A DNA stretch of 64,000 nucleotides from Calorimonas adulescens (GTDB lineage: Bacteria > Bacillota > Thermoanaerobacteria > Thermoanaerobacterales > UBA4877): the NCBI RefSeq assembly GCF_008274215.1, contig NZ_VTPS01000013.1, positions 1-64,000 on the forward strand, given 5' to 3'. This document shows positions 1 through 64,000 of this stretch, one piece after another. The first letter of the stretch is position 1. Each line of letters opens with the position of its first letter. The notes under the pieces are model-generated. The model searched no databases and was not told the DNA's origin. It saw only the letters and a list, made by a program, of their open reading frames with translations. Made by a program: the position numbers and the translations under genes.

Positions 1-32
1 GTGTGTACTAAGCTGTTTTCTTTATTAGCCAT
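1..32 (-). CDS. tnpA: IS200 transposase TnpA, first ~10 codons only
   Basis: Only the start of the gene lies in the window. The ATG is at position 32 on the minus strand and opens with MANKENSLVH, matching the MANKRDE start of the transposase at 44991. An AAGTGA-like ribosome site precedes it in both copies. Whether this copy is intact cannot be seen here. Members of this family are HUH single-strand transposases of about 150 residues. Confidence 0.65.
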   Translation of the reverse strand, partial: MANKENSLVH

Positions 33-182
33 CAAAATCACTTTTCCTTTCGTTAATTTAGTAGCTTGAACAACTCTATTTTAACGGAAAGGTGACTTTT
101 TGTATAACTTTTTTGACACCACCCGCATAGCAGGTGGTTTATTGTTTTGCATGTTACTCGAGCCCAACAGGCTGAAGTCCAT
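1..182 (-). mobile_element. IS200-type element, 5' end (copy A), runs off left edge
   Basis: This segment closely matches the transposase-start end of the IS200 copy at 44395-45142. Both carry the same block (GTAGCTTGAACAACTCTATT, then AACGGAAAGGTGA), a small hairpin (CACCCGCATAGCAGGTG here, CACCCGCATAGCGGGTG there) and an AACAGGCT...AAG.CCATAA tail. Similarity stops at about position 182, which should be close to the element end. The transposase reads leftwards out of the window. The boundary is approximate. Confidence 0.8.
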
Positions 183-402
183 AAAAACAGACCAGGTTAA
201 TACCTGACCTGTTGATGACTTAAATTGAAACAGTATCGCATGATATGAAAAATTTTTTTATATGATAAGAAGGATTTTGTAAATAAATATAGAATACCTT
301 ATTAAGAAGTAAGTAAAAAGATATGATGAAGTTAATAGATTTGTTCCTTATTATATTCTAAAAGTTGTTTTTTGTGAGCACTTTTTACGAACTTATGAAT
401 AA
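183..402. other. Intergenic region ahead of the ROK regulator
   Basis: There is no gene here. A hairpin with inner arms CAGGT/ACCTG (193-206) and outer arms ACAG/CTGT (187-212) follows the IS end. The rest is very AT-rich. A weak promoter-like pair, TTGTAA and TTATTA, lies around 278-305, but it is not convincing enough to call. Confidence 0.4.
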
Positions 403-1554
403 GTGGTGAAAACAATGAAACAGAAAAACAGTTTAAAACAACTAAAAGAAAAAAATAAGCAGGCTATTATAAACGCTATATTTAATAGCAAAGGTATATC
501 AAGAGCAGAATTGTCAGAACAAATAGGATTAAGTCCTACTGCTGTTTCAGACCTTGTTGAGGAATTATTAGATGAAGGCATATTAGAGGAATTTGATTTA
601 GGCATATCCTCTGGTGGGAGAAAGCCAATTTTATTAAAGATAAAACCAGAATGTGGTTATATAATGGTAGTCCACGTAACAGGAGAAAGAATTAATACCA
701 ACCTGTATGACCTTGATTTTAAAGTGATAGAAAGTTATGAAAAAGAATTCAGCTATTTTGATGTCCCAAATTTACAGGAAATAATAGTAAAGTATTTTAG
801 AGAGATTGAGTCGAAATATACTTCGAGTAATAAAAGGATATATGGTCTTGGAATATGTCTTGGTGAAGATATTGAGTCATTGAACCCACGCGGAATACTA
901 GACACTTCAATTTCCAGTGAAAGAGTCCGATTATCTCAAGCTATTTCCTTTGAATTGGGCATAGATGTAATTGAAGAAAGTGAAAGAGATATGAAGGCTC
1001 TTATTGAAGCTACACAAATTGACGGGGTTCAAAACCTTGCTTATATAAATATCGGTGAGTATATCAATGCTTCAATTGTATTAAATTGTGATATTTTTAA
1101 ATATCCAGTTAATATAGAGCATATGATTATTGATTTAAACGGACCTAAGTGTGAAGAGGGGCATAGGGGCTGTCTAAAGACCCTGGTCTCCACCAGAGCG
1201 GTTATAAAAAAAGCTTTAATAATTATGTTTGAGGAAAAAAATGATAATATCAATGTTAATAATGATTTTTCAAATATCAATATATTTAATATAGAAAAGT
1301 ATCTGCATAAAGAATCAATGAAGAGACTCGTAGAAGAGATATCAAGCTATCTATGCGCATCAATTTCTAATATAAAAATGATGTTTAATATTGATAGTGT
1401 TGTATTGGATGGCGAAATTATAAGTTTACCAGGACTGATATCCAAGATACAGACCTCATTAAAGAATATTATCGTAAGGAGGTGTGATGTTGAACAAAGC
1501 GAAGTAATGAAACAGGTGGCCAGGAGGGTTATAAAGAGTATCATTTATGCTTAG
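403..1554 (+). CDS. ROK-family transcriptional regulator
   Basis: Repressor-type protein of 383 residues. The first ~75 residues form a winged helix (SRAELSEQIGLSPTAVSDLV, wing SSGGRKP), as in XylR/NagC-type ROK regulators. The rest resembles the ROK sugar-kinase fold, with a cysteine cluster CEEGHRGC near residue 249 that matches the ROK zinc motif. The kinase ATP-site DxGxT is not evident, as expected for a regulator. GTG (403) is used as start; GTG 406 and ATG 415 are alternatives because the ribosome site is weak. It ends three bases before the ribosome site of the next gene, so it probably controls the hydantoinase operon. Its ligand is unknown. Confidence 0.82.
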   Translation: MVKTMKQKNSLKQLKEKNKQAIINAIFNSKGISRAELSEQIGLSPTAVSDLVEELLDEGILEEFDLGISSGGRKPILLKIKPECGYIMVVHVTGERINTNLYDLDFKVIESYEKEFSYFDVPNLQEIIVKYFREIESKYTSSNKRIYGLGICLGEDIESLNPRGILDTSISSERVRLSQAISFELGIDVIEESERDMKALIEATQIDGVQNLAYINIGEYINASIVLNCDIFKYPVNIEHMIIDLNGPKCEEGHRGCLKTLVSTRAVIKKALIIMFEEKNDNINVNNDFSNINIFNIEKYLHKESMKRLVEEISSYLCASISNIKMMFNIDSVVLDGEIISLPGLISKIQTSLKNIIVRRCDVEQSEVMKQVARRVIKSIIYA

Positions 1555-1566
1555 GAGGTGCTTAGA

Positions 1567-2244
1567 TTGTATTTATTAGATATGCTAACTAAAAACAAAA
1601 TGACATTAATTGTTAGTTTGCCAGAAAGCAATATAGAGCTTGCACAGGCAGCTTTGAAGGGAGGGGCAGATGCTCTTAAGGTTCATGCAAACGTTTATCA
1701 TAAGGCCAGTGGAAAGACCTTTGGGAATTTTGAAGAACAAAAAAATTTTTATAAGGAGCTGTTAAAATCAGGGTTGCCAGTAGGAATTGTACCAGGCACA
1801 GATATCACCTGTATGACGCAGGATGAAGTGGCAGAGGCTGAAGATATGGGATTTAGCTTTATATCTATGTTTGCCCATCATATGCCTATCTATATGCTGG
1901 AATCAAAAATGGATAAAATGATTGCGATAACTGAGGACTATGATATTGAACACATAAAGGCTTTAAATGATATAAATGCAGATATAATAGAAGCAGATGT
2001 CATTACTGATGAACCTGGGAAAAGGATACATGTGTCAGAGCTGATGAAGTACAAAAGAATTATTAATAATGTAAACAAGCCTGTTGTAGTACCAACTCAA
2101 AGGATTATTATTCCCGAGGAGGTGAAATACATGTATGACATAGGAGTAAAGGGAATAATGATAGGTGTTATTGTTACTGGAAATACAGTCGATAGTATGG
2201 AAAAAACAACTAGGGCATTTAAGGATGCTATAAATAGTTTATAG
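1567..2244 (+). CDS. TIM-barrel protein of unknown function (NanE/KDPG-aldolase-like)
   Basis: Protein of 225 residues beginning at TTG 1567, chosen because AGGAGG at 1553-1558 sits 8 bases upstream. A GTG at 1558 would overlap that site. It has the rhythm of a small (beta/alpha)8 barrel: SLPESNIELAQAALKGGADA near the N-terminus, GIVPGTDIT in the middle and a phosphate-site-like VKGIMIGVIVTG near the end. The pattern recalls epimerases such as NanE or ThiE/KDPG-type enzymes, but no diagnostic catalytic motif was recognised. It sits between the ROK regulator and the permease in a tight operon, so a role on the imported substrate is likely. The substrate is not known. Confidence 0.6.
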   Translation: MYLLDMLTKNKMTLIVSLPESNIELAQAALKGGADALKVHANVYHKASGKTFGNFEEQKNFYKELLKSGLPVGIVPGTDITCMTQDEVAEAEDMGFSFISMFAHHMPIYMLESKMDKMIAITEDYDIEHIKALNDINADIIEADVITDEPGKRIHVSELMKYKRIINNVNKPVVVPTQRIIIPEEVKYMYDIGVKGIMIGVIVTGNTVDSMEKTTRAFKDAINSL

Positions 2245-2256
2245 GAGGTAATGTAA

Positions 2257-3558
2257 ATGCAGGCAATTTTAATATTAATATTATTCTTGATAATAGCTGC
2301 TTTGATGGTTACAAGAAAAATACCCACACTAATTGCACTTCCAGCTCTTGCAATAGGTATAGCTATCATAGCGGGCATTCCGTTAAAGCTAGTAAATCCA
2401 GAAACTAAAGCCGACACTGGTTTGTTAGCAGGCATAATTGAAGGAGGATCTTTAAGGTTAGCGTCGGCCTATGTGGCTGTAATGTTTGGTGCATGGCTAG
2501 GTCAAATAATGAATCAGACTGGGATTTCAAAATCAATAGTTAAGACCGCTGCAGAGCTGGGCGGCGATAGACCTTTCTTTATTACAATATGCATAACAGC
2601 AGCTATTGCTATATTATTTACCACTATTAGCGGACTAGGAGCAGTCATTATGATAGGAAGCATTGCTGTCCCGATACTTCTCTCGGTTGGTGTTCCACCT
2701 ATTGTTGCAGTATCAATGTTTTTATTCGGTATGGGTATAGGTCTTGAAATTAACATGAGCAACTGGTCATTTTATATTACAGCAACAGGAGTTTCCCTGG
2801 ACCAGGTGAGAAATTTTGCCCTTATATTGATGGCGCTCACGGCAATAGATGCTTTGTTATTTGCTATAATTGAGTTTAGAAAAGAAGGTATAAGATTTAC
2901 ATGGGCACAGAACAATCTGAAGCAAAGTCAAAAGGTTAATGAAAGTCAAAAGGTTAATGTATTTTCTTTACTGACACCTATAGTGCCTATACTTTTTGTC
3001 CTTATTTTAAAATGGCCTATAATACCTTCATTCATGATTGGGATTGTATACAGCCTAATTACTACACAGAAGTCGATAAAGAATGCAATAAGTACACTTA
3101 CAAAGACGGCATATGACGGCATAGCTGATGCAGCTCCGGCAGTTTTATTGATGATAGGCATTGGTATGCTCTTAAATGCGGTTATGCACCCGATGGTCTC
3201 GAAGTCACTAGAACCCGTTTTAAAGAGCATAATACCCACTACGCCGGTTGCATATGTACTCTTTTTCGGCATATTAGCTCCATTGGCACTATATAGAGGA
3301 CCTTTAAATCTCTGGGGTTTAGGTAGTGGTATAGCAGGGCTTTTGATAAGCCTCAATATTTTACCACCAACAGCAGTTATGGGAGCCCTTCTTTCAACAG
3401 AGAGAGTGCAGGCAATTGGAGATCCAACCAATACCCATAATGTATGGCTTGCTAATTATGCTGGTATAGATGTAAATAAGCTTTTAATGAAACTGCTTCC
3501 ATATATTTGGGCTTTAGCTTTTGCAGGAATTATCACAGCTTCAATTTTGTTCTTTTAA
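2257..3558 (+). CDS. IT-superfamily permease (CitMHS/GntP-like)
   Basis: Integral membrane protein of 433 residues with about 11-12 hydrophobic spans and the glycine/proline-rich loops typical of ion-coupled carboxylate permeases (CitMHS, GntP, ArsB/NhaD clans). TTISGLGAVIMIGSIAVPIL and GALLSTERVQAIGDPTNTHN are candidate re-entrant substrate loops. A short in-frame duplication in the central cytosolic loop gives SQKVNE-SQKVN. GGAGG precedes the ATG. Its place in the operon suggests import of the organic acid or cyclic amide handled by HyuA and the FAD enzyme. Substrate and coupling ion are inference. Confidence 0.75.
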   Translation: MQAILILILFLIIAALMVTRKIPTLIALPALAIGIAIIAGIPLKLVNPETKADTGLLAGIIEGGSLRLASAYVAVMFGAWLGQIMNQTGISKSIVKTAAELGGDRPFFITICITAAIAILFTTISGLGAVIMIGSIAVPILLSVGVPPIVAVSMFLFGMGIGLEINMSNWSFYITATGVSLDQVRNFALILMALTAIDALLFAIIEFRKEGIRFTWAQNNLKQSQKVNESQKVNVFSLLTPIVPILFVLILKWPIIPSFMIGIVYSLITTQKSIKNAISTLTKTAYDGIADAAPAVLLMIGIGMLLNAVMHPMVSKSLEPVLKSIIPTTPVAYVLFFGILAPLALYRGPLNLWGLGSGIAGLLISLNILPPTAVMGALLSTERVQAIGDPTNTHNVWLANYAGIDVNKLLMKLLPYIWALAFAGIITASILFF

Positions 3559-3575
3559 AAACAGGAGGAATGTTA

Positions 3576-5723
3576 ATGAAGGTAAGAATTGGCATAGACG
3601 TTGGAGGAACTTTTACTGATGCAGTTGCAATAGACAATGAAACCTATGAACTTATTGGTACTTTAAAGGTCCCAACAACCCACAGTGCAGAAGAAGGGGT
3701 TGCCAGGGGAATAGTAGAAGTACTGCTTGGCATTATACGGAAATATAACATTAACCCCGAAGATGTTCTATTCATAGCCCATGGAACTACCCAGGCTACC
3801 AATGCCCTTCTGGAAGGTGATGTTGTACCTGTAGGTATTATCACTGTCGGGACAGGACTTGAGGGATTAAAGAGCAGAGGGGACACAAATATAGGAGATA
3901 TAGAACTGGCTCCGGGTAAGATACTGAAGACGTTTAACAGATATATAGATACTAAAGATTTATCTGAAGAAAGTATAGTGGAAAATGTAGAGGAACTACG
4001 GGGTGAAGGATGTGGGGCAATTGTGGCAGCCCAGGCCTTCAGTGTTGATGATCCTTCAATAGAAAAATTAATTATGGAGGTGGCTGATGACATGGGTATA
4101 CCTGCCACAGCCACCCATGAAATAACAAAACTCTATGGATTGAAGATAAGGACAAGAACTGCAGCTATAAATGCATGCATCTTGCCCAAGATGATGGAAA
4201 CAGCAAATATGACGGAAGAGAGCGTGAAAAAAGCAGGGATAAAAGCTCCATTAATGATTATGAGATGCGACGGCGGGGTAATGGATATAAATGAAGTGAG
4301 GAAAAGACCCATACTCACGTTGCTGTCCGGACCAGCTGCTGGTGTTGCAGGGGCACTGATGTATGAGAGGGTATCTGATGGTATATTTCTGGAGGTAGGC
4401 GGAACCAGCACCGATATCTCTGTGATAAAAAACGGAAGGGTTATGGTAGAATATGCGGAGATTGGTGGTAACAAGACATACCTTAATTCTCTTGACGTAA
4501 GGACAGTAGGTATAGCCGGAGGCAGCATGGTACGCATTGGAAACAATGATATAGAAGACGTAGGCCCAAGGAGTGCCCATATAGCAGGCCTACCCTATGC
4601 TGTATTTGCCAATCCAGATGATATCATTGACCCTGAGTTAAAATTTATACAGCCTATGCCAGGCGACCCGTCGGATTATATAGCAATAAAAAGTAAAAAT
4701 GGAAAAATGTTTGCATTAACTACTACCTGTGCTGCCAACGTCCTTGGTTATGTTAAACCTGGTGACTACGCTTTTGGCAACAGGGAGGCTGCCATAAAGG
4801 CCATGGAGCCTGTAGCTAAAAAACTGAATATGACAGTAGAAGATGTGGCCAAACGTATAATGAATAAAGCCTGTGAAAAAGATAGAAAGGTAGTTGAACA
4901 GTTGATACAAGACTATAATCTGGATAAAGATAATACCACACTCATAGGGGGAGGTGGCGGCAGTACATCCATAGTTCCATACCTCGCTGAAGTTATGGGG
5001 ATGTCGTGGAAAATAGCCAAAAATGCAGAGGTTATATCTACAATAGGTGTAGCCATGGCCATGGTAAGGGAAGTCGTTGAAAGAACCATTCCCAACCCTA
5101 CAGATAAAGATATTATTAAAATAAGGAAAGAAGCAAAAGAAGTAATTATGAGGGCCGGAGCCCTCGAAGATACTATTGAGGTATTTGTTGAGATTGATGC
5201 CCAGAAAAATATTTTAAGAGCCATTGCTACAGGGGCAACTGAATTGCGTTCCAAGGATATGGGCAGCAGAATTTTAAAGAAGGATGAGCTTATAGAAATT
5301 GCCGCTCAATCAATGAAAATTGATAAAGCTAATATAAAGATTTTAGACAGTACCGAGTTTTTTTATGTTGCACAGGGTGTAATAAAACAAAGAGGGTTCC
5401 TGGGACTATTTTCAAAAGAATTGAAGCTTGTCCGGATAATAGATGCCGAAGGGGTTATAAGACTTCAAAGAAACAGCGGTATCATTTATAGCACAGTAAA
5501 AGCACAGTTTGACAATGAGCTGAATAGAGCCCTTGATGAAAATATATTTTTTGGCGACGGCGGTGCTGAGATACCGGATTGCTACCTTATATTGCCACAC
5601 AGAATGGTAGACCTATCAGGGCTTATTGATAAGAATCAGATAGTTACTTTGGCAAATGCTGAAGTAAATGGTCTTGCGGAAAATGAAAAAATTATAATAT
5701 TAATTAGCAAACGAGGGAATTAA
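3576..5723 (+). CDS. Hydantoinase/oxoprolinase-family protein, HyuA-like
   Basis: Protein of 715 residues. The start is ATG 3576, seven bases after GGAGG; ATG 3570 is too close to that site. It shows the HyuA order: IGIDVGGTFTDAVAI (phosphate-1 loop of the actin-like ATPase fold), FIAHGTTQATNALLEG, LSGPAAGVAGA and a phosphate-2 segment FLEVGGTSTDISVI. A glycine-rich LIGGGGGSTSI follows near residue 460. Family members hydrolyse cyclic amides such as 5-oxoproline or hydantoins with ATP, often with a HyuB partner. No HyuB is visible here. A C-terminal extension of about 180 residues follows the core. The true substrate is unknown. Confidence 0.82.
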   Translation: MKVRIGIDVGGTFTDAVAIDNETYELIGTLKVPTTHSAEEGVARGIVEVLLGIIRKYNINPEDVLFIAHGTTQATNALLEGDVVPVGIITVGTGLEGLKSRGDTNIGDIELAPGKILKTFNRYIDTKDLSEESIVENVEELRGEGCGAIVAAQAFSVDDPSIEKLIMEVADDMGIPATATHEITKLYGLKIRTRTAAINACILPKMMETANMTEESVKKAGIKAPLMIMRCDGGVMDINEVRKRPILTLLSGPAAGVAGALMYERVSDGIFLEVGGTSTDISVIKNGRVMVEYAEIGGNKTYLNSLDVRTVGIAGGSMVRIGNNDIEDVGPRSAHIAGLPYAVFANPDDIIDPELKFIQPMPGDPSDYIAIKSKNGKMFALTTTCAANVLGYVKPGDYAFGNREAAIKAMEPVAKKLNMTVEDVAKRIMNKACEKDRKVVEQLIQDYNLDKDNTTLIGGGGGSTSIVPYLAEVMGMSWKIAKNAEVISTIGVAMAMVREVVERTIPNPTDKDIIKIRKEAKEVIMRAGALEDTIEVFVEIDAQKNILRAIATGATELRSKDMGSRILKKDELIEIAAQSMKIDKANIKILDSTEFFYVAQGVIKQRGFLGLFSKELKLVRIIDAEGVIRLQRNSGIIYSTVKAQFDNELNRALDENIFFGDGGAEIPDCYLILPHRMVDLSGLIDKNQIVTLANAEVNGLAENEKIIILISKRGN

Positions 5724-5724
5724 A

Positions 5725-6261
5725 TTGATACCTACAATATTTCTAAAGAAAAATGAGATTATAGAAAGTGAACTTCAAAATGATGTTTTATATGAACGGT
5801 TAAAGGATGTTAATATAGATAAATATACTAGCTTTGCCTGGGACAGAGGAGATAGGACGGCTTTAAGAATAAAGGAAATTAATCCAGATATAAATTATCA
5901 TATAACGAAAAATAATCTATCTGTAATCATTGATGATACAATATTTAATAATGAATATCTTATTTTCAGTGAATATGCAGCAGTTAAAAATACCATCTAT
6001 ATCTATCGGCGCTGTATAAATGAAGAATTTATTCCCGCGATACCTGAAAAATATAAAGAATGGAGAGATTTTGAGAAACTTCGCAATGTTTTTATATGTC
6101 ATGAGTATTACCATCATTTGGAAATAAATGATATAGGGCTTACTGCAGAACTCAAAAAGATAGAAGTTGCCTTTGGACTTTTTAAAGTAAAACGCAAAAT
6201 AAAGGCATTGAATGAAATCGCTGCACATGCTTTTACAAAAAGATTTTTGGATATTAATTGA
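5725..6261 (+). CDS. Putative zincin-like metallopeptidase (HEXXH protein)
   Basis: Protein of 178 residues starting at TTG 5725, with GAGGG 7 bases upstream and only one base after the HyuA stop, so it is translationally linked. No named family was recognised overall. What can be seen is a zinc-peptidase motif CHEYYHHLE (H126, E127, H130), followed about 33 residues later by a helix LNEIAAHAFTKRFL with E164 as possible third ligand. This spacing recalls ImmA/IrrE-type M78 proteins. There is no signal peptide or membrane span, so it should be cytosolic. Its job in a hydantoinase operon is unclear. Confidence 0.55.
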   Translation: MIPTIFLKKNEIIESELQNDVLYERLKDVNIDKYTSFAWDRGDRTALRIKEINPDINYHITKNNLSVIIDDTIFNNEYLIFSEYAAVKNTIYIYRRCINEEFIPAIPEKYKEWRDFEKLRNVFICHEYYHHLEINDIGLTAELKKIEVAFGLFKVKRKIKALNEIAAHAFTKRFLDIN

Positions 6262-6270
6262 GGTGAGATT

Positions 6271-7608
6271 ATGGAAAGATACGATGTTGTGGTTGTTGGA
6301 GGTGGAGTATCTGGAAGCATAGCAGCTATAGCAGCCGCTCTAAATGGGGCAAAAACCCTTCTGATCGAACAGTATGGATTTTTAGGTGGCTCTCTTACTA
6401 ATATGGGTGTTGGGCCAATGATGACATTTCATGCAGGAAACAGACAGGTTATAAAGGGTCTTCCACAGAAGGTGGTAGATGAACTTGTAAAGCTGGGGGG
6501 AAGTCCAGGCCATGTCATTGATACTACGGGTTTTGTAAGAACAATAACACCATTTGACCAGGAGATAATGAAATATGTTTTGGTAAAAATGACTGTAGAT
6601 AGTGGTGTTAATAATTTATTTCATAGTTTCCTGCAAGGAGTGAAAATGTATGGACCCCACATAGAAAGTATATTTGTCACCAACAAGTCAGGGACAATGG
6701 AAATATCGGGTAATATTTATGTCGATGCTACTGGAGACGCCGACTTGGCAGTGAGAAGTGGTGTAGATTTTCTTATGGGCCGTCCTTATGATAACCTGAC
6801 ACAGCCTATGACAATGATGTTTAAAGTGGGGAATGTCAATACTAGTGATATAAAAGAATATATGTTGAAAAATCCTGAAGAGTTTAGAATGATTGCACCA
6901 GAGGAGGTCTTGAAGGCAAAAAGGTTATCAGTAAACGGCTTCAAAACAATATTGGAAGAAGGTAAAAAGAGCGGCGACATTCAGTTTGAAAGAGATACAA
7001 TACTTTTCTTTGAAACCAATAATCCAGGAGAATTTATTATCAATACAACAAGGGTTCAAAGATTAAAAGGTACTGACGTATTTGAACTTACAAAAGCCGA
7101 GATAGAAGGCAGACAGCAAGTAATGAAGTTGTTTAACTTTATGAAAATGAATTTACCTGGTTTTAAAGATACAGTGCTATTATCAACCGGTGTACAGATT
7201 GGCGTCAGGGAGACCAGGAAAATTATTGGAGAATACATTCTAACTGCAGAAGATTTAATTAACAACAGGCGTTTCGATGACTGTATCGCTAAAGGGAGTT
7301 ATCCTATTGATATACATTCTCCAGTAGGCGGTGAAATGGTTTATATGTATCTTAAAGAGGGTACAGACTATGATATTCCATACCGTGCCTTATATAGCAA
7401 GAGAGTGGATAATCTCCTGATATGCGGCAGGTGTATATCGTCAACTCACGAGGCTAATGCAGCTATAAGGGTTTCACCCATAGCCATGGCCACAGGCCAG
7501 GCCGCAGGGACAGCAGCAGCGCTTTCTAAAAAAAGTAATAAACCTCCATACGACATAGATGTTAAATTATTAAGAAATGTATTAATAGAACAAGGGGCAT
7601 ATTTATAA
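6271..7608 (+). CDS. FAD-dependent oxidoreductase (FAD_oxidored type)
   Basis: Protein of 445 residues with an N-terminal Rossmann dinucleotide site YDVVVVGGGVSGSIAAIAAA and the acidic end of strand 2, LLIEQYGFLGG. A second FAD-contact segment reads YVDATGDADLAV, and the C-terminus has NLLICGRCISSTHEANAAIR followed by a final FAD stretch (SPIAMATGQAAGTAAALS). This is the FAD-dependent oxidoreductase family near fumarate-reductase/FixC-like enzymes, with no recognisable Fe-S motif. GAGGTGA precedes the ATG. It is the last gene of the operon and is followed by a terminator. It presumably oxidises or reduces the substrate of HyuA; that is inference. Confidence 0.75.
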   Translation: MERYDVVVVGGGVSGSIAAIAAALNGAKTLLIEQYGFLGGSLTNMGVGPMMTFHAGNRQVIKGLPQKVVDELVKLGGSPGHVIDTTGFVRTITPFDQEIMKYVLVKMTVDSGVNNLFHSFLQGVKMYGPHIESIFVTNKSGTMEISGNIYVDATGDADLAVRSGVDFLMGRPYDNLTQPMTMMFKVGNVNTSDIKEYMLKNPEEFRMIAPEEVLKAKRLSVNGFKTILEEGKKSGDIQFERDTILFFETNNPGEFIINTTRVQRLKGTDVFELTKAEIEGRQQVMKLFNFMKMNLPGFKDTVLLSTGVQIGVRETRKIIGEYILTAEDLINNRRFDDCIAKGSYPIDIHSPVGGEMVYMYLKEGTDYDIPYRALYSKRVDNLLICGRCISSTHEANAAIRVSPIAMATGQAAGTAAALSKKSNKPPYDIDVKLLRNVLIEQGAYL

Positions 7609-7629
7609 TATATACTCTCAGATTGACGA

Positions 7630-7667
7630 CAAACCCCGCTTTTTATGTGCATAAGAAGTGGGGTTTG
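7630..7667 (+). terminator. Hairpin closing the hydantoinase operon
   Basis: CAAACCCC (7630-7637) pairs with GGGGTTTG (7660-7667), with further pairing inside the loop. It lies 22 bases after the stop of the FAD oxidoreductase. The trailing T-run is short (GCTTTAT), so termination is likely but not canonical. Confidence 0.6.
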
Positions 7668-8144
7668 CTTTATGCTTGGATATAATTGTATATAGCTAAA
7701 CATTGGATAAAAATCATTAAAAAATGGAGAAGGTAAGAATGTGAAAGTTTTTCTACCAACTTTGGCATTTACTTACTCAAAAGACCACTCTAAGGGTTTA
7801 GAAATCGCATGAAATCGAGACCAGCATCTTGAAGATTTTAAAATATAGAAACAGGGGTGGTGGCAAAATTGTTTTTTAAAATAAGAATGCCTATTTTATG
7901 AAGGTTTACAGATTCAAAGTGTCAATGTCTGGATAATATATTGCCATTGTAAAGCAATGCTGAACTAAAATAAATGGGCAGATTGGCATGTGCTGGTACC
8001 ACCCCATAAGGAACAAAAACAGGCCGGAATTTATCCAGCCTGTTCCTCATATCCTATGAACTTTAGTTTATCCTCAAGGCTCGTCCTATTATGGAGTCTT
8101 CCAGCATGGACAAAGCATTGGACAGGACAATAACAATTCGAAAA
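7668..8144. other. Gene-free stretch between operon and decayed region
   Basis: No convincing coding sequence is seen on either strand. The only structured element is a hairpin at 8009-8047 (AGGAAC and CAGGC pairing with GCCTG and GTTCCT). It may have terminated the degraded minus-strand hydantoinase gene that ends at 8145. The remainder is probably eroded DNA. Confidence 0.5.
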
Positions 8145-8671
8145 CTAACCTGCAAGATTTCCAGCGGCTTTTATTTTTATCCTGGTGGCATTGCCGGGTA
8201 GATACGCCAGCGGTATGTCCTCTCTTTCTACTATCTCTTTGAGCGCCTGCTTTTACACATTCCTCTATAGCCATCTCTTCAGCCTGCCTCAATGCCTCGG
8301 CCCTGCTCATGCCATCCAAAGAGAATATCCTATCTATCTCTGCACCGACCTGCGCTATGGTAACACCTATGGCGTTGGCAACCTCATAGTGCTGAGGCCT
8401 TATTACCTCGCTGCATCCTTTCAATGTCTCCGGCAGTAATACGCTGCCCCCACCTACCAGTATGAGAGGTATGTCACCGGCCGTCGTCTTTATTTTTATC
8501 TATGTTGTCTTCAACCATCTCTTTTATTTTACTTAAAGCTCTCTCAACCAGGTCTTTATCCAGTCCTTTTACTTTTTCAGGATTACCCATTGCGGCCAGG
8601 CCTCCTGCCACGGCCACATCGGAAGCGGTAAGTGTAGACCCGCCAAATACAAGCCCGCTTTCTTCGTTCAT
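8145..8671 (-). pseudogene. Hydantoinase/oxoprolinase C-terminal fragment, frameshifted
   Basis: On the minus strand three consecutive pieces read as the C-terminus of a HyuA-type protein. They are GLVFGGSTLTASDVAVAGG to about 8480, then AGDIPLILVGGGSVLLPETL to about 8245, then a shifted LKEIVEREDIPLAYLPGNAT running to a TAG at 8145. At least two frameshifts separate them, and the N-terminal ATPase half is missing. The sequence belongs to a different hydantoinase subgroup from the intact gene at 3576, so it is not a simple duplicate. A broken TnpB lies directly upstream, so insertion followed by deletion probably destroyed the gene. Confidence 0.75.
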
Positions 8672-8689
8672 CAGCCATTACCTACCCAA

Positions 8690-9512
8690 AGGCAGGTCTT
8701 ACACAGCCTCCACAGGCTATCCCCGTAGTTCTTACGGTTCATTTAAAACTTTTATGCTGCAAGTCTTCCAGGCAGATAATTTGGTTTTCTCTTATCAGTT
8801 TGGTTGACTCTTTGTGGAGAAAATCTTTACGTTGATTGGAGACTTTCTCATGAAGTCTGGCTACCTTGACTTTCTGTTTGATGTAGTTCTTGGAACCTTT
8901 CTTCATATGGGATAATTTTCGTTGAGCTTTCGCTAGTTGCCTTTCCGGTTTACGGAAGTATTGGGGGTTCTCAACAGGGTCTCCTTCCGAGGGAATCATA
9001 AATTGCTTCAATCCCATGTCGCAGCTAACATGTTTTTTACTTCCGGGAGTTCTTCTACTTCGGTCAGGCACAACGCAGAAACAAAGTATTTGCCGCTTGA
9101 GGCGTGTCTTATGGTGGCATTGACTATTTTAAATGGAAAAGCGGTCTGTTTTTTATCTTTTCAGAAACTTACCCAGCCAAGCTTCGGCAGTTTGAACCGA
9201 CAGTTATCCATGTCTATTTCAATGTTGTTGTTGGTGAAGTTGGCCCCGGTAGGATTACTTTGAGCTATGTTTCTTCTTAAACTTCGGATATCCCTGCTTA
9301 TTATTCCTTTTTCGCCGCTCACGGTAGAAGTTTACAAAAGCGGTGTCCAGGTCTCTCAGGGTATTCTGCAGGGTAAATTTGTCTACTTCATTCAATCAGA
9401 GATAATCCTTGCTCCGTTTGAGAATGGTTAATTCTTCAGAACATCTGGTATAACCTAAGGTTTGTCCGGTTTCCTTGTAGTATTGGATGCGCCTTGCCAG
9501 GAAGTAGTTATA
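8690..9512 (-). pseudogene. tnpB: IS605-type TnpB remnant, multiply broken
   Basis: Read on the minus strand, the pieces are YNYFLARRIQYYKETGQTLG, NEVDKFTLQNTLRDLDTAF, then after a frameshift FKLPKLGWVSF. These are followed by CDMGLKQFMIPSEGDPVENP, LHEKVSNQRKDFLHK and ENQIICLEDL. They match the N-terminal, central and RuvC-like parts of TnpB. After the EDL segment only a tail resembling the element end (RTTGIACGGCVRPAFG) remains, so the zinc-finger and last RuvC segment seem deleted. The first ~25 residues are also missing. No functional nuclease can be made. Confidence 0.75.
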
Positions 9513-9648
9513 TAGGTCCTTCTTTTTGAGACTCGATATACTTTCTGACTGCATCCTCTGCGGCCAGCCACTCATCAAGATTGACATTGTATGAAAGGAC
9601 ATCACAGAACTGTTCAAGGCTGTCCCTCATCTTCTTTAATATACTCAA
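9508..9648 (-). CDS. Small ORF, 46 residues, possibly truncated
   Basis: Starts at TTG 9648 after GGTGAGG and reads MSILKKMRDSLEQFCDVLSY... with an acidic amphipathic C-terminal helix, ending at TAA 9508. The TnpB remnant begins at its 3' end in another frame, so the original C-terminus may have been lost. The composition is protein-like, but no family was recognised. It could be an old gene fragment. Confidence 0.3.
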   Translation of the reverse strand: MSILKKMRDSLEQFCDVLSYNVNLDEWLAAEDAVRKYIESQKEGPI

Positions 9649-9841
9649 TGCCTCACCAACTCTATAGCTTGTTTTATAATATTTTAATCATTGCGGCTTA
9701 GTGCATCAGGTTATAATTTTAATATATTTATTGAAAAATAGTAATAGACCATATTTAGCACGGCAAAGTAAGGGAATTTATAAAAAACAATTAAAAAGCG
9801 TGTTGATATTATTCTCATTAAATGCTAATGTGAAAATGGTG

Positions 9842-10030
9842 ATGATTATGAGCAGAAACTATCAGAGGTTAAATTCTCTCTTTTACTACGTTTTCTATTC
9901 CTTAATCCTTTTGTTAATACTTGACACTGTAGAAAAGAGCCACATCGCAGTCTCAGTAGCACTTTTCCTTTTGCTCTTTATTAACCAGGATATAGCCCGA
10001 TATAAAATATTTGTCCCTGCCATTGACTGA
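9842..10030 (+). CDS. Small membrane protein, probably N-terminal part of the LuxR-type regulator
   Basis: ORF of 62 residues from ATG 9842 (or 9848) with two hydrophobic spans, [18 protein letters not shown] and [15 protein letters not shown]. It ends in TGA 20 bases inside the following LuxR-type ORF, in another frame. Short regulators with two membrane spans plus a LuxR helix-turn-helix often sit in front of ABC-2 exporters. A one-base change in the AT-rich stretch near 10001-10011 would join the two ORFs, so a frameshift, a sequencing error or two overlapping genes are all possible. Confidence 0.45.
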
Positions 10031-10205
10031 AAGGGAGATGGACATAGCAGGGCTTATAGCAGAGGGGCTTTCTAACAGGGACATCGCCAAAAGGCTGTAC
10101 ATATCTGAAGGTACAGTAAAAAACCATATTTCCAGCATCCTGTCAAAACTTGACCTCAAGGACAGGACCCAAATCGCAGTCTTTGCCATCAGGAATCATA
10201 TCTGA
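10011..10205 (+). CDS. LuxR-type DNA-binding domain protein
   Basis: ORF of 64 residues read from TTG 10011. It is almost entirely a LuxR/GerE helix-turn-helix: [20 protein letters not shown], then [20 protein letters not shown] and [13 protein letters not shown]. No receiver or sensor domain is in the same frame. The TTG has no clear ribosome site, which supports the view that it is the C-terminal half of one protein with the membrane ORF just upstream. It lies about 110 bases ahead of the ABC exporter genes and probably regulates them. Confidence 0.65.
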
Positions 10206-10318
10206 TAATATGACTAAAGTCATATTTATACCTGCACATGCAGGTCAAAATCATGACCTCTTTCACTTTCACTTTATCTACAGCCCTGGTATTATAGAAA
10301 AATGGAGGTGGCGTATCA

Positions 10319-11254
10319 ATGGAACCCATAATAAATGTATTGAATGTGTCAAAGAGATACGGCAGTGTAAAAGCCTTAGACGGGGTATCACTTGCCATTG
10401 AAAGGGGAAGCATTTTCGGTCTTTTAGGGCCTAATGGTGCTGGCAAATCTACATTAATAAATATCATTTCTACTCTTATTGTCCAAGATGATGGAGATGT
10501 AGAGATAGCCGGCCTTTCAGTGCAAAAGGATGCCCAAAAAATAAGAGGAATGCTGGGATTGGTACCCCAGGATATAGCACTGTATCCTACACTCACAGCA
10601 AGGGAAAACCTCCTTTTCTGGGGCAGAATGTATGGACTTGGCGGCAAAAAACTTAAAGGACAGATAGATGATGTGCTTGAGTTGAGCGGCCTAAAGGACA
10701 GGGCAAATGAAAGGGTTGAGGGCTATTCTGGAGGTATGAAAAGACGGCTTAATATTGCTGTCGCACTCATGCATAGTCCTCAAATACTAATCATGGATGA
10801 ACCAACTGTCGGGATTGACCCGCAGTCCAGAAATTTTATACTTGAAAGAATCAAATCTTTTAAAGGCAGCAATACAACGGTTATATATACCAGTCACTAT
10901 ATGGAGGAAATTGAAGAGATATGCGATAGTGTAGCTATAATGGACAGGGGAAAAGTTATTGCAAGCGGGACAGTGGAAGAACTACATGGCCTGGCCGGCA
11001 GTCTCGATACCATATACATCAAGACAGAAGAGCCTGTTTCTGACCTGAGTTTCTTAAAGCATCTGCAATCAATCGAAAATTCATATGCAGATGGTAACAC
11101 GACAGTCATCTCCGTGGCACATAGCAAAGAGGCTTTGTCCAGCATTATACTGGCATTCACCAGGGCAGGCCATGATATAAGGTCTGTGGACATGCTAAAA
11201 CCAAACTTGGAGACTGTATTCTTAAAACTCACAGGCCGGGCCTTAAGGGATTAG
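10319..11254 (+). CDS. ABC transporter ATP-binding protein (ABC-2 exporter)
   Basis: Protein of 311 residues with Walker A GLLGPNGAGKST (about residues 34-45), Q-loop LVPQDIALYP, signature YSGGMKRRLNIA, Walker B ILIMDEPTVGIDP and H-loop YTSHYMEEIE. The C-terminal ~90 residues form the extension common to DrrA/CcmA-type exporters. GGAGGTGG precedes the ATG. Two ABC-2 permeases follow with short gaps. The exporter may move a drug, peptide or lipid; the substrate cannot be told from sequence. The upstream LuxR-type gene is the likely regulator. Confidence 0.92.
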   Translation: MEPIINVLNVSKRYGSVKALDGVSLAIERGSIFGLLGPNGAGKSTLINIISTLIVQDDGDVEIAGLSVQKDAQKIRGMLGLVPQDIALYPTLTARENLLFWGRMYGLGGKKLKGQIDDVLELSGLKDRANERVEGYSGGMKRRLNIAVALMHSPQILIMDEPTVGIDPQSRNFILERIKSFKGSNTTVIYTSHYMEEIEEICDSVAIMDRGKVIASGTVEELHGLAGSLDTIYIKTEEPVSDLSFLKHLQSIENSYADGNTTVISVAHSKEALSSIILAFTRAGHDIRSVDMLKPNLETVFLKLTGRALRD

Positions 11255-11265
11255 GGGGAATTAAC

Positions 11266-12414
11266 ATGCGCATCGTCTTTATAGCCGTAAAGGACACTAT
11301 TGCCTTTTTGAGGGATCGCACCGCACTGCTCCTCACTATTGCCATGCCTCTCATACTCATATTAATCCTCGGCCTGTCCTTGAACCCAGTATTTGAAGGT
11401 AATGCTTCCATACCCAAATTTGAGGTGGCACTGGTAGATAAAGACCATGGCTTTTTCTCGGATATATTGGTAAGAGAGGTATTTCAATCCGAATCCATCA
11501 GGAATATGATAACCCTGGTACCGCTCGACGAGAGATCTGCAAGGGATAAAACAGAATCAGGCTCATATCCAGCTTCCATAGTTATACCTGAAAATTTCAG
11601 TAAAGATATTTATGAGGGCAGGAGCCCACAAATAGTTATGATAAGCGGCACATCGTCAAAACTTCGGGCTGGTATAGTAAAGGAAATCTTAGATCAGTTC
11701 CAGGAGTCTGTCTCTATTGTCATGACATCAGCACAAAATTCCCAGTTTAATGTCATCCCCTCAAGTGAACTGTATTACAAATCCCCAGAAATACCAATGA
11801 GGATTCTCTCTTCAGGTAAAATACAACTCTCTGCCACGGAATACTACAGCGTTGGTATGATAGTCATGTTTATCCTCTTTATCGGTATGAGAGGTTCCAA
11901 GGCAATACTGATAGAGAGGGAGGAGTCTACACTGGCGAGGATGATAAGCCTTAATATCACCCGTGCAGAATACATTCTGGGCAAGACCCTCGGTGTATTT
12001 TTCACCGGCACCGTACAGCTCTTTATACTGATGACGCTCAGCCGGATACTCTTTGGCATACGATGGGGTAACTCACCTGCAGGCATCTTTATACTTTCTC
12101 TTTCTGTAATATTTGCAACGTCAGGGCTGGCCATTTTGATATCCTCCATAGCTCGCACTGCCTCGGCAGCCGACAGGCTGGCCTCCATACTCGTACAGGT
12201 CATGTCTCTTGTTGGCGGCAGCATGTTTCCCATATTTACAATGAACAATTTTATGGACATATTAAGCCGCATCACCATAAACCGCTGGGCTATTGAAGGC
12301 TACACATCGCTCATGTCCGGTGGAAATCTGCACACCGTCTTTATGCCATCCATTGTACTCATCATTATGGGCGCAGCATATATGGCCACCGGCCTGAAAT
12401 TCTTAAAACTGTGA
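11266..12414 (+). CDS. ABC-2 type permease, first subunit
   Basis: Membrane protein of 382 residues with the ABC-2 layout: one N-terminal span (LLLTIAMPLILILILGLSL), a large extracytoplasmic loop of about 160 residues, then five spans in the C-terminal half. MIVMFILFIGMRGSKAILIE is the start of the conserved permease core, with the coupling segment EREESTLARMISLNITRAEY. It follows the ATPase by 11 bases and precedes a homologous subunit, so the exporter is probably a heterodimer of permeases with an ATPase dimer. Confidence 0.88.
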   Translation: MRIVFIAVKDTIAFLRDRTALLLTIAMPLILILILGLSLNPVFEGNASIPKFEVALVDKDHGFFSDILVREVFQSESIRNMITLVPLDERSARDKTESGSYPASIVIPENFSKDIYEGRSPQIVMISGTSSKLRAGIVKEILDQFQESVSIVMTSAQNSQFNVIPSSELYYKSPEIPMRILSSGKIQLSATEYYSVGMIVMFILFIGMRGSKAILIEREESTLARMISLNITRAEYILGKTLGVFFTGTVQLFILMTLSRILFGIRWGNSPAGIFILSLSVIFATSGLAILISSIARTASAADRLASILVQVMSLVGGSMFPIFTMNNFMDILSRITINRWAIEGYTSLMSGGNLHTVFMPSIVLIIMGAAYMATGLKFLKL

Positions 12415-12425
12415 GGTGAGCTGAG

Positions 12426-13508
12426 ATGAAGATACTGGCTATGGTATGGAAACATTTGGTTATAAGTTACAAAGACCCTATGAACCTGTTCCTTACAATA
12501 GCTCTACCCATAATCCTGATATTCATCATCGGCTATGGATTTAGCGGGACAGGCACAACATCTAAGGTATTGATTGCCGATAGTGACAATAGTCCAACAT
12601 CCCGGGCACTGATAGATTACCTGTCCAGCGACAGCAACTTTTCCTTTGAGATAAAGCCACCGCACCAAATAGAAGAGGAGATAAAGAATGGCAAAGCACT
12701 GTCCGGGATAAACATAAAAGCTGGTTTTAGCAACAGCATCATGGACGATAAGCCCGCCATAGAACTTATAGCCCAGAGCAAAAGCCCTGAAGTTTACCTG
12801 CTGGTTAACAGGATATCAAGTTTTTTAAGAAACGAGAGGCTAAAAAACTCATTCCATATATCGCAGTATGCTGAAATAGCCCCGGTATTTAACGTCTATG
12901 AGGAGAGACTTGACAAGGAAGCTGACAACTCCACCCTTACAAACTTTGAAATAATAATCATAGTTGCCATGTTCTCCACCACATATTCAGCCGGTGAGGT
13001 CCTTTTAGAAAAAAGAAGGGGAACATGGGGAAGGTTGATGTCCTCGCCCATCAAAAAATATGAAATAATATCAGGCTACCTCACAGGTATAATACTGGAG
13101 GGGTTTATTCAGATAGGCCTTCTTATCTCTTTAAGCATTATTCTGTTCAAAACCTCATGGGGGAATTCTTTTTTAGGGCTTGCTATCGTCGTCCTTGCCT
13201 TGATGTTCGCCATGACTGGTATAGGGCTCATGTTAACAGGGTCTGTCAAGACATACGGACAGCTCCAGGCTATAGGCCCTTTAGTCATATTCCCGACATC
13301 CATGCTCAGCGGCATTTTCTGGCCTGTTGAGATAATGCCAAGCTATCTGCAGAATATAGCAGCCATTATGCCGCAGTATTGGGCCATAGATGGCATGAAA
13401 AAACTGCTTCTAAGTAATTTCTCTTTTAATATGCTTATAAAGCCCGTCTCTATACTTGTCATTATCGGACTCATTACCATGGGTGCAGGGATGAGAGCCT
13501 TAAAATAG
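12426..13508 (+). CDS. ABC-2 type permease, second subunit
   Basis: Protein of 360 residues, a paralogue of the preceding gene with the same layout. An N-terminal span (LFLTIALPIILIFIIGYGF) is followed by an external loop to about residue 170 and a C-terminal five-span domain. Its coupling segment is LLEKRRGTWGRLMSSPIKKY. It starts 11 bases after the first permease with a GAGGTGA ribosome site. The operon ends here; no clear rho-independent terminator was found downstream. Confidence 0.88.
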   Translation: MKILAMVWKHLVISYKDPMNLFLTIALPIILIFIIGYGFSGTGTTSKVLIADSDNSPTSRALIDYLSSDSNFSFEIKPPHQIEEEIKNGKALSGINIKAGFSNSIMDDKPAIELIAQSKSPEVYLLVNRISSFLRNERLKNSFHISQYAEIAPVFNVYEERLDKEADNSTLTNFEIIIIVAMFSTTYSAGEVLLEKRRGTWGRLMSSPIKKYEIISGYLTGIILEGFIQIGLLISLSIILFKTSWGNSFLGLAIVVLALMFAMTGIGLMLTGSVKTYGQLQAIGPLVIFPTSMLSGIFWPVEIMPSYLQNIAAIMPQYWAIDGMKKLLLSNFSFNMLIKPVSILVIIGLITMGAGMRALK

Positions 13509-13609
13509 GTAGATTAAAAAGCATAAACAATTTTCCAGCTAATTGAATAAAATCTATAAATGGTATAAAATAAAGTACGTAATATCAAAATCTTAGCGGG
13601 TGCTAAATA

Positions 13610-15037
13610 ATGAAGAAAAGACATACATATCTTTTCATGATCTTATTTATACTGTTAACCTATATCTTGGGAATAACAACCTATGCCTTTTCAGCAGTAG
13701 ATTATTCTTTTATGAGGACAAACTCTGATAATATTTCAAAAGAGCCTGTAAAGCCAGGGAACAGGATTCTTATTGTAGTCCCTCACCCTGATGATGAAAC
13801 TATAGGCATGGGAGGAGGAATATACAACTGGTTAAAACAGGGCAAAAAAATAAAAGTTGTTATAATGACCAATGGCGATGGATTTAGAAAGGCTGTAATA
13901 GAAAACCTTAAAGTCCAGAACCCAGTATCGTCTGATTATATAAAACTTGGTAAAATGAGGCAGAACGAATCCATAGAGGCATTAAAAGAGCTTGGATTAT
14001 CTCCAAAAGATGTTATTTTTCTCGGGTATGGTGACGGCACTCTGTCCTATTTATGGTGGGCCAACTGGGAAAGTTCAAAACCTCGAAACGCTGCTAACGG
14101 CTATGCCTATTCACCTTACTCCAACAGTTATGTTAAACACACAGGATATGCAGGTGAAAATGTACTGGCAAATTTAACTCAGATAATAAAGGACTATGAC
14201 CCTACAGACATATTTTACCCAGACCCTGATGATATGCACCCTGACCACTGGGCCACAAGCAACTTTGTCAGGCTTGCCGTAGAGAAATCTAACTGTAAAG
14301 CGACACTGTATTCTTTTTTGGTACATCACTACCAGTGGCCTGTCCCTTTGCTATATGTTCCTGAAACCGGACTTTATCCACCACTTTCCCTGGAAACAAG
14401 CGGCACAAAGTGGCATATAAATCCACTTGACAATGCAACAGTCAGGATAAAACATAAGGCTATGCTTAAATATAAATCCCAGTACAAGGTAATGGCCGGC
14501 TTTCTTGATAGCTTTATAAGAAAGAATGAACTCTTTGGGACATATGACGATAGATATTACTTGGTTGGTAAGGATATTAAACCCAATTTTACCCAGAGAG
14601 GCCCTCTTCCTTATGCCGTTATTCAGTCGGGGGTAAACGATAATCCTCTTTTAAGGATTGAAGGTAGCGATGACATAAGTGCAGTAGGCCTGGCCTCTGA
14701 TGGAAATAACTACTATTTTGCTCTTCAGATGAGGGGCAATGCCAATAAGGATACTTCCTATTTCCTGAACGCACTCATACTTTATAAAGATGGTAAGATG
14801 GGAAGGTTGAGGATAAATATCAAGGACTTTAAGGCTGAGGAAATAATGGACTCAAAAGATAGCATAGACGTCGGAAACATAAGTGCAGGTCACTATAAAA
14901 ACAGGATATGGTTTACAGTACCAGCAAATAAAATAGGCTCTCCCACAAAGATATTTTTAAATGCTGAAACATATTTTATAGAGAAGAGAATAGACAAAAC
15001 AGCCTGGAGGATGGTCATGCCTCAATACGGTCCTTGA
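13610..15037 (+). CDS. Membrane-anchored PIG-L family deacetylase
   Basis: Protein of 475 residues. Residues 8-27 form a single hydrophobic span (uncleaved signal or anchor), so the enzyme should work outside the membrane. The catalytic domain has PHPDDE at 58-63 and HPDH at about 210-213, the zinc-site pattern of LmbE/PIG-L N-acetylglucosaminyl deacetylases. A C-terminal region of about 150 residues looks like a beta-rich accessory domain. The ribosome site is GCGGGTG. The gene converges on the FemAB-like gene and overlaps it by 23 bases. It may deacetylate a cell-wall or surface glycan. Confidence 0.82.
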   Translation: MKKRHTYLFMILFILLTYILGITTYAFSAVDYSFMRTNSDNISKEPVKPGNRILIVVPHPDDETIGMGGGIYNWLKQGKKIKVVIMTNGDGFRKAVIENLKVQNPVSSDYIKLGKMRQNESIEALKELGLSPKDVIFLGYGDGTLSYLWWANWESSKPRNAANGYAYSPYSNSYVKHTGYAGENVLANLTQIIKDYDPTDIFYPDPDDMHPDHWATSNFVRLAVEKSNCKATLYSFLVHHYQWPVPLLYVPETGLYPPLSLETSGTKWHINPLDNATVRIKHKAMLKYKSQYKVMAGFLDSFIRKNELFGTYDDRYYLVGKDIKPNFTQRGPLPYAVIQSGVNDNPLLRIEGSDDISAVGLASDGNNYYFALQMRGNANKDTSYFLNALILYKDGKMGRLRINIKDFKAEEIMDSKDSIDVGNISAGHYKNRIWFTVPANKIGSPTKIFLNAETYFIEKRIDKTAWRMVMPQYGP

Positions 15038-16022
15038 TGGCCATCACCAGACTGTTTTCTTTTTCTATAATGCCTGCCTGTATCCTTCCTATGCCGCCTC
15101 TATACAATATAACCCTCTTGTTCATTTTTTCCATGTTGCAAAAATTGCCCTTGTACAGCTCGCCACCTCTCAAAAAGTCAAATACAACATCCCCTCTCTC
15201 AATAGATGTCCCTATAGCAAGCCAGATCAGCAGATTGCCTACGCTCATATTCCTGTATGCCTCATTAAAGCCACCAATATAGTAGTAAGTGGACCTGCCC
15301 TTATGAAAACAATAGAGTACAGCCGCCACATCTCCATCAATCATAAGGCGGTGAAGGTCAAGATATCCCTTTTTAAAAAAATCTTTTGCCACATGCAGGT
15401 GAAACTGTATAATCCTTTGACTGTAGAAAGCACCGGGCAAAAGTTTTTTATTCCATCTTTTCTGATGAAACTCAATCATTCTTAGCATTGCTGGCTCTAT
15501 ATCTTCCTCACTGTTTACAACGTCATATGTGACGTTATGGTCCCTGTTAAGCCTTCTCCAGTAGTATTCAATATTTTTTCTGAAACGCTTATTAATCACA
15601 GCCATGTAATGGTCTATATCTTCAGGCAGGTTTATGTACGGGCAGATATCCTGGTCCAAAATCTTCTTCTCAAACCCATTAATTTGAAATTCAGACAGAT
15701 ACTCCGGTACATTTTCAAGGTCAACCATGTGAACCCCTTCTTTAAGCAGCTCTTCTGACAGGGCCGCATAAAATTCCCTTTCTTTACCCTTTACTATTAA
15801 AAAACCCTGATAATCACTGTTATTAAAACCTATAAATCTTAATTTGCCTCTGTATAATATAAAGGGAGCTATGCCAAACTCATTTATATAGACGTGCGGA
15901 GCCTTATTCCAGTATCTCAGCCAGTTATAGCCCCATGACCAGGTCGAAAAGGGTGTTATAGCATCCTGAGATTCTATCTCTTCCCATATATCTTTTATTT
16001 CCAAGATATCAGTGACCAGCAA
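15015..16022 (-). CDS. FemAB/CelD-type GNAT acyltransferase
   Basis: Protein of 335 residues with the double-GNAT layout of the CelD/BcsL and FemAB-like families. Visible segments are INKRFRKNIEYYWRRLNRDH, the acceptor-side GDVAAVLYCFHKGRSTYYYI and GNLLIWLAIGTSIERGDVVF leading to DFLRGGELYKGNF. There is no signal peptide, so it acts in the cytosol, probably on an envelope polysaccharide precursor. It starts at TTG 16022, directly after the TAA of the DedA gene. The 3' end overlaps the convergent PIG-L gene. Confidence 0.75.
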   Translation of the reverse strand: MLVTDILEIKDIWEEIESQDAITPFSTWSWGYNWLRYWNKAPHVYINEFGIAPFILYRGKLRFIGFNNSDYQGFLIVKGKEREFYAALSEELLKEGVHMVDLENVPEYLSEFQINGFEKKILDQDICPYINLPEDIDHYMAVINKRFRKNIEYYWRRLNRDHNVTYDVVNSEEDIEPAMLRMIEFHQKRWNKKLLPGAFYSQRIIQFHLHVAKDFFKKGYLDLHRLMIDGDVAAVLYCFHKGRSTYYYIGGFNEAYRNMSVGNLLIWLAIGTSIERGDVVFDFLRGGELYKGNFCNMEKMNKRVILYRGGIGRIQAGIIEKENSLVMAIKDRIEA

Positions 16023-16697
16023 TTAAACGTCTTCCCTTCTCAAGTTCTTGAAGAATACCCTCCATGCAAAATATATAATTACAGATATCAGGGCCACTGC
16101 AGCAAGCTTATATTCGGCAGGCAGGTTTAAAAGCCAATTGATGTTTATGTAGGCATAAACACATAGCAGTGTCCAGAAGATTACCCATACAAGGTCACCT
16201 ATAAGCGAGAATACAGTATATGAAAGAATATTGATCCTCATAATTCCCGCTGCCCATATAGCCGGAGTCCTTGTTATCCCTATCCATCGGCTTATCATAT
16301 TCGTAATCCCACCATATTTATTAAACCAACCCTGCAGTTTCTCAAAATCCTCATCCTTGATATGCAAATACCTGTTGAGTTTTTCCACTACAGGCCTCCC
16401 TCCATAATATCCAGCAAGATAAGCCAATAAATTACCTGAAAGGTTGCCAAGTGTGGCTGTGATGACAGTGTATATCATAGACATCCTGTGGATGTGTATG
16501 AAATATGCCGCAGCCAAGAAAAACAGCTCCACAGGCCCCGGCATACCTGTACCCTCTACGGCCAGGCCTAAATAAAGTCCAATATAACTGTATTTTATCA
16601 ATAACTCGTAAACATAACTCCAAATGCTTCCCATATATATCACCAGTAACATCATCAATACATGTATAATAAATCTTTTTACAAATAATAGCAACAT
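16023..16697 (-). CDS. DedA family membrane protein
   Basis: Protein of 224 residues with the DedA/SNARE-associated layout: EGTGMPGPVELFFLAAAYF as the re-entrant first motif, GNLSGNLLAYLAGYYGGRPV, and the conserved amphipathic segment ISRWIGITRTPAIWAAGIMR. DedA proteins are thought to flip polyprenyl or phospholipid carriers in a proton-dependent way. ATG 16697 has no strong ribosome site; the ATG at codon 22 (MGSIWS) is an alternative. It is directly coupled to the FemAB-like gene, which supports an envelope role. Confidence 0.85.
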   Translation of the reverse strand: MLLLFVKRFIIHVLMMLLVIYMGSIWSYVYELLIKYSYIGLYLGLAVEGTGMPGPVELFFLAAAYFIHIHRMSMIYTVITATLGNLSGNLLAYLAGYYGGRPVVEKLNRYLHIKDEDFEKLQGWFNKYGGITNMISRWIGITRTPAIWAAGIMRINILSYTVFSLIGDLVWVIFWTLLCVYAYININWLLNLPAEYKLAAVALISVIIYFAWRVFFKNLRREDV

Positions 16698-16884
16698 TAT
16701 GTGCCTGAAATAACTTGCTTTTATGCCCTACAGCTCCGCAGCTCAATCTCGCATTGTACATCCCCACTTGGCATACATACCTCAGGTAGGCTTATCCATC
16801 GCACATGACGGGTAAATCTACTATATTTGCCACCTCTCAAAGGGATCATAGATTTACTTTAAGGTTTTATTTGATGAATGTCAT

Positions 16885-17463
16885 TTATTTTACCACTATA
16901 TGGTGCTCTCTACACCTGGCCTCATACCTGTCTACACCACCCACAAGAATAGTGGGGTCATCCCATCGGGCGGGCTCTCCGTTTATTATCCTCTGCGTCA
17001 TGATTGCAGGCTGTCCACATACAGAGCATATGGCATACAGCCTCTCATCTTCATCTGCTATGGCTAAAAGATCCCCCATCGGTCCAAAAGGCTCTCCTCT
17101 AAAGTCAGTATCAAGACCTGCCAATATCACTCTGTAACCCTTATGTATCAATGTTTTAGAAACTTCTACAATCCCCCTATCCAAAAACTGGACCTCATCA
17201 ACCCCTATCACATCAAAATGATTCCCTTCTGCCTCCTGCCTCAATACATCTTCCAGTATATCCCTTGAGCCCTCCACAGGTATTGCTTGAAGTTTAAAAC
17301 CGTTATGCGAAACCACATGGGCCTCTTCATACCTGTTATCTATCGCCGGCTTGTACAAGATATAGGTCTGTTTGGCATATTTTAACCGATGAAGCCTCCT
17401 TATGAGCTCCTCCGTCTTTCCTGAAAACATGCATCCCCTTATAACCTCCAATTTACCTACCAT
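16885..17463 (-). CDS. tdk: Thymidine kinase
   Basis: Protein of 192 residues, the usual length for the type II enzyme. It has the P-loop GCMFSGKTEELIRR near the N-terminus, the magnesium-site DVIGVDEVQFLD, the lasso-type GLDTDFRGEPFGPM, and zinc ligands in CSVCGQPA and in CREHH. It salvages thymidine to dTMP with ATP. It stands alone on the minus strand. The 187 bases downstream, before the DedA start, hold inverted TAAATCTA/TAGATTTA arms of unknown role. Confidence 0.95.
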   Translation of the reverse strand: MVGKLEVIRGCMFSGKTEELIRRLHRLKYAKQTYILYKPAIDNRYEEAHVVSHNGFKLQAIPVEGSRDILEDVLRQEAEGNHFDVIGVDEVQFLDRGIVEVSKTLIHKGYRVILAGLDTDFRGEPFGPMGDLLAIADEDERLYAICSVCGQPAIMTQRIINGEPARWDDPTILVGGVDRYEARCREHHIVVK

Positions 17464-17567
17464 TCACATACCCTCCCATTATTTCTAACGATATCATACC
17501 ACATCTGACGTGCAAGAAGATTACGAAAAAAGACTGGAACATGTATCTTATTTTTGTAAAACAAAAG

Positions 17568-17593
17568 TCCCAGATAAGCCATACTTACCTGGA
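17568..17593 (-). terminator. Rho-independent terminator after the GntR stub
   Basis: On the minus strand CTTA and CTGG arms pair with CCAG and TAAG around a four-base loop, followed by the T-rich TTTTGTTTTAC. It lies 25 bases after the stop of the 33-residue GntR fragment. Confidence 0.7.
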
Positions 17594-17617
17594 ACATATA
17601 AATCTATTATAGATATA

Positions 17618-17719
17618 TCAAATTATTCCTTTCTTTAGCTCACCGCTGTATATCATCATCTTGAATTGCTCTATTATATCTTTATATACCTTCTGTCTCT
17701 TAATTGGCGTAAAATCCAT
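17618..17719 (-). pseudogene. GntR-family regulator N-terminal stub, 33 residues
   Basis: The reading frame MDFTPIKRQKVYKDIIEQFK... continues with MMIYSGELKKG, the classic opening of a FadR-type GntR regulator just before the winged helix. It then stops at TGA and runs into a terminator. The ribosome site is excellent (GAGGAGA, 7 bases before ATG). All of the DNA-binding and effector parts are missing, so it is either a deletion remnant or a translated leader-like peptide. Confidence 0.65.
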
Positions 17720-17739
17720 ATATTCGTCTCCTCATGAAG

Positions 17740-17937
17740 TTATTCTTCTATAAATTCTCTGTATGTCTCATATGCCATTCTATAGAGTCCAAGGTCTATC
17801 TCCCGCAGCTTCTTGCCGGGGACAAGCATAGTCACCTTGACAACCCCGGGCAGTCTTCCAATATCCACAGAACCCATTATAGTGGCCCTGTTTTTAACCT
17901 CACCTGCTGGCATGTGCAGGAAATTTGAGATACGCAT
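17740..17937 (-). CDS. Hypothetical small protein, 65 residues
   Basis: Reads MRISNFLHMPAGEVKNRATI and goes on with GSVDIGRLPGVVKVTMLVPG and LYRMAYETYREFIEE. The composition is protein-like: glycine turns in a beta-rich first half and a charged C-terminal helix. No family was recognised and there is no clear ribosome site; the ATG at codon 9 is an alternative start. It follows the garR-like gene by 36 bases on the same strand and precedes the GntR stub, so it may be co-transcribed. Confidence 0.4.
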   Translation of the reverse strand: MRISNFLHMPAGEVKNRATIMGSVDIGRLPGVVKVTMLVPGKKLREIDLGLYRMAYETYREFIEE

Positions 17938-17973
17938 TTGGGGAATATTATACCATTAATACAGGTAAAATCA

Positions 17974-18864
17974 TCAATTATTTTTAACCTCAGAGCCGAC
18001 AATCTTCTCATAAAACTGGACTAAAGCTGCATGATCCATCTCATCCTTACCATCTGCCTTGAGGTTTTGCATCATCTCCATCACCATAGATGTTATAGGT
18101 AAAAATGCCGCTATATCATGGGCTTCATCCAGTGCATTCTTAAGGTCCTTTATATGAAGTTTAAGCTTGAAGCCAGGTGTGAAGTTGCGCTTTAATATAG
18201 CAGGAAGCTTGGCATCCAGCACACGGCTTCCGGCCAGGCCGCCCTTTATAGCCTCATATATTCTTTCAGGATCAGCCCCGGCCTTTACCCCCATTGCAAA
18301 GGCCTCAGACATAACTGCAATATTCCCTGCCACGATTATTTGGTTTACCAGCTTTGCCGTATTGCCGCTGCCTATATCACCCACCCTTACTATACTCTTC
18401 CCTACAGCCCTGAGTACTGGCAGACATTCCTCAAAGTCTGATTCACTACCACCCACCATTATGGCCAGTGTCCCATCAATTGCCCCCTGTTCACCTCCGC
18501 TTACAGGAGCGTCCATCATCCTTATTCCCTTCTTAGCAAGCTCATTACTTATCTCTTTAGATGCCGCCGGTGAGATTGAACTCATATCAATAAGGATGGA
18601 GCCAGGCCTCATACCATTTATAAGGCCATCTTCTCCCAGGACCACTTCCCTTACCTCCGGCGAGTCAGGCAGCATCGTTATAACCAGGTCAGAAAGTTTG
18701 CCAACATCTCCAGGAGTTTTGGCTTCCTCTGCCCCAAGGGATACAAGTTCCTCAACAGGTGTCCTGTTTCTATGACCCATTACAACGAGAGAATAACCCG
18801 CTTTGATAAGATTTTTAGCCATAGGCCTGCCCATTATACCCAGCCCTATAAAACCTACCTTCAT
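17974..18864 (-). CDS. garR: NAD(P)-dependent 2-hydroxy-3-oxopropionate reductase / 3-hydroxyacid dehydrogenase
   Basis: Protein of 296 residues in the beta-hydroxyacid dehydrogenase family. The N-terminal Rossmann site is VGFIGLGIMGRPMAKNLIKA. The substrate motif DAPVSGGEQGAIDGTLAIMV is near residue 118, and the catalytic lysine segment is GSGNTAKLVNQ near residue 170. GarR reduces tartronate semialdehyde to glycerate; HIBADH-type activity on 3-hydroxyisobutyrate is an alternative. AGGAGG lies 9 bases before ATG 18864. With the glyoxylate-reductase-like gene upstream it fits C2/C3 hydroxyacid metabolism. The exact substrate is inference. Confidence 0.78.
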   Translation of the reverse strand: MKVGFIGLGIMGRPMAKNLIKAGYSLVVMGHRNRTPVEELVSLGAEEAKTPGDVGKLSDLVITMLPDSPEVREVVLGEDGLINGMRPGSILIDMSSISPAASKEISNELAKKGIRMMDAPVSGGEQGAIDGTLAIMVGGSESDFEECLPVLRAVGKSIVRVGDIGSGNTAKLVNQIIVAGNIAVMSEAFAMGVKAGADPERIYEAIKGGLAGSRVLDAKLPAILKRNFTPGFKLKLHIKDLKNALDEAHDIAAFLPITSMVMEMMQNLKADGKDEMDHAALVQFYEKIVGSEVKNN

Positions 18865-18881
18865 TTAAATCATCCTCCTAT

Positions 18882-18908
18882 AGAAAACAAACCCGGAGTA
18901 TCCCGGGC
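18882..18908 (-). terminator. Terminator or attenuator between the two dehydrogenases
   Basis: CCCGG (18892-18896) pairs with CCGGG (18903-18907) around a six-base loop. On the minus strand it is followed by TTTGTTTTCT. It sits between the upstream hydroxyacid dehydrogenase gene and the ribosome site of the downstream garR-like gene, so it may end the first transcript or only attenuate it. Confidence 0.6.
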
Positions 18909-18913
18909 TAAAT

Positions 18914-19888
18914 TTATTTTTCATATACCTCTTTATTTACTATATTTTGCGGTTTCTTACCATTAAGTACGGCAAGACAGTCCTCCACAACCATCTCAGC
19001 CATCCTCTCCCTGGCCTCATATGTGGCACTGCCTATATGTGGTTCTAATACCACATTGTCAAGTTCCAAAAGCTCAGGCGTAACTGCAGGTTCATTCTCA
19101 TAAACGTCCAGCCCTGCACCTGCTATCCACCCCTCTTTTAATGCCTTTGCCAGAGCCTTTTCATCTATTATCGGACCACGGGCAGTATTTACCAGTATGC
19201 AGTTCTTCTTCATCTTTTTAAACTGCTCTTCACCCAGCATATTTTTGGTATCCTCAGTCAGCGGTGTGTGGATCGATATGAAATCCGACCTGGATAGGAG
19301 TTCGTCTAAGCTCACATACTCAGCCCCTATTTCCCTTTCTTCTTCCTCTGAGAGCCTGCGCCTCTTATAGTATATGACATGCATGTCAAACCCCTTTGCC
19401 CTCTTTGCAACGGCACTGCCTATCCTTCCCATACCAATTATCCCAAGGGTCTTTCCTGCAAACTCATAACCAAGCATGAGCTTTGGCCCCCAGCAATGGA
19501 ACTTACCAGCCCTGAGGTATTTATCCCCCTCAACTATCCTCCTCGAGACAGCCATGAGAAGTGCCCACGCCAGATCTGCTGTAGCATTGGTTAGCACCCC
19601 GGGCGTATTTGTGACAACTATGCCCTTCTTTGTAGCCGTCTTTATGTCTATATTATTAAAACCAACCGCATAGTTGGAAATAACCTTGAGGTTTGGTGAG
19701 GCATTTATCACATCTGCATCGATTGGGTCATCCAGCATTGATATTATGCCGTCCTTGCCTTTTATCTTTTCCACAATCTCCTCTTTCGTAAGCTTGGTCT
19801 CCCCGGACACATACTCCAAGTCAACCTCTCTTTTTAGTTTTTCCATAGCAACTCCTGGTATCTCACGGGTTAAAAGTACCTTAAACAT
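18914..19888 (-). CDS. D-2-hydroxyacid dehydrogenase (glyoxylate/hydroxypyruvate reductase type)
   Basis: Protein of 324 residues with the standard D-2-hydroxyacid dehydrogenase order. It has a catalytic-domain start, the Rossmann site GKTLGIIGMGRIGSAVAKRA near residue 150, NTARGPIIDE with the conserved arginine, the catalytic glutamate region ENEP, and the catalytic histidine in LEPHIGSATYEAR. The sequence is closest in feel to archaeal/bacterial glyoxylate reductase (GyaR). It reduces glyoxylate or hydroxypyruvate with NAD(P)H. AGGAGG precedes the ATG, and an AT-rich segment with TATAAT on the minus strand lies about 40 bases upstream. Confidence 0.82.
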   Translation of the reverse strand: MFKVLLTREIPGVAMEKLKREVDLEYVSGETKLTKEEIVEKIKGKDGIISMLDDPIDADVINASPNLKVISNYAVGFNNIDIKTATKKGIVVTNTPGVLTNATADLAWALLMAVSRRIVEGDKYLRAGKFHCWGPKLMLGYEFAGKTLGIIGMGRIGSAVAKRAKGFDMHVIYYKRRRLSEEEEREIGAEYVSLDELLSRSDFISIHTPLTEDTKNMLGEEQFKKMKKNCILVNTARGPIIDEKALAKALKEGWIAGAGLDVYENEPAVTPELLELDNVVLEPHIGSATYEARERMAEMVVEDCLAVLNGKKPQNIVNKEVYEK

Positions 19889-20143
19889 ACCAATCCCTCC
19901 TGTTACTGTATTCTAAGTATAATTATAGCAAAAAAACTTGAAAAAGGTTAAAAAAATAATAAGAATTTTTGTCGTGTAACGTACACACCCATGTAAAACC
20001 TCTCAAGCTGTACATTCATAAAAATTTTTATGTAAATTATGATGCAATAATCTCCGCAAAAGAATATAATAAAAAACAGATATCAATAAGGTTTTACCCA
20101 TGCAACAGCTGTTATTATATTACAATTTTGCGGGTGATTAATA

Positions 20144-21181
20144 GTGGGAAGACTTAAAGAACTGGACGTTTTGAAGGGCCTGGCCATAACAGCCGTTATA
20201 GCAATACACACCACCAGTGATGGCTTAATAAAATTCGATGTATCTTCATACTCATATATGGTATACCTTTTTATCAACAGGTTATCTCAGTTTGCAGTAC
20301 CCGCTTTTATCTTCGCAAGCAGCCTCCTGCTCTCCTATGTCTACAGAGAAAGGTTTCGCACAATAACCATCCGCCATCTCAAGGATTTCTATCTGAAGCG
20401 TCTTATGAGAATAATCCCGCCATATATGTCGTGGACATTTATATACCTGTTAACCAAATACGTAATCACAGGAGGTGCAACACCTCTCACAATACATAAT
20501 TATCTTAAATATATAATCACCGGGAATGGCTATTATCACCTTTACTTTGTGATAATAATACTGCAGCTCTACCTTTTTATGCCATTCATAGTATTTCTTA
20601 TATCTCATGTAAAAATTAAATTTTGTCATATGCTGTTAATTTCGGCACTCATACAGATACTCTTTTATTATGTGTATCAGTCCTACATTGTGCACTATTT
20701 CCAGCGAAGCGCAGTCCTCGTGGCATGGTATATACTTCTTGTATTTACAGGCTCGTGGATCGGCATAAATTATGAGGCATACACTCGAAAGGAAAAGTAT
20801 ATTGCCACATGTCTCCCTGTAGCTATTGTCTCAGGTGTATCTTATATATACCTCTATCATCTTTTAAACCTTAGCATATATGTACCTTTGTCGGTATTCA
20901 ATCTGGTATGGTATATATATGTAACATCTGCAGCTTTATCACTCCTTTATATTTCCAAAAGACTAAGGATACGGTCCCTCGAGAGTGCAGGCAGGCTCTC
21001 ATTTGGCATATACCTGATACATCCACTCCTGCTTTCCATTATGAATGGCATATATAATACCGGTAACATCATGATGTATCACCTATACACCTTATTTGAG
21101 TTCCTGACTATATATGCTGTATCTTATATCATTACAGCAGCCCTTGAAAATACTGCTTGGAGCAAATATATCGTTGGATAA
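20144..21181 (+). CDS. Acyltransferase-3 family membrane protein
   Basis: Protein of 345 residues with about ten membrane spans and the acyltransferase-3 opening LKELDVLKGLAITAVIAIHT, containing the family histidine, then RRIIPPYMSWTFIY-like segments (RLMRIIPPYMSWTFI). The C-terminal LSFGIYLIHPLLLS is also typical. These proteins O-acetylate or succinylate extracellular glycans. The start is GTG 20144 with a GCGGGTG ribosome site, the same unusual site used by the PIG-L gene at 13610. No riboswitch was recognised in the 255 bases upstream. Confidence 0.85.
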   Translation: MGRLKELDVLKGLAITAVIAIHTTSDGLIKFDVSSYSYMVYLFINRLSQFAVPAFIFASSLLLSYVYRERFRTITIRHLKDFYLKRLMRIIPPYMSWTFIYLLTKYVITGGATPLTIHNYLKYIITGNGYYHLYFVIIILQLYLFMPFIVFLISHVKIKFCHMLLISALIQILFYYVYQSYIVHYFQRSAVLVAWYILLVFTGSWIGINYEAYTRKEKYIATCLPVAIVSGVSYIYLYHLLNLSIYVPLSVFNLVWYIYVTSAALSLLYISKRLRIRSLESAGRLSFGIYLIHPLLLSIMNGIYNTGNIMMYHLYTLFEFLTIYAVSYIITAALENTAWSKYIVG

Positions 21182-21208
21182 AAGGACCTGTCACATGACA
21201 GGTCCTTT
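21181..21208. terminator. Bidirectional terminator
   Basis: Perfect 12-bp arms (AAAGGACCTGTC and GACAGGTCCTTT) around a four-base loop follow the stop of the acyltransferase and face the convergent oxidoreductase remnant. A-rich and T-rich flanks let it work on both strands. Confidence 0.85.
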
Positions 21209-21221
21209 TATCAGACTTCCG

Positions 21222-21794
21222 TTATATCTTCACTGCTACCCTTGCAGCCTCTTCTATGGCCTCCAAAGCCTTTCTGGCCTTTACAGCATCGCCAATTACA
21301 TATACCTCAGGTATCTTTCCCTTTATCTTCTCTTCCAGCGGGTTATATGCCTTGGCACCCATGGCCAGGACTATCGTATCAAATCCTGTGAGCTTTTCTT
21401 CTTTTCCGTCTTTCTCATATACCACACCGTCATCAAGGAACTCCTTTACTGTGGCACCGGTAATAGCTTTGACACCGTATTTATTCAGCCTCTCCATGAG
21501 GAAGTATTTGACTGCTGCCTGTTCATCCCTTGCTATTTCCGGCAGCATCTCTACTATCGTAACATTATGATAGTGCGCACCTAAGAAGTCTGCTGTCTCA
21601 ACACCCACCATACCGCCACCGACTATGAGGACATTCATGCCGGCTTCTTTCTTTCCGTCCAGCACATCAACTGCTTTGACAAATTTGGGGTTGTCTATAC
21701 CTTTTATATTAGATTCATTGTTGAGTAAAATTTCAGGTTTTCTGTTTTCCTGACTCCGACACTTTGAATTTGTAAATCCGCATAAAATTGGCAT
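21222..21794 (-). pseudogene. C-terminal fragment of an ene-reductase-like flavoprotein (FadH/BaiCD type)
   Basis: From about 21715 the minus strand reads GIDNPKFVKAVDVLDGKKEA, then a Rossmann site MNVLIVGGGMVGVETADFL and a final FAD-domain segment YVIGDAVKARKALEAIEEAA. This is the C-terminal third of 2-enoate reductase / NADH:flavin oxidoreductase proteins of about 650 residues. The TIM barrel and the Fe-S part are absent, and the first ~25 codons of the frame are unrelated. It is a truncated remnant beside other truncated redox genes. Confidence 0.75.
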
Positions 21795-21899
21795 TCCTGT
21801 TTTAAAAAGTCACTGCCGCTTTGATCAACATACAAATCACCACTTTTATTTTATTATTAGGTATACATAATCCTGCTTAATTAGTATAGTAACCGATTA

Positions 21900-22145
21900 T
21901 CATCCACCCGAAAGAATGGCAAGCATCAGTACCTGATCCCCATCATTCAAGACAGACTCCCTAACTGCAGCCTTTTGATTAATAATAAACAGGGCTTTTT
22001 CCGCTTCTGGGAATAATTGTGGAAACAACTCCTTTAAGGTATCAAGCAGATCGCCCAAAGTACTGTGGTCAGGCATCTGAACCTGAATACTTTCTTTGCC
22101 GGCAAGGTTCTGATAAAATGAATAAAACTTCACAGTTATAACCAT
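21900..22145 (-). CDS. MoaD/ThiS-like sulfur carrier protein
   Basis: Protein of 81 residues with the ubiquitin-like carrier pattern: VKFYSFYQNLAGKESIQVQM at the start and MLAILSGG at the end, giving the C-terminal Gly-Gly that is thiocarboxylated in MoaD. The ATG at 22145 has a good ribosome site (AAGGGAG); an in-frame ATG at 22178 does not. It sits downstream of a tungsten aldehyde oxidoreductase fragment, matching the known habit of AOR genes carrying a dedicated MoaD for the pterin cofactor. The gene itself appears intact. Confidence 0.8.
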   Translation of the reverse strand: MVITVKFYSFYQNLAGKESIQVQMPDHSTLGDLLDTLKELFPQLFPEAEKALFIINQKAAVRESVLNDGDQVLMLAILSGG

Positions 22146-22174
22146 TATAATTTCTCCCTTAATTGATGGGCAGT

Positions 22175-22807
22175 TCAATTATACAGGTCAGCTATTACGT
22201 CGTCCATGCCACCTAGTCGTTCAAGCACCTCGCGGTAAGGTTTCCCCGTAGTACGGTCCCATCCGACAGCAGCAAAAAAGTTATCACCCAACTTCTCATT
22301 ATCAACTGTGCAGTTTGCGGTGGGCCCTTTCTCCAGAGGAGGTTTGCCTACAGAGCGGAGGGGTATATTAAAATCTGATGGTCTCAAGCCCTCTCGAACA
22401 TTGAAAGCTTGCCGCATATTAAGTACCCTTGCTCCAGCAGCCATAGCCTCTTGCGGCTCAATCCCCGTTACCGCCTCCAGGAGCTTAGGAATCGCTTCTG
22501 CCTGTCCCGTAAGAGTGATGAACAAACATAATCCGGCACAGTCAAGCACCTCTGAAAAAACCGTAGCACTATAGTCAGCTTCACCTGTGTTTTCATAATT
22601 ATATTTGGCCGGATCAGGATTTGACATCTGCACCATGCCCAAGCCGCCTTTAACATGGCGACCTGGTGGGGGATCATACTGGTAGGTTCTAGCATACCCC
22701 GGGGCAAGCCTTGGGTCATGCATAGGCAGTTCAATGTTGCGTGCAGTTTGCAGATACTCTGAGCCCTTGCCTAGTTTCTCCGCAGCAATGGTTTGCAGAC
22801 GCTTCAA
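22175..22807 (-). pseudogene. Aldehyde ferredoxin oxidoreductase, C-terminal fragment
   Basis: About 210 residues remain of a protein normally ~600 long. The fragment includes IELPMHDPRLAPGYARTYQY, DPPPGRHVKGG, the helical segment LLEAVTGIEPQEAMAAGARV, LRPSDFNIPLRS and the C-terminal WDRTTGKPYREVLERLG. All are features of domains 2 and 3 of the AOR family. The N-terminal pterin domain and the first Fe-S cysteines are absent, and an in-frame stop lies a few codons before the homologous part. It is a truncated relic; the MoaD-like gene 29 bases downstream has outlived it. Confidence 0.78.
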
Positions 22808-23068
22808 TATTATCCATTCAATCTAAGTTTGGGGGTGACAATGCTATGATAGTAAAAAAATTTATTGTCGAATAAAGTAAAATATATTAAGCGCAGTCGG
22901 TTTTGATGTTGATGACATCCGGGGGATTGATAACAGTTCCAGGACAAGCTCAATGGGACATCAAACTCTCTCAAAACAATCCACAATCTATCAACACGGC
23001 CTTACGCAGGATTTACTCACCTTTATCAGTTAGTGGGGAGTGTCTGAAAATGATAAAAGTCAAAGACA

Positions 23069-23470
23069 ATGGCTACAAAAAAGCCTAAAATTTTATCCTC
23101 TTACTCGGGGAAGAATTCCTGCACCAACGTCACTATATCTAATTATTCATTTAAACTTGTCCCATTTATCGTCCCTGCAGTGTCAGATACAGTGGAAACG
23201 ATTTATGCTGTATATATTACCCCTAATCCATCGGTGGAAAAGATTAGTTGCAGCGAGGCGGCACAGTACTTTGGCCTAACTCCAAGGGAACTGGAGATAG
23301 CCAAGCTGATAGAAAGAGGGTTTAGCAACCAGGAGATTGCCGATGAGCTCTCTATAAGTATCCATACTGTAAAAGCTCATACAGAAAACATATTCAAAAA
23401 AATGAATGTGAACAGCAGAACAGCAGTGATCTATAAGATGAAAGAAATGATGTGTCTTAATAGAGAGTAG
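23069..23470 (+). CDS. LuxR-family regulator, short form
   Basis: ORF of 133 residues. The C-terminal 65 residues are a LuxR helix-turn-helix: [20 protein letters not shown], then [20 protein letters not shown]. The N-terminal half (about 60 residues, [20 protein letters not shown]) looks like the tail of a sensor domain, and the first residues are unconvincing. No clear ribosome site precedes the ATG. The protein may be a truncated form of a larger regulator, consistent with the remnants on its left. A terminator follows. Confidence 0.6.
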
Positions 23471-23479
23471 AGACTAAAC

Positions 23480-23505
23480 AAGGGCCTATACAGCCCTTAT
23501 TTTTT
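23480..23505 (+). terminator. Terminator after the LuxR gene
   Basis: AAGGGC (23480-23485) pairs with GCCCTT (23493-23498) and is followed by ATTTTTT. It overlaps the last codons of the convergent lipA gene. Confidence 0.7.
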
Positions 23506-24343
23506 CTATGCCCTCTCCAGCATGGTAAGAACTTCTTACCAGCGGTCCGGACGCTATATATTTAAAACCCATCTGATAACCAATCTCTCTGTATCTTTTG
23601 AACTGTTCGGGTGTGATATATTCTGCCACCTCTATGTGCTTTCCCGATGGCCTTAAATACTGGCCTATGGTCATCATGTCGCAGTCTATATCCCGAAGGT
23701 CCTGCATTACCTCTATGACCTCATCCTCCAATTCACCTAAGCCAACCATGATACCGGACTTGGTAAGTATATTGTCATCCAGCTCTTTAACCCTTTTTAG
23801 GAGGTTTAAGGACCGCTGATAATCCGCTCTGGGCCTTACCATGGAGTACAGTCTCGGTACTGTCTCTATATTGTGGTTTATGACATCCGGCCTGGCCATG
23901 ACCACAGTCTTTATGGATTCTTCATTGCCCATAAAATCTGATACAAGCACCTCCACAGTGAGGCTGGGTATCTTCCTGAGCTCATTTATTGTCTTTGCAA
24001 AGTGCTGCGCCCCACCGTCAGGTATATCATCCCTGGTAACACAGGTGACAACTGCATGTCTAAGTCCCAGTTTTCTTGCAGCTTCCGCCACTCTCCTGGG
24101 TTCATCCTCATCCAACGGGAGAGGGTGACCCTTATCCACAGCGCAGAATCTGCAACCTCTGGTGCAGATATTCCCCATAATCATAAATGTAGCTGTCCTC
24201 TTAGCAAAACATTCTCCTATATTTGGACAGTCTGCACTTTGACAGACGGTATTAAGTGACATGTTGCTCAAAAAAACCTGCATTTTTTCAAGTTCTTCCG
24301 ATGATACCCTGACCTTGAGCCAATCAGGCTTTTTCATCTTCAT
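23486..24343 (-). CDS. lipA: Lipoyl synthase
   Basis: Radical SAM protein of 285 residues. It has the auxiliary cluster cysteines in [12 protein letters not shown] and the radical SAM CxxxCxxC motif in CTRGCRFC. Further family segments are [26 protein letters not shown] and SGIMVGLGE. The C-terminal SSYHAGE carries the serine that ligates the auxiliary cluster. It inserts two sulfur atoms into octanoyl groups on lipoyl domains. Its start overlaps the end of lipB by 20 bases, and both close the acetoin dehydrogenase operon, whose E2 needs lipoate. Confidence 0.96.
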
Positions 24344-25007
24344 TCGCCACCAATCTGCTTAAGGATATCTCCTCAAACCCTATATCAAACACATCTTTAA
24401 ACCTGCCAATCATTCTCTCTCTTACACTTAATATATCTTCATCTATGCCAAGCTTGTTCAAGGATGTAACTCCAAAATCTGTTATGCCGCAGGGATTTAT
24501 CAGGTTGAAATATGAAAGGTCTGTATTTACATTAAAGGCCAGGCCATGCCATGTTATCCAGTGCCTTACGGCCACACCTATGGCGCATATCTTCTCGTCG
24601 TCCATCCATACGCCGGTGTATTTGGCCTTTCTCCCTGCTTTTATACCATATTCCGCCAAGAGCCTTATGATGACCTCCTCCAGCTTATCCACATAGAGGT
24701 GTACATCCTTACCCCATTTAGTAAGGTCAAACACGGGATAGGCCACAATCTGGCCAGGCCCATGAAAGGTGATATTGCCACCCCTCTCCACCTTATAGAT
24801 CTCAGCCCTTTTCTCAAGTTCCTCCATCGGGATTAAAATATTATCAAAACCCCCGGCACTGCCAATGGTATACACCGGCGGATGCTGGAGGATAATAAGC
24901 ACCCCATCTGTCTCTCCGCTTTTTACCCTTTCCATGGCGGCAAGCTGAATCTCTTTACCTTTGAGATAGGGTATCAAACCCAGTTTTAAGACCTCTCCTC
25001 TCCTCAC
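24324..25007 (-). CDS. lipB: Octanoyl-ACP:protein N-octanoyltransferase
   Basis: Protein of 227 residues with the LipB core: [20 protein letters not shown], the lysine motif [14 protein letters not shown] followed by the HGLAFNVN segment, and the nucleophile cysteine in [12 protein letters not shown]. It transfers octanoate from ACP to E2 domains, the step before LipA. GTG 25007 is the likely start, with AAAAGGGG upstream at the end of acoX. The gene lies 5 bases from acoX and overlaps lipA. Confidence 0.95.
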
Positions 25008-25012
25008 TTCAA

Positions 25013-26002
25013 TCAGCCCCTTTTAAAAATGCCTCTAGACACAGCACTCTTCAATGTCGCAGAAACATTTAAAACCTTTGGTCCATCAAGGCCCAGGATA
25101 ACCTTTGTGCCATCTCCATTTTTAACTATTATATCTCTTTCTCCATCAAGGGCAAGCATAAAATCGCCATAATCAATCACGTACTCTCTATCCGGCTCCA
25201 TCCTCTCATACAGGTCTATACCTATGCTGTCCACAGTCCCAGGCGCATATGGCACCTTTACTGTATATTTTGAACCGAGAATAACATGGGCCCCACAGGG
25301 AGAATCAAAATCAACTATATCCAGATATCCTGCAATAGACGAAAGACCAATGAACTCCGGCCTGGCCACAGTGGAAAATACCTCTTTCACCCTTTTGGTA
25401 TCCCATACTGCCCGGCTGCCTTTAAAAAGCTCGTCTACAATGCCAACATCAATCAGGGCAATATCCTCAAAATCTCCCCTGCATATCCTTAAAAATTTCC
25501 TTCTTTGAATCGCATTATCACCTGCATATCCATAGATATAGACTCCTGCTGCTATCCCTGCTGTAGTGGTCTCAATCAAATAGGGAAAGACATTGTTCGT
25601 CCCTGTGGATATTGGTAAAATCGGCGTTGCCCTGTTTGATTTAAAAACCAGCCTGTTGGTACCATCCCCACCCATAACAACAATAATGCCAACATCAAGC
25701 TCCCCAAAAGCTTCAGCCGCCCTCATAGTGTCAACAGGTTTTCCTGTAAGAGGGATATCTATAACAGAAATATCCATTTCAAGCTTGCCTCTGGCTTTTA
25801 ACGTATCAGCGGTCTTCTGGCCCATCGAAAAGCTATCAGGCATTACATAGGCCCTCTCTACACCCATGGACTGCAAACTCATGACCAGTCTTTCCAGCAT
25901 ATTCAATTTTTGATTATTATCAAAAGTGGAGGCCATTGTGGTCAGCCTCCGTATATCCCTCCCGGACTCCGGGTTTACAATTATCCCAACACTATTTTTC
26001 AT
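25013..26002 (-). CDS. acoX: AcoX, NAD kinase-like protein of acetoin operons
   Basis: Protein of 329 residues of the ATP-NAD kinase/diacylglycerol kinase clan. It has VGIIVNPESGRDIRRL at the N-terminus, the GGDGT motif in IVVMGGDGTNRLV, and the substrate-binding STGTNNVFP. AcoX is found with acetoin dehydrogenase genes across Firmicutes and Proteobacteria, though its exact role is unsettled. It overlaps the zinc-ribbon gene by 11 bases and precedes lipB, so it is translated as part of the aco operon. Confidence 0.88.
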   Translation of the reverse strand: MKNSVGIIVNPESGRDIRRLTTMASTFDNNQKLNMLERLVMSLQSMGVERAYVMPDSFSMGQKTADTLKARGKLEMDISVIDIPLTGKPVDTMRAAEAFGELDVGIIVVMGGDGTNRLVFKSNRATPILPISTGTNNVFPYLIETTTAGIAAGVYIYGYAGDNAIQRRKFLRICRGDFEDIALIDVGIVDELFKGSRAVWDTKRVKEVFSTVARPEFIGLSSIAGYLDIVDFDSPCGAHVILGSKYTVKVPYAPGTVDSIGIDLYERMEPDREYVIDYGDFMLALDGERDIIVKNGDGTKVILGLDGPKVLNVSATLKSAVSRGIFKRG

Positions 26003-26321
26003 CTTTCTTATCTTCCTTAAGCACTTCTTTTACTTCTTTTAATACCCTGTATGGCTTTGTCAAGATCCTTATGGGCATGGAACAGAGAAAACCCGTCAGG
26101 TCTTTCTCCAGTTCTTTTGTCATCCTGGTGGGTTTGGTCATAATCCTGTCTATAAAATCACCAGCATAATCCTTAACCAGAGCTTCCCTCTTAAGCTCTA
26201 TCTCAGTACCGCATTCCTCGCATCTTATGCTCTTTATCACATTGCCTACATATGTTATTGTATGTTCTGTCTCCCTATTGCAGTGGAGGCAGAAAAGCAC
26301 AGCCTTCATTTGAGTAGACAT
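25992..26321 (-). CDS. Zinc-ribbon protein of the acetoin operon
   Basis: Protein of 109 residues. Two CxxC pairs, CLHC near residue 11 and CEEC near residue 34, form a zinc ribbon. The rest is a charged helical tail (RVLKEVKEVLKEDKKDEK at the end). There is no catalytic motif. It is known to me only as a small protein that recurs next to lpd/acoX in anaerobic Firmicutes, with no assigned job. It lies 13 bases after acoL and overlaps acoX by 11 bases, so tight co-expression is certain. A scaffold or regulator for the complex is a guess. Confidence 0.7.
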   Translation of the reverse strand: MSTQMKAVLFCLHCNRETEHTITYVGNVIKSIRCEECGTEIELKREALVKDYAGDFIDRIMTKPTRMTKELEKDLTGFLCSMPIRILTKPYRVLKEVKEVLKEDKKDEK

Positions 26322-26334
26322 ATAATCACTTCCC

Positions 26335-27687
26335 TTAGCCCTTATTTATCGGCATACCCAGGACGTCCTCCGCAGCTTCTTTTATGCCCTCCGACAGGGT
26401 TGGATGGGCATGGATAGTGTCGGCAATCTCCTCGGCCGTAAACTCCTCTTTTATTGCAAGAGCACCTTCATGAATAATCTCCGTGGCGTCCCTGCCTATT
26501 ATCTCCATCCCAACTACCTGGTTGTACTTTGCCTCTGCTATTATCTTTACAAGGCCGTCGTTTTCTCCCATGGTCATGGCCCTGCCCAGAGCGGAATACG
26601 GGAATGTGCCTATCCTTACCTCGCCGTATTTCTCCCTGGCCTGGCCCTCATTTAAGCCTACCCATGCAACCTCCGGTTCAGTATACAGACAGCTTGGCAC
26701 CACACTGTAATCTGCTTCTCTTTCTTCACCAGCTATATTGTGTGCCGCTACAATCCCCTGGTATGCAGCAACATGAGCAAGCTGTATACCTCCTGTCACA
26801 TCACCTACGGCATATATGTTATCCAAACTTGTCCTCATGTGGGAGTCAACCCTTATACCCTTTCTGTCAGTTTCAAGGTTAAGTCTCTCTACCCCGTTTA
26901 TATTAGCTACCCTGCCCACAGCGACAAGCACTGTATCACATTCTATACTGTTTGTATTCCCATTCTCTGCGTATACTACCTTAGGCCCGGCCTCTATTCT
27001 CTCCACCTTGCTGTTAAGGTGTAGATCTATCCTTTTACTCCTCAACGATTTGAGCATTATTTCTACTATGTCCCTGTCAATCATGGGCAACAGCTCAGGA
27101 AGCATTTCTATGACGGTTACCCTGCTGCCAAGGGCATTATATATATTGGCAAACTCCAATCCGATTATCCCTGCCCCGATGATGACAATCTTTTCAGGTA
27201 CATTTTCCAGTTCCAGGGCTTTGTCGCTGGTTATTACACCGGAATTCTCCACACCCGGTATGGGTGGTATAAAGGTCTTGGATCCTGTAGCTATTATGAA
27301 GTTATTAGCAGTATACCTCTTATCCACCTGTATGGTATTTTTGTCTATAAATGAGGCCTTGCCATTGATGACATCGATATTATGGGCCTTCATAAGATAG
27401 CCCACACCGCCAACAAGCCTCTTTACTACCCTTTCCTTCTTTTTTCGCATCTTATCCGTATCTACCGTATACTGTGCCACTATGCCGAAGTCATCGGCAG
27501 CCTTTATGCCATTTATCAGTTCAGAGGCATGGGCATATACCTTGGTGGGTATACAGCCTCTGTTGAGGCATGTGCCCCCCAGTGAGTCCTCTTCCACTAT
27601 TGCCACTTTTTTGCCAAGTTCAGCCAGCCTTATAGCCGCAGTATAGCCTCCAGGCCCACCGCCTACAACTATTACATCATAGTCCAC
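26335..27687 (-). CDS. acoL: Dihydrolipoamide dehydrogenase (E3)
   Basis: Protein of 450 residues. It has the FAD site YDVIVVGGGPGGYTAAIRLA, the redox disulfide GGTCLNRGCIPTK, and the NAD site KIVIIGAGIIGLEFANIYNA. The second FAD segment is IYAVGDVTG and the C-terminal catalytic pair is HAHPTLSE. It reoxidises the dihydrolipoyl arm of E2 with NAD+. There is no N-terminal lipoyl domain, unlike some clostridial E3 proteins. It follows the E2 gene by 14 bases. Confidence 0.94.
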   Translation of the reverse strand: MDYDVIVVGGGPGGYTAAIRLAELGKKVAIVEEDSLGGTCLNRGCIPTKVYAHASELINGIKAADDFGIVAQYTVDTDKMRKKKERVVKRLVGGVGYLMKAHNIDVINGKASFIDKNTIQVDKRYTANNFIIATGSKTFIPPIPGVENSGVITSDKALELENVPEKIVIIGAGIIGLEFANIYNALGSRVTVIEMLPELLPMIDRDIVEIMLKSLRSKRIDLHLNSKVERIEAGPKVVYAENGNTNSIECDTVLVAVGRVANINGVERLNLETDRKGIRVDSHMRTSLDNIYAVGDVTGGIQLAHVAAYQGIVAAHNIAGEEREADYSVVPSCLYTEPEVAWVGLNEGQAREKYGEVRIGTFPYSALGRAMTMGENDGLVKIIAEAKYNQVVGMEIIGRDATEIIHEGALAIKEEFTAEEIADTIHAHPTLSEGIKEAAEDVLGMPINKG

Positions 27688-27701
27688 TATTGAACCCTCC
27701 T

Positions 27702-28943
27702 CTACACAATCATCTGAATGGGATCCTCCAGAATTTCCTTTATTCTCTTTAAGAATCTTGCAGCTACAGCACCATCAATTACACGATGATCAGATGACAG
27801 GGTCGCCTCCATGATGGGTCTTATGACTATCTCTCCATTTACTACCACCGGCACCTCCCTAACCATCCCAACAGCTAAAATTGCAACCTCAGGCTGGTTA
27901 ATTATAGCGGTAAACCTGGTGACATCAAACATGCCAAGATTGGATATGGTAAAGCTGCCTCCTGAGTACTCATCCGGCATAAGTTTACCATTTCGTGCTT
28001 TCTCCACAAGAGCACGCTCCTCCCTGGCAATTTCACTCAAACCCTTCTTATCAGCGTCTTTAACCACAGGCACTATAAGACCATCTTCCAGCGCTACCGC
28101 CAATCCGATGTTTATTCCTTCTTTCATTACTATGGAGTTTTCCTCCACATAGGCGTTGACTATGGGGAATCCCTTTATTGCCGTAGCTGATGCCTTTATA
28201 AGGATTGTATTCAGGCTGATCTTAACATCTTTAAGTTTGCCATTCAATCTTTCTCTGAGCGTGAGGACCTCACTCATATCTATTTCCATTGTAACATAAA
28301 AATGGGGTGCCGTGTTCATACTTTTTTGCATCTTATCTGCAATTATGCCCCTCATGCCGGTTAATGGGACTCTGCCTGAAATCTCCTCAGGCTTTGCAGT
28401 AATAGCGGGTTTGACTTCTATTTCCTTTAGGTATTTTTCCACATCAGCCCTCTGTATTCTTCCCTTAGGCCCACTTCCAACCACTTCCTTAAGGTCCAAT
28501 TTATTCTCCTTTGCTATCTTTCTTGCTACCGGTGTAGCCCTTGGCTTATCCGTTTGAACGTGCCTTTCTTCACGTACAGATTCTTTTATACCCTTGAGCT
28601 CCGCTCCTTTAACCTCTGCTTTTTCCGTTTCTCTATTTTCACTCTCTAACTGTCCACTCTGACTGGACTTCCCAATCCCACTCAATATCTTTTCTACATC
28701 TTCCCCTTCTTCTCCGATAATAGCTATAGGCTCATTTATGGGTACCGTAGCACCCTCCGGAGCCAGTATCTTCAATAGCACTCCGCTATAAGATGATTCC
28801 TCCTCTATATTGACCTTATCTGTTTGAATCTCTAAGAGCGGTTCTCCCTGCTCTACCCTGTCCCCTTCTTTTTTTATCCATCTCAGTATTACTCCCTCTG
28901 CCATTGTCATGCCCAGTTTTGGCATCAATTCCACATTGGCCAT
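27702..28943 (-). CDS. acoC: Dihydrolipoamide acetyltransferase (E2) of acetoin dehydrogenase
   Basis: Protein of 413 residues, starting at ATG 28943 after AGAGGTGATAGC; an in-frame ATG at 28961 lacks a site and sits in acoB. The domain order is one lipoyl domain with the lysine in LEIQTDKVNIEEE (about 37-49), a charged linker, and an E3-binding domain (TPVARKIAKENKLDLKEVVG). The catalytic acyltransferase core ends in SSDHRVIDGAVAARFLK with the HxxxDG motif. It moves the acetyl group from acetoin cleavage to CoA. The start overlaps nothing and lies 4 bases from the acoB stop. Confidence 0.93.
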   Translation of the reverse strand: MANVELMPKLGMTMAEGVILRWIKKEGDRVEQGEPLLEIQTDKVNIEEESSYSGVLLKILAPEGATVPINEPIAIIGEEGEDVEKILSGIGKSSQSGQLESENRETEKAEVKGAELKGIKESVREERHVQTDKPRATPVARKIAKENKLDLKEVVGSGPKGRIQRADVEKYLKEIEVKPAITAKPEEISGRVPLTGMRGIIADKMQKSMNTAPHFYVTMEIDMSEVLTLRERLNGKLKDVKISLNTILIKASATAIKGFPIVNAYVEENSIVMKEGINIGLAVALEDGLIVPVVKDADKKGLSEIAREERALVEKARNGKLMPDEYSGGSFTISNLGMFDVTRFTAIINQPEVAILAVGMVREVPVVVNGEIVIRPIMEATLSSDHRVIDGAVAARFLKRIKEILEDPIQMIV

Positions 28944-28947
28944 GCTA

Positions 28948-29928
28948 TCACCTCTTATCAAATATTTCTTTTACTCCCTCAATTATGTCCTCTATCTGTG
29001 GTACTGCCGCCCTCTCCAGTTCAGGCGCATATGGAATTGGTATATCCTTGCCAGCCAGCCTCTTTATCGGCTCGTCCAGATAGTCAAAGGCGTCGCTCTC
29101 TATGAGTTTTGATACAACCTCTGAGCCCCAGCCGTTATTTTTATTATCGTCTTCTACTATTATAGCTTTTCCCGTTTTGGATACAGATTCCACTATAGTC
29201 TCCACATCCATTGGCACAAGACTCCTGATATCTATTACCTCGGCATCTATTCCATATTCCTTTAACTTCTCTGCAGCCTCCATTGACCTCGGTACCATGA
29301 TAGAACCAGCAATAATTGTTATGTCTTTACCTTCTCTTTTTACTGCCGCCTTTCCGATAGGCACTGTATAGTCGCCTTCAGGCACATCCCCCTTTGTCCA
29401 GTATAAGAGCTTATGCTCAAAGAATATTACGGGGTTATCATCCCTGACAGCAGCCTTCAGCATACCTTTGACATCATAAGGTGTAGCCGGCATAACCACC
29501 TTGAGCCCCGGGATATGGGCAAACAATGCAGGTAGGCTCTGCGAATGCTGTGCCGCAGCTCCTGTGCCGCAGCCCATGGGCGCTCTTATCACCATAGGTA
29601 CCTTAAGCTGACCACCGGTCATATACCTGAGCTTTGCGGCCTGATTTACTATCCATTCCATGGCATCCATCATAAAATCAGAAAACATTATCTCTACAAT
29701 GGGCCTCATACCGACAAGGGCGCATCCTACCCCTGCACCAACTATGCTGGCCTCGGATATCGGTGTATCCAATAGTTTATCCTTATACTTAGGGTACATG
29801 CCCTTGGTGACACCAAAAGCACCTCCATATATCCCTATATCCTCTCCCATCATAAACACATTCTCATCCCGGTCAAACTCTTCTCTCAATGCCTCAGCCA
29901 ACGCATCTATATATGTCTTTTCACTCAT
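28948..29928 (-). CDS. acoB: Acetoin dehydrogenase E1 beta subunit
   Basis: Protein of 326 residues, a transketolase-type beta subunit. Visible segments are MGEDIGIYGGAFGVTKGMY, DTPISEASIVGAGVGCALVG, EIMFSDFMMDAMEWIVNQAA and RAPMGCGTGAAAQHSQS with the histidine of the active site. The C-terminal half holds the transketolase C domain (VIDIRSLVPMD). It forms the ThDP site with the alpha subunit. It starts 12 bases after acoA with a GGAGGGA ribosome site. Confidence 0.93.
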   Translation of the reverse strand: MSEKTYIDALAEALREEFDRDENVFMMGEDIGIYGGAFGVTKGMYPKYKDKLLDTPISEASIVGAGVGCALVGMRPIVEIMFSDFMMDAMEWIVNQAAKLRYMTGGQLKVPMVIRAPMGCGTGAAAQHSQSLPALFAHIPGLKVVMPATPYDVKGMLKAAVRDDNPVIFFEHKLLYWTKGDVPEGDYTVPIGKAAVKREGKDITIIAGSIMVPRSMEAAEKLKEYGIDAEVIDIRSLVPMDVETIVESVSKTGKAIIVEDDNKNNGWGSEVVSKLIESDAFDYLDEPIKRLAGKDIPIPYAPELERAAVPQIEDIIEGVKEIFDKR

Positions 29929-29940
29929 ATCATTCCCTCC

Positions 29941-30900
29941 CTATGCATAAACGTACTCTGTTATGTCTTCAACCCTGGCTTTTGGACTGTTTACTGCAAA
30001 TTCATAGGCCTCTTCAATCTCTTCGTCCACCTGTTCATCTATCTTCTTTAGCTCATCCTCTGTAGCTATATTTCTATCCATGAGCTGCGATGCAAAAAGC
30101 TTGATAGGGTCTCTCTCTTTCCACTCCTGTTCCTCTTCTCTTGTCCTGTAGGCTCTCGGGTCGCTCTTTGAATGACCCATCCATCTGTATGTCTTGCTCT
30201 CTATGAGGGTAGCCCCTTCTCCTCTTCTGGCCCTGCCCACAGCTTCTTTCACCGTCTCATATACAGCCAGTACGTCATTGCCGTCAACTATCACTCCTGG
30301 TATATTATAGGCCTGGCCCCTTACAGCAATATCCTCAACAGCCGTTGAATTTTTCACGGGATTGGACATGCCATAGAGGTTATTTTCGCATAGATACACT
30401 ATGGGCAATTTCCATATCCCGGCCATATTTAGTGACTCATGGAAAGCACCCTCATTGCCCGCTCCATCTCCAAAGAAGCATATTGTAACCTTTCCATCAC
30501 CTCTTCTCTTCGACGCCAGAGCCGCACCTGTGGCTATGGGTATGCCTCCTGCCACAACCCCATTGGCACCAAGGTTTCCAGTAGATACATCTACTATATG
30601 CATTGACCCTCCTCTGCCTTTGCAATACCCGGTCTCTCTCCCCAAGAGCTCAGCCATCATCCTCTTCATCTCTGCACCTTTTGCGATGCAGTGCCCATGC
30701 CCTCTGTGCGTGCTTGTGATGTAGTCATCCCTGTTGAGTGCGGCACAGGCGCCTACCGCAGTTGCCTCCTCACCAATATACAGGTGGCATGTACCCCATA
30801 TCATGTTTTTCTTAAAAAGCTCATCCACCTTGAGTTCAAATTTCCTTATTTCCACCATCTTTTGGTACATCCACAGCATTTTTTCCTTTGAAAGTTCCAT
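29941..30900 (-). CDS. acoA: Acetoin dehydrogenase E1 alpha subunit
   Basis: Protein of 319 residues. The ThDP motif starts at GDGAGNEGAFHESLNMAG and ends in YLCENN. Other E1-alpha hallmarks are STHRGHGHCIAKGAEM, GRGGSMHIVD and YRWMGHSKSDPRAYR. The company of acoX points to acetoin rather than pyruvate or branched-chain acids as substrate. AAAGGAGG lies 9 bases before the ATG. The leader contains a broken cupin gene and a partial copy of this gene's start, with a sigma-54-like promoter further up. Confidence 0.92.
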   Translation of the reverse strand: MELSKEKMLWMYQKMVEIRKFELKVDELFKKNMIWGTCHLYIGEEATAVGACAALNRDDYITSTHRGHGHCIAKGAEMKRMMAELLGRETGYCKGRGGSMHIVDVSTGNLGANGVVAGGIPIATGAALASKRRGDGKVTICFFGDGAGNEGAFHESLNMAGIWKLPIVYLCENNLYGMSNPVKNSTAVEDIAVRGQAYNIPGVIVDGNDVLAVYETVKEAVGRARRGEGATLIESKTYRWMGHSKSDPRAYRTREEEQEWKERDPIKLFASQLMDRNIATEDELKKIDEQVDEEIEEAYEFAVNSPKARVEDITEYVYA

Positions 30901-30932
30901 CTTTTACAACCTCCTTTATAGTGTTACCTATA

Positions 30933-31123
30933 TTACCTCTTTGTATCGCCCTCTTCAGGTACTATACAAATAAGCTCTAATGTTTCCTCTCCCGTATTTG
31001 TGAACTGATGAGTCTTATTAGAGGGAACATATGCAAATGACCCTTCTTTTATACATAATCTGTATCATCAATATGAAGTCTCCCCTTTCCTTTTACTACA
31101 TAGTTGATGTGCGGCCATATTCC
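30933..31123 (-). pseudogene. Cupin-domain protein remnant in the aco leader
   Basis: The minus strand reads WPHINYVVKGKGRLHIDDTD, then after a one-base shift near 31050 KEGSFAYVPSNKTHQFTN, then ETLELICIVPEEGDTKR and a stop at 30933. This is the core of a small cupin barrel (two motif pieces, including the glycine-rich turn and the THQF histidine). A stop lies just upstream of the first part, so the 5' half is missing. Confidence 0.65.
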
Positions 31124-31184
31124 CTACTATCATCTCTTTCACCCCTCATCTCATTTCACCATCCATTTCACAAATTTGTGTGCA

Positions 31185-31237
31185 TTCAAATTCCCTTATT
31201 CCAATCATCTTTTGATACATCCGCACCATTTTTCCCT
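31185..31237 (-). repeat. Partial duplicate of the acoA start
   Basis: These 53 bases match the minus-strand bases of acoA at 30835-30887 with about 8 differences. The encoded peptide is KMVRMYQKMIGIREFE against KMLWMYQKMVEIRKFE in AcoA. It is followed by unrelated sequence, then by the cupin remnant. It shows that the aco leader was formed by duplication and deletion. Confidence 0.7.
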
Positions 31238-31274
31238 TAAAAGTCACAAATACATCCCGTCCATAAGACAATAA

Positions 31275-31290
31275 CGCATATTTCATGCCA
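31275..31290 (-). promoter_or_regulatory. Sigma-54-like -24/-12 promoter ahead of the aco operon
   Basis: The minus strand reads TGGCATGAAATATGCG. The GG at -24 and the GC at -12 are 12 bases apart, as RpoN requires, and the first 11 bases are identical to the promoter at 52719-52734. The -12 half has ATGC instead of TTGC. It lies about 375 bases upstream of acoA. acoABCL operons are RpoN/AcoR-dependent in Bacillus, which supports the call. No AcoR gene is in the window. Confidence 0.6.
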
Positions 31291-31307
31291 TATCGCTTAA
31301 AACCTGA

Positions 31308-31329
31308 GTGGGAGCAAACATGCCCCCAC
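31308..31329 (-). terminator. Hairpin closing the glucitol-type PTS operon
   Basis: GTGGGAGC (31308-31315) pairs with GCCCCCAC (31322-31329) with one mismatch around a six-base loop. On the minus strand it follows the SAF dehydrogenase stop by 16 bases and is trailed by TCAGGTTTT. Confidence 0.55.
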
Positions 31330-31345
31330 CTTTTGTACCGCAAAT

Positions 31346-32638
31346 CTATCCAATAAGCTGATCCTGCAACTTTCTCAACTGGGTTATTATAGATTGGTCA
31401 TCAAGCTCAACGTCCTCATATGTTATTACCTCCCCCTCCTTAATATCCCTTAACACCATCGTCTTTTTGTTTACCAGGCCTATCGGCAGAGCATTCATCT
31501 CTTTTGCCTTCTCATGGGTTTCTATCATTCCATATATTGTATACATGCCAATCCCGTCCAAGTACTCTCCAGCCTTTAAATCTCTTTTTGCCACTGCTAC
31601 CGTATCAGAATATGGTTTTCCAGCAGGTGCTATTGTAGGCTCATGATATACGCAGGCCCTCACTGCAGAAATCGGAGTCTCAATGCTTGTCAGATGATAC
31701 GGCCTGTATAGAAGGTAGTTTGGCCCGTCACCCATCTTCAGATACTTAAGTTCGTCATTTATAGCCTTCAGCGGAGCCCTTACTATAACAAACACGCCGG
31801 GAGCCACACCGTTTACATATTCAACCACATGGTAGTTATTTAATACTCCACCTTCTTCTTTCAGTCTTAATACCTCTGTAAGATTATCCCAGTTGCCCGA
31901 TGCCCCGTGCATACCAGGTATGTCAGGCAGAAAACCAGTAGCGTTGGACACGGCCGTCATTTCAACCATTGTCTTTGTGCCATCCACAAAGGATGCAAGC
32001 ATCTTCGGATTTGCACCCTCTATCTTTGCCCTTTCTACCTGAGAATCCGGGGTTGCGTGCCTGTTTACGGGATTGTTTTTACCCTTGCCAACCACGAGGA
32101 CCTCAAAACCAAGTCCATCAACAAAGTCGTACAGTTCTTTTACAGCTCCCGGTTCATCGCCTGCAGATACCGTATAGACAACACCTGCGCTGTCTGCCAT
32201 TTTCTTTAGAAGAGGCCCTACGGTGACGTCAGTCTCTACATTCAACATTACAATGTGTTTTCTGTTCATAATGGAGTCATAGGCCAGGCGTGCCCCCACC
32301 TCAGGTACACCAGTGGCGTCTATGACAACATCAACGGCAGGTGTCCCCGTTACGATTGTGCTGTCGGCAGTTGCCACATAATAGCCACTCTCTATTGCCT
32401 CCTGCGCCTCTTTAACACTCTCAACAACTTTAATATCTTCATCCTTCACTCCTGCCAGCCTGTAGGCATTTATCACATTTTCCAGTGCAATATCAGATAC
32501 CAGGCAAGCCCGTATACCCTTCATCAAAAACATCTGGCTTACCATTCCCCTGCCCATCTGTCCGGCGCCAACCAGGCCTATTTTAATGTACTTTCCTTCT
32601 TCTTCCATTTTCCTTAAGTGATAATTCAGGTTTAACAA
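31346..32638 (-). CDS. Homoserine-dehydrogenase-like NAD(P) enzyme with C-terminal SAF domain
   Basis: Protein of 430 residues of the group defined as predicted homoserine dehydrogenase with SAF domain (COG4091). The Rossmann site is KIGLVGAGQMGRGMVSQMFL. DVVIDATGVPEVGARLAYDS and VYTVSAGDEPGAVKELYDFV follow, and the last ~90 residues form the SAF domain (VAKRDLKAGEYLDGIG, VLRDIKEGEVITYEDV). TTG 32638 is the chosen start because AAGGAGAGG lies 7 bases upstream; an ATG at 32659 is inside srlB. It follows a glucitol-type PTS and occupies the place of sorbitol-6-phosphate dehydrogenase, so it may oxidise the phosphorylated import product. The true substrate is unknown. Confidence 0.75.
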   Translation of the reverse strand: MLNLNYHLRKMEEEGKYIKIGLVGAGQMGRGMVSQMFLMKGIRACLVSDIALENVINAYRLAGVKDEDIKVVESVKEAQEAIESGYYVATADSTIVTGTPAVDVVIDATGVPEVGARLAYDSIMNRKHIVMLNVETDVTVGPLLKKMADSAGVVYTVSAGDEPGAVKELYDFVDGLGFEVLVVGKGKNNPVNRHATPDSQVERAKIEGANPKMLASFVDGTKTMVEMTAVSNATGFLPDIPGMHGASGNWDNLTEVLRLKEEGGVLNNYHVVEYVNGVAPGVFVIVRAPLKAINDELKYLKMGDGPNYLLYRPYHLTSIETPISAVRACVYHEPTIAPAGKPYSDTVAVAKRDLKAGEYLDGIGMYTIYGMIETHEKAKEMNALPIGLVNKKTMVLRDIKEGEVITYEDVELDDQSIITQLRKLQDQLIG

Positions 32639-32639
32639 T

Positions 32640-33005
32640 TTATATCCTCTCCTTGTCATATATTTTTATCCGGCTTCCCACCTTAATATCAGGTATTTCT
32701 CCATCAACCCTGACATCACCCGGCAGGAGTCCGGTGTTGTTATCGAATTTTAAACAGCAGTGCCCAAGTAAAGCAAGATTTTTATTAACCTCGTCTCCAA
32801 CATCCAAAATCACATAATCACACTCATCAATCCTTAAGATGTCCCCTGGCCTGACCTCGGCATTTAACTCTTCCTTAGTGTGCAAAACAGATATCTCTGC
32901 CAGTTCTTTGGGGGCATCTTCATTAAAGATTATCAATATATTGGCTTCCTTTAATTCACTTACCTGTTCCCCAACTGCAGTTACTGTAGTCAGATACTTT
33001 ACCAT
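32640..33005 (-). CDS. srlB: PTS glucitol/sorbitol-type enzyme IIA
   Basis: Protein of 121 residues, the usual IIA-Gut length. The phosphorylated histidine should be the one in ISVLHTKEEL (about residue 42). The beta-rich C-terminal half contains VILDVGDEVNKNLALLGHCC and ends with VGSRIKIYDKERI. It passes phosphate from HPr to the IIB part of SrlE. It is 57 bases downstream of srlE and its stop is followed at once by the SAF dehydrogenase start. Confidence 0.9.
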   Translation of the reverse strand: MVKYLTTVTAVGEQVSELKEANILIIFNEDAPKELAEISVLHTKEELNAEVRPGDILRIDECDYVILDVGDEVNKNLALLGHCCLKFDNNTGLLPGDVRVDGEIPDIKVGSRIKIYDKERI

Positions 33006-33062
33006 CTTGCCCCTCCTATAAAATATTTTGGGAGAGCGTTTTCGCTCCCCCTCATGTGCTAT

Positions 33063-34049
33063 CTAAAACAGACCAAAACTGAATGCATATGCAATGAGAA
33101 CAGCAATCGGACCTGTAAACTGCCTTGAAATCAAAACGGCACTGACACCTATGCTGGTGGTCTCCGGTTTGGCTTCACCAAGAGATAAACCTACAGGTAC
33201 AAAGTCGCAACCAACCTGAGGGTCAATGGCAAACAGGGCAGGCAGTGCAAACTGCGGTGGTATATGGCCTCTACCTATCTCTACACCAACCAGCACCCCT
33301 ATAACCTGGGCTATGACTGCCCCAGGCCCAAGCAACGGCGACAGTAAAGGAAATGCACATATCACAGAAATTACAAGCAGCCCGACCAGCGTACCGGCAA
33401 GAGGTGCTATAAGGTTTGCCAGTGCGTTGCCGACGCCTGTGGCCGTGATTATACCTATTATTGTAGCAACAAAAGCCATAAACGGTATTATATTTCTTAT
33501 CAACTGATCTATGGTCTGCCTTCCCGCCTGGTACAGGGTACCAACAAAGCCGCCCATGGTTCTGCCGAACTTCTCAATTATATTTCCCTGGGGTACTTGA
33601 TTTGCCGGCCTGGCCTGTGATGTGGCTGCCTCGAAAACAGACTTTTCTGATTTTCCCTCTCCAGCTACCTCTTCAGGGGTTTCATCCACAGATATAATAT
33701 TTTCCTCTTTGACACCGGATACATATACATCCTCCTTAATGTATTCAGCAAGAGGTCCTACCTGTCCTACAGGCGTGAGATTAACTGTTGGAATCCTTTT
33801 CTTTGGGTATACTCCACACCTGGCAGTCCCCCCGCAGTCTATCACCACACAGCATATTTCGTTTTCTGGAACAGCACCCTTAAAACCATCTACTGCAGTG
33901 CCACCTGTCAGTTCTGCAATTTTCTTTGCAACAGGGTGTATCCCACCACCTGTAACAGATACAATCCTATCCTTGCCAACGGACGGCATTATAACAAGGG
34001 GGCCGCCCCATCCTCCATTCCCCTTTTCAATACGGACTGCTCTATACAC
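33063..34049 (-). CDS. srlE: PTS glucitol/sorbitol-type enzyme IIB-IIC2
   Basis: Protein of 328 residues. The N-terminal ~110 residues are the IIB domain with the phosphocysteine in CGGTARCGVYPKKRI. The C-terminal half is membrane-embedded and holds the second part of the permease, IIPFMAFVATIIGIITATGV and LLSPLLGPGAVIAQVIGVLV. This split permease is characteristic of the glucitol family. It follows srlA by 14 bases. The sugar is some polyol; sorbitol is not proven because the usual dehydrogenase is absent. Confidence 0.9.
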   Translation of the reverse strand: MYRAVRIEKGNGGWGGPLVIMPSVGKDRIVSVTGGGIHPVAKKIAELTGGTAVDGFKGAVPENEICCVVIDCGGTARCGVYPKKRIPTVNLTPVGQVGPLAEYIKEDVYVSGVKEENIISVDETPEEVAGEGKSEKSVFEAATSQARPANQVPQGNIIEKFGRTMGGFVGTLYQAGRQTIDQLIRNIIPFMAFVATIIGIITATGVGNALANLIAPLAGTLVGLLVISVICAFPLLSPLLGPGAVIAQVIGVLVGVEIGRGHIPPQFALPALFAIDPQVGCDFVPVGLSLGEAKPETTSIGVSAVLISRQFTGPIAVLIAYAFSFGLF

Positions 34050-34063
34050 AATTCTCCTCCTCT

Positions 34064-34591
34064 CTATATTTCAATCCCTTGCTGTCTCATCATCCTCAAA
34101 GTAAGTCTTTCTGTCACAACACCACGTATGAATATTACTATTATGCCTACTATAAAGTATCTTACGGCCAGGCCACCTATAGAAAGCCCCAGTTGCTGTA
34201 TCCCCTGGGCGATTCCCATGTAGACAAAGAGCTCAGCAGGATTGGCATGGGGAAACAGACCGGTTATAGGGTGACAGAAAGAAACTGCAGCATCATAGAA
34301 TGCAGGCTTGTACTTTTCAGGTAGGAACCTTCCAAAGGTATAAGCCATGGGGTTGGTTAAAAAGAACATGGCCATAATAGGCATTACTGTATACCTCAAT
34401 ATGGTATATCTGCCGGCAGCCTCTCCCCACCTGTTAACCCTTTCCTCACCAACAAACTTGACCAGGGCATTGACAGCAGTCATCAGGGTTACCAGGGTCG
34501 GAACTATCCCACTTAAAAATCCAACAAATGTCTTTCCACCTTCCTGAAATACACCAATAAAACCCTGTGCAAAATTTGCCAACACATCCAT
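34064..34591 (-). CDS. srlA: PTS glucitol/sorbitol-type enzyme IIC
   Basis: Protein of 175 residues with the GutA pattern: FAQGFIGVFQEGGKTFVGFL at the start, a hydrophobic core and the motif FCHPITGLFPHANPAELFVY. It forms the sugar channel with the IIC2 half of SrlE. AGGGAGGG precedes the ATG, and a hairpin separates it from the upstream GutM genes. Confidence 0.9.
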   Translation of the reverse strand: MDVLANFAQGFIGVFQEGGKTFVGFLSGIVPTLVTLMTAVNALVKFVGEERVNRWGEAAGRYTILRYTVMPIMAMFFLTNPMAYTFGRFLPEKYKPAFYDAAVSFCHPITGLFPHANPAELFVYMGIAQGIQQLGLSIGGLAVRYFIVGIIVIFIRGVVTERLTLRMMRQQGIEI

Positions 34592-34611
34592 TAAAAACCC
34601 TCCCTTATAAT

Positions 34612-34641
34612 AAAATTAGCCGGGGTAAAATTATCCCGGCC
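34612..34641 (-). terminator. Intra-operon hairpin between the regulatory genes and the PTS genes
   Basis: GCCGGG (34620-34625) pairs with CCCGGC (34636-34641). On the minus strand it is followed by TAATTTTATTATAAG and then by the srlA ribosome site. It may act as a partial terminator or as an mRNA processing site that sets the ratio of regulator to transporter. Confidence 0.55.
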
Positions 34642-34648
34642 CGTGGCC

Positions 34649-34798
34649 CTACACTGTATTCTGTCTTTTCCTTGCAGTCTTTTCTTTTTTCTCGATAGTA
34701 ATTATGAAGTCATCATTCTTCCCCTCTACCACCACCTTTTTATAATCGAAAAGCTGATATATTTTACTCCCTGGAGTCAACCTGGGTAATTTCTCCAT
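34649..34798 (-). CDS. Small conserved-looking protein, 49 residues, coupled to GutM
   Basis: Starts at ATG 34798 inside the end of gutM (35-base overlap, different frame) with an excellent ribosome site AAAGGAG 8 bases upstream. The product reads MEKLPRLTPGSKIYQLFDYK, has a beta-rich middle (DDFIITIEKK) and a basic tail KTARKRQNTV. There is no membrane span and no known family was recognised. The position suggests a partner of GutM. The alternative is that it is the C-terminus of GutM separated by a frameshift. Confidence 0.5.
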   Translation of the reverse strand: MEKLPRLTPGSKIYQLFDYKKVVVEGKNDDFIITIEKKEKTARKRQNTV

Positions 34799-35168
34799 AA
34801 GCACATTCTCCTTTATTGAGAGATAAACTGGATAGCGCTTTTTCAAAGGCCCTGCCAACAGCCCCCTTTAATCCGTCTTTACACTCCTCATCAAAAATAT
34901 TTTTGCCAATCAAGGATTCAAACTTTTTGAACCTGGCCATTACTGTAATTCCATTTAATAACCTGCAATCAGAAATATTAAATTTCTCGTCTATCGACAT
35001 TACCAGTATTGCTCCCTTTGAGAGATAGCCCCTCTGGGCTCCGATAAGGAGTCTACCTTGTTTAGCCAGTTCCATACTTGTCCTCTGATAGTCTTTAATC
35101 TGAAAATACGTTAGAATAGACTGTATAAGCCATACAACTCCTATGACCAAAAGCAATTTAATCCACAT
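34764..35168 (-). CDS. gutM: GutM-like transcriptional co-regulator
   Basis: Protein of 134 residues with one N-terminal membrane span (LLLVIGVVWLIQSILTYFQI) followed by the GutM pattern: QGRLLIGAQRGYLSKGAILV, then MARFKKFESLIGKNIFDEEC. GutM is an accessory activator in glucitol operons. Its start overlaps the last base of the SorC-type gene (35168), so the two are translationally coupled. Confidence 0.82.
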   Translation of the reverse strand: MWIKLLLVIGVVWLIQSILTYFQIKDYQRTSMELAKQGRLLIGAQRGYLSKGAILVMSIDEKFNISDCRLLNGITVMARFKKFESLIGKNIFDEECKDGLKGAVGRAFEKALSSLSLNKGECAYGEITQVDSRE

Positions 35169-36133
35169 CAGGATACCCCCTTTATTAATTCCCCGGCTGT
35201 CAAATTATCTGTAACAATAATATCTATATATCCACCCTTCAATGCCCCTAAAATTGACAGTACCTTTTCCTTTCCACCTGCCACGCCCACCACTGTATTA
35301 ATATCCTTCAGTATATGAAGTGGTATCCCAATAACCCTGTCATTTATATCCACATCGCACGGATTCCCATCTCTATCAAAGAACCTTGAGCAGAGGTCCC
35401 CTATTGCTCCTGCTTCCTTTAAAAGTTTTATTTCACTCTCGCCAAAATACCCACTGGCAAGCATTGTCGAAGATTCTATAGGCGCACCAATTCCCACAAC
35501 AGCTATATCCGCATTAGCTGCTGTGTCCAGCACTCTTTTAACGTTAGTATCTGACAGAATACTTTTCTTGACATCCATCCTATCCACGAAAGCCGGCGCA
35601 TGGAGGAGCTGCCATTTGCCCCCAAATGCTTTTGCAAACTCTGTTGTAATATTATTGCTATGCACATCATAGTTCACCTGACCTATCCCTCCAACCATAG
35701 GCACAAAAAGTGCATCAGGCGTATATTTCTGCTTTATAAATGGTGGAATTGATGCAAGCGTTGTCCCCCATGACAGGCCAACGATATCTTTATTCTTTAT
35801 TATCCGCATCAGGAGTGCTGCTGCTGCTTTGCCCAGCTCTCTTTTCAATATGCCCTGTTCTTCATTTTGATATTCTATAACAATTGCCTCTTTTAAACCA
35901 AAGCGTTTTTCAAGCGCTTCTTCCAGATTAGAATAGCCATAACTGCTATTTATCTTAATCTCAACGATCCCCTCTTCTCTTGCTTTTTTTAGCAACCTGG
36001 AAACCGCTGGCCTTGATATATTTAACTTCTTAGAAATCTCATCCTGCGTAAGATTATCGCCATAATAAAGTGTAGATATTTTAATAAGTAGTCTGAGGTT
36101 GTCCTCCAAAAACAACCATCCCCTTTTGAACAT
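35168..36133 (-). CDS. SorC/DeoR-type sugar-binding transcriptional regulator
   Basis: Protein of up to 321 residues. The N-terminal helix-turn-helix is LTQDEISKKLNISRPAVSRL. The rest is the SorC effector domain with VGLSWGTTLASIPPFI, VPMVGGIGQVNYDVHSNN, VVGIGAPIESSTMLASGYFG and VVGVAGGKEKVLSILGAL, which bind phosphosugars in this family. ATG 36133 has no ribosome site; TTG 36115 or TTG 36109, behind AAAAGGGG, are credible starts. The strong promoter at 36164-36192 drives it and the PTS genes, and repeated ATTTGTT motifs there are likely operators. Confidence 0.87.
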   Translation of the reverse strand: MFKRGWLFLEDNLRLLIKISTLYYGDNLTQDEISKKLNISRPAVSRLLKKAREEGIVEIKINSSYGYSNLEEALEKRFGLKEAIVIEYQNEEQGILKRELGKAAAALLMRIIKNKDIVGLSWGTTLASIPPFIKQKYTPDALFVPMVGGIGQVNYDVHSNNITTEFAKAFGGKWQLLHAPAFVDRMDVKKSILSDTNVKRVLDTAANADIAVVGIGAPIESSTMLASGYFGESEIKLLKEAGAIGDLCSRFFDRDGNPCDVDINDRVIGIPLHILKDINTVVGVAGGKEKVLSILGALKGGYIDIIVTDNLTAGELIKGVS

Positions 36134-36198
36134 TTGTTCAGTATGATTTCATTTGTTAAGTAAATTATAGTATGATATAATTTATTTGTCAACATAGA
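36132..36198 (-). promoter_or_regulatory. Promoter and likely SorC operators of the glucitol-type PTS operon
   Basis: On the minus strand TTGACA (36192-36187) and TATAAT (36169-36164) are separated by exactly 17 bases, a consensus sigma-A promoter. On the plus strand the words ATTTGTTCAGTATGAT (36132) and ATTTGTTAAGTAAATT (36151) form a 19-base-spaced repeat, and a third ATTTGTCAACAT overlaps the -35 box. These repeats are candidate sites for the SorC-type protein. The operators are inference. Confidence 0.75.
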
Positions 36199-36333
36199 GT
36201 TTTAAAAAAATTTTTATAATATGTTAATTATTTAACGTGGTCTTTTTTGTGGAAAAATATCTTTAAGACCATTATAAAACCTTTTGAAAAAGTAATTGGC
36301 ATGATTATTGCTAAGAAAAGAGAGGGGATGATT

Positions 36334-39210
36334 ATGGAACAAAAACTTTTAGAACTCATTAAAAATGAAGACAAGAAAAACCCTATGACCGATGAAGAAC
36401 TGTCAGCAAAGTTAAAAATGAGGAGGGACGAGGTAACAGAGTTAAGATTAAAATTAAACATTCCAGACTCAAGAGAAAGAAGAAAGCCATATATCCTTAC
36501 TGAAATGAGAAAGATTATAAATCAAAACCCTTCAGTATCCGACAGGGAATTAACAAGGATTCTAAATGTAGAAGGTTACAACGTTTCCCGTACAGCAGTG
36601 ACAAAACTGCGGTCATTAATAGATTCAGAGGAAACGGTTAAACCCGAAAAAACAGCATCTCCAAATTTAGATCCTTTTTCATCAATAATCGGATATGATG
36701 GCAGTTTGAAAATGCAGGTGCAGCAGGCAAGGGCTGCTGTTATGTACCCGCCGCACGGGCTTCATACATTGATAGTAGGGCCAACAGGTGTAGGTAAAAG
36801 CCATCTGGCCGAAGCTATGTACAGATTTGCCTTAGAATCAGGCAAGTTTCAAAAAAATGCGCCCTTTATAGTATTCAATTGTGCCGACTATGCAGACAAT
36901 CCACAGCTGTTACTATCACAGCTCTTTGGACATGTGAAGGGTGCTTTTACTGGTGCAGACACAAACAAGGATGGGCTTATAGAACGAGCTAACGGCGGCA
37001 TATTATTTCTCGATGAGGTGCACAGGCTTCCACCCGAAGGTCAGGAAATATTGTTTTCTATATTGGATTACGGCAGATATCGCCGATTAGGTGAGGTTGA
37101 TAATTTAAGGAGTGTTGACGTGCTTATAATAGCAGCCACGACGCAGGATATAGAGTCTTCCCTTCTTCTTACATTCAGAAGAAGGATACCAATGGTAATA
37201 GAGATGCCCCCACTGGATGTAAGGCCAATATCAGAGAGACTGCAGATTATAAAAAGTTTCCTGGCCAAGGAGGCCACAAGGATTGGTAAAACCCTCAAAC
37301 TCAAACCGGAACCTTTAACAGCCATGCTCCTTTATGACTGTCCCGGTAACATAGGACAGCTTAGGAGCGATATACAGGTTGCCTGCGCCAAGGCCTTCAT
37401 AGCGAACCTGAACTCAAAACACGGTGATATAACCATAGGGCTTGAGGACCTTCCGGCACATGTGAGAAAGGGTATGCTCAAAAAGCGCATTAAGGAAGAT
37501 CAGATAGGCATCCTAAACCACGAACTGAAGTTTACGCCAAAAGACGAGGTGATAGACAAACTTCCTAAGGAAGAGGAGTATACACTCCCCGATGACATAT
37601 ACCTTTATATTGAGGACAGATATGCCGAATTGAGCAACAAAGGCTTGGAACAAAACGATATTAACGAGATAATATCGGGCGAGCTTCAGGTAAGATTTCA
37701 AAACTTTTCTAACAGCTTTTCCAGAGGGTATGCAATAAACAAACAGGACCTCGCCCAAATGGTTGGCGAAAAAATGGTCCATACAGTGGAAGAGATGTTA
37801 AAGGTAGCTGACGCTATGGGATACAAATACAAGGAGGGGCTTATCTATTGTCTTGCAATACACCTTGCGGCAACTGTATCCCGGATAAAAGCTGGCAAGA
37901 CCATAGTAAACCCTCAGATGGAAAAGATAAAAAAAGAGTTTGAAAAGGAACTGGCAATATCAGAGGAAATGAGCAAGATAATTGAAAAAGAATATGAAAT
38001 TCATGTGCCTCTTGAAGAGATTGGATATATAGCCCTTTACCTGAAGATGATGTCAAAGAATGACAGCTATGAAGAGCCATCCATAGCAGTAATAATTGTC
38101 ACACACGGGCATGTAGCCAAAGCCATGGCCGACGTTGCTAACGGACTCATGGGTGTAAACCATGCTGTAGGCATAGACATGCCTCTCGACAGATCTCCTG
38201 AAGAAGCCTTGGAAGAAACATTAGCCGCAGTAAAACGCATGGATGAGGGCAAGGGAGCTTTGCTTCTTGTGGACATGGGTTCTCTCGTAACCTTTGGCGA
38301 GATAATTATGCAGAGGGCAGGAATCCCTACCCGGACTATAGACCGTGTTGATACTGTGATGGCTATAGAAGCTGTCCGTAAGTCTCTCCTTCCTGATATT
38401 ACACTGGAAGACCTGGCCGAGTCATTGTCAGAGCCAAAACACAGCACAAGGTACGCAAAATCCGACCCCTTTATTGTAAAGGATAAAGCCATTGTAACCC
38501 TGTGTCTTACAGGTGAGGGCAGCGCCCAAACCATAGAGAGGTTTATATGCAGCTCTATCCCGGATATAAGGGATCATTATGAGGTTATACCCCTCGGTTT
38601 AACAAAGGAAGGTAATATCGGCAAAATAATAGGAGACCTTCAAAGGCAGTATGAAATTAAAGCTATTATAGGAACTATTTCTCCTGGGGAGGATTACAAT
38701 ATTCCTTTTATATCATTGGAAGAAATAATCAATGGGAATGGCATAAAATACTTGAAGAAAATATTAGGCATAAAGTCCCAAGATAATCCACTATCTGATT
38801 TAATAAAAAAAGAACTGATTACTATCGCCAATGAAGAAACAACAAAAGCATCAATAGTAGATGAAATGGTGGATATGCTGAAAAAACACGGATACGTAAA
38901 CAATGACTTCTTACTTGATGTTTACAAACGGGAACTGATGGGCGCTACCTGCATGGAGGAGGGATGTGCCATACCTCACGGCTTACCTCAGAATGTAATT
39001 AAACCATGTATTTCCGTATGCGTCTTGAAAAAACCTGTAAAGTGGCTGGAAGGCAATGAGGTCAAAGTGGTTTTCCTTCTAGCGCTGAAAGAGGATAATC
39101 AAGAAGCTTTTGCAGCTTTATATAAAAAAATAAGATCCAAGGGTTTTATTGATAGAATATTCACGGCTGATAATGTAGAAACTATAAGGGAGGTAATCAT
39201 TGATGATTAA
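36334..39210 (+). CDS. LevR-type sigma-54 activator with PRD and PTS domains (first)
   Basis: Protein of 958 residues from ATG 36334, behind GAGAGGGG. Order: two helix-turn-helix-like segments in residues 1-105; AAA+ activator with Walker [10 protein letters not shown] (149), GAFTGA (203-208) for sigma-54 contact and [14 protein letters not shown] (225); a PRD with H510 in [13 protein letters not shown]; a mannose-type IIA domain with H591 in [10 protein letters not shown]; and a GatB-like IIB domain with LCLTGEGSA. It ends in a fructose-type IIA domain with H882 in [11 protein letters not shown] and IIA histidines are phosphorylated by PTS proteins to tune activity. The gatA gene overlaps its 3' end, so it very probably activates the -24/-12 promoter at 39697. 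Confidence 0.9.
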
Positions 39211-39670
39211 AGACTTCATTAGAGAGGACCTTATACTAAATCCACTGGTTGCGAATAGCTCCGATGAGGCATTGAAGATAATCTCTGATTTGCTATACAG
39301 TAAAAAATATGTAAAAGATAGTTTTTATACGGCCTTGATTGAAAGAGAAAAACATTTCCCTACTGGCCTTTTGATCGACGGCATTAATGTGGCAATCCCT
39401 CATACAGATTGCGTCCATGTAATAAATCCATGCATAGGTGTAGGTGTATTGCAAAAACCTATTAATTTCAAAAACATGGGCAATCCAACTGAGGATGTGG
39501 CAGTGGATATAATCTTTGTCCTTGCACTCAACGAGCCCCATGGGCAAATAGAACTGCTGCGGCAGTTGATGACTCTATTTCAAGACAGGGAACTTCTTGA
39601 ATCAATAAAGTCCGCAAAAAACTCCACAGAGACATATAACGTCATTACCTCATTTGAATCTGTCATTTGA
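39200..39670 (+). CDS. PTS galactitol/fructose-type enzyme IIA
   Basis: Protein of 156 residues, PTS_EIIA type 2. The phosphohistidine is in NVAIPHTDCVHV (near residue 66), and the family segments FPTGLLIDG and DIIFVLALNEPHGQ flank it. It overlaps the end of the LevR-type gene by 11 bases, so it is made from the regulator's transcript and not from the -24/-12 promoter 27 bases downstream. It should phosphorylate the IIB protein encoded next. A related IIA domain is fused to the regulator itself. Confidence 0.88.
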   Translation: MMIKDFIREDLILNPLVANSSDEALKIISDLLYSKKYVKDSFYTALIEREKHFPTGLLIDGINVAIPHTDCVHVINPCIGVGVLQKPINFKNMGNPTEDVAVDIIFVLALNEPHGQIELLRQLMTLFQDRELLESIKSAKNSTETYNVITSFESVI

Positions 39671-39696
39671 CTGTGTTGCACAAAATATGTAATCTG

Positions 39697-39712
39697 TGGC
39701 ATGAAACTTGCT
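39697..39712 (+). promoter_or_regulatory. Sigma-54 (-24/-12) promoter for gatB-gatC
   Basis: TGGCATGAAACTTGCT matches the RpoN consensus TGGCAC-N5-TTGCT with one transition. GG (39698) and GC (39710) are 12 bases apart. The expected start point is near 39723, giving a short leader before the gatB ribosome site (AGGAGG). A TGTG-TTG-CACA dyad at 39673-39683 could be part of an activator site. The LevR-type protein upstream is the obvious activator. Confidence 0.85.
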
Positions 39713-39737
39713 TGTAATTCTTGCAGGAGGTGAGTAA

Positions 39738-40022
39738 ATGAATACAAAAAGAATAATTGTAGCATGCGGTACAGGCATAGCTACATCAACCGTTGTTGCC
39801 ACCAAGATTGAGGAGGCAGCAAAGGCAAACGGTATCAGTGTCGATATAAGACAGTGCAAGGTAACTGAACTGGACAGCATGGCCGGTGATGCAGACCTTA
39901 TAGTCACCACAACAATTACACAAAAGAAGTACCCGGTACCTGTTATAAATGGCCTGGCCTTCATAACCGGCATAGGTGCAGATAAGGTACTTGACGAGAT
40001 AATACAAAAATTAAAAGGTTAA
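39738..40022 (+). CDS. PTS galactitol-type enzyme IIB
   Basis: Protein of 94 residues, the usual GatB length. The phosphocysteine loop is IIVACGTGIATSTVVATKIE (C10), and the C-terminal half follows the IIB pattern DLIVTTTITQKKYPVPVING. AGGAGGTG precedes the ATG. It is the first gene behind the -24/-12 promoter and is followed by gatC after 12 bases. Confidence 0.92.
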   Translation: MNTKRIIVACGTGIATSTVVATKIEEAAKANGISVDIRQCKVTELDSMAGDADLIVTTTITQKKYPVPVINGLAFITGIGADKVLDEIIQKLKG

Positions 40023-40034
40023 GGGGGATAGAAC

Positions 40035-41285
40035 ATGAGTGTAATCAATTTTATTCTAAGCCTCGGGGCAAGCGTTATGCTCCCAATAATAATCTTTATA
40101 TTAGGGCTTGTATTTGGTCAAAAACCAGGAAAGGCATTTAGATCTGCCCTGACTATAGGTATTGGTTTCATCGGCATCAACCTTGTTATAGGACTTTTAA
40201 CAGGTAACTTAGGCCCTGCAGCTCAGGAAATGGTCCAGCGTATGGGCATAAAGCTTGATGTCATTGACGTTGGTTGGCCCGCTGCTTCTGCAATAGCCTT
40301 TGCTTCTCGTATAGGTGCCCTTATAATTCCTATAGGTCTACTTGTAAACATTATTATGCTTGTCACTAAAACCACCAAAACTGTGGACGTAGACTTTTGG
40401 AACTACTGGCATTTCGCTTTCACAGGCGCCTTAATTGTAGCTGCCACCGGCAACATGACCCTGGGTATAATCGGAGCCATTATAAATGTTATCATTGTCT
40501 TAAAAATAGCAGACTGGACAGCTCCACTTATCCAGGACTTCTATCAGCTTCCGGGTATTTCACTGCCTCATGGTTTTTCAGCGGCCTATGTACCCATCGC
40601 CATCCCATTAAATAAATTGATAGATCATATACCAGGCCTAAACAAGCTGGATGCCAGCACAGAAAATATAGAAAAGCGCTTTGGTATATTCGGCGAACCC
40701 ATGGTCATAGGGCTCATTCTTGGTATCATAATAGGTTTTGCCGCAGGCTACAGCATTCAGCAGGTGTTGCAGCTTGGTATGTCTATGGCAGGAGTTATGT
40801 TCCTGATGCCAAGAATGGTAAAAATCCTGATGGAGGGCCTCATACCTCTTTCAGAGTCTGCAAGGGAATTCATGCAGAAAAGATTTGCTGGCAGAGAATT
40901 CTACATTGGATTGGACTCTGCAGTATCTATAGGTCACCCTGCAGCCATATCCACTGCCCTAATCCTTGTACCTGTTACAATACTCCTGGCCTTAATAATA
41001 CCGGGCAACAGGGTATTGCCTTTTGGCGACTTAGCTACTATACCATTCATGGTAGCAATGATCGCACCGGTAACCAAGGGAAATGTTGTAAGATCAGTTT
41101 TAATCGGCAGTGTGGTCATTGGTGTAGGCCTTTTAATAGCAACCAATGTCGCCCCTCTTCACACAACTGCAGCTATAGATGCGGCCTTTAAGTTCCCAGC
41201 AGGTGCGACCACGATTTCCAGCATTTGTGACGGTGCCAATCCGCTTACGTGGATAATCCTTCAGGTTATGAAGATATTTGGTTAA
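40035..41285 (+). CDS. PTS galactitol-type enzyme IIC
   Basis: Membrane protein of 416 residues of the EIIC-Gat group, with about nine to ten spans. Segments seen are ILGLVFGQKPGKAFRSALTI near the N-terminus, DVIDVGWPAASAIAFASRIG, LPGISLPHGFSAAYVPIAIP, FAGREFYIGLDSAVSIGHPA and VLPFGDLATIPFMVAMIAPV. It imports and phosphorylates an unidentified polyol or sugar together with the IIB and IIA proteins. No catabolic gene follows; a strong terminator comes directly after the stop. Confidence 0.92.
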   Translation: MSVINFILSLGASVMLPIIIFILGLVFGQKPGKAFRSALTIGIGFIGINLVIGLLTGNLGPAAQEMVQRMGIKLDVIDVGWPAASAIAFASRIGALIIPIGLLVNIIMLVTKTTKTVDVDFWNYWHFAFTGALIVAATGNMTLGIIGAIINVIIVLKIADWTAPLIQDFYQLPGISLPHGFSAAYVPIAIPLNKLIDHIPGLNKLDASTENIEKRFGIFGEPMVIGLILGIIIGFAAGYSIQQVLQLGMSMAGVMFLMPRMVKILMEGLIPLSESAREFMQKRFAGREFYIGLDSAVSIGHPAAISTALILVPVTILLALIIPGNRVLPFGDLATIPFMVAMIAPVTKGNVVRSVLIGSVVIGVGLLIATNVAPLHTTAAIDAAFKFPAGATTISSICDGANPLTWIILQVMKIFG

Positions 41286-41329
41286 ATAAATGAATAAAGG
41301 GCGGTACAAACCGCCCTTTATTCATTTAT
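41286..41329. terminator. Strong hairpin terminator after gatC
   Basis: Perfect 20-bp arms (41286-41305 and 41310-41329) around a four-base ACAA loop, with GGGCGGT/ACCGCCC at the tip and an AT-rich base. It begins right at the gatC stop and could serve both strands. Confidence 0.9.
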
Positions 41330-41339
41330 GAAATACATT

Positions 41340-41515
41340 TTAATTGACCTCCCGACTTTGATTATTTGAACAAATTTCACCTTTATATCTCATTAGCTTC
41401 ATACCATTTAGTGCCACTATTATCACACTCATCTCATAGAAGAACATCCCCAGAATCATTAATACCTCTCCCATGATTACTTCAACAAGCAGAGCCATGA
41501 CATTCGTGTCAAGTA
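41340..41515 (-). pseudogene. Heavy-metal P-type ATPase C-terminal remnant
   Basis: The minus strand codes for about 57 residues including MALLVEVIMGEVLMILGMFF and YEMSVIIVALNGMKLMRYKG before a TAA at 41340. This matches the last two membrane spans of CadA/ZntA-type metal ATPases, with the closing LN.MRL motif. Everything upstream is gone; oleate hydratase DNA begins within 100 bases. It marks a deletion or rearrangement boundary. Confidence 0.55.
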
Positions 41516-41599
41516 TTTGTCAAAATTGATATTGTCTTTTATTAAGCCTCTATCGTATCTATTAAAGATTTTAAAAACTTTACCTAAAAATATCCATAA

Positions 41600-43180
41600 T
41601 TATCTAAATAATGTTATAAACGACTTAAATAAAGTTCTAACATCGTATTGGTATTGCTTTATAGGTTCAACTTGTTTATCTATCCCAAAAAGTTTATATA
41701 CTGCAATTCTTGCAGATCTGACTGAATATTCTTCTGTAAATACTACATCTTCAGGTATCTCGCAGAACTGACCAATAAATGCTAAGTTTGTCGAACCTTC
41801 CGGTACAACTTGAGGCCTATCCCCTATCGACCTCGGCATAAATTGTGCTGTAATAAATGGCATCATACAGGGAATACAATTTGCAGATTTTATTATATCA
41901 TCCATATCCTTCTCAAACTTGAGATGATGTAAAAGTTCAATTAATATCTCTTCTCCTGTACATTCAGACATCTTCTTTTTGACATAGTCACCTATATTAT
42001 CACAATGTAACCCATAACCCCAAAATACTTTAATATTATCAGGTTGGTTTCTAAAATGTGGTTGATGTGCTAAAACAATTGACATCAACCAGCTTGAATC
42101 TTTAAATGTTACAAGTGCTCCTGTACCTGCCTTATTGCGCGAGAATTTTTCCATTAAATCAAAGAATTTTGAATCATGGCATGTTACCGTAAATGACTCC
42201 CATTTCGATCCATCTATATGATCGTCAAATGAAGAGGGATTCCCTAAACCAGGTCTCTTTTTGGATATTTTATCCCATAGATTCCAAGATGCGCCCTTGC
42301 TGTTTAAAGTGGGGGCTTTTGTCATTGAACCTAGACTATACCCTTCTGTCATTGAACCATTTGTAACAATTACAATGTCACTTTCATTTAACTCAATTAT
42401 TTTTTCAACGCCTTCCTCCTTGTAGTGTATCTTAGTTACGGTAATTTCCTTAGAATCTTTAAAATCTAGATCTGTTATAGTACATTTCATCTTGAAATCA
42501 ACATTGTAATTATCTAAATATCTTTTTATGGGAAGTATTATTGAATCGTATTGATTATAAGGGGTTCTTGTTACACCCTCCAGAGTATGAATTCTCGGAA
42601 ATTCATGCATAAATCTTATCATATATCTTCTCAACTCTGCTAAGCTATGCCAAGGTTGAAATGCAAAAGTTGTAGCCCACATATACCAGAAGTTTGTTTC
42701 GAAAAAATGAGGTCCAAACCAATCATTAATTTTTAACTTATCTAACTTTTCTTCTGATGTTGCAATAAGTTTTGCCAAAGCAATTCTGTCATCATTGTCA
42801 AATCCCATTGACATTACATCGACGACTTCACCGTTCTTATTTACAAGTCTTGCATTAGAGTGTGTGGGGTGTGCAGTATCAAATTCAATTATTTCTTCTC
42901 TTACCGATTTATCCGGATTGTCTATTGATGGTATCGACATTAATAGTTCCCAAGTGTTCTCGTAGGTCTCGTCATTTAACATTCTTCCGCCTCTGATAAC
43001 ATATCCTTTCTCAGGATCGCCAGCACCATCATTACTTCCACCTAACACATTCGCCTCTTCAAAAATATGAATGTTTTTTCCTGGAAAATTGCAATCTCTA
43101 ACCAGATAACATGCCCCTGCAAGTGATGCTATTCCACCACCCACAAAATAAACCTGTCTGCTTCTATATTCTTCTCTCAT
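41600..43180 (-). CDS. ohyA: Oleate hydratase
   Basis: Protein of 526 residues starting at ATG 43180, eight bases after AAGGAGG; longer in-frame starts lack a site. It has the FAD site VYFVGGGIASLAGACYLVRD, the family-typical ANVLGGSNDGAGDPEKGYVI and RGGRMLNDETYENTWELL, and FETNFWYMWATTFAFQPWHS near the substrate channel. NLAFIGQFCEIPEDVVFTEE and SVRSARIAVYKLFGI close it. It hydrates oleate to 10-hydroxystearate, a detoxification reaction that uses FAD without net redox change. The TetR-type gene upstream is the likely regulator. Confidence 0.93.
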   Translation of the reverse strand: MREEYRSRQVYFVGGGIASLAGACYLVRDCNFPGKNIHIFEEANVLGGSNDGAGDPEKGYVIRGGRMLNDETYENTWELLMSIPSIDNPDKSVREEIIEFDTAHPTHSNARLVNKNGEVVDVMSMGFDNDDRIALAKLIATSEEKLDKLKINDWFGPHFFETNFWYMWATTFAFQPWHSLAELRRYMIRFMHEFPRIHTLEGVTRTPYNQYDSIILPIKRYLDNYNVDFKMKCTITDLDFKDSKEITVTKIHYKEEGVEKIIELNESDIVIVTNGSMTEGYSLGSMTKAPTLNSKGASWNLWDKISKKRPGLGNPSSFDDHIDGSKWESFTVTCHDSKFFDLMEKFSRNKAGTGALVTFKDSSWLMSIVLAHQPHFRNQPDNIKVFWGYGLHCDNIGDYVKKKMSECTGEEILIELLHHLKFEKDMDDIIKSANCIPCMMPFITAQFMPRSIGDRPQVVPEGSTNLAFIGQFCEIPEDVVFTEEYSVRSARIAVYKLFGIDKQVEPIKQYQYDVRTLFKSFITLFR

Positions 43181-43359
43181 TTTAATCAGCCTCCTTAAAT
43201 ATTTACATATTGTTTTTATAAAATAAGTATAGTCCCGTAACGTCATTATTAAAATAAACAAAAACCAGAGGCTGTAAAAATTTCTATCGTTTATTTTAAT
43301 TTGTATATATTCTTCCAAATTTATTAAAGCATTAAAGACAAATTAAAATAATTATTAAA

Positions 43360-43944
43360 TTACTGGCTATCATCTTCATTTTCATATTTTTGTAATGCTT
43401 TAATAAAATTGCCTTCAATAAGTTCACTTAAATCTTCAATAATAATTTTAGGGTCTTCCTTCATACCATTTTTCATCCATTGGATGATTAATCCAATAAA
43501 CGCAAGCGTATAAAAATTAGCAATAAATTTCTTATGTTCTTCCTTTACCTTCATATTATTTGAAAGTTCATATACAACACCTAAAACAAGATCATATGTA
43601 ACAGAATAAAGATAATTATCCAAATGCTCCCTTCCTAATGAATTTAAAGTATTCATGCAAAAAGATTTATTATCCTCAATATATTTAAAAACATGATAAA
43701 ATCCTTCTGTCCAGTGCTTATAGCTTTTATATTGGGCAATTTTTTCAACGGCTTCTTTTTCGTAAATCCAACCAAGTAAATCGTAAATATCATGAAAGTG
43801 ATAATAAAAGGTTTGTCTGTTAAGCCCACATTCATCCACAATGTTCTGAATTGAAATTTTATTTAACGGCTTACTTCTCATTAATTCTTTTAGTGCATCT
43901 CCAAGAACTTTTTTTGTTATTTGCGAGCTTGACACACAACTCAC
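43360..43944 (-). CDS. TetR-family transcriptional regulator
   Basis: Protein of 194 residues. The N-terminal helix-turn-helix is KISIQNIVDECGLNRQTFYY followed by HFHDIYDLLGWIYEKE. The C-terminal part resembles the TetR_C_8 group (DhaS-like), with FYTLAFIGLIIQWMKNGMKE near the end. It is encoded 179 bases upstream of the oleate hydratase gene in the same direction and probably controls it in response to fatty acids. A perfect palindrome lies just upstream of its start. Confidence 0.85.
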   Translation of the reverse strand: MSCVSSSQITKKVLGDALKELMRSKPLNKISIQNIVDECGLNRQTFYYHFHDIYDLLGWIYEKEAVEKIAQYKSYKHWTEGFYHVFKYIEDNKSFCMNTLNSLGREHLDNYLYSVTYDLVLGVVYELSNNMKVKEEHKKFIANFYTLAFIGLIIQWMKNGMKEDPKIIIEDLSELIEGNFIKALQKYENEDDSQ

Positions 43945-43951
43945 CCTTTCT

Positions 43952-43971
43952 TTAATCTATAAGTAGATTAA
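43952..43971. promoter_or_regulatory. Palindromic candidate operator of the TetR-type regulator
   Basis: TTAATCTA and TAGATTAA form 8-bp perfect arms around TAAG, 7 bases upstream of the regulator's ATG (43944) on the opposite side of its ribosome site. TetR proteins usually bind such short palindromes next to their own promoter. Confidence 0.55.
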
Positions 43972-44394
43972 CCCACTCATTACATGTATTATTTTCACGA
44001 GACAGGCATATATCCAACTGCACTACTACCCTTCCAAAATAACAATAGTCGCTTTCAAGCAAAAGGTCACTGAGTTAACCTTCAAAAACAGTGCTGGCTT
44101 TTATATTTTTTCCTCCTACTGCTTTTTTTGCCTGGCTCTTCTATTGAACTAAACCGCCCAATTAATAACTCCGTCAAACTTTCAGTGTCCAGGCTTCTAT
44201 CACTAATTTTCAGTTTACCTCTCTATGCCTCCAGCGTGTTCCTTAAAGCGGTTGGTTAAATATACCCAGTTGCTTTAAATCTTTACTGCAAAGATTATGG
44301 AAATTTACAAACGGAAGACTAAAGTGACCAGGCCTATACCACTATATTTTCATTTTCTCCATTACGGAAATCAACAAATATAAAGCAATCAGCA
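43972..44394. other. Gene-free stretch between the TetR gene and the IS200 element
   Basis: No reading frame of plausible composition is present on either strand. The sequence is T- and C-rich on the plus strand and looks like eroded DNA. No promoter or hairpin of note was seen beyond the operator to its left. Confidence 0.4.
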
Positions 44395-45142
44395 CCACCC
44401 GTCTAACGAGTGGTTTGTTCTGGGACTATAAGCCTCTGTTACCGGCCAGTGCCTAAAGGTGCTGGCTTTCACTTTGTTCAAGCCACTATACCTTTGCCTC
44501 TTTTGCCACCCCTAAAAGGACGAACGTATTACCGGCTACCCATTAAATGGGTCCTCATATTCTTTTACACCTAATTTATCCAACATGATGTCATATTTCT
44601 CCTGCTCTTGTATATACTTTCTGAGAGTTGCCTCATTAAGCCCTACCGTGCTTACCTAATATCCTTCTGCCCAAAAATGTCTGTTCCCAAATTTGTACTT
44701 CAAGTTTGCATGTTTGTCAAATATCATCAATGCACTCTTCCCTTTTAAGTATCCCATAAAGCTAGACACACTAATTTTGGGTGGTACGCTCACCAGCAGG
44801 TGTACATGATCCGGCATTAAATGTCCTTCTATAATTTTCACTCCTTTATATTGACATAATTCTTTTAATATATCCCTTATACTTTCTTTGTATTGATTAT
44901 ATATTATTTTTCGTCTATACTCAGGAGTGAACACAATGTGGTATTTGCACATCCATTTTGTGCCTGCCATTTCATCTCGTTTATTAGCCATTAAATCACC
45001 TTTCCTTTTGTTATATATAGTAGCTTGAACAACTCTATTATAACGGAAAGGTGATTTTTTGTATAACTTCTGTCGCACACCCGCATAGCGGGTGGTTTTT
45101 TGTTTCGCTTGCTATGCGAGCTCAACAGGCTAAAGCCCATAA
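44395..45142 (-). mobile_element. IS200-type element (copy B)
   Basis: Element of about 0.75 kb with the broken transposase (44536-44991) at its centre. The right end as read on the plus strand (45000-45142) matches the element at 1-182. It has a hairpin CACCCGCATAGCGGGTG (45070-45090). The other end carries two further hairpins: ACCAC.CGT/ACG.GTGGT at about 44395-44416 and CCAGTGCC/GGTGCTGG at 44456-44475. Such hairpins are the cleavage-guiding ends of IS200/IS605 elements. Outer limits are approximate. Confidence 0.7.
44536..44991 (-). pseudogene. tnpA: IS200 transposase TnpA with in-frame stop
   Basis: The frame from ATG 44991 to TAG 44536 would encode 151 residues. It shows KWMCKYHIVFTPEYRRKIIY, the HUH motif in MPDHVHLLVSVPPK and FGNRHFWAEGY. 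An in-frame TAG (44656-44658) then interrupts codon 112. The remaining 39 codons are still open and read STVGLNEATLRKYIQEQEKY... to EDPFNG. The catalytic tyrosine of the family lies in that YIxxQ helix, so the truncated protein lacks it. Most likely a TAC or TAT codon mutated to TAG, since related proteins have two tyrosines there. Confidence 0.85.
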
Positions 45143-45178
45143 TAAAAAAGGTACAGCGATCGCTGTACCTTATTTTTA
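45142..45178 (-). terminator. Terminator of the large sigma-54 operon
   Basis: A perfect 24-bp palindrome (45148-45171, centre GCGATCGC) begins 12 bases after the aldolase stop on the minus strand and is followed by TTTTTTATTATG. It is a strong rho-independent terminator and marks the operon end at the edge of the IS200 element. Confidence 0.88.
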
Positions 45179-45190
45179 TTTAACCATCAT

Positions 45191-45781
45191 TTATAGGCTT
45201 ATTGGCTGGAATTTTGCCCCTAATAACGTTAAATTAAAGAACTCCTTGGCATTTTCCTCTACGTATATAAGCTTAATAATAGCATCTTCTGCGTTCTCCC
45301 CCACAGTAACTACACCGTGACTCTTTAACAAGCAACAATCGTATCCTTGTAAAGCTTTTACTACATTATCTGCCAGTTCCTCTGTTCCCGGTTTTGCATA
45401 ATCTGCTACAGGAATTGTTATTGCTCCATAGTGCACAGCCTCTCTACTGACCGGTGGGATCTCCATGCCGGCAATTGCAAATGTTGTGGCATAGAGGGAA
45501 TGAGAATGGCAAATAGCATATACATCGTCCCTCTTCTGATAGATTTTAACATGCATCAAATATTCAACTGAAGGCTTGTATGGTGATGAAAGAATTTTCC
45601 CATTTTGATCTAATACCGAAATCATTTCTGGTAAAAGATTCCTTCTTGCAATTCCAGAAGGAGTAATGTAAATGTATCCGCTATATTTATCACGCACACT
45701 AAAATTGCCAGATTTATACTTGATCAACCCCTGCCTTTCTGCCTCTTGTGCCATTTCCACTACTTCTGCTCTGATATCCAT
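45191..45781 (-). CDS. Class II aldolase/epimerase (FucA/AraD family), distal copy
   Basis: Protein of 196 residues. Visible are SGNFSVRDKYSGYIYITPSG, the zinc ligands of the first pair in CHSHSLYATTFA, the catalytic-glutamate region PPVSREAVHYGA, and a third histidine in LLKSHGVVTVG. The family cleaves fuculose-1-P, rhamnulose-1-P or similar, or epimerises ribulose-5-P. It is the last gene of the operon and is only distantly related to the proximal family member at 51981. It may cleave the phosphorylated ketose formed by the dehydrogenases. Substrate unknown. Confidence 0.85.
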   Translation of the reverse strand: MDIRAEVVEMAQEAERQGLIKYKSGNFSVRDKYSGYIYITPSGIARRNLLPEMISVLDQNGKILSSPYKPSVEYLMHVKIYQKRDDVYAICHSHSLYATTFAIAGMEIPPVSREAVHYGAITIPVADYAKPGTEELADNVVKALQGYDCCLLKSHGVVTVGENAEDAIIKLIYVEENAKEFFNLTLLGAKFQPISL

Positions 45782-45841
45782 TTTAAAATTTACCCCCTTT
45801 ATATATTAAAAAATTATTAATAATCTTTAAATATCAAGGGT

Positions 45842-46159
45842 TTATGAACCTATTTGCGAAGTACATAAGATGTTTTTAACACATTGCTCAAAAATTACAT
45901 CAAAATTATCTTGATTCATTAATCCAACATATGCCGTTGGTATAACTAATACTTGGGATTTTAACTTGGTGCTAATCGGGCTTGGGCTTATCACTATAGA
46001 AGAAGCCGAATCCCAGTTGTTTACATCAAAATAATTTATTTCCAAAATGTCTGCGCTAAAAATATTTAATTTTTCTAAACTATTATTTACTAAGTTTATT
46101 ATTCTGGTATTATTGACATTGCACGAAGTCTGCAGCACAAGTACCCTAATCTTATCCAA
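45842..46159 (-). CDS. Divergent PTS IIB-like small protein
   Basis: Protein of 105 residues from TTG 46159, with GGGGG 8 bases upstream at the end of the SDR gene, which it overlaps by 8 bases. No family was recognised at first sight. Its layout follows GatB: VLVLQTSCNVNNTRIINLVN aligns with the phosphocysteine loop region, and SIVISPSPISTKLKSQVLVI with the second half. The single cysteine in that loop is shifted by two or three residues from the usual position. It may be a degenerate IIB used for sensing, or an unrelated protein of similar size. Confidence 0.45.
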   Translation of the reverse strand: MDKIRVLVLQTSCNVNNTRIINLVNNSLEKLNIFSADILEINYFDVNNWDSASSIVISPSPISTKLKSQVLVIPTAYVGLMNQDNFDVIFEQCVKNILCTSQIGS

Positions 46160-46916
46160 TGGTATAACCCCCGTCCACCGGTAACACAACGCCAGTTATA
46201 AAAGATGCTTTATCCGATGCCAAAAAAAGCACTGCTTCAGCTATTTCTTCTGGTAATGCATATCTTTTTAAAGGTATCTTATCCATACGCTCTTGTTCTT
46301 GCTGCAATAGACCTTGAACATCAAACCTACTTCTAACTCTTTCTGTCAGCGTAGGTCCCGGTGCCACCGCATTTACACGTATACCGTATTTTGCTAAATC
46401 CAATGCCAATATTTTGGTCATAGTATGGACACCAGATTTTGTTATCGTATATTGCATTTTATCGCTCTTAATTTGAAGCGCACTGGAAGATCCAATATTA
46501 ACTACCGAACCTTTGATAGAATTCTCTCTCATATATTGGGTAAAAATTTTTGTACAATGAAACACGCTCAAAAGATTAGTCTTGATTGACATGTCCCACA
46601 TTTCTTCTGTGATTTCTTCCCATTGAGTTTTATTTGTAAATCCGCCTGCATTATTAACCAAAATTTCAGGAGTGCCTATATCAGTTACAATATTGTGGCT
46701 GATATTCTCAATATCTTTATAATCACTTATATCGCAAAGATATCCGCAAACCCTCCCCTTTGTTTCGTCTTTTATTTTCTTAACTGCGGCATCCAACTTT
46801 TCAGCGTTTCTGGCTATTACAACGACGCTGGCATTCTCTTCTGCAAATTTTTTAGCTATTGCAAAACCTATACCACTACTTCCACCTGTCACAATCACAT
46901 TTTTGCCATCAAACAT
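46152..46916 (-). CDS. Short-chain dehydrogenase/reductase
   Basis: Protein of 254 residues from ATG 46916 after GGAG. Classical SDR: cofactor site VIVTGGSSGIGFAIAKKFAE, NNAG in ILVNNAGGFTN, a catalytic serine in VNIGSSSAL, and the YxxxK pair in QYTITKSGVHTM. The closing segment is RVNAVAPGPTLTERVRSRF and LPVDGGYTIG. It oxidises or reduces a hydroxyl on the sugar-derived intermediate. It follows the type 2 dehydrogenase by 48 bases. Confidence 0.88.
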   Translation of the reverse strand: MFDGKNVIVTGGSSGIGFAIAKKFAEENASVVVIARNAEKLDAAVKKIKDETKGRVCGYLCDISDYKDIENISHNIVTDIGTPEILVNNAGGFTNKTQWEEITEEMWDMSIKTNLLSVFHCTKIFTQYMRENSIKGSVVNIGSSSALQIKSDKMQYTITKSGVHTMTKILALDLAKYGIRVNAVAPGPTLTERVRSRFDVQGLLQQEQERMDKIPLKRYALPEEIAEAVLFLASDKASFITGVVLPVDGGYTIG

Positions 46917-46964
46917 ATTCAACTCCAATCACCGCCGTATAAAAATATTTTTAATAAAATAAAT

Positions 46965-47996
46965 TTACTTTTCCTCCAGCAGTTCATTCAATTGATTCAT
47001 AATACTTACTGGTATCGGGATACCATCTTTTAGACGAATCTCTTTTGTCATGTGTTCTATCTCTCCTGGTAATAGGACAGCCCCTGTTTCTTCAGCAGTT
47101 GGGCAAGATTTTATCTTCACTGTAAGTTCCTTTATTGACTCATAAAATTTATCTATATCGAAAATCACAGATGGATTAAGGCTCATGAGCAAGAAACCTA
47201 CATTTTGAGGTCTATCTATTTGATTATGCAATGACAAAACTTTATCCAAAAAGCCTGATCCTGATAACAAACCAGCTAAAATATCTACTATGAGCGATAA
47301 GCCATATCCTTTATGGCCCCCCAGTGGCAACAGGACCCCATTTAATGCCTCCTTCGGATCATCAGTGGGTCTTCCTTCTCTGTCTAAAGCCCACCCAACT
47401 GGAATTTTTTCTCCCTTTTCTAATGCTAAATAGATCTTAGATTTTGCAACCGCACTTGTGGCCATGTCCAGAATAATTGGTTTACTGTCCTTTACAGGGA
47501 CAGCTACTGATATTGGGTTTGTTCCTATGAGTGGTTTTTTACCTCCCCATGGGGGCATACTCGGTGGTGCATTACATATTGCTATTCCAATCATCCCTTT
47601 TTCTGCTGCTAAGGCACTATAATAAAAGGCTGGTCCAAATGTATTGCTGTTTCTACAAAAAGACGCAAACAATCCCTTGCTTTTTGATTCCTCTATGGCT
47701 TTCTCCATCGCCTTTCTTGCAACCACAGCACCCAATGCATTATCTCCATTGAATACAGAAAAAGAAATACCTTCCTTTTCAATTTTCACATTTGGGATGG
47801 GGTTAGCCCCACCATTTCTCAGTCTCTTTAAGTAGGTAGGCAATATTGCAACACCATGAGTATCTACTCCTCTTAAGTTTGCTTCCACGATTGTGTCAGC
47901 AATTATTTCCGCATCGTCTTTTGGTACAGACTCTTTCATAAGTAATGTCACACATATTTTACGCAGTTCACTTTCTTTGATCAAAACAGTCTCCAT
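46965..47996 (-). CDS. Type 2 malate/lactate dehydrogenase family protein (Ldh_2)
   Basis: Protein of 343 residues of the NAD(P) family that includes YlbC/AllD, sulfolactate dehydrogenase and 2,3-diketo-L-gulonate reductase. Seen are ANLRGVDTHGVAILPTYLKR, RNSNTFGPAFYYSALAAEKG, IGTNPISVAVP and LPLGGHKGYGLSLIVDILAG. It does not use the usual Rossmann fold. The likely substrate is a 2-oxo or 2-hydroxy sugar acid. A stable hairpin separates it from gatC upstream. Confidence 0.86.
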   Translation of the reverse strand: METVLIKESELRKICVTLLMKESVPKDDAEIIADTIVEANLRGVDTHGVAILPTYLKRLRNGGANPIPNVKIEKEGISFSVFNGDNALGAVVARKAMEKAIEESKSKGLFASFCRNSNTFGPAFYYSALAAEKGMIGIAICNAPPSMPPWGGKKPLIGTNPISVAVPVKDSKPIILDMATSAVAKSKIYLALEKGEKIPVGWALDREGRPTDDPKEALNGVLLPLGGHKGYGLSLIVDILAGLLSGSGFLDKVLSLHNQIDRPQNVGFLLMSLNPSVIFDIDKFYESIKELTVKIKSCPTAEETGAVLLPGEIEHMTKEIRLKDGIPIPVSIMNQLNELLEEK

Positions 47997-48023
47997 ATTT
48001 TATTTCACCACCATAACCATATT

Positions 48024-48057
48024 TAAGCTGATCACACTCAAGAGTGTGACCAGCTTA
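48024..48057 (-). other. Stable hairpin between gatC and the Ldh_2 gene
   Basis: TAAGCTG..TCACACTC pairs with GAGTGTGA..CAGCTTA over 16 positions with one mismatch. No T-run follows on the minus strand, so it is more likely a processing or stabilising element between the transporter part and the enzyme part of the operon than a terminator. Confidence 0.55.
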
Positions 48058-48072
48058 TTAGATCCCATACTC

Positions 48073-49425
48073 TTATAAATTAGTTGATTTTGATTCAGTA
48101 ACTTCCCCTGAGTAGTATTTTTTAAGTAAGTAAAAGCTAATAATCCCCAATATGACTATTACTGAGACAACTACTATATTTTTCTTCACAATCTCTACTC
48201 CAGCCCAAATTATCGGTGTTGTCTTCAACCAGGTAATTTGCGATACATTCTCGGGCATTTTTACCCCGACCTCTTTTGCAAGCATTGTGAACGAAGGCGC
48301 TACTGCACTTGCTCCCCATAAACTAATAGCCAGTACAAATACACCTATAATCAATGTCCTGACCAGGTCACCGCTGGTTATGGCAACTATTGGCGCCATT
48401 AAGCATCCAAAATTCCCCAGATCACCAAATGGCAAGGTAGTGTTACCTGGCAAAATTACAGATAAAACCACCAATACAGGAATCAATAATATTGCTGACG
48501 TAATAGTTGTGGGATGTCCTGCTAAAATCGGCCAATCAAGGCCAATATAGAATTCTCGGCCTGGGTATCTGCTTTTCATAAAGTCCGACGCTGCTTCTGA
48601 GATTGGCATAAGTGCTTCCATAAATATTCCTACAATTCGCGGTAACATTACCATTACAGTTGCGGTTACAACACCCAGTTTCAATATATTATCAAATGAA
48701 TATCCAGCCAAAGCTCCAATCAAAAGCCCCATTATTAATCCAATTATCAAATTTTCGCCCAAAAAACCGAGTTTCTTTTGTATTGTAGCTGGATCTGCCT
48801 TTAGTTTATTTAAACCAGGTATCTTATCAAGAAGATATGCTGCTGGCGTCACCATTACCAACCATGTTGCACACGGATGTGGAACCGATATCCCTGGTAC
48901 TCCGCTGACTTCCTGTACCTTCTTAGCAGTTAAATCGCCTAATTTCAATTCAATTATTATCATCGCCACTGCCAGAGCATATGACCAGAGTAGATTCCCC
49001 GTAATGCCATATATTATTGCACCTGCAAAAACTTTTTGCCAAACATTCCAAAGGTCTACATTTAATGTCTTTGTAAAGCCAACCCACAAAAGCAATAAAT
49101 TAAGTAAAATCTGCAAAGGAAACATGCTTGCTGCGTACGGCCAGGCCCAACTTATTGTGGAAGCTGCTGGCCAACCTATATCCATTGCAGTTAACTTTAA
49201 ACCAGTCCGATTAATCATTGCCTGTGCAGCTGGCGCTATCTGTCCAACCAATAGCTGGGAAATAAATAGATTTATGGCTGTAAAAGCGACACCTAATGTC
49301 AAACCTGCTCGTAACGCTTTCCCTGGTTTCAATCCAAAAATTAATCCCAGAAAGAACATTATAAGTGGAAGAAATACATTGGCACCTAAACCCACTATAT
49401 ACTGAACAATTCCAAGAAGATTCAT
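48073..49425 (-). CDS. PTS galactitol-type enzyme IIC (second system)
   Basis: Membrane protein of 450 residues, paralogous to the IIC at 40035. Shared segments are LIFGLKPGKALRAGLTLGVA, DIGWPAASTISWAWPYAASM, VPGISVPHPCATWLVMVTPA, YPGREFYIGLDWPILAGHPT and LPFGDLGNFGCLMAPIVAIT. It carries an extra C-terminal hydrophobic span (IVVVSVIVILGIISFYLL). Its start overlaps the IIB gene by 4 bases. It imports the inducer/substrate of the sigma-54 operon. Confidence 0.92.
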   Translation of the reverse strand: MNLLGIVQYIVGLGANVFLPLIMFFLGLIFGLKPGKALRAGLTLGVAFTAINLFISQLLVGQIAPAAQAMINRTGLKLTAMDIGWPAASTISWAWPYAASMFPLQILLNLLLLWVGFTKTLNVDLWNVWQKVFAGAIIYGITGNLLWSYALAVAMIIIELKLGDLTAKKVQEVSGVPGISVPHPCATWLVMVTPAAYLLDKIPGLNKLKADPATIQKKLGFLGENLIIGLIMGLLIGALAGYSFDNILKLGVVTATVMVMLPRIVGIFMEALMPISEAASDFMKSRYPGREFYIGLDWPILAGHPTTITSAILLIPVLVVLSVILPGNTTLPFGDLGNFGCLMAPIVAITSGDLVRTLIIGVFVLAISLWGASAVAPSFTMLAKEVGVKMPENVSQITWLKTTPIIWAGVEIVKKNIVVVSVIVILGIISFYLLKKYYSGEVTESKSTNL

Positions 49426-49715
49426 TTCTTTCCCTCCTCTAAAATCTTAAAAATTTCATCCAGGACATTTTTCTCGCCCACTCCTGTGAGGAATGACACG
49501 CCATTCACAACGGGAACATTGTCCACTTTTAACCCCGGTGTTATACTTATAATTAAGTCAGCATGTAGTATCTCACCTTGTAACTCACGAAAGGCAATTG
49601 GTTTAACATCTACATCAATGCCCTTCTCTTCACAAGCTTTCTTCACTTTTTGAGCAACAATTGTTGAACTTGCAATACCAGATCCACACAGGGTAATTAT
49701 CCTTTTCTTGGCCAT
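49422..49715 (-). CDS. PTS galactitol-type enzyme IIB (second system)
   Basis: Protein of 97 residues with the phosphocysteine loop RIITLCGSGIASSTIVAQKV (C10) and a C-terminal half DLIISITPGLKVDNVPVVNG like the GatB family. It sits between the IIA gene (35 bases upstream) and the IIC gene (4-base overlap). Confidence 0.92.
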   Translation of the reverse strand: MAKKRIITLCGSGIASSTIVAQKVKKACEEKGIDVDVKPIAFRELQGEILHADLIISITPGLKVDNVPVVNGVSFLTGVGEKNVLDEIFKILEEGKK

Positions 49716-49750
49716 ATAAAAGCCCCCCTTAATTGACTATAGTTATTGAA

Positions 49751-50212
49751 TCAATTACAAAGTCTATCTTTTAATATCGAAGCCACATATGAACTATCAT
49801 TAGCTAACAATATCTCCTCTATTACTTTAGAATCACAGATGAACTGAGAAAATTTTGACAGAAATATTGCTTGCTCTTCCTTTTTGTTTAATGCCAAAAG
49901 AAAAATTATTCTAACATCTACTGTTTCCTTATCATCTCCCATTAGGCCAAATCTTACTGGTTCTGTTAATGTTGCAACTGCTATTGCCGAGCTATTGCAA
50001 TGCTCAGCATCTGTGTGCGGTATAGCAATTTTTACTGGTTCTGTCGGCAAACCAGTCGGAAACCTTTTTTCTCTTTCTAATACACTCCTCAAAAAAGAGT
50101 CTTTCACCACCCCTTCCTGTAACAAAATATTTGCAAGTTTCATTATCACCTCTTCCTTATTTTTTGCCTCATAATTATTTAAAACAAATTTCTCATCAAT
50201 TTTAACATCCAT
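49751..50212 (-). CDS. PTS galactitol/fructose-type enzyme IIA (second system)
   Basis: Protein of 153 residues, PTS_EIIA type 2, with the phosphohistidine in VKIAIPHTDAEHC (near residue 66) and EREKRFPTGLPTEP before it. Unlike the first system, this IIA gene lies inside the sigma-54 operon, so IIA, IIB and IIC are made together. Confidence 0.9.
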   Translation of the reverse strand: MDVKIDEKFVLNNYEAKNKEEVIMKLANILLQEGVVKDSFLRSVLEREKRFPTGLPTEPVKIAIPHTDAEHCNSSAIAVATLTEPVRFGLMGDDKETVDVRIIFLLALNKKEEQAIFLSKFSQFICDSKVIEEILLANDSSYVASILKDRLCN

Positions 50213-50257
50213 AATTTCAGCTCCCAGAATCAGATTGTGATATGCAAACTCATGTAA

Positions 50258-50902
50258 TTACTCCATAAAGATTTTAATTTTTTCTACAAATTTTTTTGCT
50301 GTCTCAGTTATAGATTTAAAATCTCCAGATTTAGCTCCCGCTGTTAAAGAACCACCAACACCAACTGCTACGGCTCCAGCTTTAAACCACTCAGTGACAT
50401 TATCCAGATTTACACCACCTGTGGGCATAAGCGGCGCATACGGAAGTGGACCTCTTACAGCCTTCAAAAACGTAGGCCCAAGAGACTCTCCCGGAAATAT
50501 TTTTACAATGTCTGTCCCACATTCCATGGCTTCGATTATATCCTTTACTGTCATGGCTCCTGCCATAATAGGTATTTGATACCTATTGCACAGTTTTACT
50601 GTACCTATATTCAAAGAAGGTGTGACAATATACTGGGCTCCAGATAAGATAGCAATTCTTGCAGTTTCTGAATCCAGAACAGTCCCCGCTCCAACTAAAA
50701 GGGTATCTCTATCGTATTCCCCACTAAGAGTTTCTATTACTTTATCTGCGTGTGGTACTGTAAACGTTATTTCTATCGAATGTATCCCTCCTTCCAAACA
50801 GGCATCTGCTATCTTTCGAGCTTCTTCAGGATTTTCGGCTCGCACTATAGCCACTATACGATCTTTTAATATTCGATTTAAAACAGCTATTTTATTTATC
50901 AT
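50258..50902 (-). CDS. eda: KDPG/KHG-type aldolase
   Basis: Protein of 214 residues from ATG 50902, six bases after GGAGG. KDPG aldolase features are IVAIVRAENPEEARKIADAC, SIEITFTVPHADKVIE with the catalytic glutamate, LVGAGTVLDSETARIAI and VTPSLN. The Schiff-base lysine is in DIVKIFPGESLGPTFLKAVR, and a final phosphate site is MPTGGVNLDNVTEWFKAGA. It splits 2-keto-3-deoxy-6-phosphogluconate or an analogue to pyruvate and a triose phosphate. No gluconate-type dehydratase is present nearby, so the natural substrate is open. Confidence 0.88.
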   Translation of the reverse strand: MINKIAVLNRILKDRIVAIVRAENPEEARKIADACLEGGIHSIEITFTVPHADKVIETLSGEYDRDTLLVGAGTVLDSETARIAILSGAQYIVTPSLNIGTVKLCNRYQIPIMAGAMTVKDIIEAMECGTDIVKIFPGESLGPTFLKAVRGPLPYAPLMPTGGVNLDNVTEWFKAGAVAVGVGGSLTAGAKSGDFKSITETAKKFVEKIKIFME

Positions 50903-50932
50903 ATATGTTGCCTCCATTCTAACTTTAGTAAA

Positions 50933-51976
50933 TTACATGTTTGGATGAATAACCACCTTAAGAGCACTCGCTGTTTGAACAATTTCAAAACCCTTTAATG
51001 CATTCTCAATTGACAACTCTGTAGATATAATATCCGAAATATTAATCCTCCCCGAACCTAAGAAATCTATGGTCGCTTCATATTCATTGGGCCCAGACCC
51101 GTTGGCCCCAAATACCCCAATCTGCTTATAATGTATGAGGTTTGTGTCCAGTTGTATTATGGAATTATTATGTGGTAAGCCGGCAAAAAAGCTCACCCTG
51201 CCATTTTTCCTAACCATTTGAAGTGCTTGCAATTGTGCGATGCCTGATCCGCAGCTTACAATAACAACGTCAAATCCACGTCCGTTTGTTATTTTATCTG
51301 CTTCTTCAATAGGATCTTTAGTACCTGAATTAACAATAAAATCAATATCAAATCTCTCGGCCATTTTACATCTATCTTCTGACAGGTCAAAGAGTGCAAT
51401 TTTACTTGCTCCTCTATATCTTGCCTGGAGTGAATGCATTAAACCTATCGGCCCACCGCCAATTATTGCTACTGAACTCCCTATAGATATATTTAACAGG
51501 TTTTGCCCATTGTAAATTGCAGTAAATGGTTCAATCAGACATGCATTCCTCAAACTTAAGCTGTCGGGGATTCGCTTGACATTACCCATTTCAATGGCAA
51601 TGGCAGGTACTTTTACATATTCAGCAAATGCGCCATCAAAATCAAAGCCAATTATCTTTCTGTTATCACAGAGGTTCTGCATACCATGCTGGCAGTAATA
51701 ACATTTTCCACATGGTATCCCTGGTACTACTATCACTCTGTCTCCTATGTTATAACCACTTATATCTTTACCCACTTCTGCAACTGTACCAGAAAACTCA
51801 TGCCCCAGTATTCTTTCCCCTTTAATCCTTGTATGGCCGGATTTATACGTCCTTACATCAGTACCACAAATTGAACAGGAATCTACTTTAATCAGGATTT
51901 CATTTTCAGCGATTTCTGGTTTTGGTACGTCCATTACACTCATCTCATTAATCCCTTTAAAGACCAATGCCTTCAT
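50933..51976 (-). CDS. Zinc-dependent polyol/alcohol dehydrogenase
   Basis: Protein of 347 residues from ATG 51976, after GAGGAG. It is a medium-chain dehydrogenase with the catalytic zinc region CSICGTDVRTYKSGHT and GHEFSGTVAEVG, the structural-zinc cysteines in CGKCYYCQHGMQNLC, and a Rossmann site VAIIGGGPIGLMHSLQ. Related enzymes are sorbitol, galactitol-1-P and threonine dehydrogenases. With a galactitol-type PTS in the same operon, oxidation of an imported polyol phosphate is the natural guess. It begins 4 bases after the upstream aldolase. Confidence 0.88.
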   Translation of the reverse strand: MKALVFKGINEMSVMDVPKPEIAENEILIKVDSCSICGTDVRTYKSGHTRIKGERILGHEFSGTVAEVGKDISGYNIGDRVIVVPGIPCGKCYYCQHGMQNLCDNRKIIGFDFDGAFAEYVKVPAIAIEMGNVKRIPDSLSLRNACLIEPFTAIYNGQNLLNISIGSSVAIIGGGPIGLMHSLQARYRGASKIALFDLSEDRCKMAERFDIDFIVNSGTKDPIEEADKITNGRGFDVVIVSCGSGIAQLQALQMVRKNGRVSFFAGLPHNNSIIQLDTNLIHYKQIGVFGANGSGPNEYEATIDFLGSGRINISDIISTELSIENALKGFEIVQTASALKVVIHPNM

Positions 51977-51980
51977 ATCT

Positions 51981-52646
51981 TCACTCCTCTTTATGGTCCC
52001 TTTGACCATATTTAGTCAAATATTTTTTTCTGATATTCAAAATTTCATTATCGTCAAGCCTTAGAGGCGTTCCAATGCTGTTTGATATTACATATATCTT
52101 TGCAGCATTTTCGACGATTTCAGCCGTAGTATACGCATCATCCAAATTATTCCCCACAGCAACAACACCATGATTGGCTAAAAGTACCGCTGTCTTGTCT
52201 CCCATAGCATCCAATGCATTTCGGCCAAATTCTTCTGTACCGGACGACATATAGGGAGCAATCGGAACATCCCCACCAACTTTACTTGCAAGGGTAGCTA
52301 TCACAACAGGTATTGATTTCCCCGCACATGCAAATGCAGTTGCAAATATTGAATGAGTATGAACAATCCCTCCTATCCACGGTCTTTCTCTATAAAATAG
52401 GAGATGCAGAGGTGTTTCTGTACTTGGCTTCCATTTACCCTCTACCATTTTCCCCTCATTATCTACAACACATATATCTTCTGGATGCAGTTCATTATAA
52501 TCCATTCCACTGGGAGTTATAAAAATATATCCTGTCTCTGAGTCCCTTGCACTTACATTACCCCATGTCGCTGGTGCCATTCCAGACCTTGACATTTTAA
52601 GCGCAATATCTATAACTTTATTCCTAAGCTCCAAACCATTTTCCAT
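51981..52646 (-). CDS. Class II aldolase (FucA/AraD family), proximal copy
   Basis: Protein of 221 residues from ATG 52646, eight bases after GGAGG. Family features are APATWGNVSARDSETGYIFI, TPSGMDYNELHPEDICVVD, STETPLHLLFYRERP, zinc ligands in VHTHSIFATAFACAG and a third in LLANHGVVAVGNN. It is the first gene behind the -24/-12 promoter. It is more typical of fuculose/rhamnulose-phosphate aldolases than the distal family member. Confidence 0.88.
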   Translation of the reverse strand: MENGLELRNKVIDIALKMSRSGMAPATWGNVSARDSETGYIFITPSGMDYNELHPEDICVVDNEGKMVEGKWKPSTETPLHLLFYRERPWIGGIVHTHSIFATAFACAGKSIPVVIATLASKVGGDVPIAPYMSSGTEEFGRNALDAMGDKTAVLLANHGVVAVGNNLDDAYTTAEIVENAAKIYVISNSIGTPLRLDDNEILNIRKKYLTKYGQRDHKEE

Positions 52647-52718
52647 CAGCATCACCTCCAAATACAGTTTAATTTATCGATTAAAGCTTTTTATGATAGC
52701 CTTTCGACATTTATATAT

Positions 52719-52734
52719 AGCAAATTTCATGCCA
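52719..52734 (-). promoter_or_regulatory. Sigma-54 (-24/-12) promoter of the ten-gene operon
   Basis: On the minus strand TGGCATGAAATTTGCT, with GG and GC 12 bases apart, differs by one base from the promoter at 39697. The start point should lie near 52708, about 60 bases before the first aldolase codon. It is the only strong promoter seen for the operon running to 45191. Confidence 0.85.
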
Positions 52735-52773
52735 TATATTTGTATATCCTATTAACTGTACCTGTAGGTTATA

Positions 52774-52803
52774 TGTTTAACAATATAAACACATATTTAA
52801 ACA
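52774..52803. promoter_or_regulatory. Candidate activator-binding site upstream of the -24/-12 promoter
   Basis: TGTTTAA (52774-52780) and TTAAACA (52797-52803) form an inverted repeat whose half-sites are 23 bases apart, about 40-70 bases upstream of the -24 box. That is a usual distance for a sigma-54 activator site. The LevR-type protein encoded next door would be its ligand. Confidence 0.5.
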
Positions 52804-52805
52804 CA

Positions 52806-52839
52806 AAGAACCCCATGTGGGATTCCATATGGAGTTCTT
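52806..52839 (-). terminator. Terminator of the second LevR-type gene
   Basis: AAGAAC.CCAT and ATGG.GTTCTT arms pair right after the regulator stop (52845), followed on the minus strand by TTTGTGTTT. It insulates the regulator gene from the sigma-54 operon it controls. Confidence 0.7.
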
Positions 52840-52844
52840 CATGT

Positions 52845-55565
52845 TTAAATATATACACTACAGCACTTCTTAAATATCTCTATTATATAACAAATCTCAT
52901 CATCACTAAATTTTATGTCAAATTCTTCTTCCAAATATTTGATACTCTCTCTTATGGTCTGAAAAAGTAATTTCTCTTCATTTATCAAGCTACTTTTTGC
53001 TTCATACACAACAAAATTGTTTGTTATTATTCTTTCAATGGCACAACCAATATGAAGACCAAGTTTCAAAACAAATTCATCCTCTAAATCACATCCCAAC
53101 TCTTGTTGTATATCTCTAACAAATATCTTATAAAACTGCACAAATTTACTTGGATTTACATATAATAAAAGTTCCTCAAGATCATTTTTAATTTCATCGT
53201 ATACATTGCTATATGCTACATCATAGTTTCTGTTTATTTTTTTAAACACATTTCTTTTATCTTTAAAAAATTCATCAACATAAACAAATGGTACACCGGG
53301 TAGATTAGGATTAATTGAACCAATTATGAGTTTCACATCATAATTTTTAGTTATTTTTTCTATATCGTCATGATTGTTAATATCTAATGCAAATATATCA
53401 TATTGGGTAAGTTCCGGGAAATTTTCATTTATATATTTTTTAATTTTACTTGCTGTCCCAACCCCCGTGCTACAAATGGTAATAATAGCCCCATTCTTTA
53501 CCTTTTTCTCTGACTCAAAATCAGTAAAGGAATAATAAATTGTATCCAAATCCTCTTTAAGGAAATAAGCCTTTCTTGCCGCTTCTAAAACCAGCGGCAT
53601 ATTAACCTTTTCTATAGTTCTGGTCGGTATACCTGTCAACTTAGTTATCGAAGCCCCAAAATTTTTTAGTGAACCCATATCAGCCAGAATTAATATTCCC
53701 TTTCCCTGATTTATCTTCTTACATAGGTTTTTTACATCATTAAATGCCTCTAATACATCCATATTTAAACTAACGTCAAATCCATATATTTTGTTAATAT
53801 TTAGCAACTTATTGGCGCACTCTGCCATACTTTTTGCCGTTGAATTTCCATGTGTTAAAATTAAAATAACTACAGTTTCATCACCCATATTCTTGATAGT
53901 ATTTGAAGCTATAAATAAAGTAATAAAACTTATCTCTTCCTTGGGTATCCTGGCAGCAAAATTAACTTCCATTTCTTTTACTATCTTTTTTGCAATGCCA
54001 TACTCTCTCGGATAATTCTTTTCCATTTGATTAAGTGAGATATTTTGAGCATATACACCCTTTTTCGTTCTTTCTAAAAGACTTTGTATATGCAACGACA
54101 ATGCATATATAAAATTATCAGGAAATTTTTTGCCGAGTTCTAATTCTAACCTTGTTTTAAGATCGACTACATATTGAATTACATTATCACTTACTAGCTT
54201 CTTTAAGTCAGTAAACGTTTGCTCATGAACAGGTTTGTTTTCTTTTGAAAAATAATTATCAATTATCTTGTTTATATTCTTAACCATTTCATCATTATCA
54301 TAACCAAGGTCCTGCAGTTCTTTTATCTTACTGATAATAAAATCATAAAAATCAAATTGTGCCTCATTTTTTATACCACAATAAGATGAAATTTTTATTA
54401 TATCATCAAATCCCTCAAATTCAAATGAATCGTCACTATCAGGTATAAAGGTGTTATCTTTGATAAAATCCGGTAGTAAGGAAAAATCTATTTTCAATAC
54501 TCTTTCCTCAGACGTATATGTTCTTAATAGGGCCTTCGCACATGCCATTTGTACTACAGACGTCATTTCGCCAATATTTCCACTATAATTATGCTTTGAT
54601 AATAATTTGAATACATCCCCGTCAATATAAAGATCCCGATTCAATTTTTTAGCTTCCTCTTCAAACTTTTTCCTTAGAATTTCTATCTTCTCATTAAATG
54701 CTCTTTTATCCAAACTGGGTATCTTGATTACAACGGGAATACGCCTCATAAACGTCCTCAATAAAGCCGAATCAGGGTCTTCTGTAGTGGCAGCTATTAT
54801 CATCAAATGTGCACTTCTCGTCTTAGAATCACCAAGCCTGTGATATTCGCCCCTATCTATCAGATAGAAAAACATTTCCTGGCCTTCAGGCGGAAGCCTG
54901 TGAACCTCATCTAAAAACAAAATGCCATTTTCGGCGCTTTCTACTATCCCTGCCTTATCCGAATCGGCACCGGTAAATGCTCCCTTTACGTATCCAAAGA
55001 GATAGGCCATTAGAAGCTGTGGGTTGTTATAATAATCAGCACAATTAAATGTAATAAACTTTTCATGTCTGCCCATAAGCTTTGAAAATTCAAACATAAG
55101 TTCGGCAAGCCGTGTCTTCCCTGTACCTGGTGGACCAATTATTAGGGTATGAAGACCTAAAGGCGGATATAGTACAGCAGCCTTGGCCTGCTCTATCTGA
55201 GTTTTCAGGCTACCATCATAACCCACGAGTTCCTCAAATGGATCTCTTTTTGGTGGATCATTTGTACTGTTAATGAGTCGCTTAAACTCCTCAATGTTAA
55301 TGATATTTGAAGATAATGAAACGTTCAGAGATTCCTCAAATGTATGCTTATCGATATAGTATACGGGTTTGCTCTTTATCTTTATAAGTTTTTTGTCCCT
55401 TACCAGCTGATTCAATATTGCACTTACATTTGCCCTTGAGATATTGGTACTTTTAGAAATAAAAGAAGCTGTTAGGTTGGTTATCTTAAGATTTTTGTAA
55501 TCGTCAATTGATATCCTTGATGTAGACTCCCTCACAAAATTCAATATTTTTTCTTTATTGCTCAT
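52845..55565 (-). CDS. LevR-type sigma-54 activator with two PRDs (second)
   Basis: Protein of 906 residues from ATG 55565, six bases after GGGGGG; earlier in-frame starts lack a site. Order: helix-turn-helix in residues 1-70; AAA+ domain with Walker A IGPPGTGKTR (144-152), GAFTGA (195-200) and [14 protein letters not shown] (217); a PRD around 400-530 with the histidine in YALSLHIQSLLE; a mannose-type IIA domain with ILTHGNSTAKSM; a GatB-like IIB domain with TICSTGVGTAS; and a second PRD at the C-terminus (LKLGLHIGCAIERI). The last domain is where it differs from the first regulator, which ends in a IIA domain. It sits just upstream of the -24/-12 promoter it should activate. Confidence 0.9.
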   Translation of the reverse strand: MSNKEKILNFVRESTSRISIDDYKNLKITNLTASFISKSTNISRANVSAILNQLVRDKKLIKIKSKPVYYIDKHTFEESLNVSLSSNIINIEEFKRLINSTNDPPKRDPFEELVGYDGSLKTQIEQAKAAVLYPPLGLHTLIIGPPGTGKTRLAELMFEFSKLMGRHEKFITFNCADYYNNPQLLMAYLFGYVKGAFTGADSDKAGIVESAENGILFLDEVHRLPPEGQEMFFYLIDRGEYHRLGDSKTRSAHLMIIAATTEDPDSALLRTFMRRIPVVIKIPSLDKRAFNEKIEILRKKFEEEAKKLNRDLYIDGDVFKLLSKHNYSGNIGEMTSVVQMACAKALLRTYTSEERVLKIDFSLLPDFIKDNTFIPDSDDSFEFEGFDDIIKISSYCGIKNEAQFDFYDFIISKIKELQDLGYDNDEMVKNINKIIDNYFSKENKPVHEQTFTDLKKLVSDNVIQYVVDLKTRLELELGKKFPDNFIYALSLHIQSLLERTKKGVYAQNISLNQMEKNYPREYGIAKKIVKEMEVNFAARIPKEEISFITLFIASNTIKNMGDETVVILILTHGNSTAKSMAECANKLLNINKIYGFDVSLNMDVLEAFNDVKNLCKKINQGKGILILADMGSLKNFGASITKLTGIPTRTIEKVNMPLVLEAARKAYFLKEDLDTIYYSFTDFESEKKVKNGAIITICSTGVGTASKIKKYINENFPELTQYDIFALDINNHDDIEKITKNYDVKLIIGSINPNLPGVPFVYVDEFFKDKRNVFKKINRNYDVAYSNVYDEIKNDLEELLLYVNPSKFVQFYKIFVRDIQQELGCDLEDEFVLKLGLHIGCAIERIITNNFVVYEAKSSLINEEKLLFQTIRESIKYLEEEFDIKFSDDEICYIIEIFKKCCSVYI

Positions 55566-55586
55566 AGGCATCCCCCCAAATATAAC

Positions 55587-55622
55587 AAAACCTATGAATA
55601 TTTTAACATATCCATAGGTTTT
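55587..55622 (-). promoter_or_regulatory. Inverted repeat in the leader of the second LevR-type gene
   Basis: AAAACCTATG (55587-55596) and CATAGGTTTT (55613-55622) are perfect 10-bp arms around 16 bases, ending 10 bases before the GGGGGG ribosome site. It could be an operator or an mRNA hairpin that limits translation of the activator. The rest of the interval 55623-55873 holds no gene. Confidence 0.55.
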
Positions 55623-55873
55623 AGATAAGCGGTCATACGTCTGTTTGAGCTTATTAAAACTGTTTATTTTTTCAATAGCCACCATAAATTGCAGTGAAAG
55701 CATCAATTAGGCACATCTTTTATTATCTTATTCTACAGCTATGGACCTATAAATTAATTATATTGTTTAATTATATAATCATTATGGCCTTAGTTTTTTA
55801 ATATAGTGACCCTGCAGATAATACGAGCAAGACTATAATCAGGATACTTAATCTCCTCATTTTCTCCCCTCCT

Positions 55874-56785
55874 CTATAATCTTGCCCAGGCCTCATTAAG
55901 GGTCCTTTTGGCATTGGCAATGACCAGCTCTGGCTTCTCACCGGGCTGCGGTTTTACCTCAAAGCTGACTATTGGCGGCTTTTCTGTGTTCAAAAAGCCC
56001 ATCTCTAAAAGCACCTTTAAAAATTCCTTTACCTCTTCTACGTCGTTTTCCCCTCCCTTTATGCCAAACCTTGGATGTGCATCTCCGTATGCCGGATGGT
56101 TTTTGTCCCTAACTACACAGTTCCCTAAATGTGCATGGGTGAGATAGTCTTTTATAGGCAGCAGTGCTTCTTCTGGTGTCTCACCCAGTAAGGGCAGGTG
56201 GCTTAAGTCATGCAAAAGGCCAAAGTTTTTGTGTTTCCTCCTTACCTCCCTGGCTATAGCTACAGCATCACTAACCTGGCCAATAATAGACTTCTTATCT
56301 ATCTCAGTGTCAAACACCTCCAGCTCCACCATCAGGTCTCCCTTAGATGCTGCGTAATCGCATATTTCACCTATAGAGTCTGCTAAGAGCTGCATTTCCT
56401 TATCCTTATTCTCTTTCTCAAACTTGCCGCTTAAAAAGGCTATGCCCTCAGCCCCCAGATAATGTGCCTCATCCACGCCCTCTTTTACGGTGTCTATGGC
56501 CTTTCTCCTCAAGTCTTCATCCATGGAGTTCAAGTTATATCCTGTGGTCAGGATCCTGGGCTGTGCCCCATAGGCAATGCTCACATGGGATACCTCAAGC
56601 ATTTTCCTAACGTTTTCCCTGACCTTATCGTCTTTTATCCATGACAGTTCCACAGCATTGAAATACTCATCTGTGAGTATCTTTTCAATGGTCTCTTCTA
56701 TCGGGCCCTCTCCCTTCATGCACTCAGGGAAGGCCATAAAGTGTATAATACCTACCCTCATATACTCATACATGTTCCCTCTCAT
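55874..56785 (-). CDS. Sugar phosphate isomerase/epimerase (xylose-isomerase-like TIM barrel)
   Basis: Protein of 303 residues of the AP-endonuclease-2 fold. Typical metal-site strands are seen: VELSWIKDD near the start, GAEGIAFLSGKFEKENKDKE, LMVELEVFDTEIDKKS (glutamate ligand), FGLLHDLSHLPLLGETPEE (aspartate and histidine) and THAHLGNCVVRD. A closing IVSFEVKPQPGEKPE supplies the last glutamate. Relatives isomerise ketoses or process inosose. It ends the DeoR-aldolase-kinase operon, so it probably makes the ketose that the kinase phosphorylates. Confidence 0.8.
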   Translation of the reverse strand: MRGNMYEYMRVGIIHFMAFPECMKGEGPIEETIEKILTDEYFNAVELSWIKDDKVRENVRKMLEVSHVSIAYGAQPRILTTGYNLNSMDEDLRRKAIDTVKEGVDEAHYLGAEGIAFLSGKFEKENKDKEMQLLADSIGEICDYAASKGDLMVELEVFDTEIDKKSIIGQVSDAVAIAREVRRKHKNFGLLHDLSHLPLLGETPEEALLPIKDYLTHAHLGNCVVRDKNHPAYGDAHPRFGIKGGENDVEEVKEFLKVLLEMGFLNTEKPPIVSFEVKPQPGEKPELVIANAKRTLNEAWARL

Positions 56786-56800
56786 AGAACATCTCTCCTT

Positions 56801-58312
56801 TCACATTTTCGTGAGTTTATTAAATATGGGCTCTACCAAACTGTAGAGTTCCTCATAGACATTGTAATACTTCTTGTATTTCTCATGGGCAGCTTCATCA
56901 GGGGTTATATATTCCACTGCGCTGTTTATTTCCCTTGCTTTCGTCACAGGGTCATTTATTATACCCAGGCCTTTAAGGGTCAGAAGATAAGCTCCCAGCG
57001 ATGCAGCCTCCTGCGTCCTGGTCTTTTTAACCCTCTTCCCTGTAACATCAGCCTTTATCTGACTCCAGACCCTGCCCTTGCTGCCTCCACCCATGCCTAT
57101 CATTTCACTTATCTCTATGCCATTTTCCTCTAATACACCAATACAGGCATTTATCTCATAGGCAACACCCTCCAGTATTGCACGGGCGATATCCCACCTG
57201 TCTGTGCCAAGGGTGAAGCCAAGTATAGTCCCTCTCGCATTTGGATTCCATCTGGTGGCCTTTGCCCCCATAAAGAAAGGAAGAAGTATAAGGCCACCAG
57301 AACCTACAGGTTTTTTCTCAATTTTTTCATCTATCAGGTCATATACATCTAAATCAAATTGTTCTGCTGTTTCCCGCTCACTCTTGCAAAACTCATCCCT
57401 GAACCATCTGTATATGGTGCCGGATGTGGTCATGCCCTGTTCCATAAGGTACTTATCTCTCAGGCTGTGTATGCTTACTGTAACCCTTTTGTCAATATTT
57501 TTAGGCACACTGTCCAAAGACACGGAGAGGTTTGTGGTGGTACCTGTAGACTCCATGGCCGTATCCCTGTCTATGCCCACACCCAGCGCCTCGCACTGCC
57601 TGTCTCCTGCACCTGCCACTACCGGTATACCATCTCTTAAACCAAGTACTGCAGCGGCTTCCCTGGTTAACCTGCCGGCAACCTCATCGGAATAGACCAA
57701 GGATGGGAGCTTTTCTGGATTTATACCTATAAAGTCCAGCACATCTTTCATCCATTTCTTATCCTTTATGTCCAGGTACATGGTCCTGCAGGCGAGGCTG
57801 TAGTCTTCCACATATTCCCCCGTCAATTTATATATTATGTAGTCCTTAGGTTGGAGGAATTTAAAGGCACTACATAAATCAAACCCGTTATTCTTAAACC
57901 ATAGAAGCTTGGTTGCAGTAAATGTGGTATCTGATATAAGGCCGGTATGGTCATGAAGATAGTCAAAGCCAAACCTTTTCGATAAGATATTCGCCTCATC
58001 CTTTGAGCGCCTATCCATCCATGATATGGCACGCATCATGGGCCTACCCGCGTTGTCAACGGCTGTTACCGTTTCCCTCTGGGATGAGAGTCCAATGCCT
58101 ATGATATCTGCATCTCCTATGGCGGCCAGGCCATCCCTGGTAGTGCCAATTATAGCCCCCCACCAGTCATCGGGGTCCTGTTCTGCGTATCCCGGCCCAT
58201 CGCTATATATGCGGTATTCTCTCGAAGAGGAATACAGGATATTGCCGTCTGTGTCGAAAAATACAGTTTTTAATGAGGTTGTACCTATGTCATAGGTGAT
58301 TATCACATTCAT
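56801..58312 (-). CDS. FGGY-family carbohydrate kinase
   Basis: Protein of 503 residues. It has the N-terminal phosphate-1 loop TYDIGTTSLKTVFFDTDGNI, the FGGY signature region with GAGDRQCEALGVGIDRDTAM, and ESTGTTTNLSV. The C-terminal ATP-site segments are GVAYEINACIGVLEENGIEI and MIGMGGGSKGRVWSQIKADV, followed by EAASLGAYLL. It resembles xylulose and autoinducer kinases, but the sugar is unknown. It overlaps the aldolase gene by 4 bases. Confidence 0.88.
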   Translation of the reverse strand: MNVIITYDIGTTSLKTVFFDTDGNILYSSSREYRIYSDGPGYAEQDPDDWWGAIIGTTRDGLAAIGDADIIGIGLSSQRETVTAVDNAGRPMMRAISWMDRRSKDEANILSKRFGFDYLHDHTGLISDTTFTATKLLWFKNNGFDLCSAFKFLQPKDYIIYKLTGEYVEDYSLACRTMYLDIKDKKWMKDVLDFIGINPEKLPSLVYSDEVAGRLTREAAAVLGLRDGIPVVAGAGDRQCEALGVGIDRDTAMESTGTTTNLSVSLDSVPKNIDKRVTVSIHSLRDKYLMEQGMTTSGTIYRWFRDEFCKSERETAEQFDLDVYDLIDEKIEKKPVGSGGLILLPFFMGAKATRWNPNARGTILGFTLGTDRWDIARAILEGVAYEINACIGVLEENGIEISEMIGMGGGSKGRVWSQIKADVTGKRVKKTRTQEAASLGAYLLTLKGLGIINDPVTKAREINSAVEYITPDEAAHEKYKKYYNVYEELYSLVEPIFNKLTKM

Positions 58313-59148
58313 GCCATATCCCTGCTCCCAAAAAGTTCTATATACCTCTTTACGACATCCCTTGTCTCTTTCTTGAGCCCATCCAATACCAAGGCTAATT
58401 CCTGGTCTTTTTTTAGCTCATTGCGTAACCTGTCCATACCCCTTACAGATATTTCAGTAAATATATTCACCTTGCATATCCCATTTTTTATAGATGTAAT
58501 GAAGTCATCATCGCTCAGGCCCGAACCTCCGTGCAGAACCAGTGGCACATCCACAGTATTTTTTATTGCTCTTAGCCTTTCAAAATCCAGGTGCGGCTTG
58601 CCTATATACATACCGTGGACAGAGCCATAGGACACTGCCAGGGCGTCCACACCTGTCTCTTCCACATATCTTTTTGCTTCCTCAGGCTTGGTAAAAAAGT
58701 CAGAGTCAAGAGTCTCTGCATTTATATTTCTACCCACATAACCCAATTCACCCTCCACACTGATGCCTGCTGCCCTAGCTATCCTCACAATTTCTCTTGT
58801 GTTTTTTATGTTTTCCTCCATGGGCAGGGAAGAACCATCATACATAACCGATGAAAACCCATACTTTACAGCCAGTATTATGTTGTCAAAGCTCTTACCG
58901 TGGTCCAGGTGAAGCGCCACAGGTATATCTGTGCACTCTATATATGCGAGGGCCGCCCGCGTCAGCGACTTCATATCTATTATCCCCAAAAGCCTTTCGG
59001 GTACCGCCAGTATTACAGGGGAATTTTCTTCCTCCGCAGCCTCTATGATACCTTCAAGAGTCTTAATGTCTATGAAGTCAAAGGCGCCTACGCCATACCC
59101 TTTATCCTTTGCCCTACTTAGCATGTCTACCATGTTGACTAAAGCCAT
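58309..59148 (-). CDS. Class II ketose-bisphosphate aldolase
   Basis: Protein of 279 residues of the FbaA/GatY/IolJ group. It has VGAFDFIDIKTLEGIIEAAE, the zinc-ligand LHLDHGKSFDNIILAVKYGF, and SSVMYDGSSLPMEENIKNTR. SVEGELGYVGRN contributes the zinc-site glutamate, and VSYGSVHGMY and PLVLHGGSGLSDDD contribute the remaining histidines. It cleaves a ketose 1,6-bisphosphate (fructose, tagatose or a deoxy analogue) or a ketose 1-phosphate. It follows deoR by 15 bases. Confidence 0.9.
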   Translation of the reverse strand: MALVNMVDMLSRAKDKGYGVGAFDFIDIKTLEGIIEAAEEENSPVILAVPERLLGIIDMKSLTRAALAYIECTDIPVALHLDHGKSFDNIILAVKYGFSSVMYDGSSLPMEENIKNTREIVRIARAAGISVEGELGYVGRNINAETLDSDFFTKPEEAKRYVEETGVDALAVSYGSVHGMYIGKPHLDFERLRAIKNTVDVPLVLHGGSGLSDDDFITSIKNGICKVNIFTEISVRGMDRLRNELKKDQELALVLDGLKKETRDVVKRYIELFGSRDMA

Positions 59149-59163
59149 TGTATTACTCCTCTC

Positions 59164-59922
59164 TCAGCAGGTTATAACTTTTATGCCTATATCGGCCAGG
59201 CCTGAGACAAAGTCCACATCCACCTGGCCGGCTATCACCACCTCATCAACCTCACTTATATCGGCAAATGACACCATTGCCCTCTTGTTAATCTTTGAGG
59301 AATCGGCTACGATAATAACCCTATCGCTGGACGACATCATTGCCCTCTTTACCTCAGCCTCAAAGGTGTCACCTGCAGTAAAGCCCTTGTCAAAGGTTAT
59401 CCCTCCAGTGCCAATTATAGCTGCGGATGCATTATATACCTGAATATTCCTCACTGCCTCAGGCCCTATCAAAGACATGGTCTCTTTTTTTAACAGTCCG
59501 CCAGTTATAAAAACGTTTATGTTAGGACAATTTGAAAGCTCATAGGATATATTCAGGTCGTTGGTTAAGACATTTATGCTTTTATCTCTAAGAGCTCTTG
59601 CCACACACAAGGTAGTAGAGCCGGCATCTAAGATGACAAAAGACCCATCATCTATTATTTCAGCCATTTTTCTACCTATGGCCATTTTTTCTTCCAGGTT
59701 TTCTTCATTCCTTACCCGGAGTGGCGGCACCACATAGCTATCCTCTGTCAAGACCGCTCCGCCATAGTTTTTCTTCAGTATTCCTTCTTTTTCCAGCTCA
59801 TCCAAGTCTCTCCTAATAGTCTCATCGGAAACATCAAATACCTTTGTTAGTTCAGACACTTTAATAAATCGTCTCTCTAGAAGCATCTTCTTTATCCGTG
59901 CTCTTCTCTCCGCAGCTATCAT
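59164..59922 (-). CDS. DeoR-family transcriptional regulator
   Basis: Protein of 252 residues. The N-terminal helix-turn-helix is RFIKVSELTKVFDVSDETIR with RDLDELEKEGILKKNYGGAV. The C-terminal DeoR sensor domain has IDDGSFVILDAGSTTLCVAR and IGTGGITFDKGFTAGDTFEA. DeoR sensors bind phosphosugars. It heads the aldolase-kinase-isomerase operon and should repress it until the sugar phosphate accumulates. An inverted repeat in its promoter is a good operator candidate. Confidence 0.92.
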   Translation of the reverse strand: MIAAERRARIKKMLLERRFIKVSELTKVFDVSDETIRRDLDELEKEGILKKNYGGAVLTEDSYVVPPLRVRNEENLEEKMAIGRKMAEIIDDGSFVILDAGSTTLCVARALRDKSINVLTNDLNISYELSNCPNINVFITGGLLKKETMSLIGPEAVRNIQVYNASAAIIGTGGITFDKGFTAGDTFEAEVKRAMMSSSDRVIIVADSSKINKRAMVSFADISEVDEVVIAGQVDVDFVSGLADIGIKVITC

Positions 59923-59949
59923 TTTCTGTACCCCTTACTGTTTGATTAT

Positions 59950-59997
59950 TGTTGAATTTATTGGTTTTTCTTTGGATTATATATTATATATTCAACA
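59950..59997 (-). promoter_or_regulatory. Promoter region and inverted repeat of the DeoR operon
   Basis: TGTTGAAT (59950-59957) and ATTCAACA (59990-59997) form perfect 8-bp arms 32 bases apart. Between and beside them the minus strand offers TTGGTT and TATAAT 17 bases apart. The arms flank the -10 region, as expected for a DeoR-type operator. The remaining bases to 60199 hold no gene. Confidence 0.55.
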
Positions 59998-60199
59998 TAA
60001 AACCAAAAAATCCTTCTTGCACTCCAAAAAAATTTTTTTGTATTTTGACCAATAACAATAATTTGTAATACGGCAAAGTTAAAATTAAATTTTATTATTA
60101 TATTCTTAACCCTAAACCCTATAGTTATTTTGATAGCGCTAAAACTCCGCAAAATGATTCACATGCGATATTATATGCAAAGCCGACGACACGACAGTA

Positions 60200-60224
60200 A
60201 AAGAAAAAAGAGGCCGCAGGCCTC
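60200..60224 (-). terminator. Terminator of the lyase/hydratase operon
   Basis: GAGGCC (60210-60215) and GGCCTC (60219-60224) pair around GCA. The minus strand continues with TTTTTTCTTTT, a classical rho-independent terminator 4 bases after the lyase stop. Confidence 0.9.
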
Positions 60225-60227
60225 CTT

Positions 60228-61103
60228 CTATTTGTACCTTGCCTCTATAGCATTTGTTTCCTCAAGTCCTATAAACTCATTGAATTTGTCAAACGATACC
60301 AATCTATCTATATATCCTGCCGTGGTACCTTTCTCATATAGTTCCTGCATTGCACCCATCATACCGTATGTTGCTGCATAGAGGTTTGTGAGTGGAAATA
60401 CTACCAGTTTAAAGCCAAGATTCTGAAGCTCCTGTGCAGTAAGCAGAGGTGTTTTACCGTGCTCTATTATATTAGCCATGAGAGGTACACCTTTAAATTC
60501 CTCACCTATTCTCTTCAGTTCCTCCACGCTTTGGGGTGCTTCTATAAAGATAAGATCTGCTCCAGCCTCTTTGTATTTATGGCTTCTCTCTATGGCCTCA
60601 TCCAGGTCATAAACTGCTCTTGCATCAGTCCTTGACATAATCATAAAGTTCTTGTCCCGTCTTGCATCCACTGCAGCCCTTATTTTCTGTACCATCTCAT
60701 CCGTTGGTATCACCTGTTTACCCTCCATGTGGCCGCATCTTTTTGGCCATACTTGATCCTCTAAGAATATACCTGCCACACCAGCATCCTCAAAAGACCT
60801 TACAGTACGCATAGTATTCAATGGATTACCATATCCGGTATCAGCGTCGGCAAAGACCGGTATATCCACACTATCCACAATCTCTTTGGCCCTCTCAACC
60901 ATCTCATAAAAGTCAACCAGTCCCCTATCAGGCTTAGCAAGTCTTGTAGCTGACGTGCCATATCCTGTAGTAAATATTGCTTTAAAACCTGTTTTTTCTA
61001 TGATTTTTGCCGCCAGAGCATCTGGTGCGCCAGGCATAACTATTATTCCAGGGCCGTTTAAAAGTTCAACAAATCTCTTCCTTATCCGTTCTATCTTCGT
61101 CAT
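60228..61103 (-). CDS. PEP-mutase/isocitrate-lyase-family lyase, distal copy
   Basis: Protein of 291 residues. Features are PGAPDALAAKIIEKTGFKAI, VDIPVFADADTGYGNP (metal aspartates), the catalytic loop EDQVWPKRCGHMEGKQVI with the active-site cysteine, and SRTDARAVYDLDEAIER. The KRCGHMEGK loop is the form seen in 2,3-dimethylmalate lyase and oxaloacetate-hydrolase-like members. Methylisocitrate lyase has a different loop, so prpB is not assigned. It lies 13 bases after an aconitase-type small subunit and is roughly half identical to the copy at 62877. Confidence 0.85.
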   Translation of the reverse strand: MTKIERIRKRFVELLNGPGIIVMPGAPDALAAKIIEKTGFKAIFTTGYGTSATRLAKPDRGLVDFYEMVERAKEIVDSVDIPVFADADTGYGNPLNTMRTVRSFEDAGVAGIFLEDQVWPKRCGHMEGKQVIPTDEMVQKIRAAVDARRDKNFMIMSRTDARAVYDLDEAIERSHKYKEAGADLIFIEAPQSVEELKRIGEEFKGVPLMANIIEHGKTPLLTAQELQNLGFKLVVFPLTNLYAATYGMMGAMQELYEKGTTAGYIDRLVSFDKFNEFIGLEETNAIEARYK

Positions 61104-61116
61104 TATTGAACCCTCC

Positions 61117-61611
61117 TCAACGTATATTTAATTGTTTTCGAGCATAAGGAATTATTCCACCCAGTTCAATAAGTTCTGTAATAAAGGCATCAAATTTGGG
61201 AATCTCATATTCTTCATTTTTAGTTTCATTCTTTAAAATACCTCTATCTGTATCCACAAAGATTATATTCCCTCTATCAATTTGATCCGTATGTTTGAAT
61301 TCGAGGGGATATATACCCCTATTTAGACAATTCCTGAAGAATATCCTTGCAAAAGACTTTGCAATTATAAGTCTCACACCACAGCCGGATATTGCCAACA
61401 CTGCATGTTCTCTTGAACTTCCACACCCAAAATTTTCACCAGCAACGATAATATCGTTGCTGCAAACATCTTTTGCAAATTCAGTATCTATCCCTTCCAT
61501 ACAATGAGCTTTTAATTCATCAGGAGAATTGGTTACTAAATATTTTGTTGGTATAATTACATCTGTATCTATGTTATCTCCAAACGTAAATGTTCTTCCT
61601 TTGAATATCAT
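61117..61611 (-). CDS. Aconitase-family hydratase small subunit (LeuD-type)
   Basis: Protein of 164 residues from ATG 61611, six bases after GGAGGAGG; the large-subunit stop is at 61613. It has [37 protein letters not shown] (the swivel-domain substrate serine and arginine) and [20 protein letters not shown]. It forms the active site with the large subunit. Its substrate is a C4-C7 hydroxy-dicarboxylate; 3-isopropylmalate and dimethylmaleate are both possible. Confidence 0.88.
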
Positions 61612-61612
61612 A

Positions 61613-62872
61613 TTAGGCCTCCTCCGGCAAAACAATCTTACCAGCCACAGCTGTTGCTGCTGCCACATACGGAGAAGTCAGATAGACGTAACTCTCTTTA
61701 CTCCCCATACGTCCTATAAAATTCCTATTTGTTGTTGAAACGCATACCTCGCCTGATGCTAAAAGTCCCATATGTCCGCCGCAGCATGCACCACAGGTAG
61801 GTGGTCCAATCGCAGCACCCGCTTCTAAAAATGTATCAATCAGCCCTTCTTGCAATGCCTGCTTATAGACCTCTTGACTCGATGGTACAACTATAAGCCT
61901 GGTATTCTCATTCACTTTTTTACCTTTTAAAATTTCCGCAGCCTCTCTTAAATCTTTAATCCTTCCATTGGTACATGAACCTATATAAACCTGATCTACT
62001 TTTACACCTTTTATCTCATGTACTTCTTTTACATTATCCGGTGAATGCGGAGCCGCAATAAGCGGAACCACTTTAGATAAATCTATCTCTATCTCACCTT
62101 TATACTCAGCCGTATCATCTGCTTTTAAAACATCAAAATCTTTTTTAACTCTATTTTGGAGATACTCATTTGTAATGCTGTCAACTTCGAAGATTGCATT
62201 TTTTGCCCCTGTTTCTACAGCCATATTGCATATGGTAAGCCTGTCATCAATATCCAGATATTTTATACCATCTCCAGCAAATTCAAGGCTGCAGTATCTG
62301 GCTCCATCTGTACCTATTCTCCTTAAAATTTCAAGAATAACGTCCTTCCCACCTATATATCTACCTGGTTTGCCGTTTAACACCACTTTTATAGCTTCAG
62401 GTACCCTAAACCACATCTTTCCTAAAGCCATAGAAACACCAATTTCTGAACTGCCAAGTCCCGTAGCAAAAGCTCCTAATGCGCCATAGGTAGTTGTATG
62501 GGAATCTGAACCCACAGCAACATCTCCAGGAACAACAAATCCCTTCTCAGGTATTATGGTATGGCATACCCCACCCCTACCCAATTCAAAATAATTGACC
62601 ATGGAATATTTTTTGACATACTCCTTCAATCTCTTTGATTGTTCTGCACTTTTTACATCTGGAGCAGGGACAAAATGATCCTGAACGGCCACCACTTTAT
62701 TTACATCAAATAATTTAGTAGCACCGGTTTCTTCAAAAGCCTCAAAGGCAAGTGGCATTAGTACATCATGACCCATTACTAGATCTACCCTTGCTTCAAC
62801 AATATCGCCAGGTACTACCTCCACTTTATCTGAAGCCTTCGCCAATATTTTTTGTGTCAAGGTCATTGGCAT
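61613..62872 (-). CDS. Aconitase-family hydratase large subunit (LeuC-type)
   Basis: Protein of 419 residues from ATG 62872 after CGGAGG; the ATG two codons later is an alternative. It shows the aconitase core: VAVGSDSHTTTYGALGAFAT, the first cluster cysteine in YIGSCTNGRIKDLREAAEIL, the other two in GPPTCGACCGGHMG, and TTNRNFIGRMGSKESYVYLT. It binds a [4Fe-4S] cluster. Next to PEP-mutase-type lyases it may hydrate dimethylmaleate or methylaconitate rather than make leucine; no leuA or leuB is in the window. Confidence 0.9.
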   Translation of the reverse strand: MPMTLTQKILAKASDKVEVVPGDIVEARVDLVMGHDVLMPLAFEAFEETGATKLFDVNKVVAVQDHFVPAPDVKSAEQSKRLKEYVKKYSMVNYFELGRGGVCHTIIPEKGFVVPGDVAVGSDSHTTTYGALGAFATGLGSSEIGVSMALGKMWFRVPEAIKVVLNGKPGRYIGGKDVILEILRRIGTDGARYCSLEFAGDGIKYLDIDDRLTICNMAVETGAKNAIFEVDSITNEYLQNRVKKDFDVLKADDTAEYKGEIEIDLSKVVPLIAAPHSPDNVKEVHEIKGVKVDQVYIGSCTNGRIKDLREAAEILKGKKVNENTRLIVVPSSQEVYKQALQEGLIDTFLEAGAAIGPPTCGACCGGHMGLLASGEVCVSTTNRNFIGRMGSKESYVYLTSPYVAAATAVAGKIVLPEEA

Positions 62873-62876
62873 AAGT

Positions 62877-63740
62877 TCATGCCTCCGTTTTATACTTATT
62901 TGACATCCCATTATATTCTGATAAGCCAATAAAGTCATTGAACTCTTTAAAAGATGTCATGTTGTTAAGCATATCTCTATCTGTACCTTTATCTCTTATT
63001 TCTTTTGCCACACTTAACATAGCTTTTGCCGCTGCAAATAAGAGGCCTACAGGATATATTACAATTTTATAGCCCAGGTCTTCTAATTCTTTGGCTGAAA
63101 GCATTGGCGACTTAGCACCTTCGGCCATATTGGCCAGAAGGGGTGCATTTATTTCATGAGATATTATCTTAAACTCATCTACTGTATAAGGTGATTCCAC
63201 AAATATTATATCTGCGCCAGCTTCCCTGTAAAGTTTAGCTCTCCTTATGGCCTCATCTAACCCCAATACCGCTCTTGCATCTGTTCTCGCAATTATCTTG
63301 AAATCAGTATTCTCTCTGGCATCAACGGCAGCCTTAATCTTTTGAGCCATTTCTTCAGCTGGTATTACCTCCTTTCCTTCCATATGACCGCATCTTTTAG
63401 GAGTAACCTGATCTTCAATATGGATGGCAGCTACACCACATTTTTCATACTCCTTTACAGTCCTTATAATATTTAAAGGATTGCCATACCCGGTATCTGC
63501 ATCTGCTATCAACGGTATGTCAATAGCATTAACTATGCGTGTTGCATTAGAAATCATCTCTTCCATAGACAAAAGCCCTACATCAGGTTTCCCCAAAAGC
63601 CCGGCGGAAGAGCCAAATCCTGTCATATAAGCACATTCAAAACCTGCATTCTCAATAATCTTAGCTGAAAGCGCATCATAACACCCAGGTGCAATTATGA
63701 TTCCCTTCTTTTCAAGCAGTTTATTAAATTTCTCTCTCAT
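62877..63740 (-). CDS. PEP-mutase/isocitrate-lyase-family lyase, proximal copy
   Basis: Protein of 287 residues from ATG 63740, behind AGAGGTG. It has PGCYDALSAKIIENAGFECA, IDIPLIADADTGYGNPLN, the catalytic loop EDQVTPKRCGHMEGKEVIPA and ARTDARAVLGLDEAIRRAKL. It carries the same KRCGHMEGK loop as the distal copy. Two lyases of one family in one operon suggest two related cleavage substrates or a hetero-oligomer. Its stop lies 4 bases before the large-subunit start. Confidence 0.86.
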   Translation of the reverse strand: MREKFNKLLEKKGIIIAPGCYDALSAKIIENAGFECAYMTGFGSSAGLLGKPDVGLLSMEEMISNATRIVNAIDIPLIADADTGYGNPLNIIRTVKEYEKCGVAAIHIEDQVTPKRCGHMEGKEVIPAEEMAQKIKAAVDARENTDFKIIARTDARAVLGLDEAIRRAKLYREAGADIIFVESPYTVDEFKIISHEINAPLLANMAEGAKSPMLSAKELEDLGYKIVIYPVGLLFAAAKAMLSVAKEIRDKGTDRDMLNNMTSFKEFNDFIGLSEYNGMSNKYKTEA

Positions 63741-63741
63741 A

Positions 63742-64000
63742 TTAATTAACACCTCTTATAGATTTTACATAATTTACAAGCCCACCGACATTGATAAGAT
63801 TCTGAATAGATTTAGGATAAACTGTAGCATTATATGACTTTCCTAAAGTAATATTTTTAACTGTTCCTTTTTCGATATCTACCTCTAAAATATCTCCCTC
63901 ATTTATTTCATCTATAGCATCAGGACATTCTACAGCAGGAACCCCTATATTTATAGCATTTCTATAAAATATAGTTGCAAAGCTTTTTGCTATAATGCAG
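63742..64000 (-). CDS. Second aconitase-family small subunit, C-terminal part (runs off right edge)
   Basis: The last 85 or so codons of a LeuD-type protein are visible: CIIAKSFATIFYRNAINIGV, then PAVECPDAIDEINEGDILEV and a C-terminal SIQNLINVGGLVNYVKSIRG. It aligns with the small subunit at 61117 but is clearly divergent. The stop (63742) is immediately followed by the start of the proximal lyase. A matching large subunit would be expected just outside the window. Confidence 0.82.
   Translation of the reverse strand, partial: CIIAKSFATIFYRNAINIGVPAVECPDAIDEINEGDILEVDIEKGTVKNITLGKSYNATVYPKSIQNLINVGGLVNYVKSIRGVN

Follow-up and report, generated by a model that had tools for sequence, protein, structure and literature searches.

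The 64,000-nucleotide stretch of DNA analysed here, called the window below, contains a sugar-uptake cluster of an anaerobic bacterium in which a sigma-54 site lies between two of the transporter genes, gatA and gatB, a placement that seems unusual and raises the question of which genes are driven by this site and with which partners the IIA component is made. The genes concerned are all on the forward strand and comprise a 958-aa sigma-54 activator of the LevR subfamily (36334 to 39210, assigned by domain profiles), the IIA gene gatA (39203 to 39670, PTS_EIIA_2), the IIB gene gatB (39738 to 40022, by domain profile) and the IIC gene gatC (40035 to 41285, TIGR00827, over cut-off). Against the curated galactitol cut-offs the IIC passed (TIGR00827, 560.8 vs 542.2 bits), whereas the IIA (84.9 vs 139) and the IIB (75.1 vs 95) did not, and the system is therefore referred to as Gat-family. 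The gatA gene and the regulator gene share 8 bases when gatA is read from ATG 39203, or the 11 bases given in the preliminary description when it is read from TTG 39200; a GGAGG is found at 39192.

The site between gatA and gatB, TGGCATGAAACTTGCT (39697 to 39712, forward strand, hereafter P2), had been described as near-perfect; its position was confirmed and the consensus scan showed an exact match to TGGCAYRNNNNTTGCW, including the GG and GC doublets and their spacing. It begins 26 bases 3' of the gatA stop codon (39668-39670), and 25 bases separate its end from the gatB ATG (39738); the predicted start, at about 39723, would be that of gatB-gatC. Three exact matches to TGGCAYRNNNNTTGCW were present on both strands of the window (36297 forward, 39697 forward and 52719 reverse) against a chance expectation of about 0.06 for a pattern with 9 fixed and 3 two-fold positions, and in the whole genome, which has an intact copy of rpoN, the pattern occurred 24 times compared with once for a control pattern read backward. 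Nothing beyond the general risk of consensus scans speaks for the 39697 site being a functionless chance match. We ruled this out as hardly credible because of the enrichment and a conserved flank, to which the short distance to a PTS gene can be added.

The flank in question is the element ACAAAATATGTAA (39680 to 39692, forward strand), which adjoins P2 and is homologous to ACAAAAYATGYCA, a sequence conserved 17-20 bases 5' of the -24 box in the transporter promoters that relatives have in their regulator-gatA interval. With a weight matrix trained on those promoters, the window being excluded, ACAAAATATGTAA was found at offset -17, on the same strand and at the same offset as in the relatives, at a per-position frequency of 1.6e-5, a value that carries the caveat that the training sequences were aligned by hand. 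This agreement supports the view that P2 corresponds to the promoter of the relatives, now in another position, and is not a site newly arisen by chance. When the same matrix was used to search further upstream within gatA for an activator site, no match was obtained in the window, and matches at -229 to -243 in relatives were set aside because they fell on the codons of a conserved KP motif. An apparent suppression of synonymous change at the 3'-end of gatA (0/15 four-fold sites, vs 15/38 before it) was also discarded, as it was indistinguishable from a recombination edge.

A second exact match, TGGCATGATTATTGCT (36297 to 36312, hereafter P1), is located 21 bases 5' of the regulator ATG (36334) on the regulator's own strand, with a predicted start at about 36323. 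Among 40 related regulators sharing this type of N-terminus, and allowing one mismatch at most, 28 had a P1-type site, in 12 cases an exact one, 69-87 bases before a conserved Glu codon; the background rate of such sites over the loci of those 40 regulators, true sites included, was below 1e-4 per position, which corresponds to fewer than 0.01 expected per locus. P1-type sites were not found upstream of the other LevR-type regulators of the window's genome, and were also missing in the close paralogue C19 and in C. tyrobutyricum. The exact P1 and its counterparts in the relatives suggest that the regulator-gatA unit is itself probably driven by sigma-54, and that induction, through P1, probably extends to the regulator and IIA.

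This bears on the earlier proposal that IIA is produced at all times along with the regulator, which had missed P1 and does not hold as worded, since the regulator-gatA unit has a promoter site of its own; in its strict form the constitutive reading of IIA is probably wrong. One could still suppose that P1 is inactive, that regulator and gatA are expressed constitutively from a sigma-A promoter and that gatB-gatC alone are induced, via P2, as the overlap of gatA with the regulator gene and a sigma-A-type extended -10 site at 36153 to 36181 (forward strand; TTGTTA, 17 nt, TATAAT, with a TG extension) would allow. We consider this rather unlikely, because it leaves an exact P1 with counterparts at a fixed distance in so many relatives, at such a low chance rate per locus, without a function. 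The sigma-A-type site, for which the consensus match is the sole basis (4 such sites found vs 1.9 expected in shuffles), could instead be the promoter behind a basal, pre-induction supply of regulator and IIA. Such a basal level is required by every self-activated sigma-54 promoter, and providing it may be the role of the site; the TATGATATAAT motif is likewise present upstream of the regulator in the g6 relatives. The region from 36134 to 36333 is a divergent regulatory region, common to a SorC-type regulator and a glucitol-type (gut/srl) operon on the opposite strand, and it contains a perfect sigma-A consensus promoter, TTGACA-17-TATAAT, at 36192-36164 on the reverse strand.

P1 also has a candidate activator element (36238 to 36250), which reads ACAAAAAAGACCA on the reverse strand and TGGTCTTTTTTGT on the forward strand. 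It lies 59 bases 5' of the -24 box and its score was moderate (per-position frequency of 1.3e-4 in the relatives-only model), its strand and approximate distance matching those in G073, G279, G256 and G149. With the matrix trained on transporter promoters, the element was found in the matching position in about half of the regulator promoters of the relatives, and as a reverse-strand copy near -50 in four further ones. At P1 of the window itself the proximal element was weak (0.08 expected by chance) and the reverse-strand copy at -59 was the only one to score; a comparison of the two flanks, made pairwise inside single genomes, had little power. Read on the opposite strand, the conserved element gives TGGCATGTTTTGT, a word resembling the -24 box, so that an inverted -24-like sequence is found in both classes of promoter. 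In the regulator promoters of the f41 and f92 relatives (L117-L124), GGCATNNNNTGTGG recurs upstream of the -12 box and GCATAAAATGTG directly 3' of it; the latter could be an operator for self-repression.

We searched for a terminator between gatA and gatB and found none, and read-through from gatA should thus yield basal IIB and IIC, which should be what a sensing transporter needs before induction. The idea that IIB and IIC are simply the induced genes was therefore sound in so far as P2 precedes gatB, but fails in its strict form, given the expected read-through. Elsewhere in the window the second system was correctly described as having its IIA in the induced operon: this gene (49751-50212, reverse strand) lies behind the sigma-54 promoter at 52719 to 52734 (reverse strand), the third exact match to TGGCAYRNNNNTTGCW, and the regulator of this system differs in its HTH and contains two PRDs. 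From 42000 to 52000 no similar DNA was found in the sister genome of the window (G023), and most of the operon of the second system appears to be accessory.

That the two systems are wired differently was borne out, and the relatives showed on which side the unusual arrangement lies. Relatives at the order and phylum levels were found by searching with the regulator, and their loci were then read. In 27 related loci a sigma-54 site with 0 or 1 mismatch was located between the regulator and the IIA gene, which places IIA inside the induced operon there, and a site between IIA and IIB was seen, among the loci read, in the window and its sister G023 only. The latter is the MAG Yes75-04, with a regulator 96% identical to that of the window. 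Its similarity to the window (L076/L156/L157) spans from the contig end (27651) to 41321, just past the gatC terminator, and is mosaic: gatC, the srl genes and the two promoter regions share 98-100% identity, and between 37054 and 39560 the C-terminal half of the regulator and gatA differ by 10-15%.

In two other loci, L133 (G411) and L136 (G412), the gatA gene abuts that of the regulator or overlaps with it, and the sole sigma-54 site is 5' of the regulator; L154 (G460), where gatA is found at the stop of the regulator gene, resembles them as far as the locus reaches. All three apparently have one self-induced operon. By analogy, a single operon regulator-gatA-gatB-gatC transcribed from P1 might do most of the work in the window as well, P2 being a minor internal promoter, and the missing terminator between gatA and gatB would agree with it. 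Since P2 is exact and its flank is conserved in the window and its sister, we think this unlikely. The base of the regulator tree gives no order of older and newer states; G411 and G412 are deep branches of it and G460 is outside the tree. For this reason, and because the gatA overlap also occurs in these two deep branches, the strict claim of a derived arrangement was dropped; the overlap in the deep branches, together with the abutting genes in G460, makes an ancestral overlap possible. A gatA tree was too short to show whether gatA itself had been replaced.

The order of domains in the activator is a tandem RpoN-like HTH, AAA+, PRD, an EIIA-Man-like domain, an EIIB-Gat-like domain (Cys724) and a C-terminal EIIA_2 domain (His882). 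The AAA+ domain was recognised by PF00158 (141 bits) and has GAFTGA at 203; the PRD and EIIA-man domains were called by Pfam, and the EIIB-Gat-like domain, whose Cys724 is conserved, received no Pfam call. His510, His591 and Cys724 were conserved in 49/49 of the proteins compared and His882 in 42/49, that is, in all except those that have no EIIA_2 domain. The truncated C-terminal PRD2 of LevR-type activators is absent and PTS_EIIA_2 (99 bits) takes its place.

The tandem DNA-binding region is encoded at 36337 to 36621 (forward strand), with HTH1 at residues 3-50 and HTH2 at about 52-96. When its 96 residues were compared with PDB profiles, HTH1 matched 2o8k, which we take to be a structure of the RpoN domain in complex with -24 DNA, with an E value of 1.1e-11, and HTH2 searched alone matched the same entry at 3.4e-8. 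The Pfam family Sigma54_DBD (PF04552) was matched by 19/19 members of the subfamily tested, and the other LevR proteins of the genome differ from the activator in having an unrelated winged HTH at the N-terminus. A single-sequence structure model of the region (pLDDT 75) yielded no clear match of fold, the best Foldseek E value being 0.27, with the sigma-54 structures 9msh and 8red among the weak matches. No description of an RpoN-like DNA-binding domain in such activators was found in the open-access literature. RpoN-like N-termini were also seen in regulators preceding HPr-like or other genes (L129, L135, L137 and L138, also L130, L131 and L134), and no sigma-54 site with up to one mismatch was found 5' or 3' of these regulators.

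The RpoN-like domain offers a direct and testable guess at the DNA target of these activators. Tentatively, and with some doubt on our part, the subfamily may have taken over the domain with which sigma-54 reads the -24 box, duplicated it, and come to use inverted -24-like boxes (TGGCATNNNNTGTG) beside the real -24 box as the enhancer of its own promoter and of its target promoter. If this is true, the sequences recognised by the activator and by the sigma factor would be related DNA words that lie side by side and sometimes overlap. At least nine LevR-type activators, and several sigma-54 activators of other types, are encoded in the genome, so P1 and P2 might both be real with P1 serving another activator, or acting as a road-block, and the regulator not being autoregulated. 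We regard this as improbable, because in many genera P1-type sites accompany this regulator subfamily, and both kinds of promoter have the common element, which is mostly missing at the other LevR-type promoters of the genome.

Taking P1 and P2 to be active and driven by this activator, as we infer from the sequence, the wiring that we favour, with moderate confidence, has two sigma-54 promoters that are both direct targets of the activator encoded at the locus: P1 would transcribe the activator and gatA in an autoregulatory manner and P2 would transcribe gatB-gatC, IIA having been relocated to the regulator transcript. In uninduced cells the weak sigma-A-type promoter would supply basal regulator and IIA. 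On induction, the activator would increase the output of P1, and so of itself and of IIA, in the positive feedback loop predicted by the conserved sigma-54 site before the activator, and would raise IIB-IIC from P2 on top of their basal level. The ratio of IIA to activator would then stay fixed, whether uninduced or induced. Relatives keep P1 and yet have P2 before gatA, which suggests that IIA moved here from the induced transporter operon to the self-induced regulator transcript. It is plausible that IIA acts on the regulator, most likely through the EIIB-like Cys724 or the EIIA-like His882, and without sugar it could, by analogy with LevR and MtlR, feed phosphate to Cys724. The locus would thus be a naturally occurring example of one PTS component shifted from the transporter operon to the regulator transcript, and the existence of two wirings of one system makes the role of free IIA in the control of PTS-linked sigma-54 activators testable by comparison.

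Control of a sigma-54 activator by free IIA has a parallel in DctD and IIAGlc of Vibrio vulnificus (PMC9040800, PMC11077940). There, dephospho-IIA binds an activator of the response-regulator type. To our knowledge, no operon shared by DctD and IIAGlc is known. The clostridial activators MopR and DioR are autoregulated and, as here, have their own genes among the predicted sigma-54 targets (PMC6615313), but are not PTS-controlled and have a different DNA-binding domain. B. subtilis MtlR, the mannitol activator, has C-terminal EIIB-Gat-like and EIIA-like domains, as does the window activator, and its Cys419 and His599, equivalent to Cys724 and His882, are controlled by EIIA-Mtl and EIICB-Mtl, a control to which its own promoter PmtlR also answers (PMC3217849); however, MtlR does not belong to the sigma-54 activators, and its EIIA is encoded within the transporter operon, by mtlF. 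A likeness in architecture exists to the PTS-controlled sigma-54 activators of the LevR/CelR type in Bacillota (B. subtilis LevR, B. thuringiensis CelR and E. faecalis MptR), which have an AAA+ domain with GAFTGA, a PRD, an EIIA-Man-like His and an EIIB-Gat-like Cys, and whose genes adjoin their own PTS operon behind a sigma-54 site (PMC10864463, PMC8262876). LevR is activated by HPr phosphorylation and inhibited by EIIB phosphorylation (PMC8262876, PMC10864463), and the replacement of PRD2 by an EIIA domain is already described for some clostridial LevR proteins in PMC10864463, which cites Deutscher 2014. Unlike the LevR/CelR-type activators, the window activator has EIIA_2 in place of PRD2 and, where an HTH of the usual kind would stand at the N-terminus, a tandem RpoN-like one, and its locus has a sigma-54 site before the regulator itself and the IIA gene outside the transporter operon.
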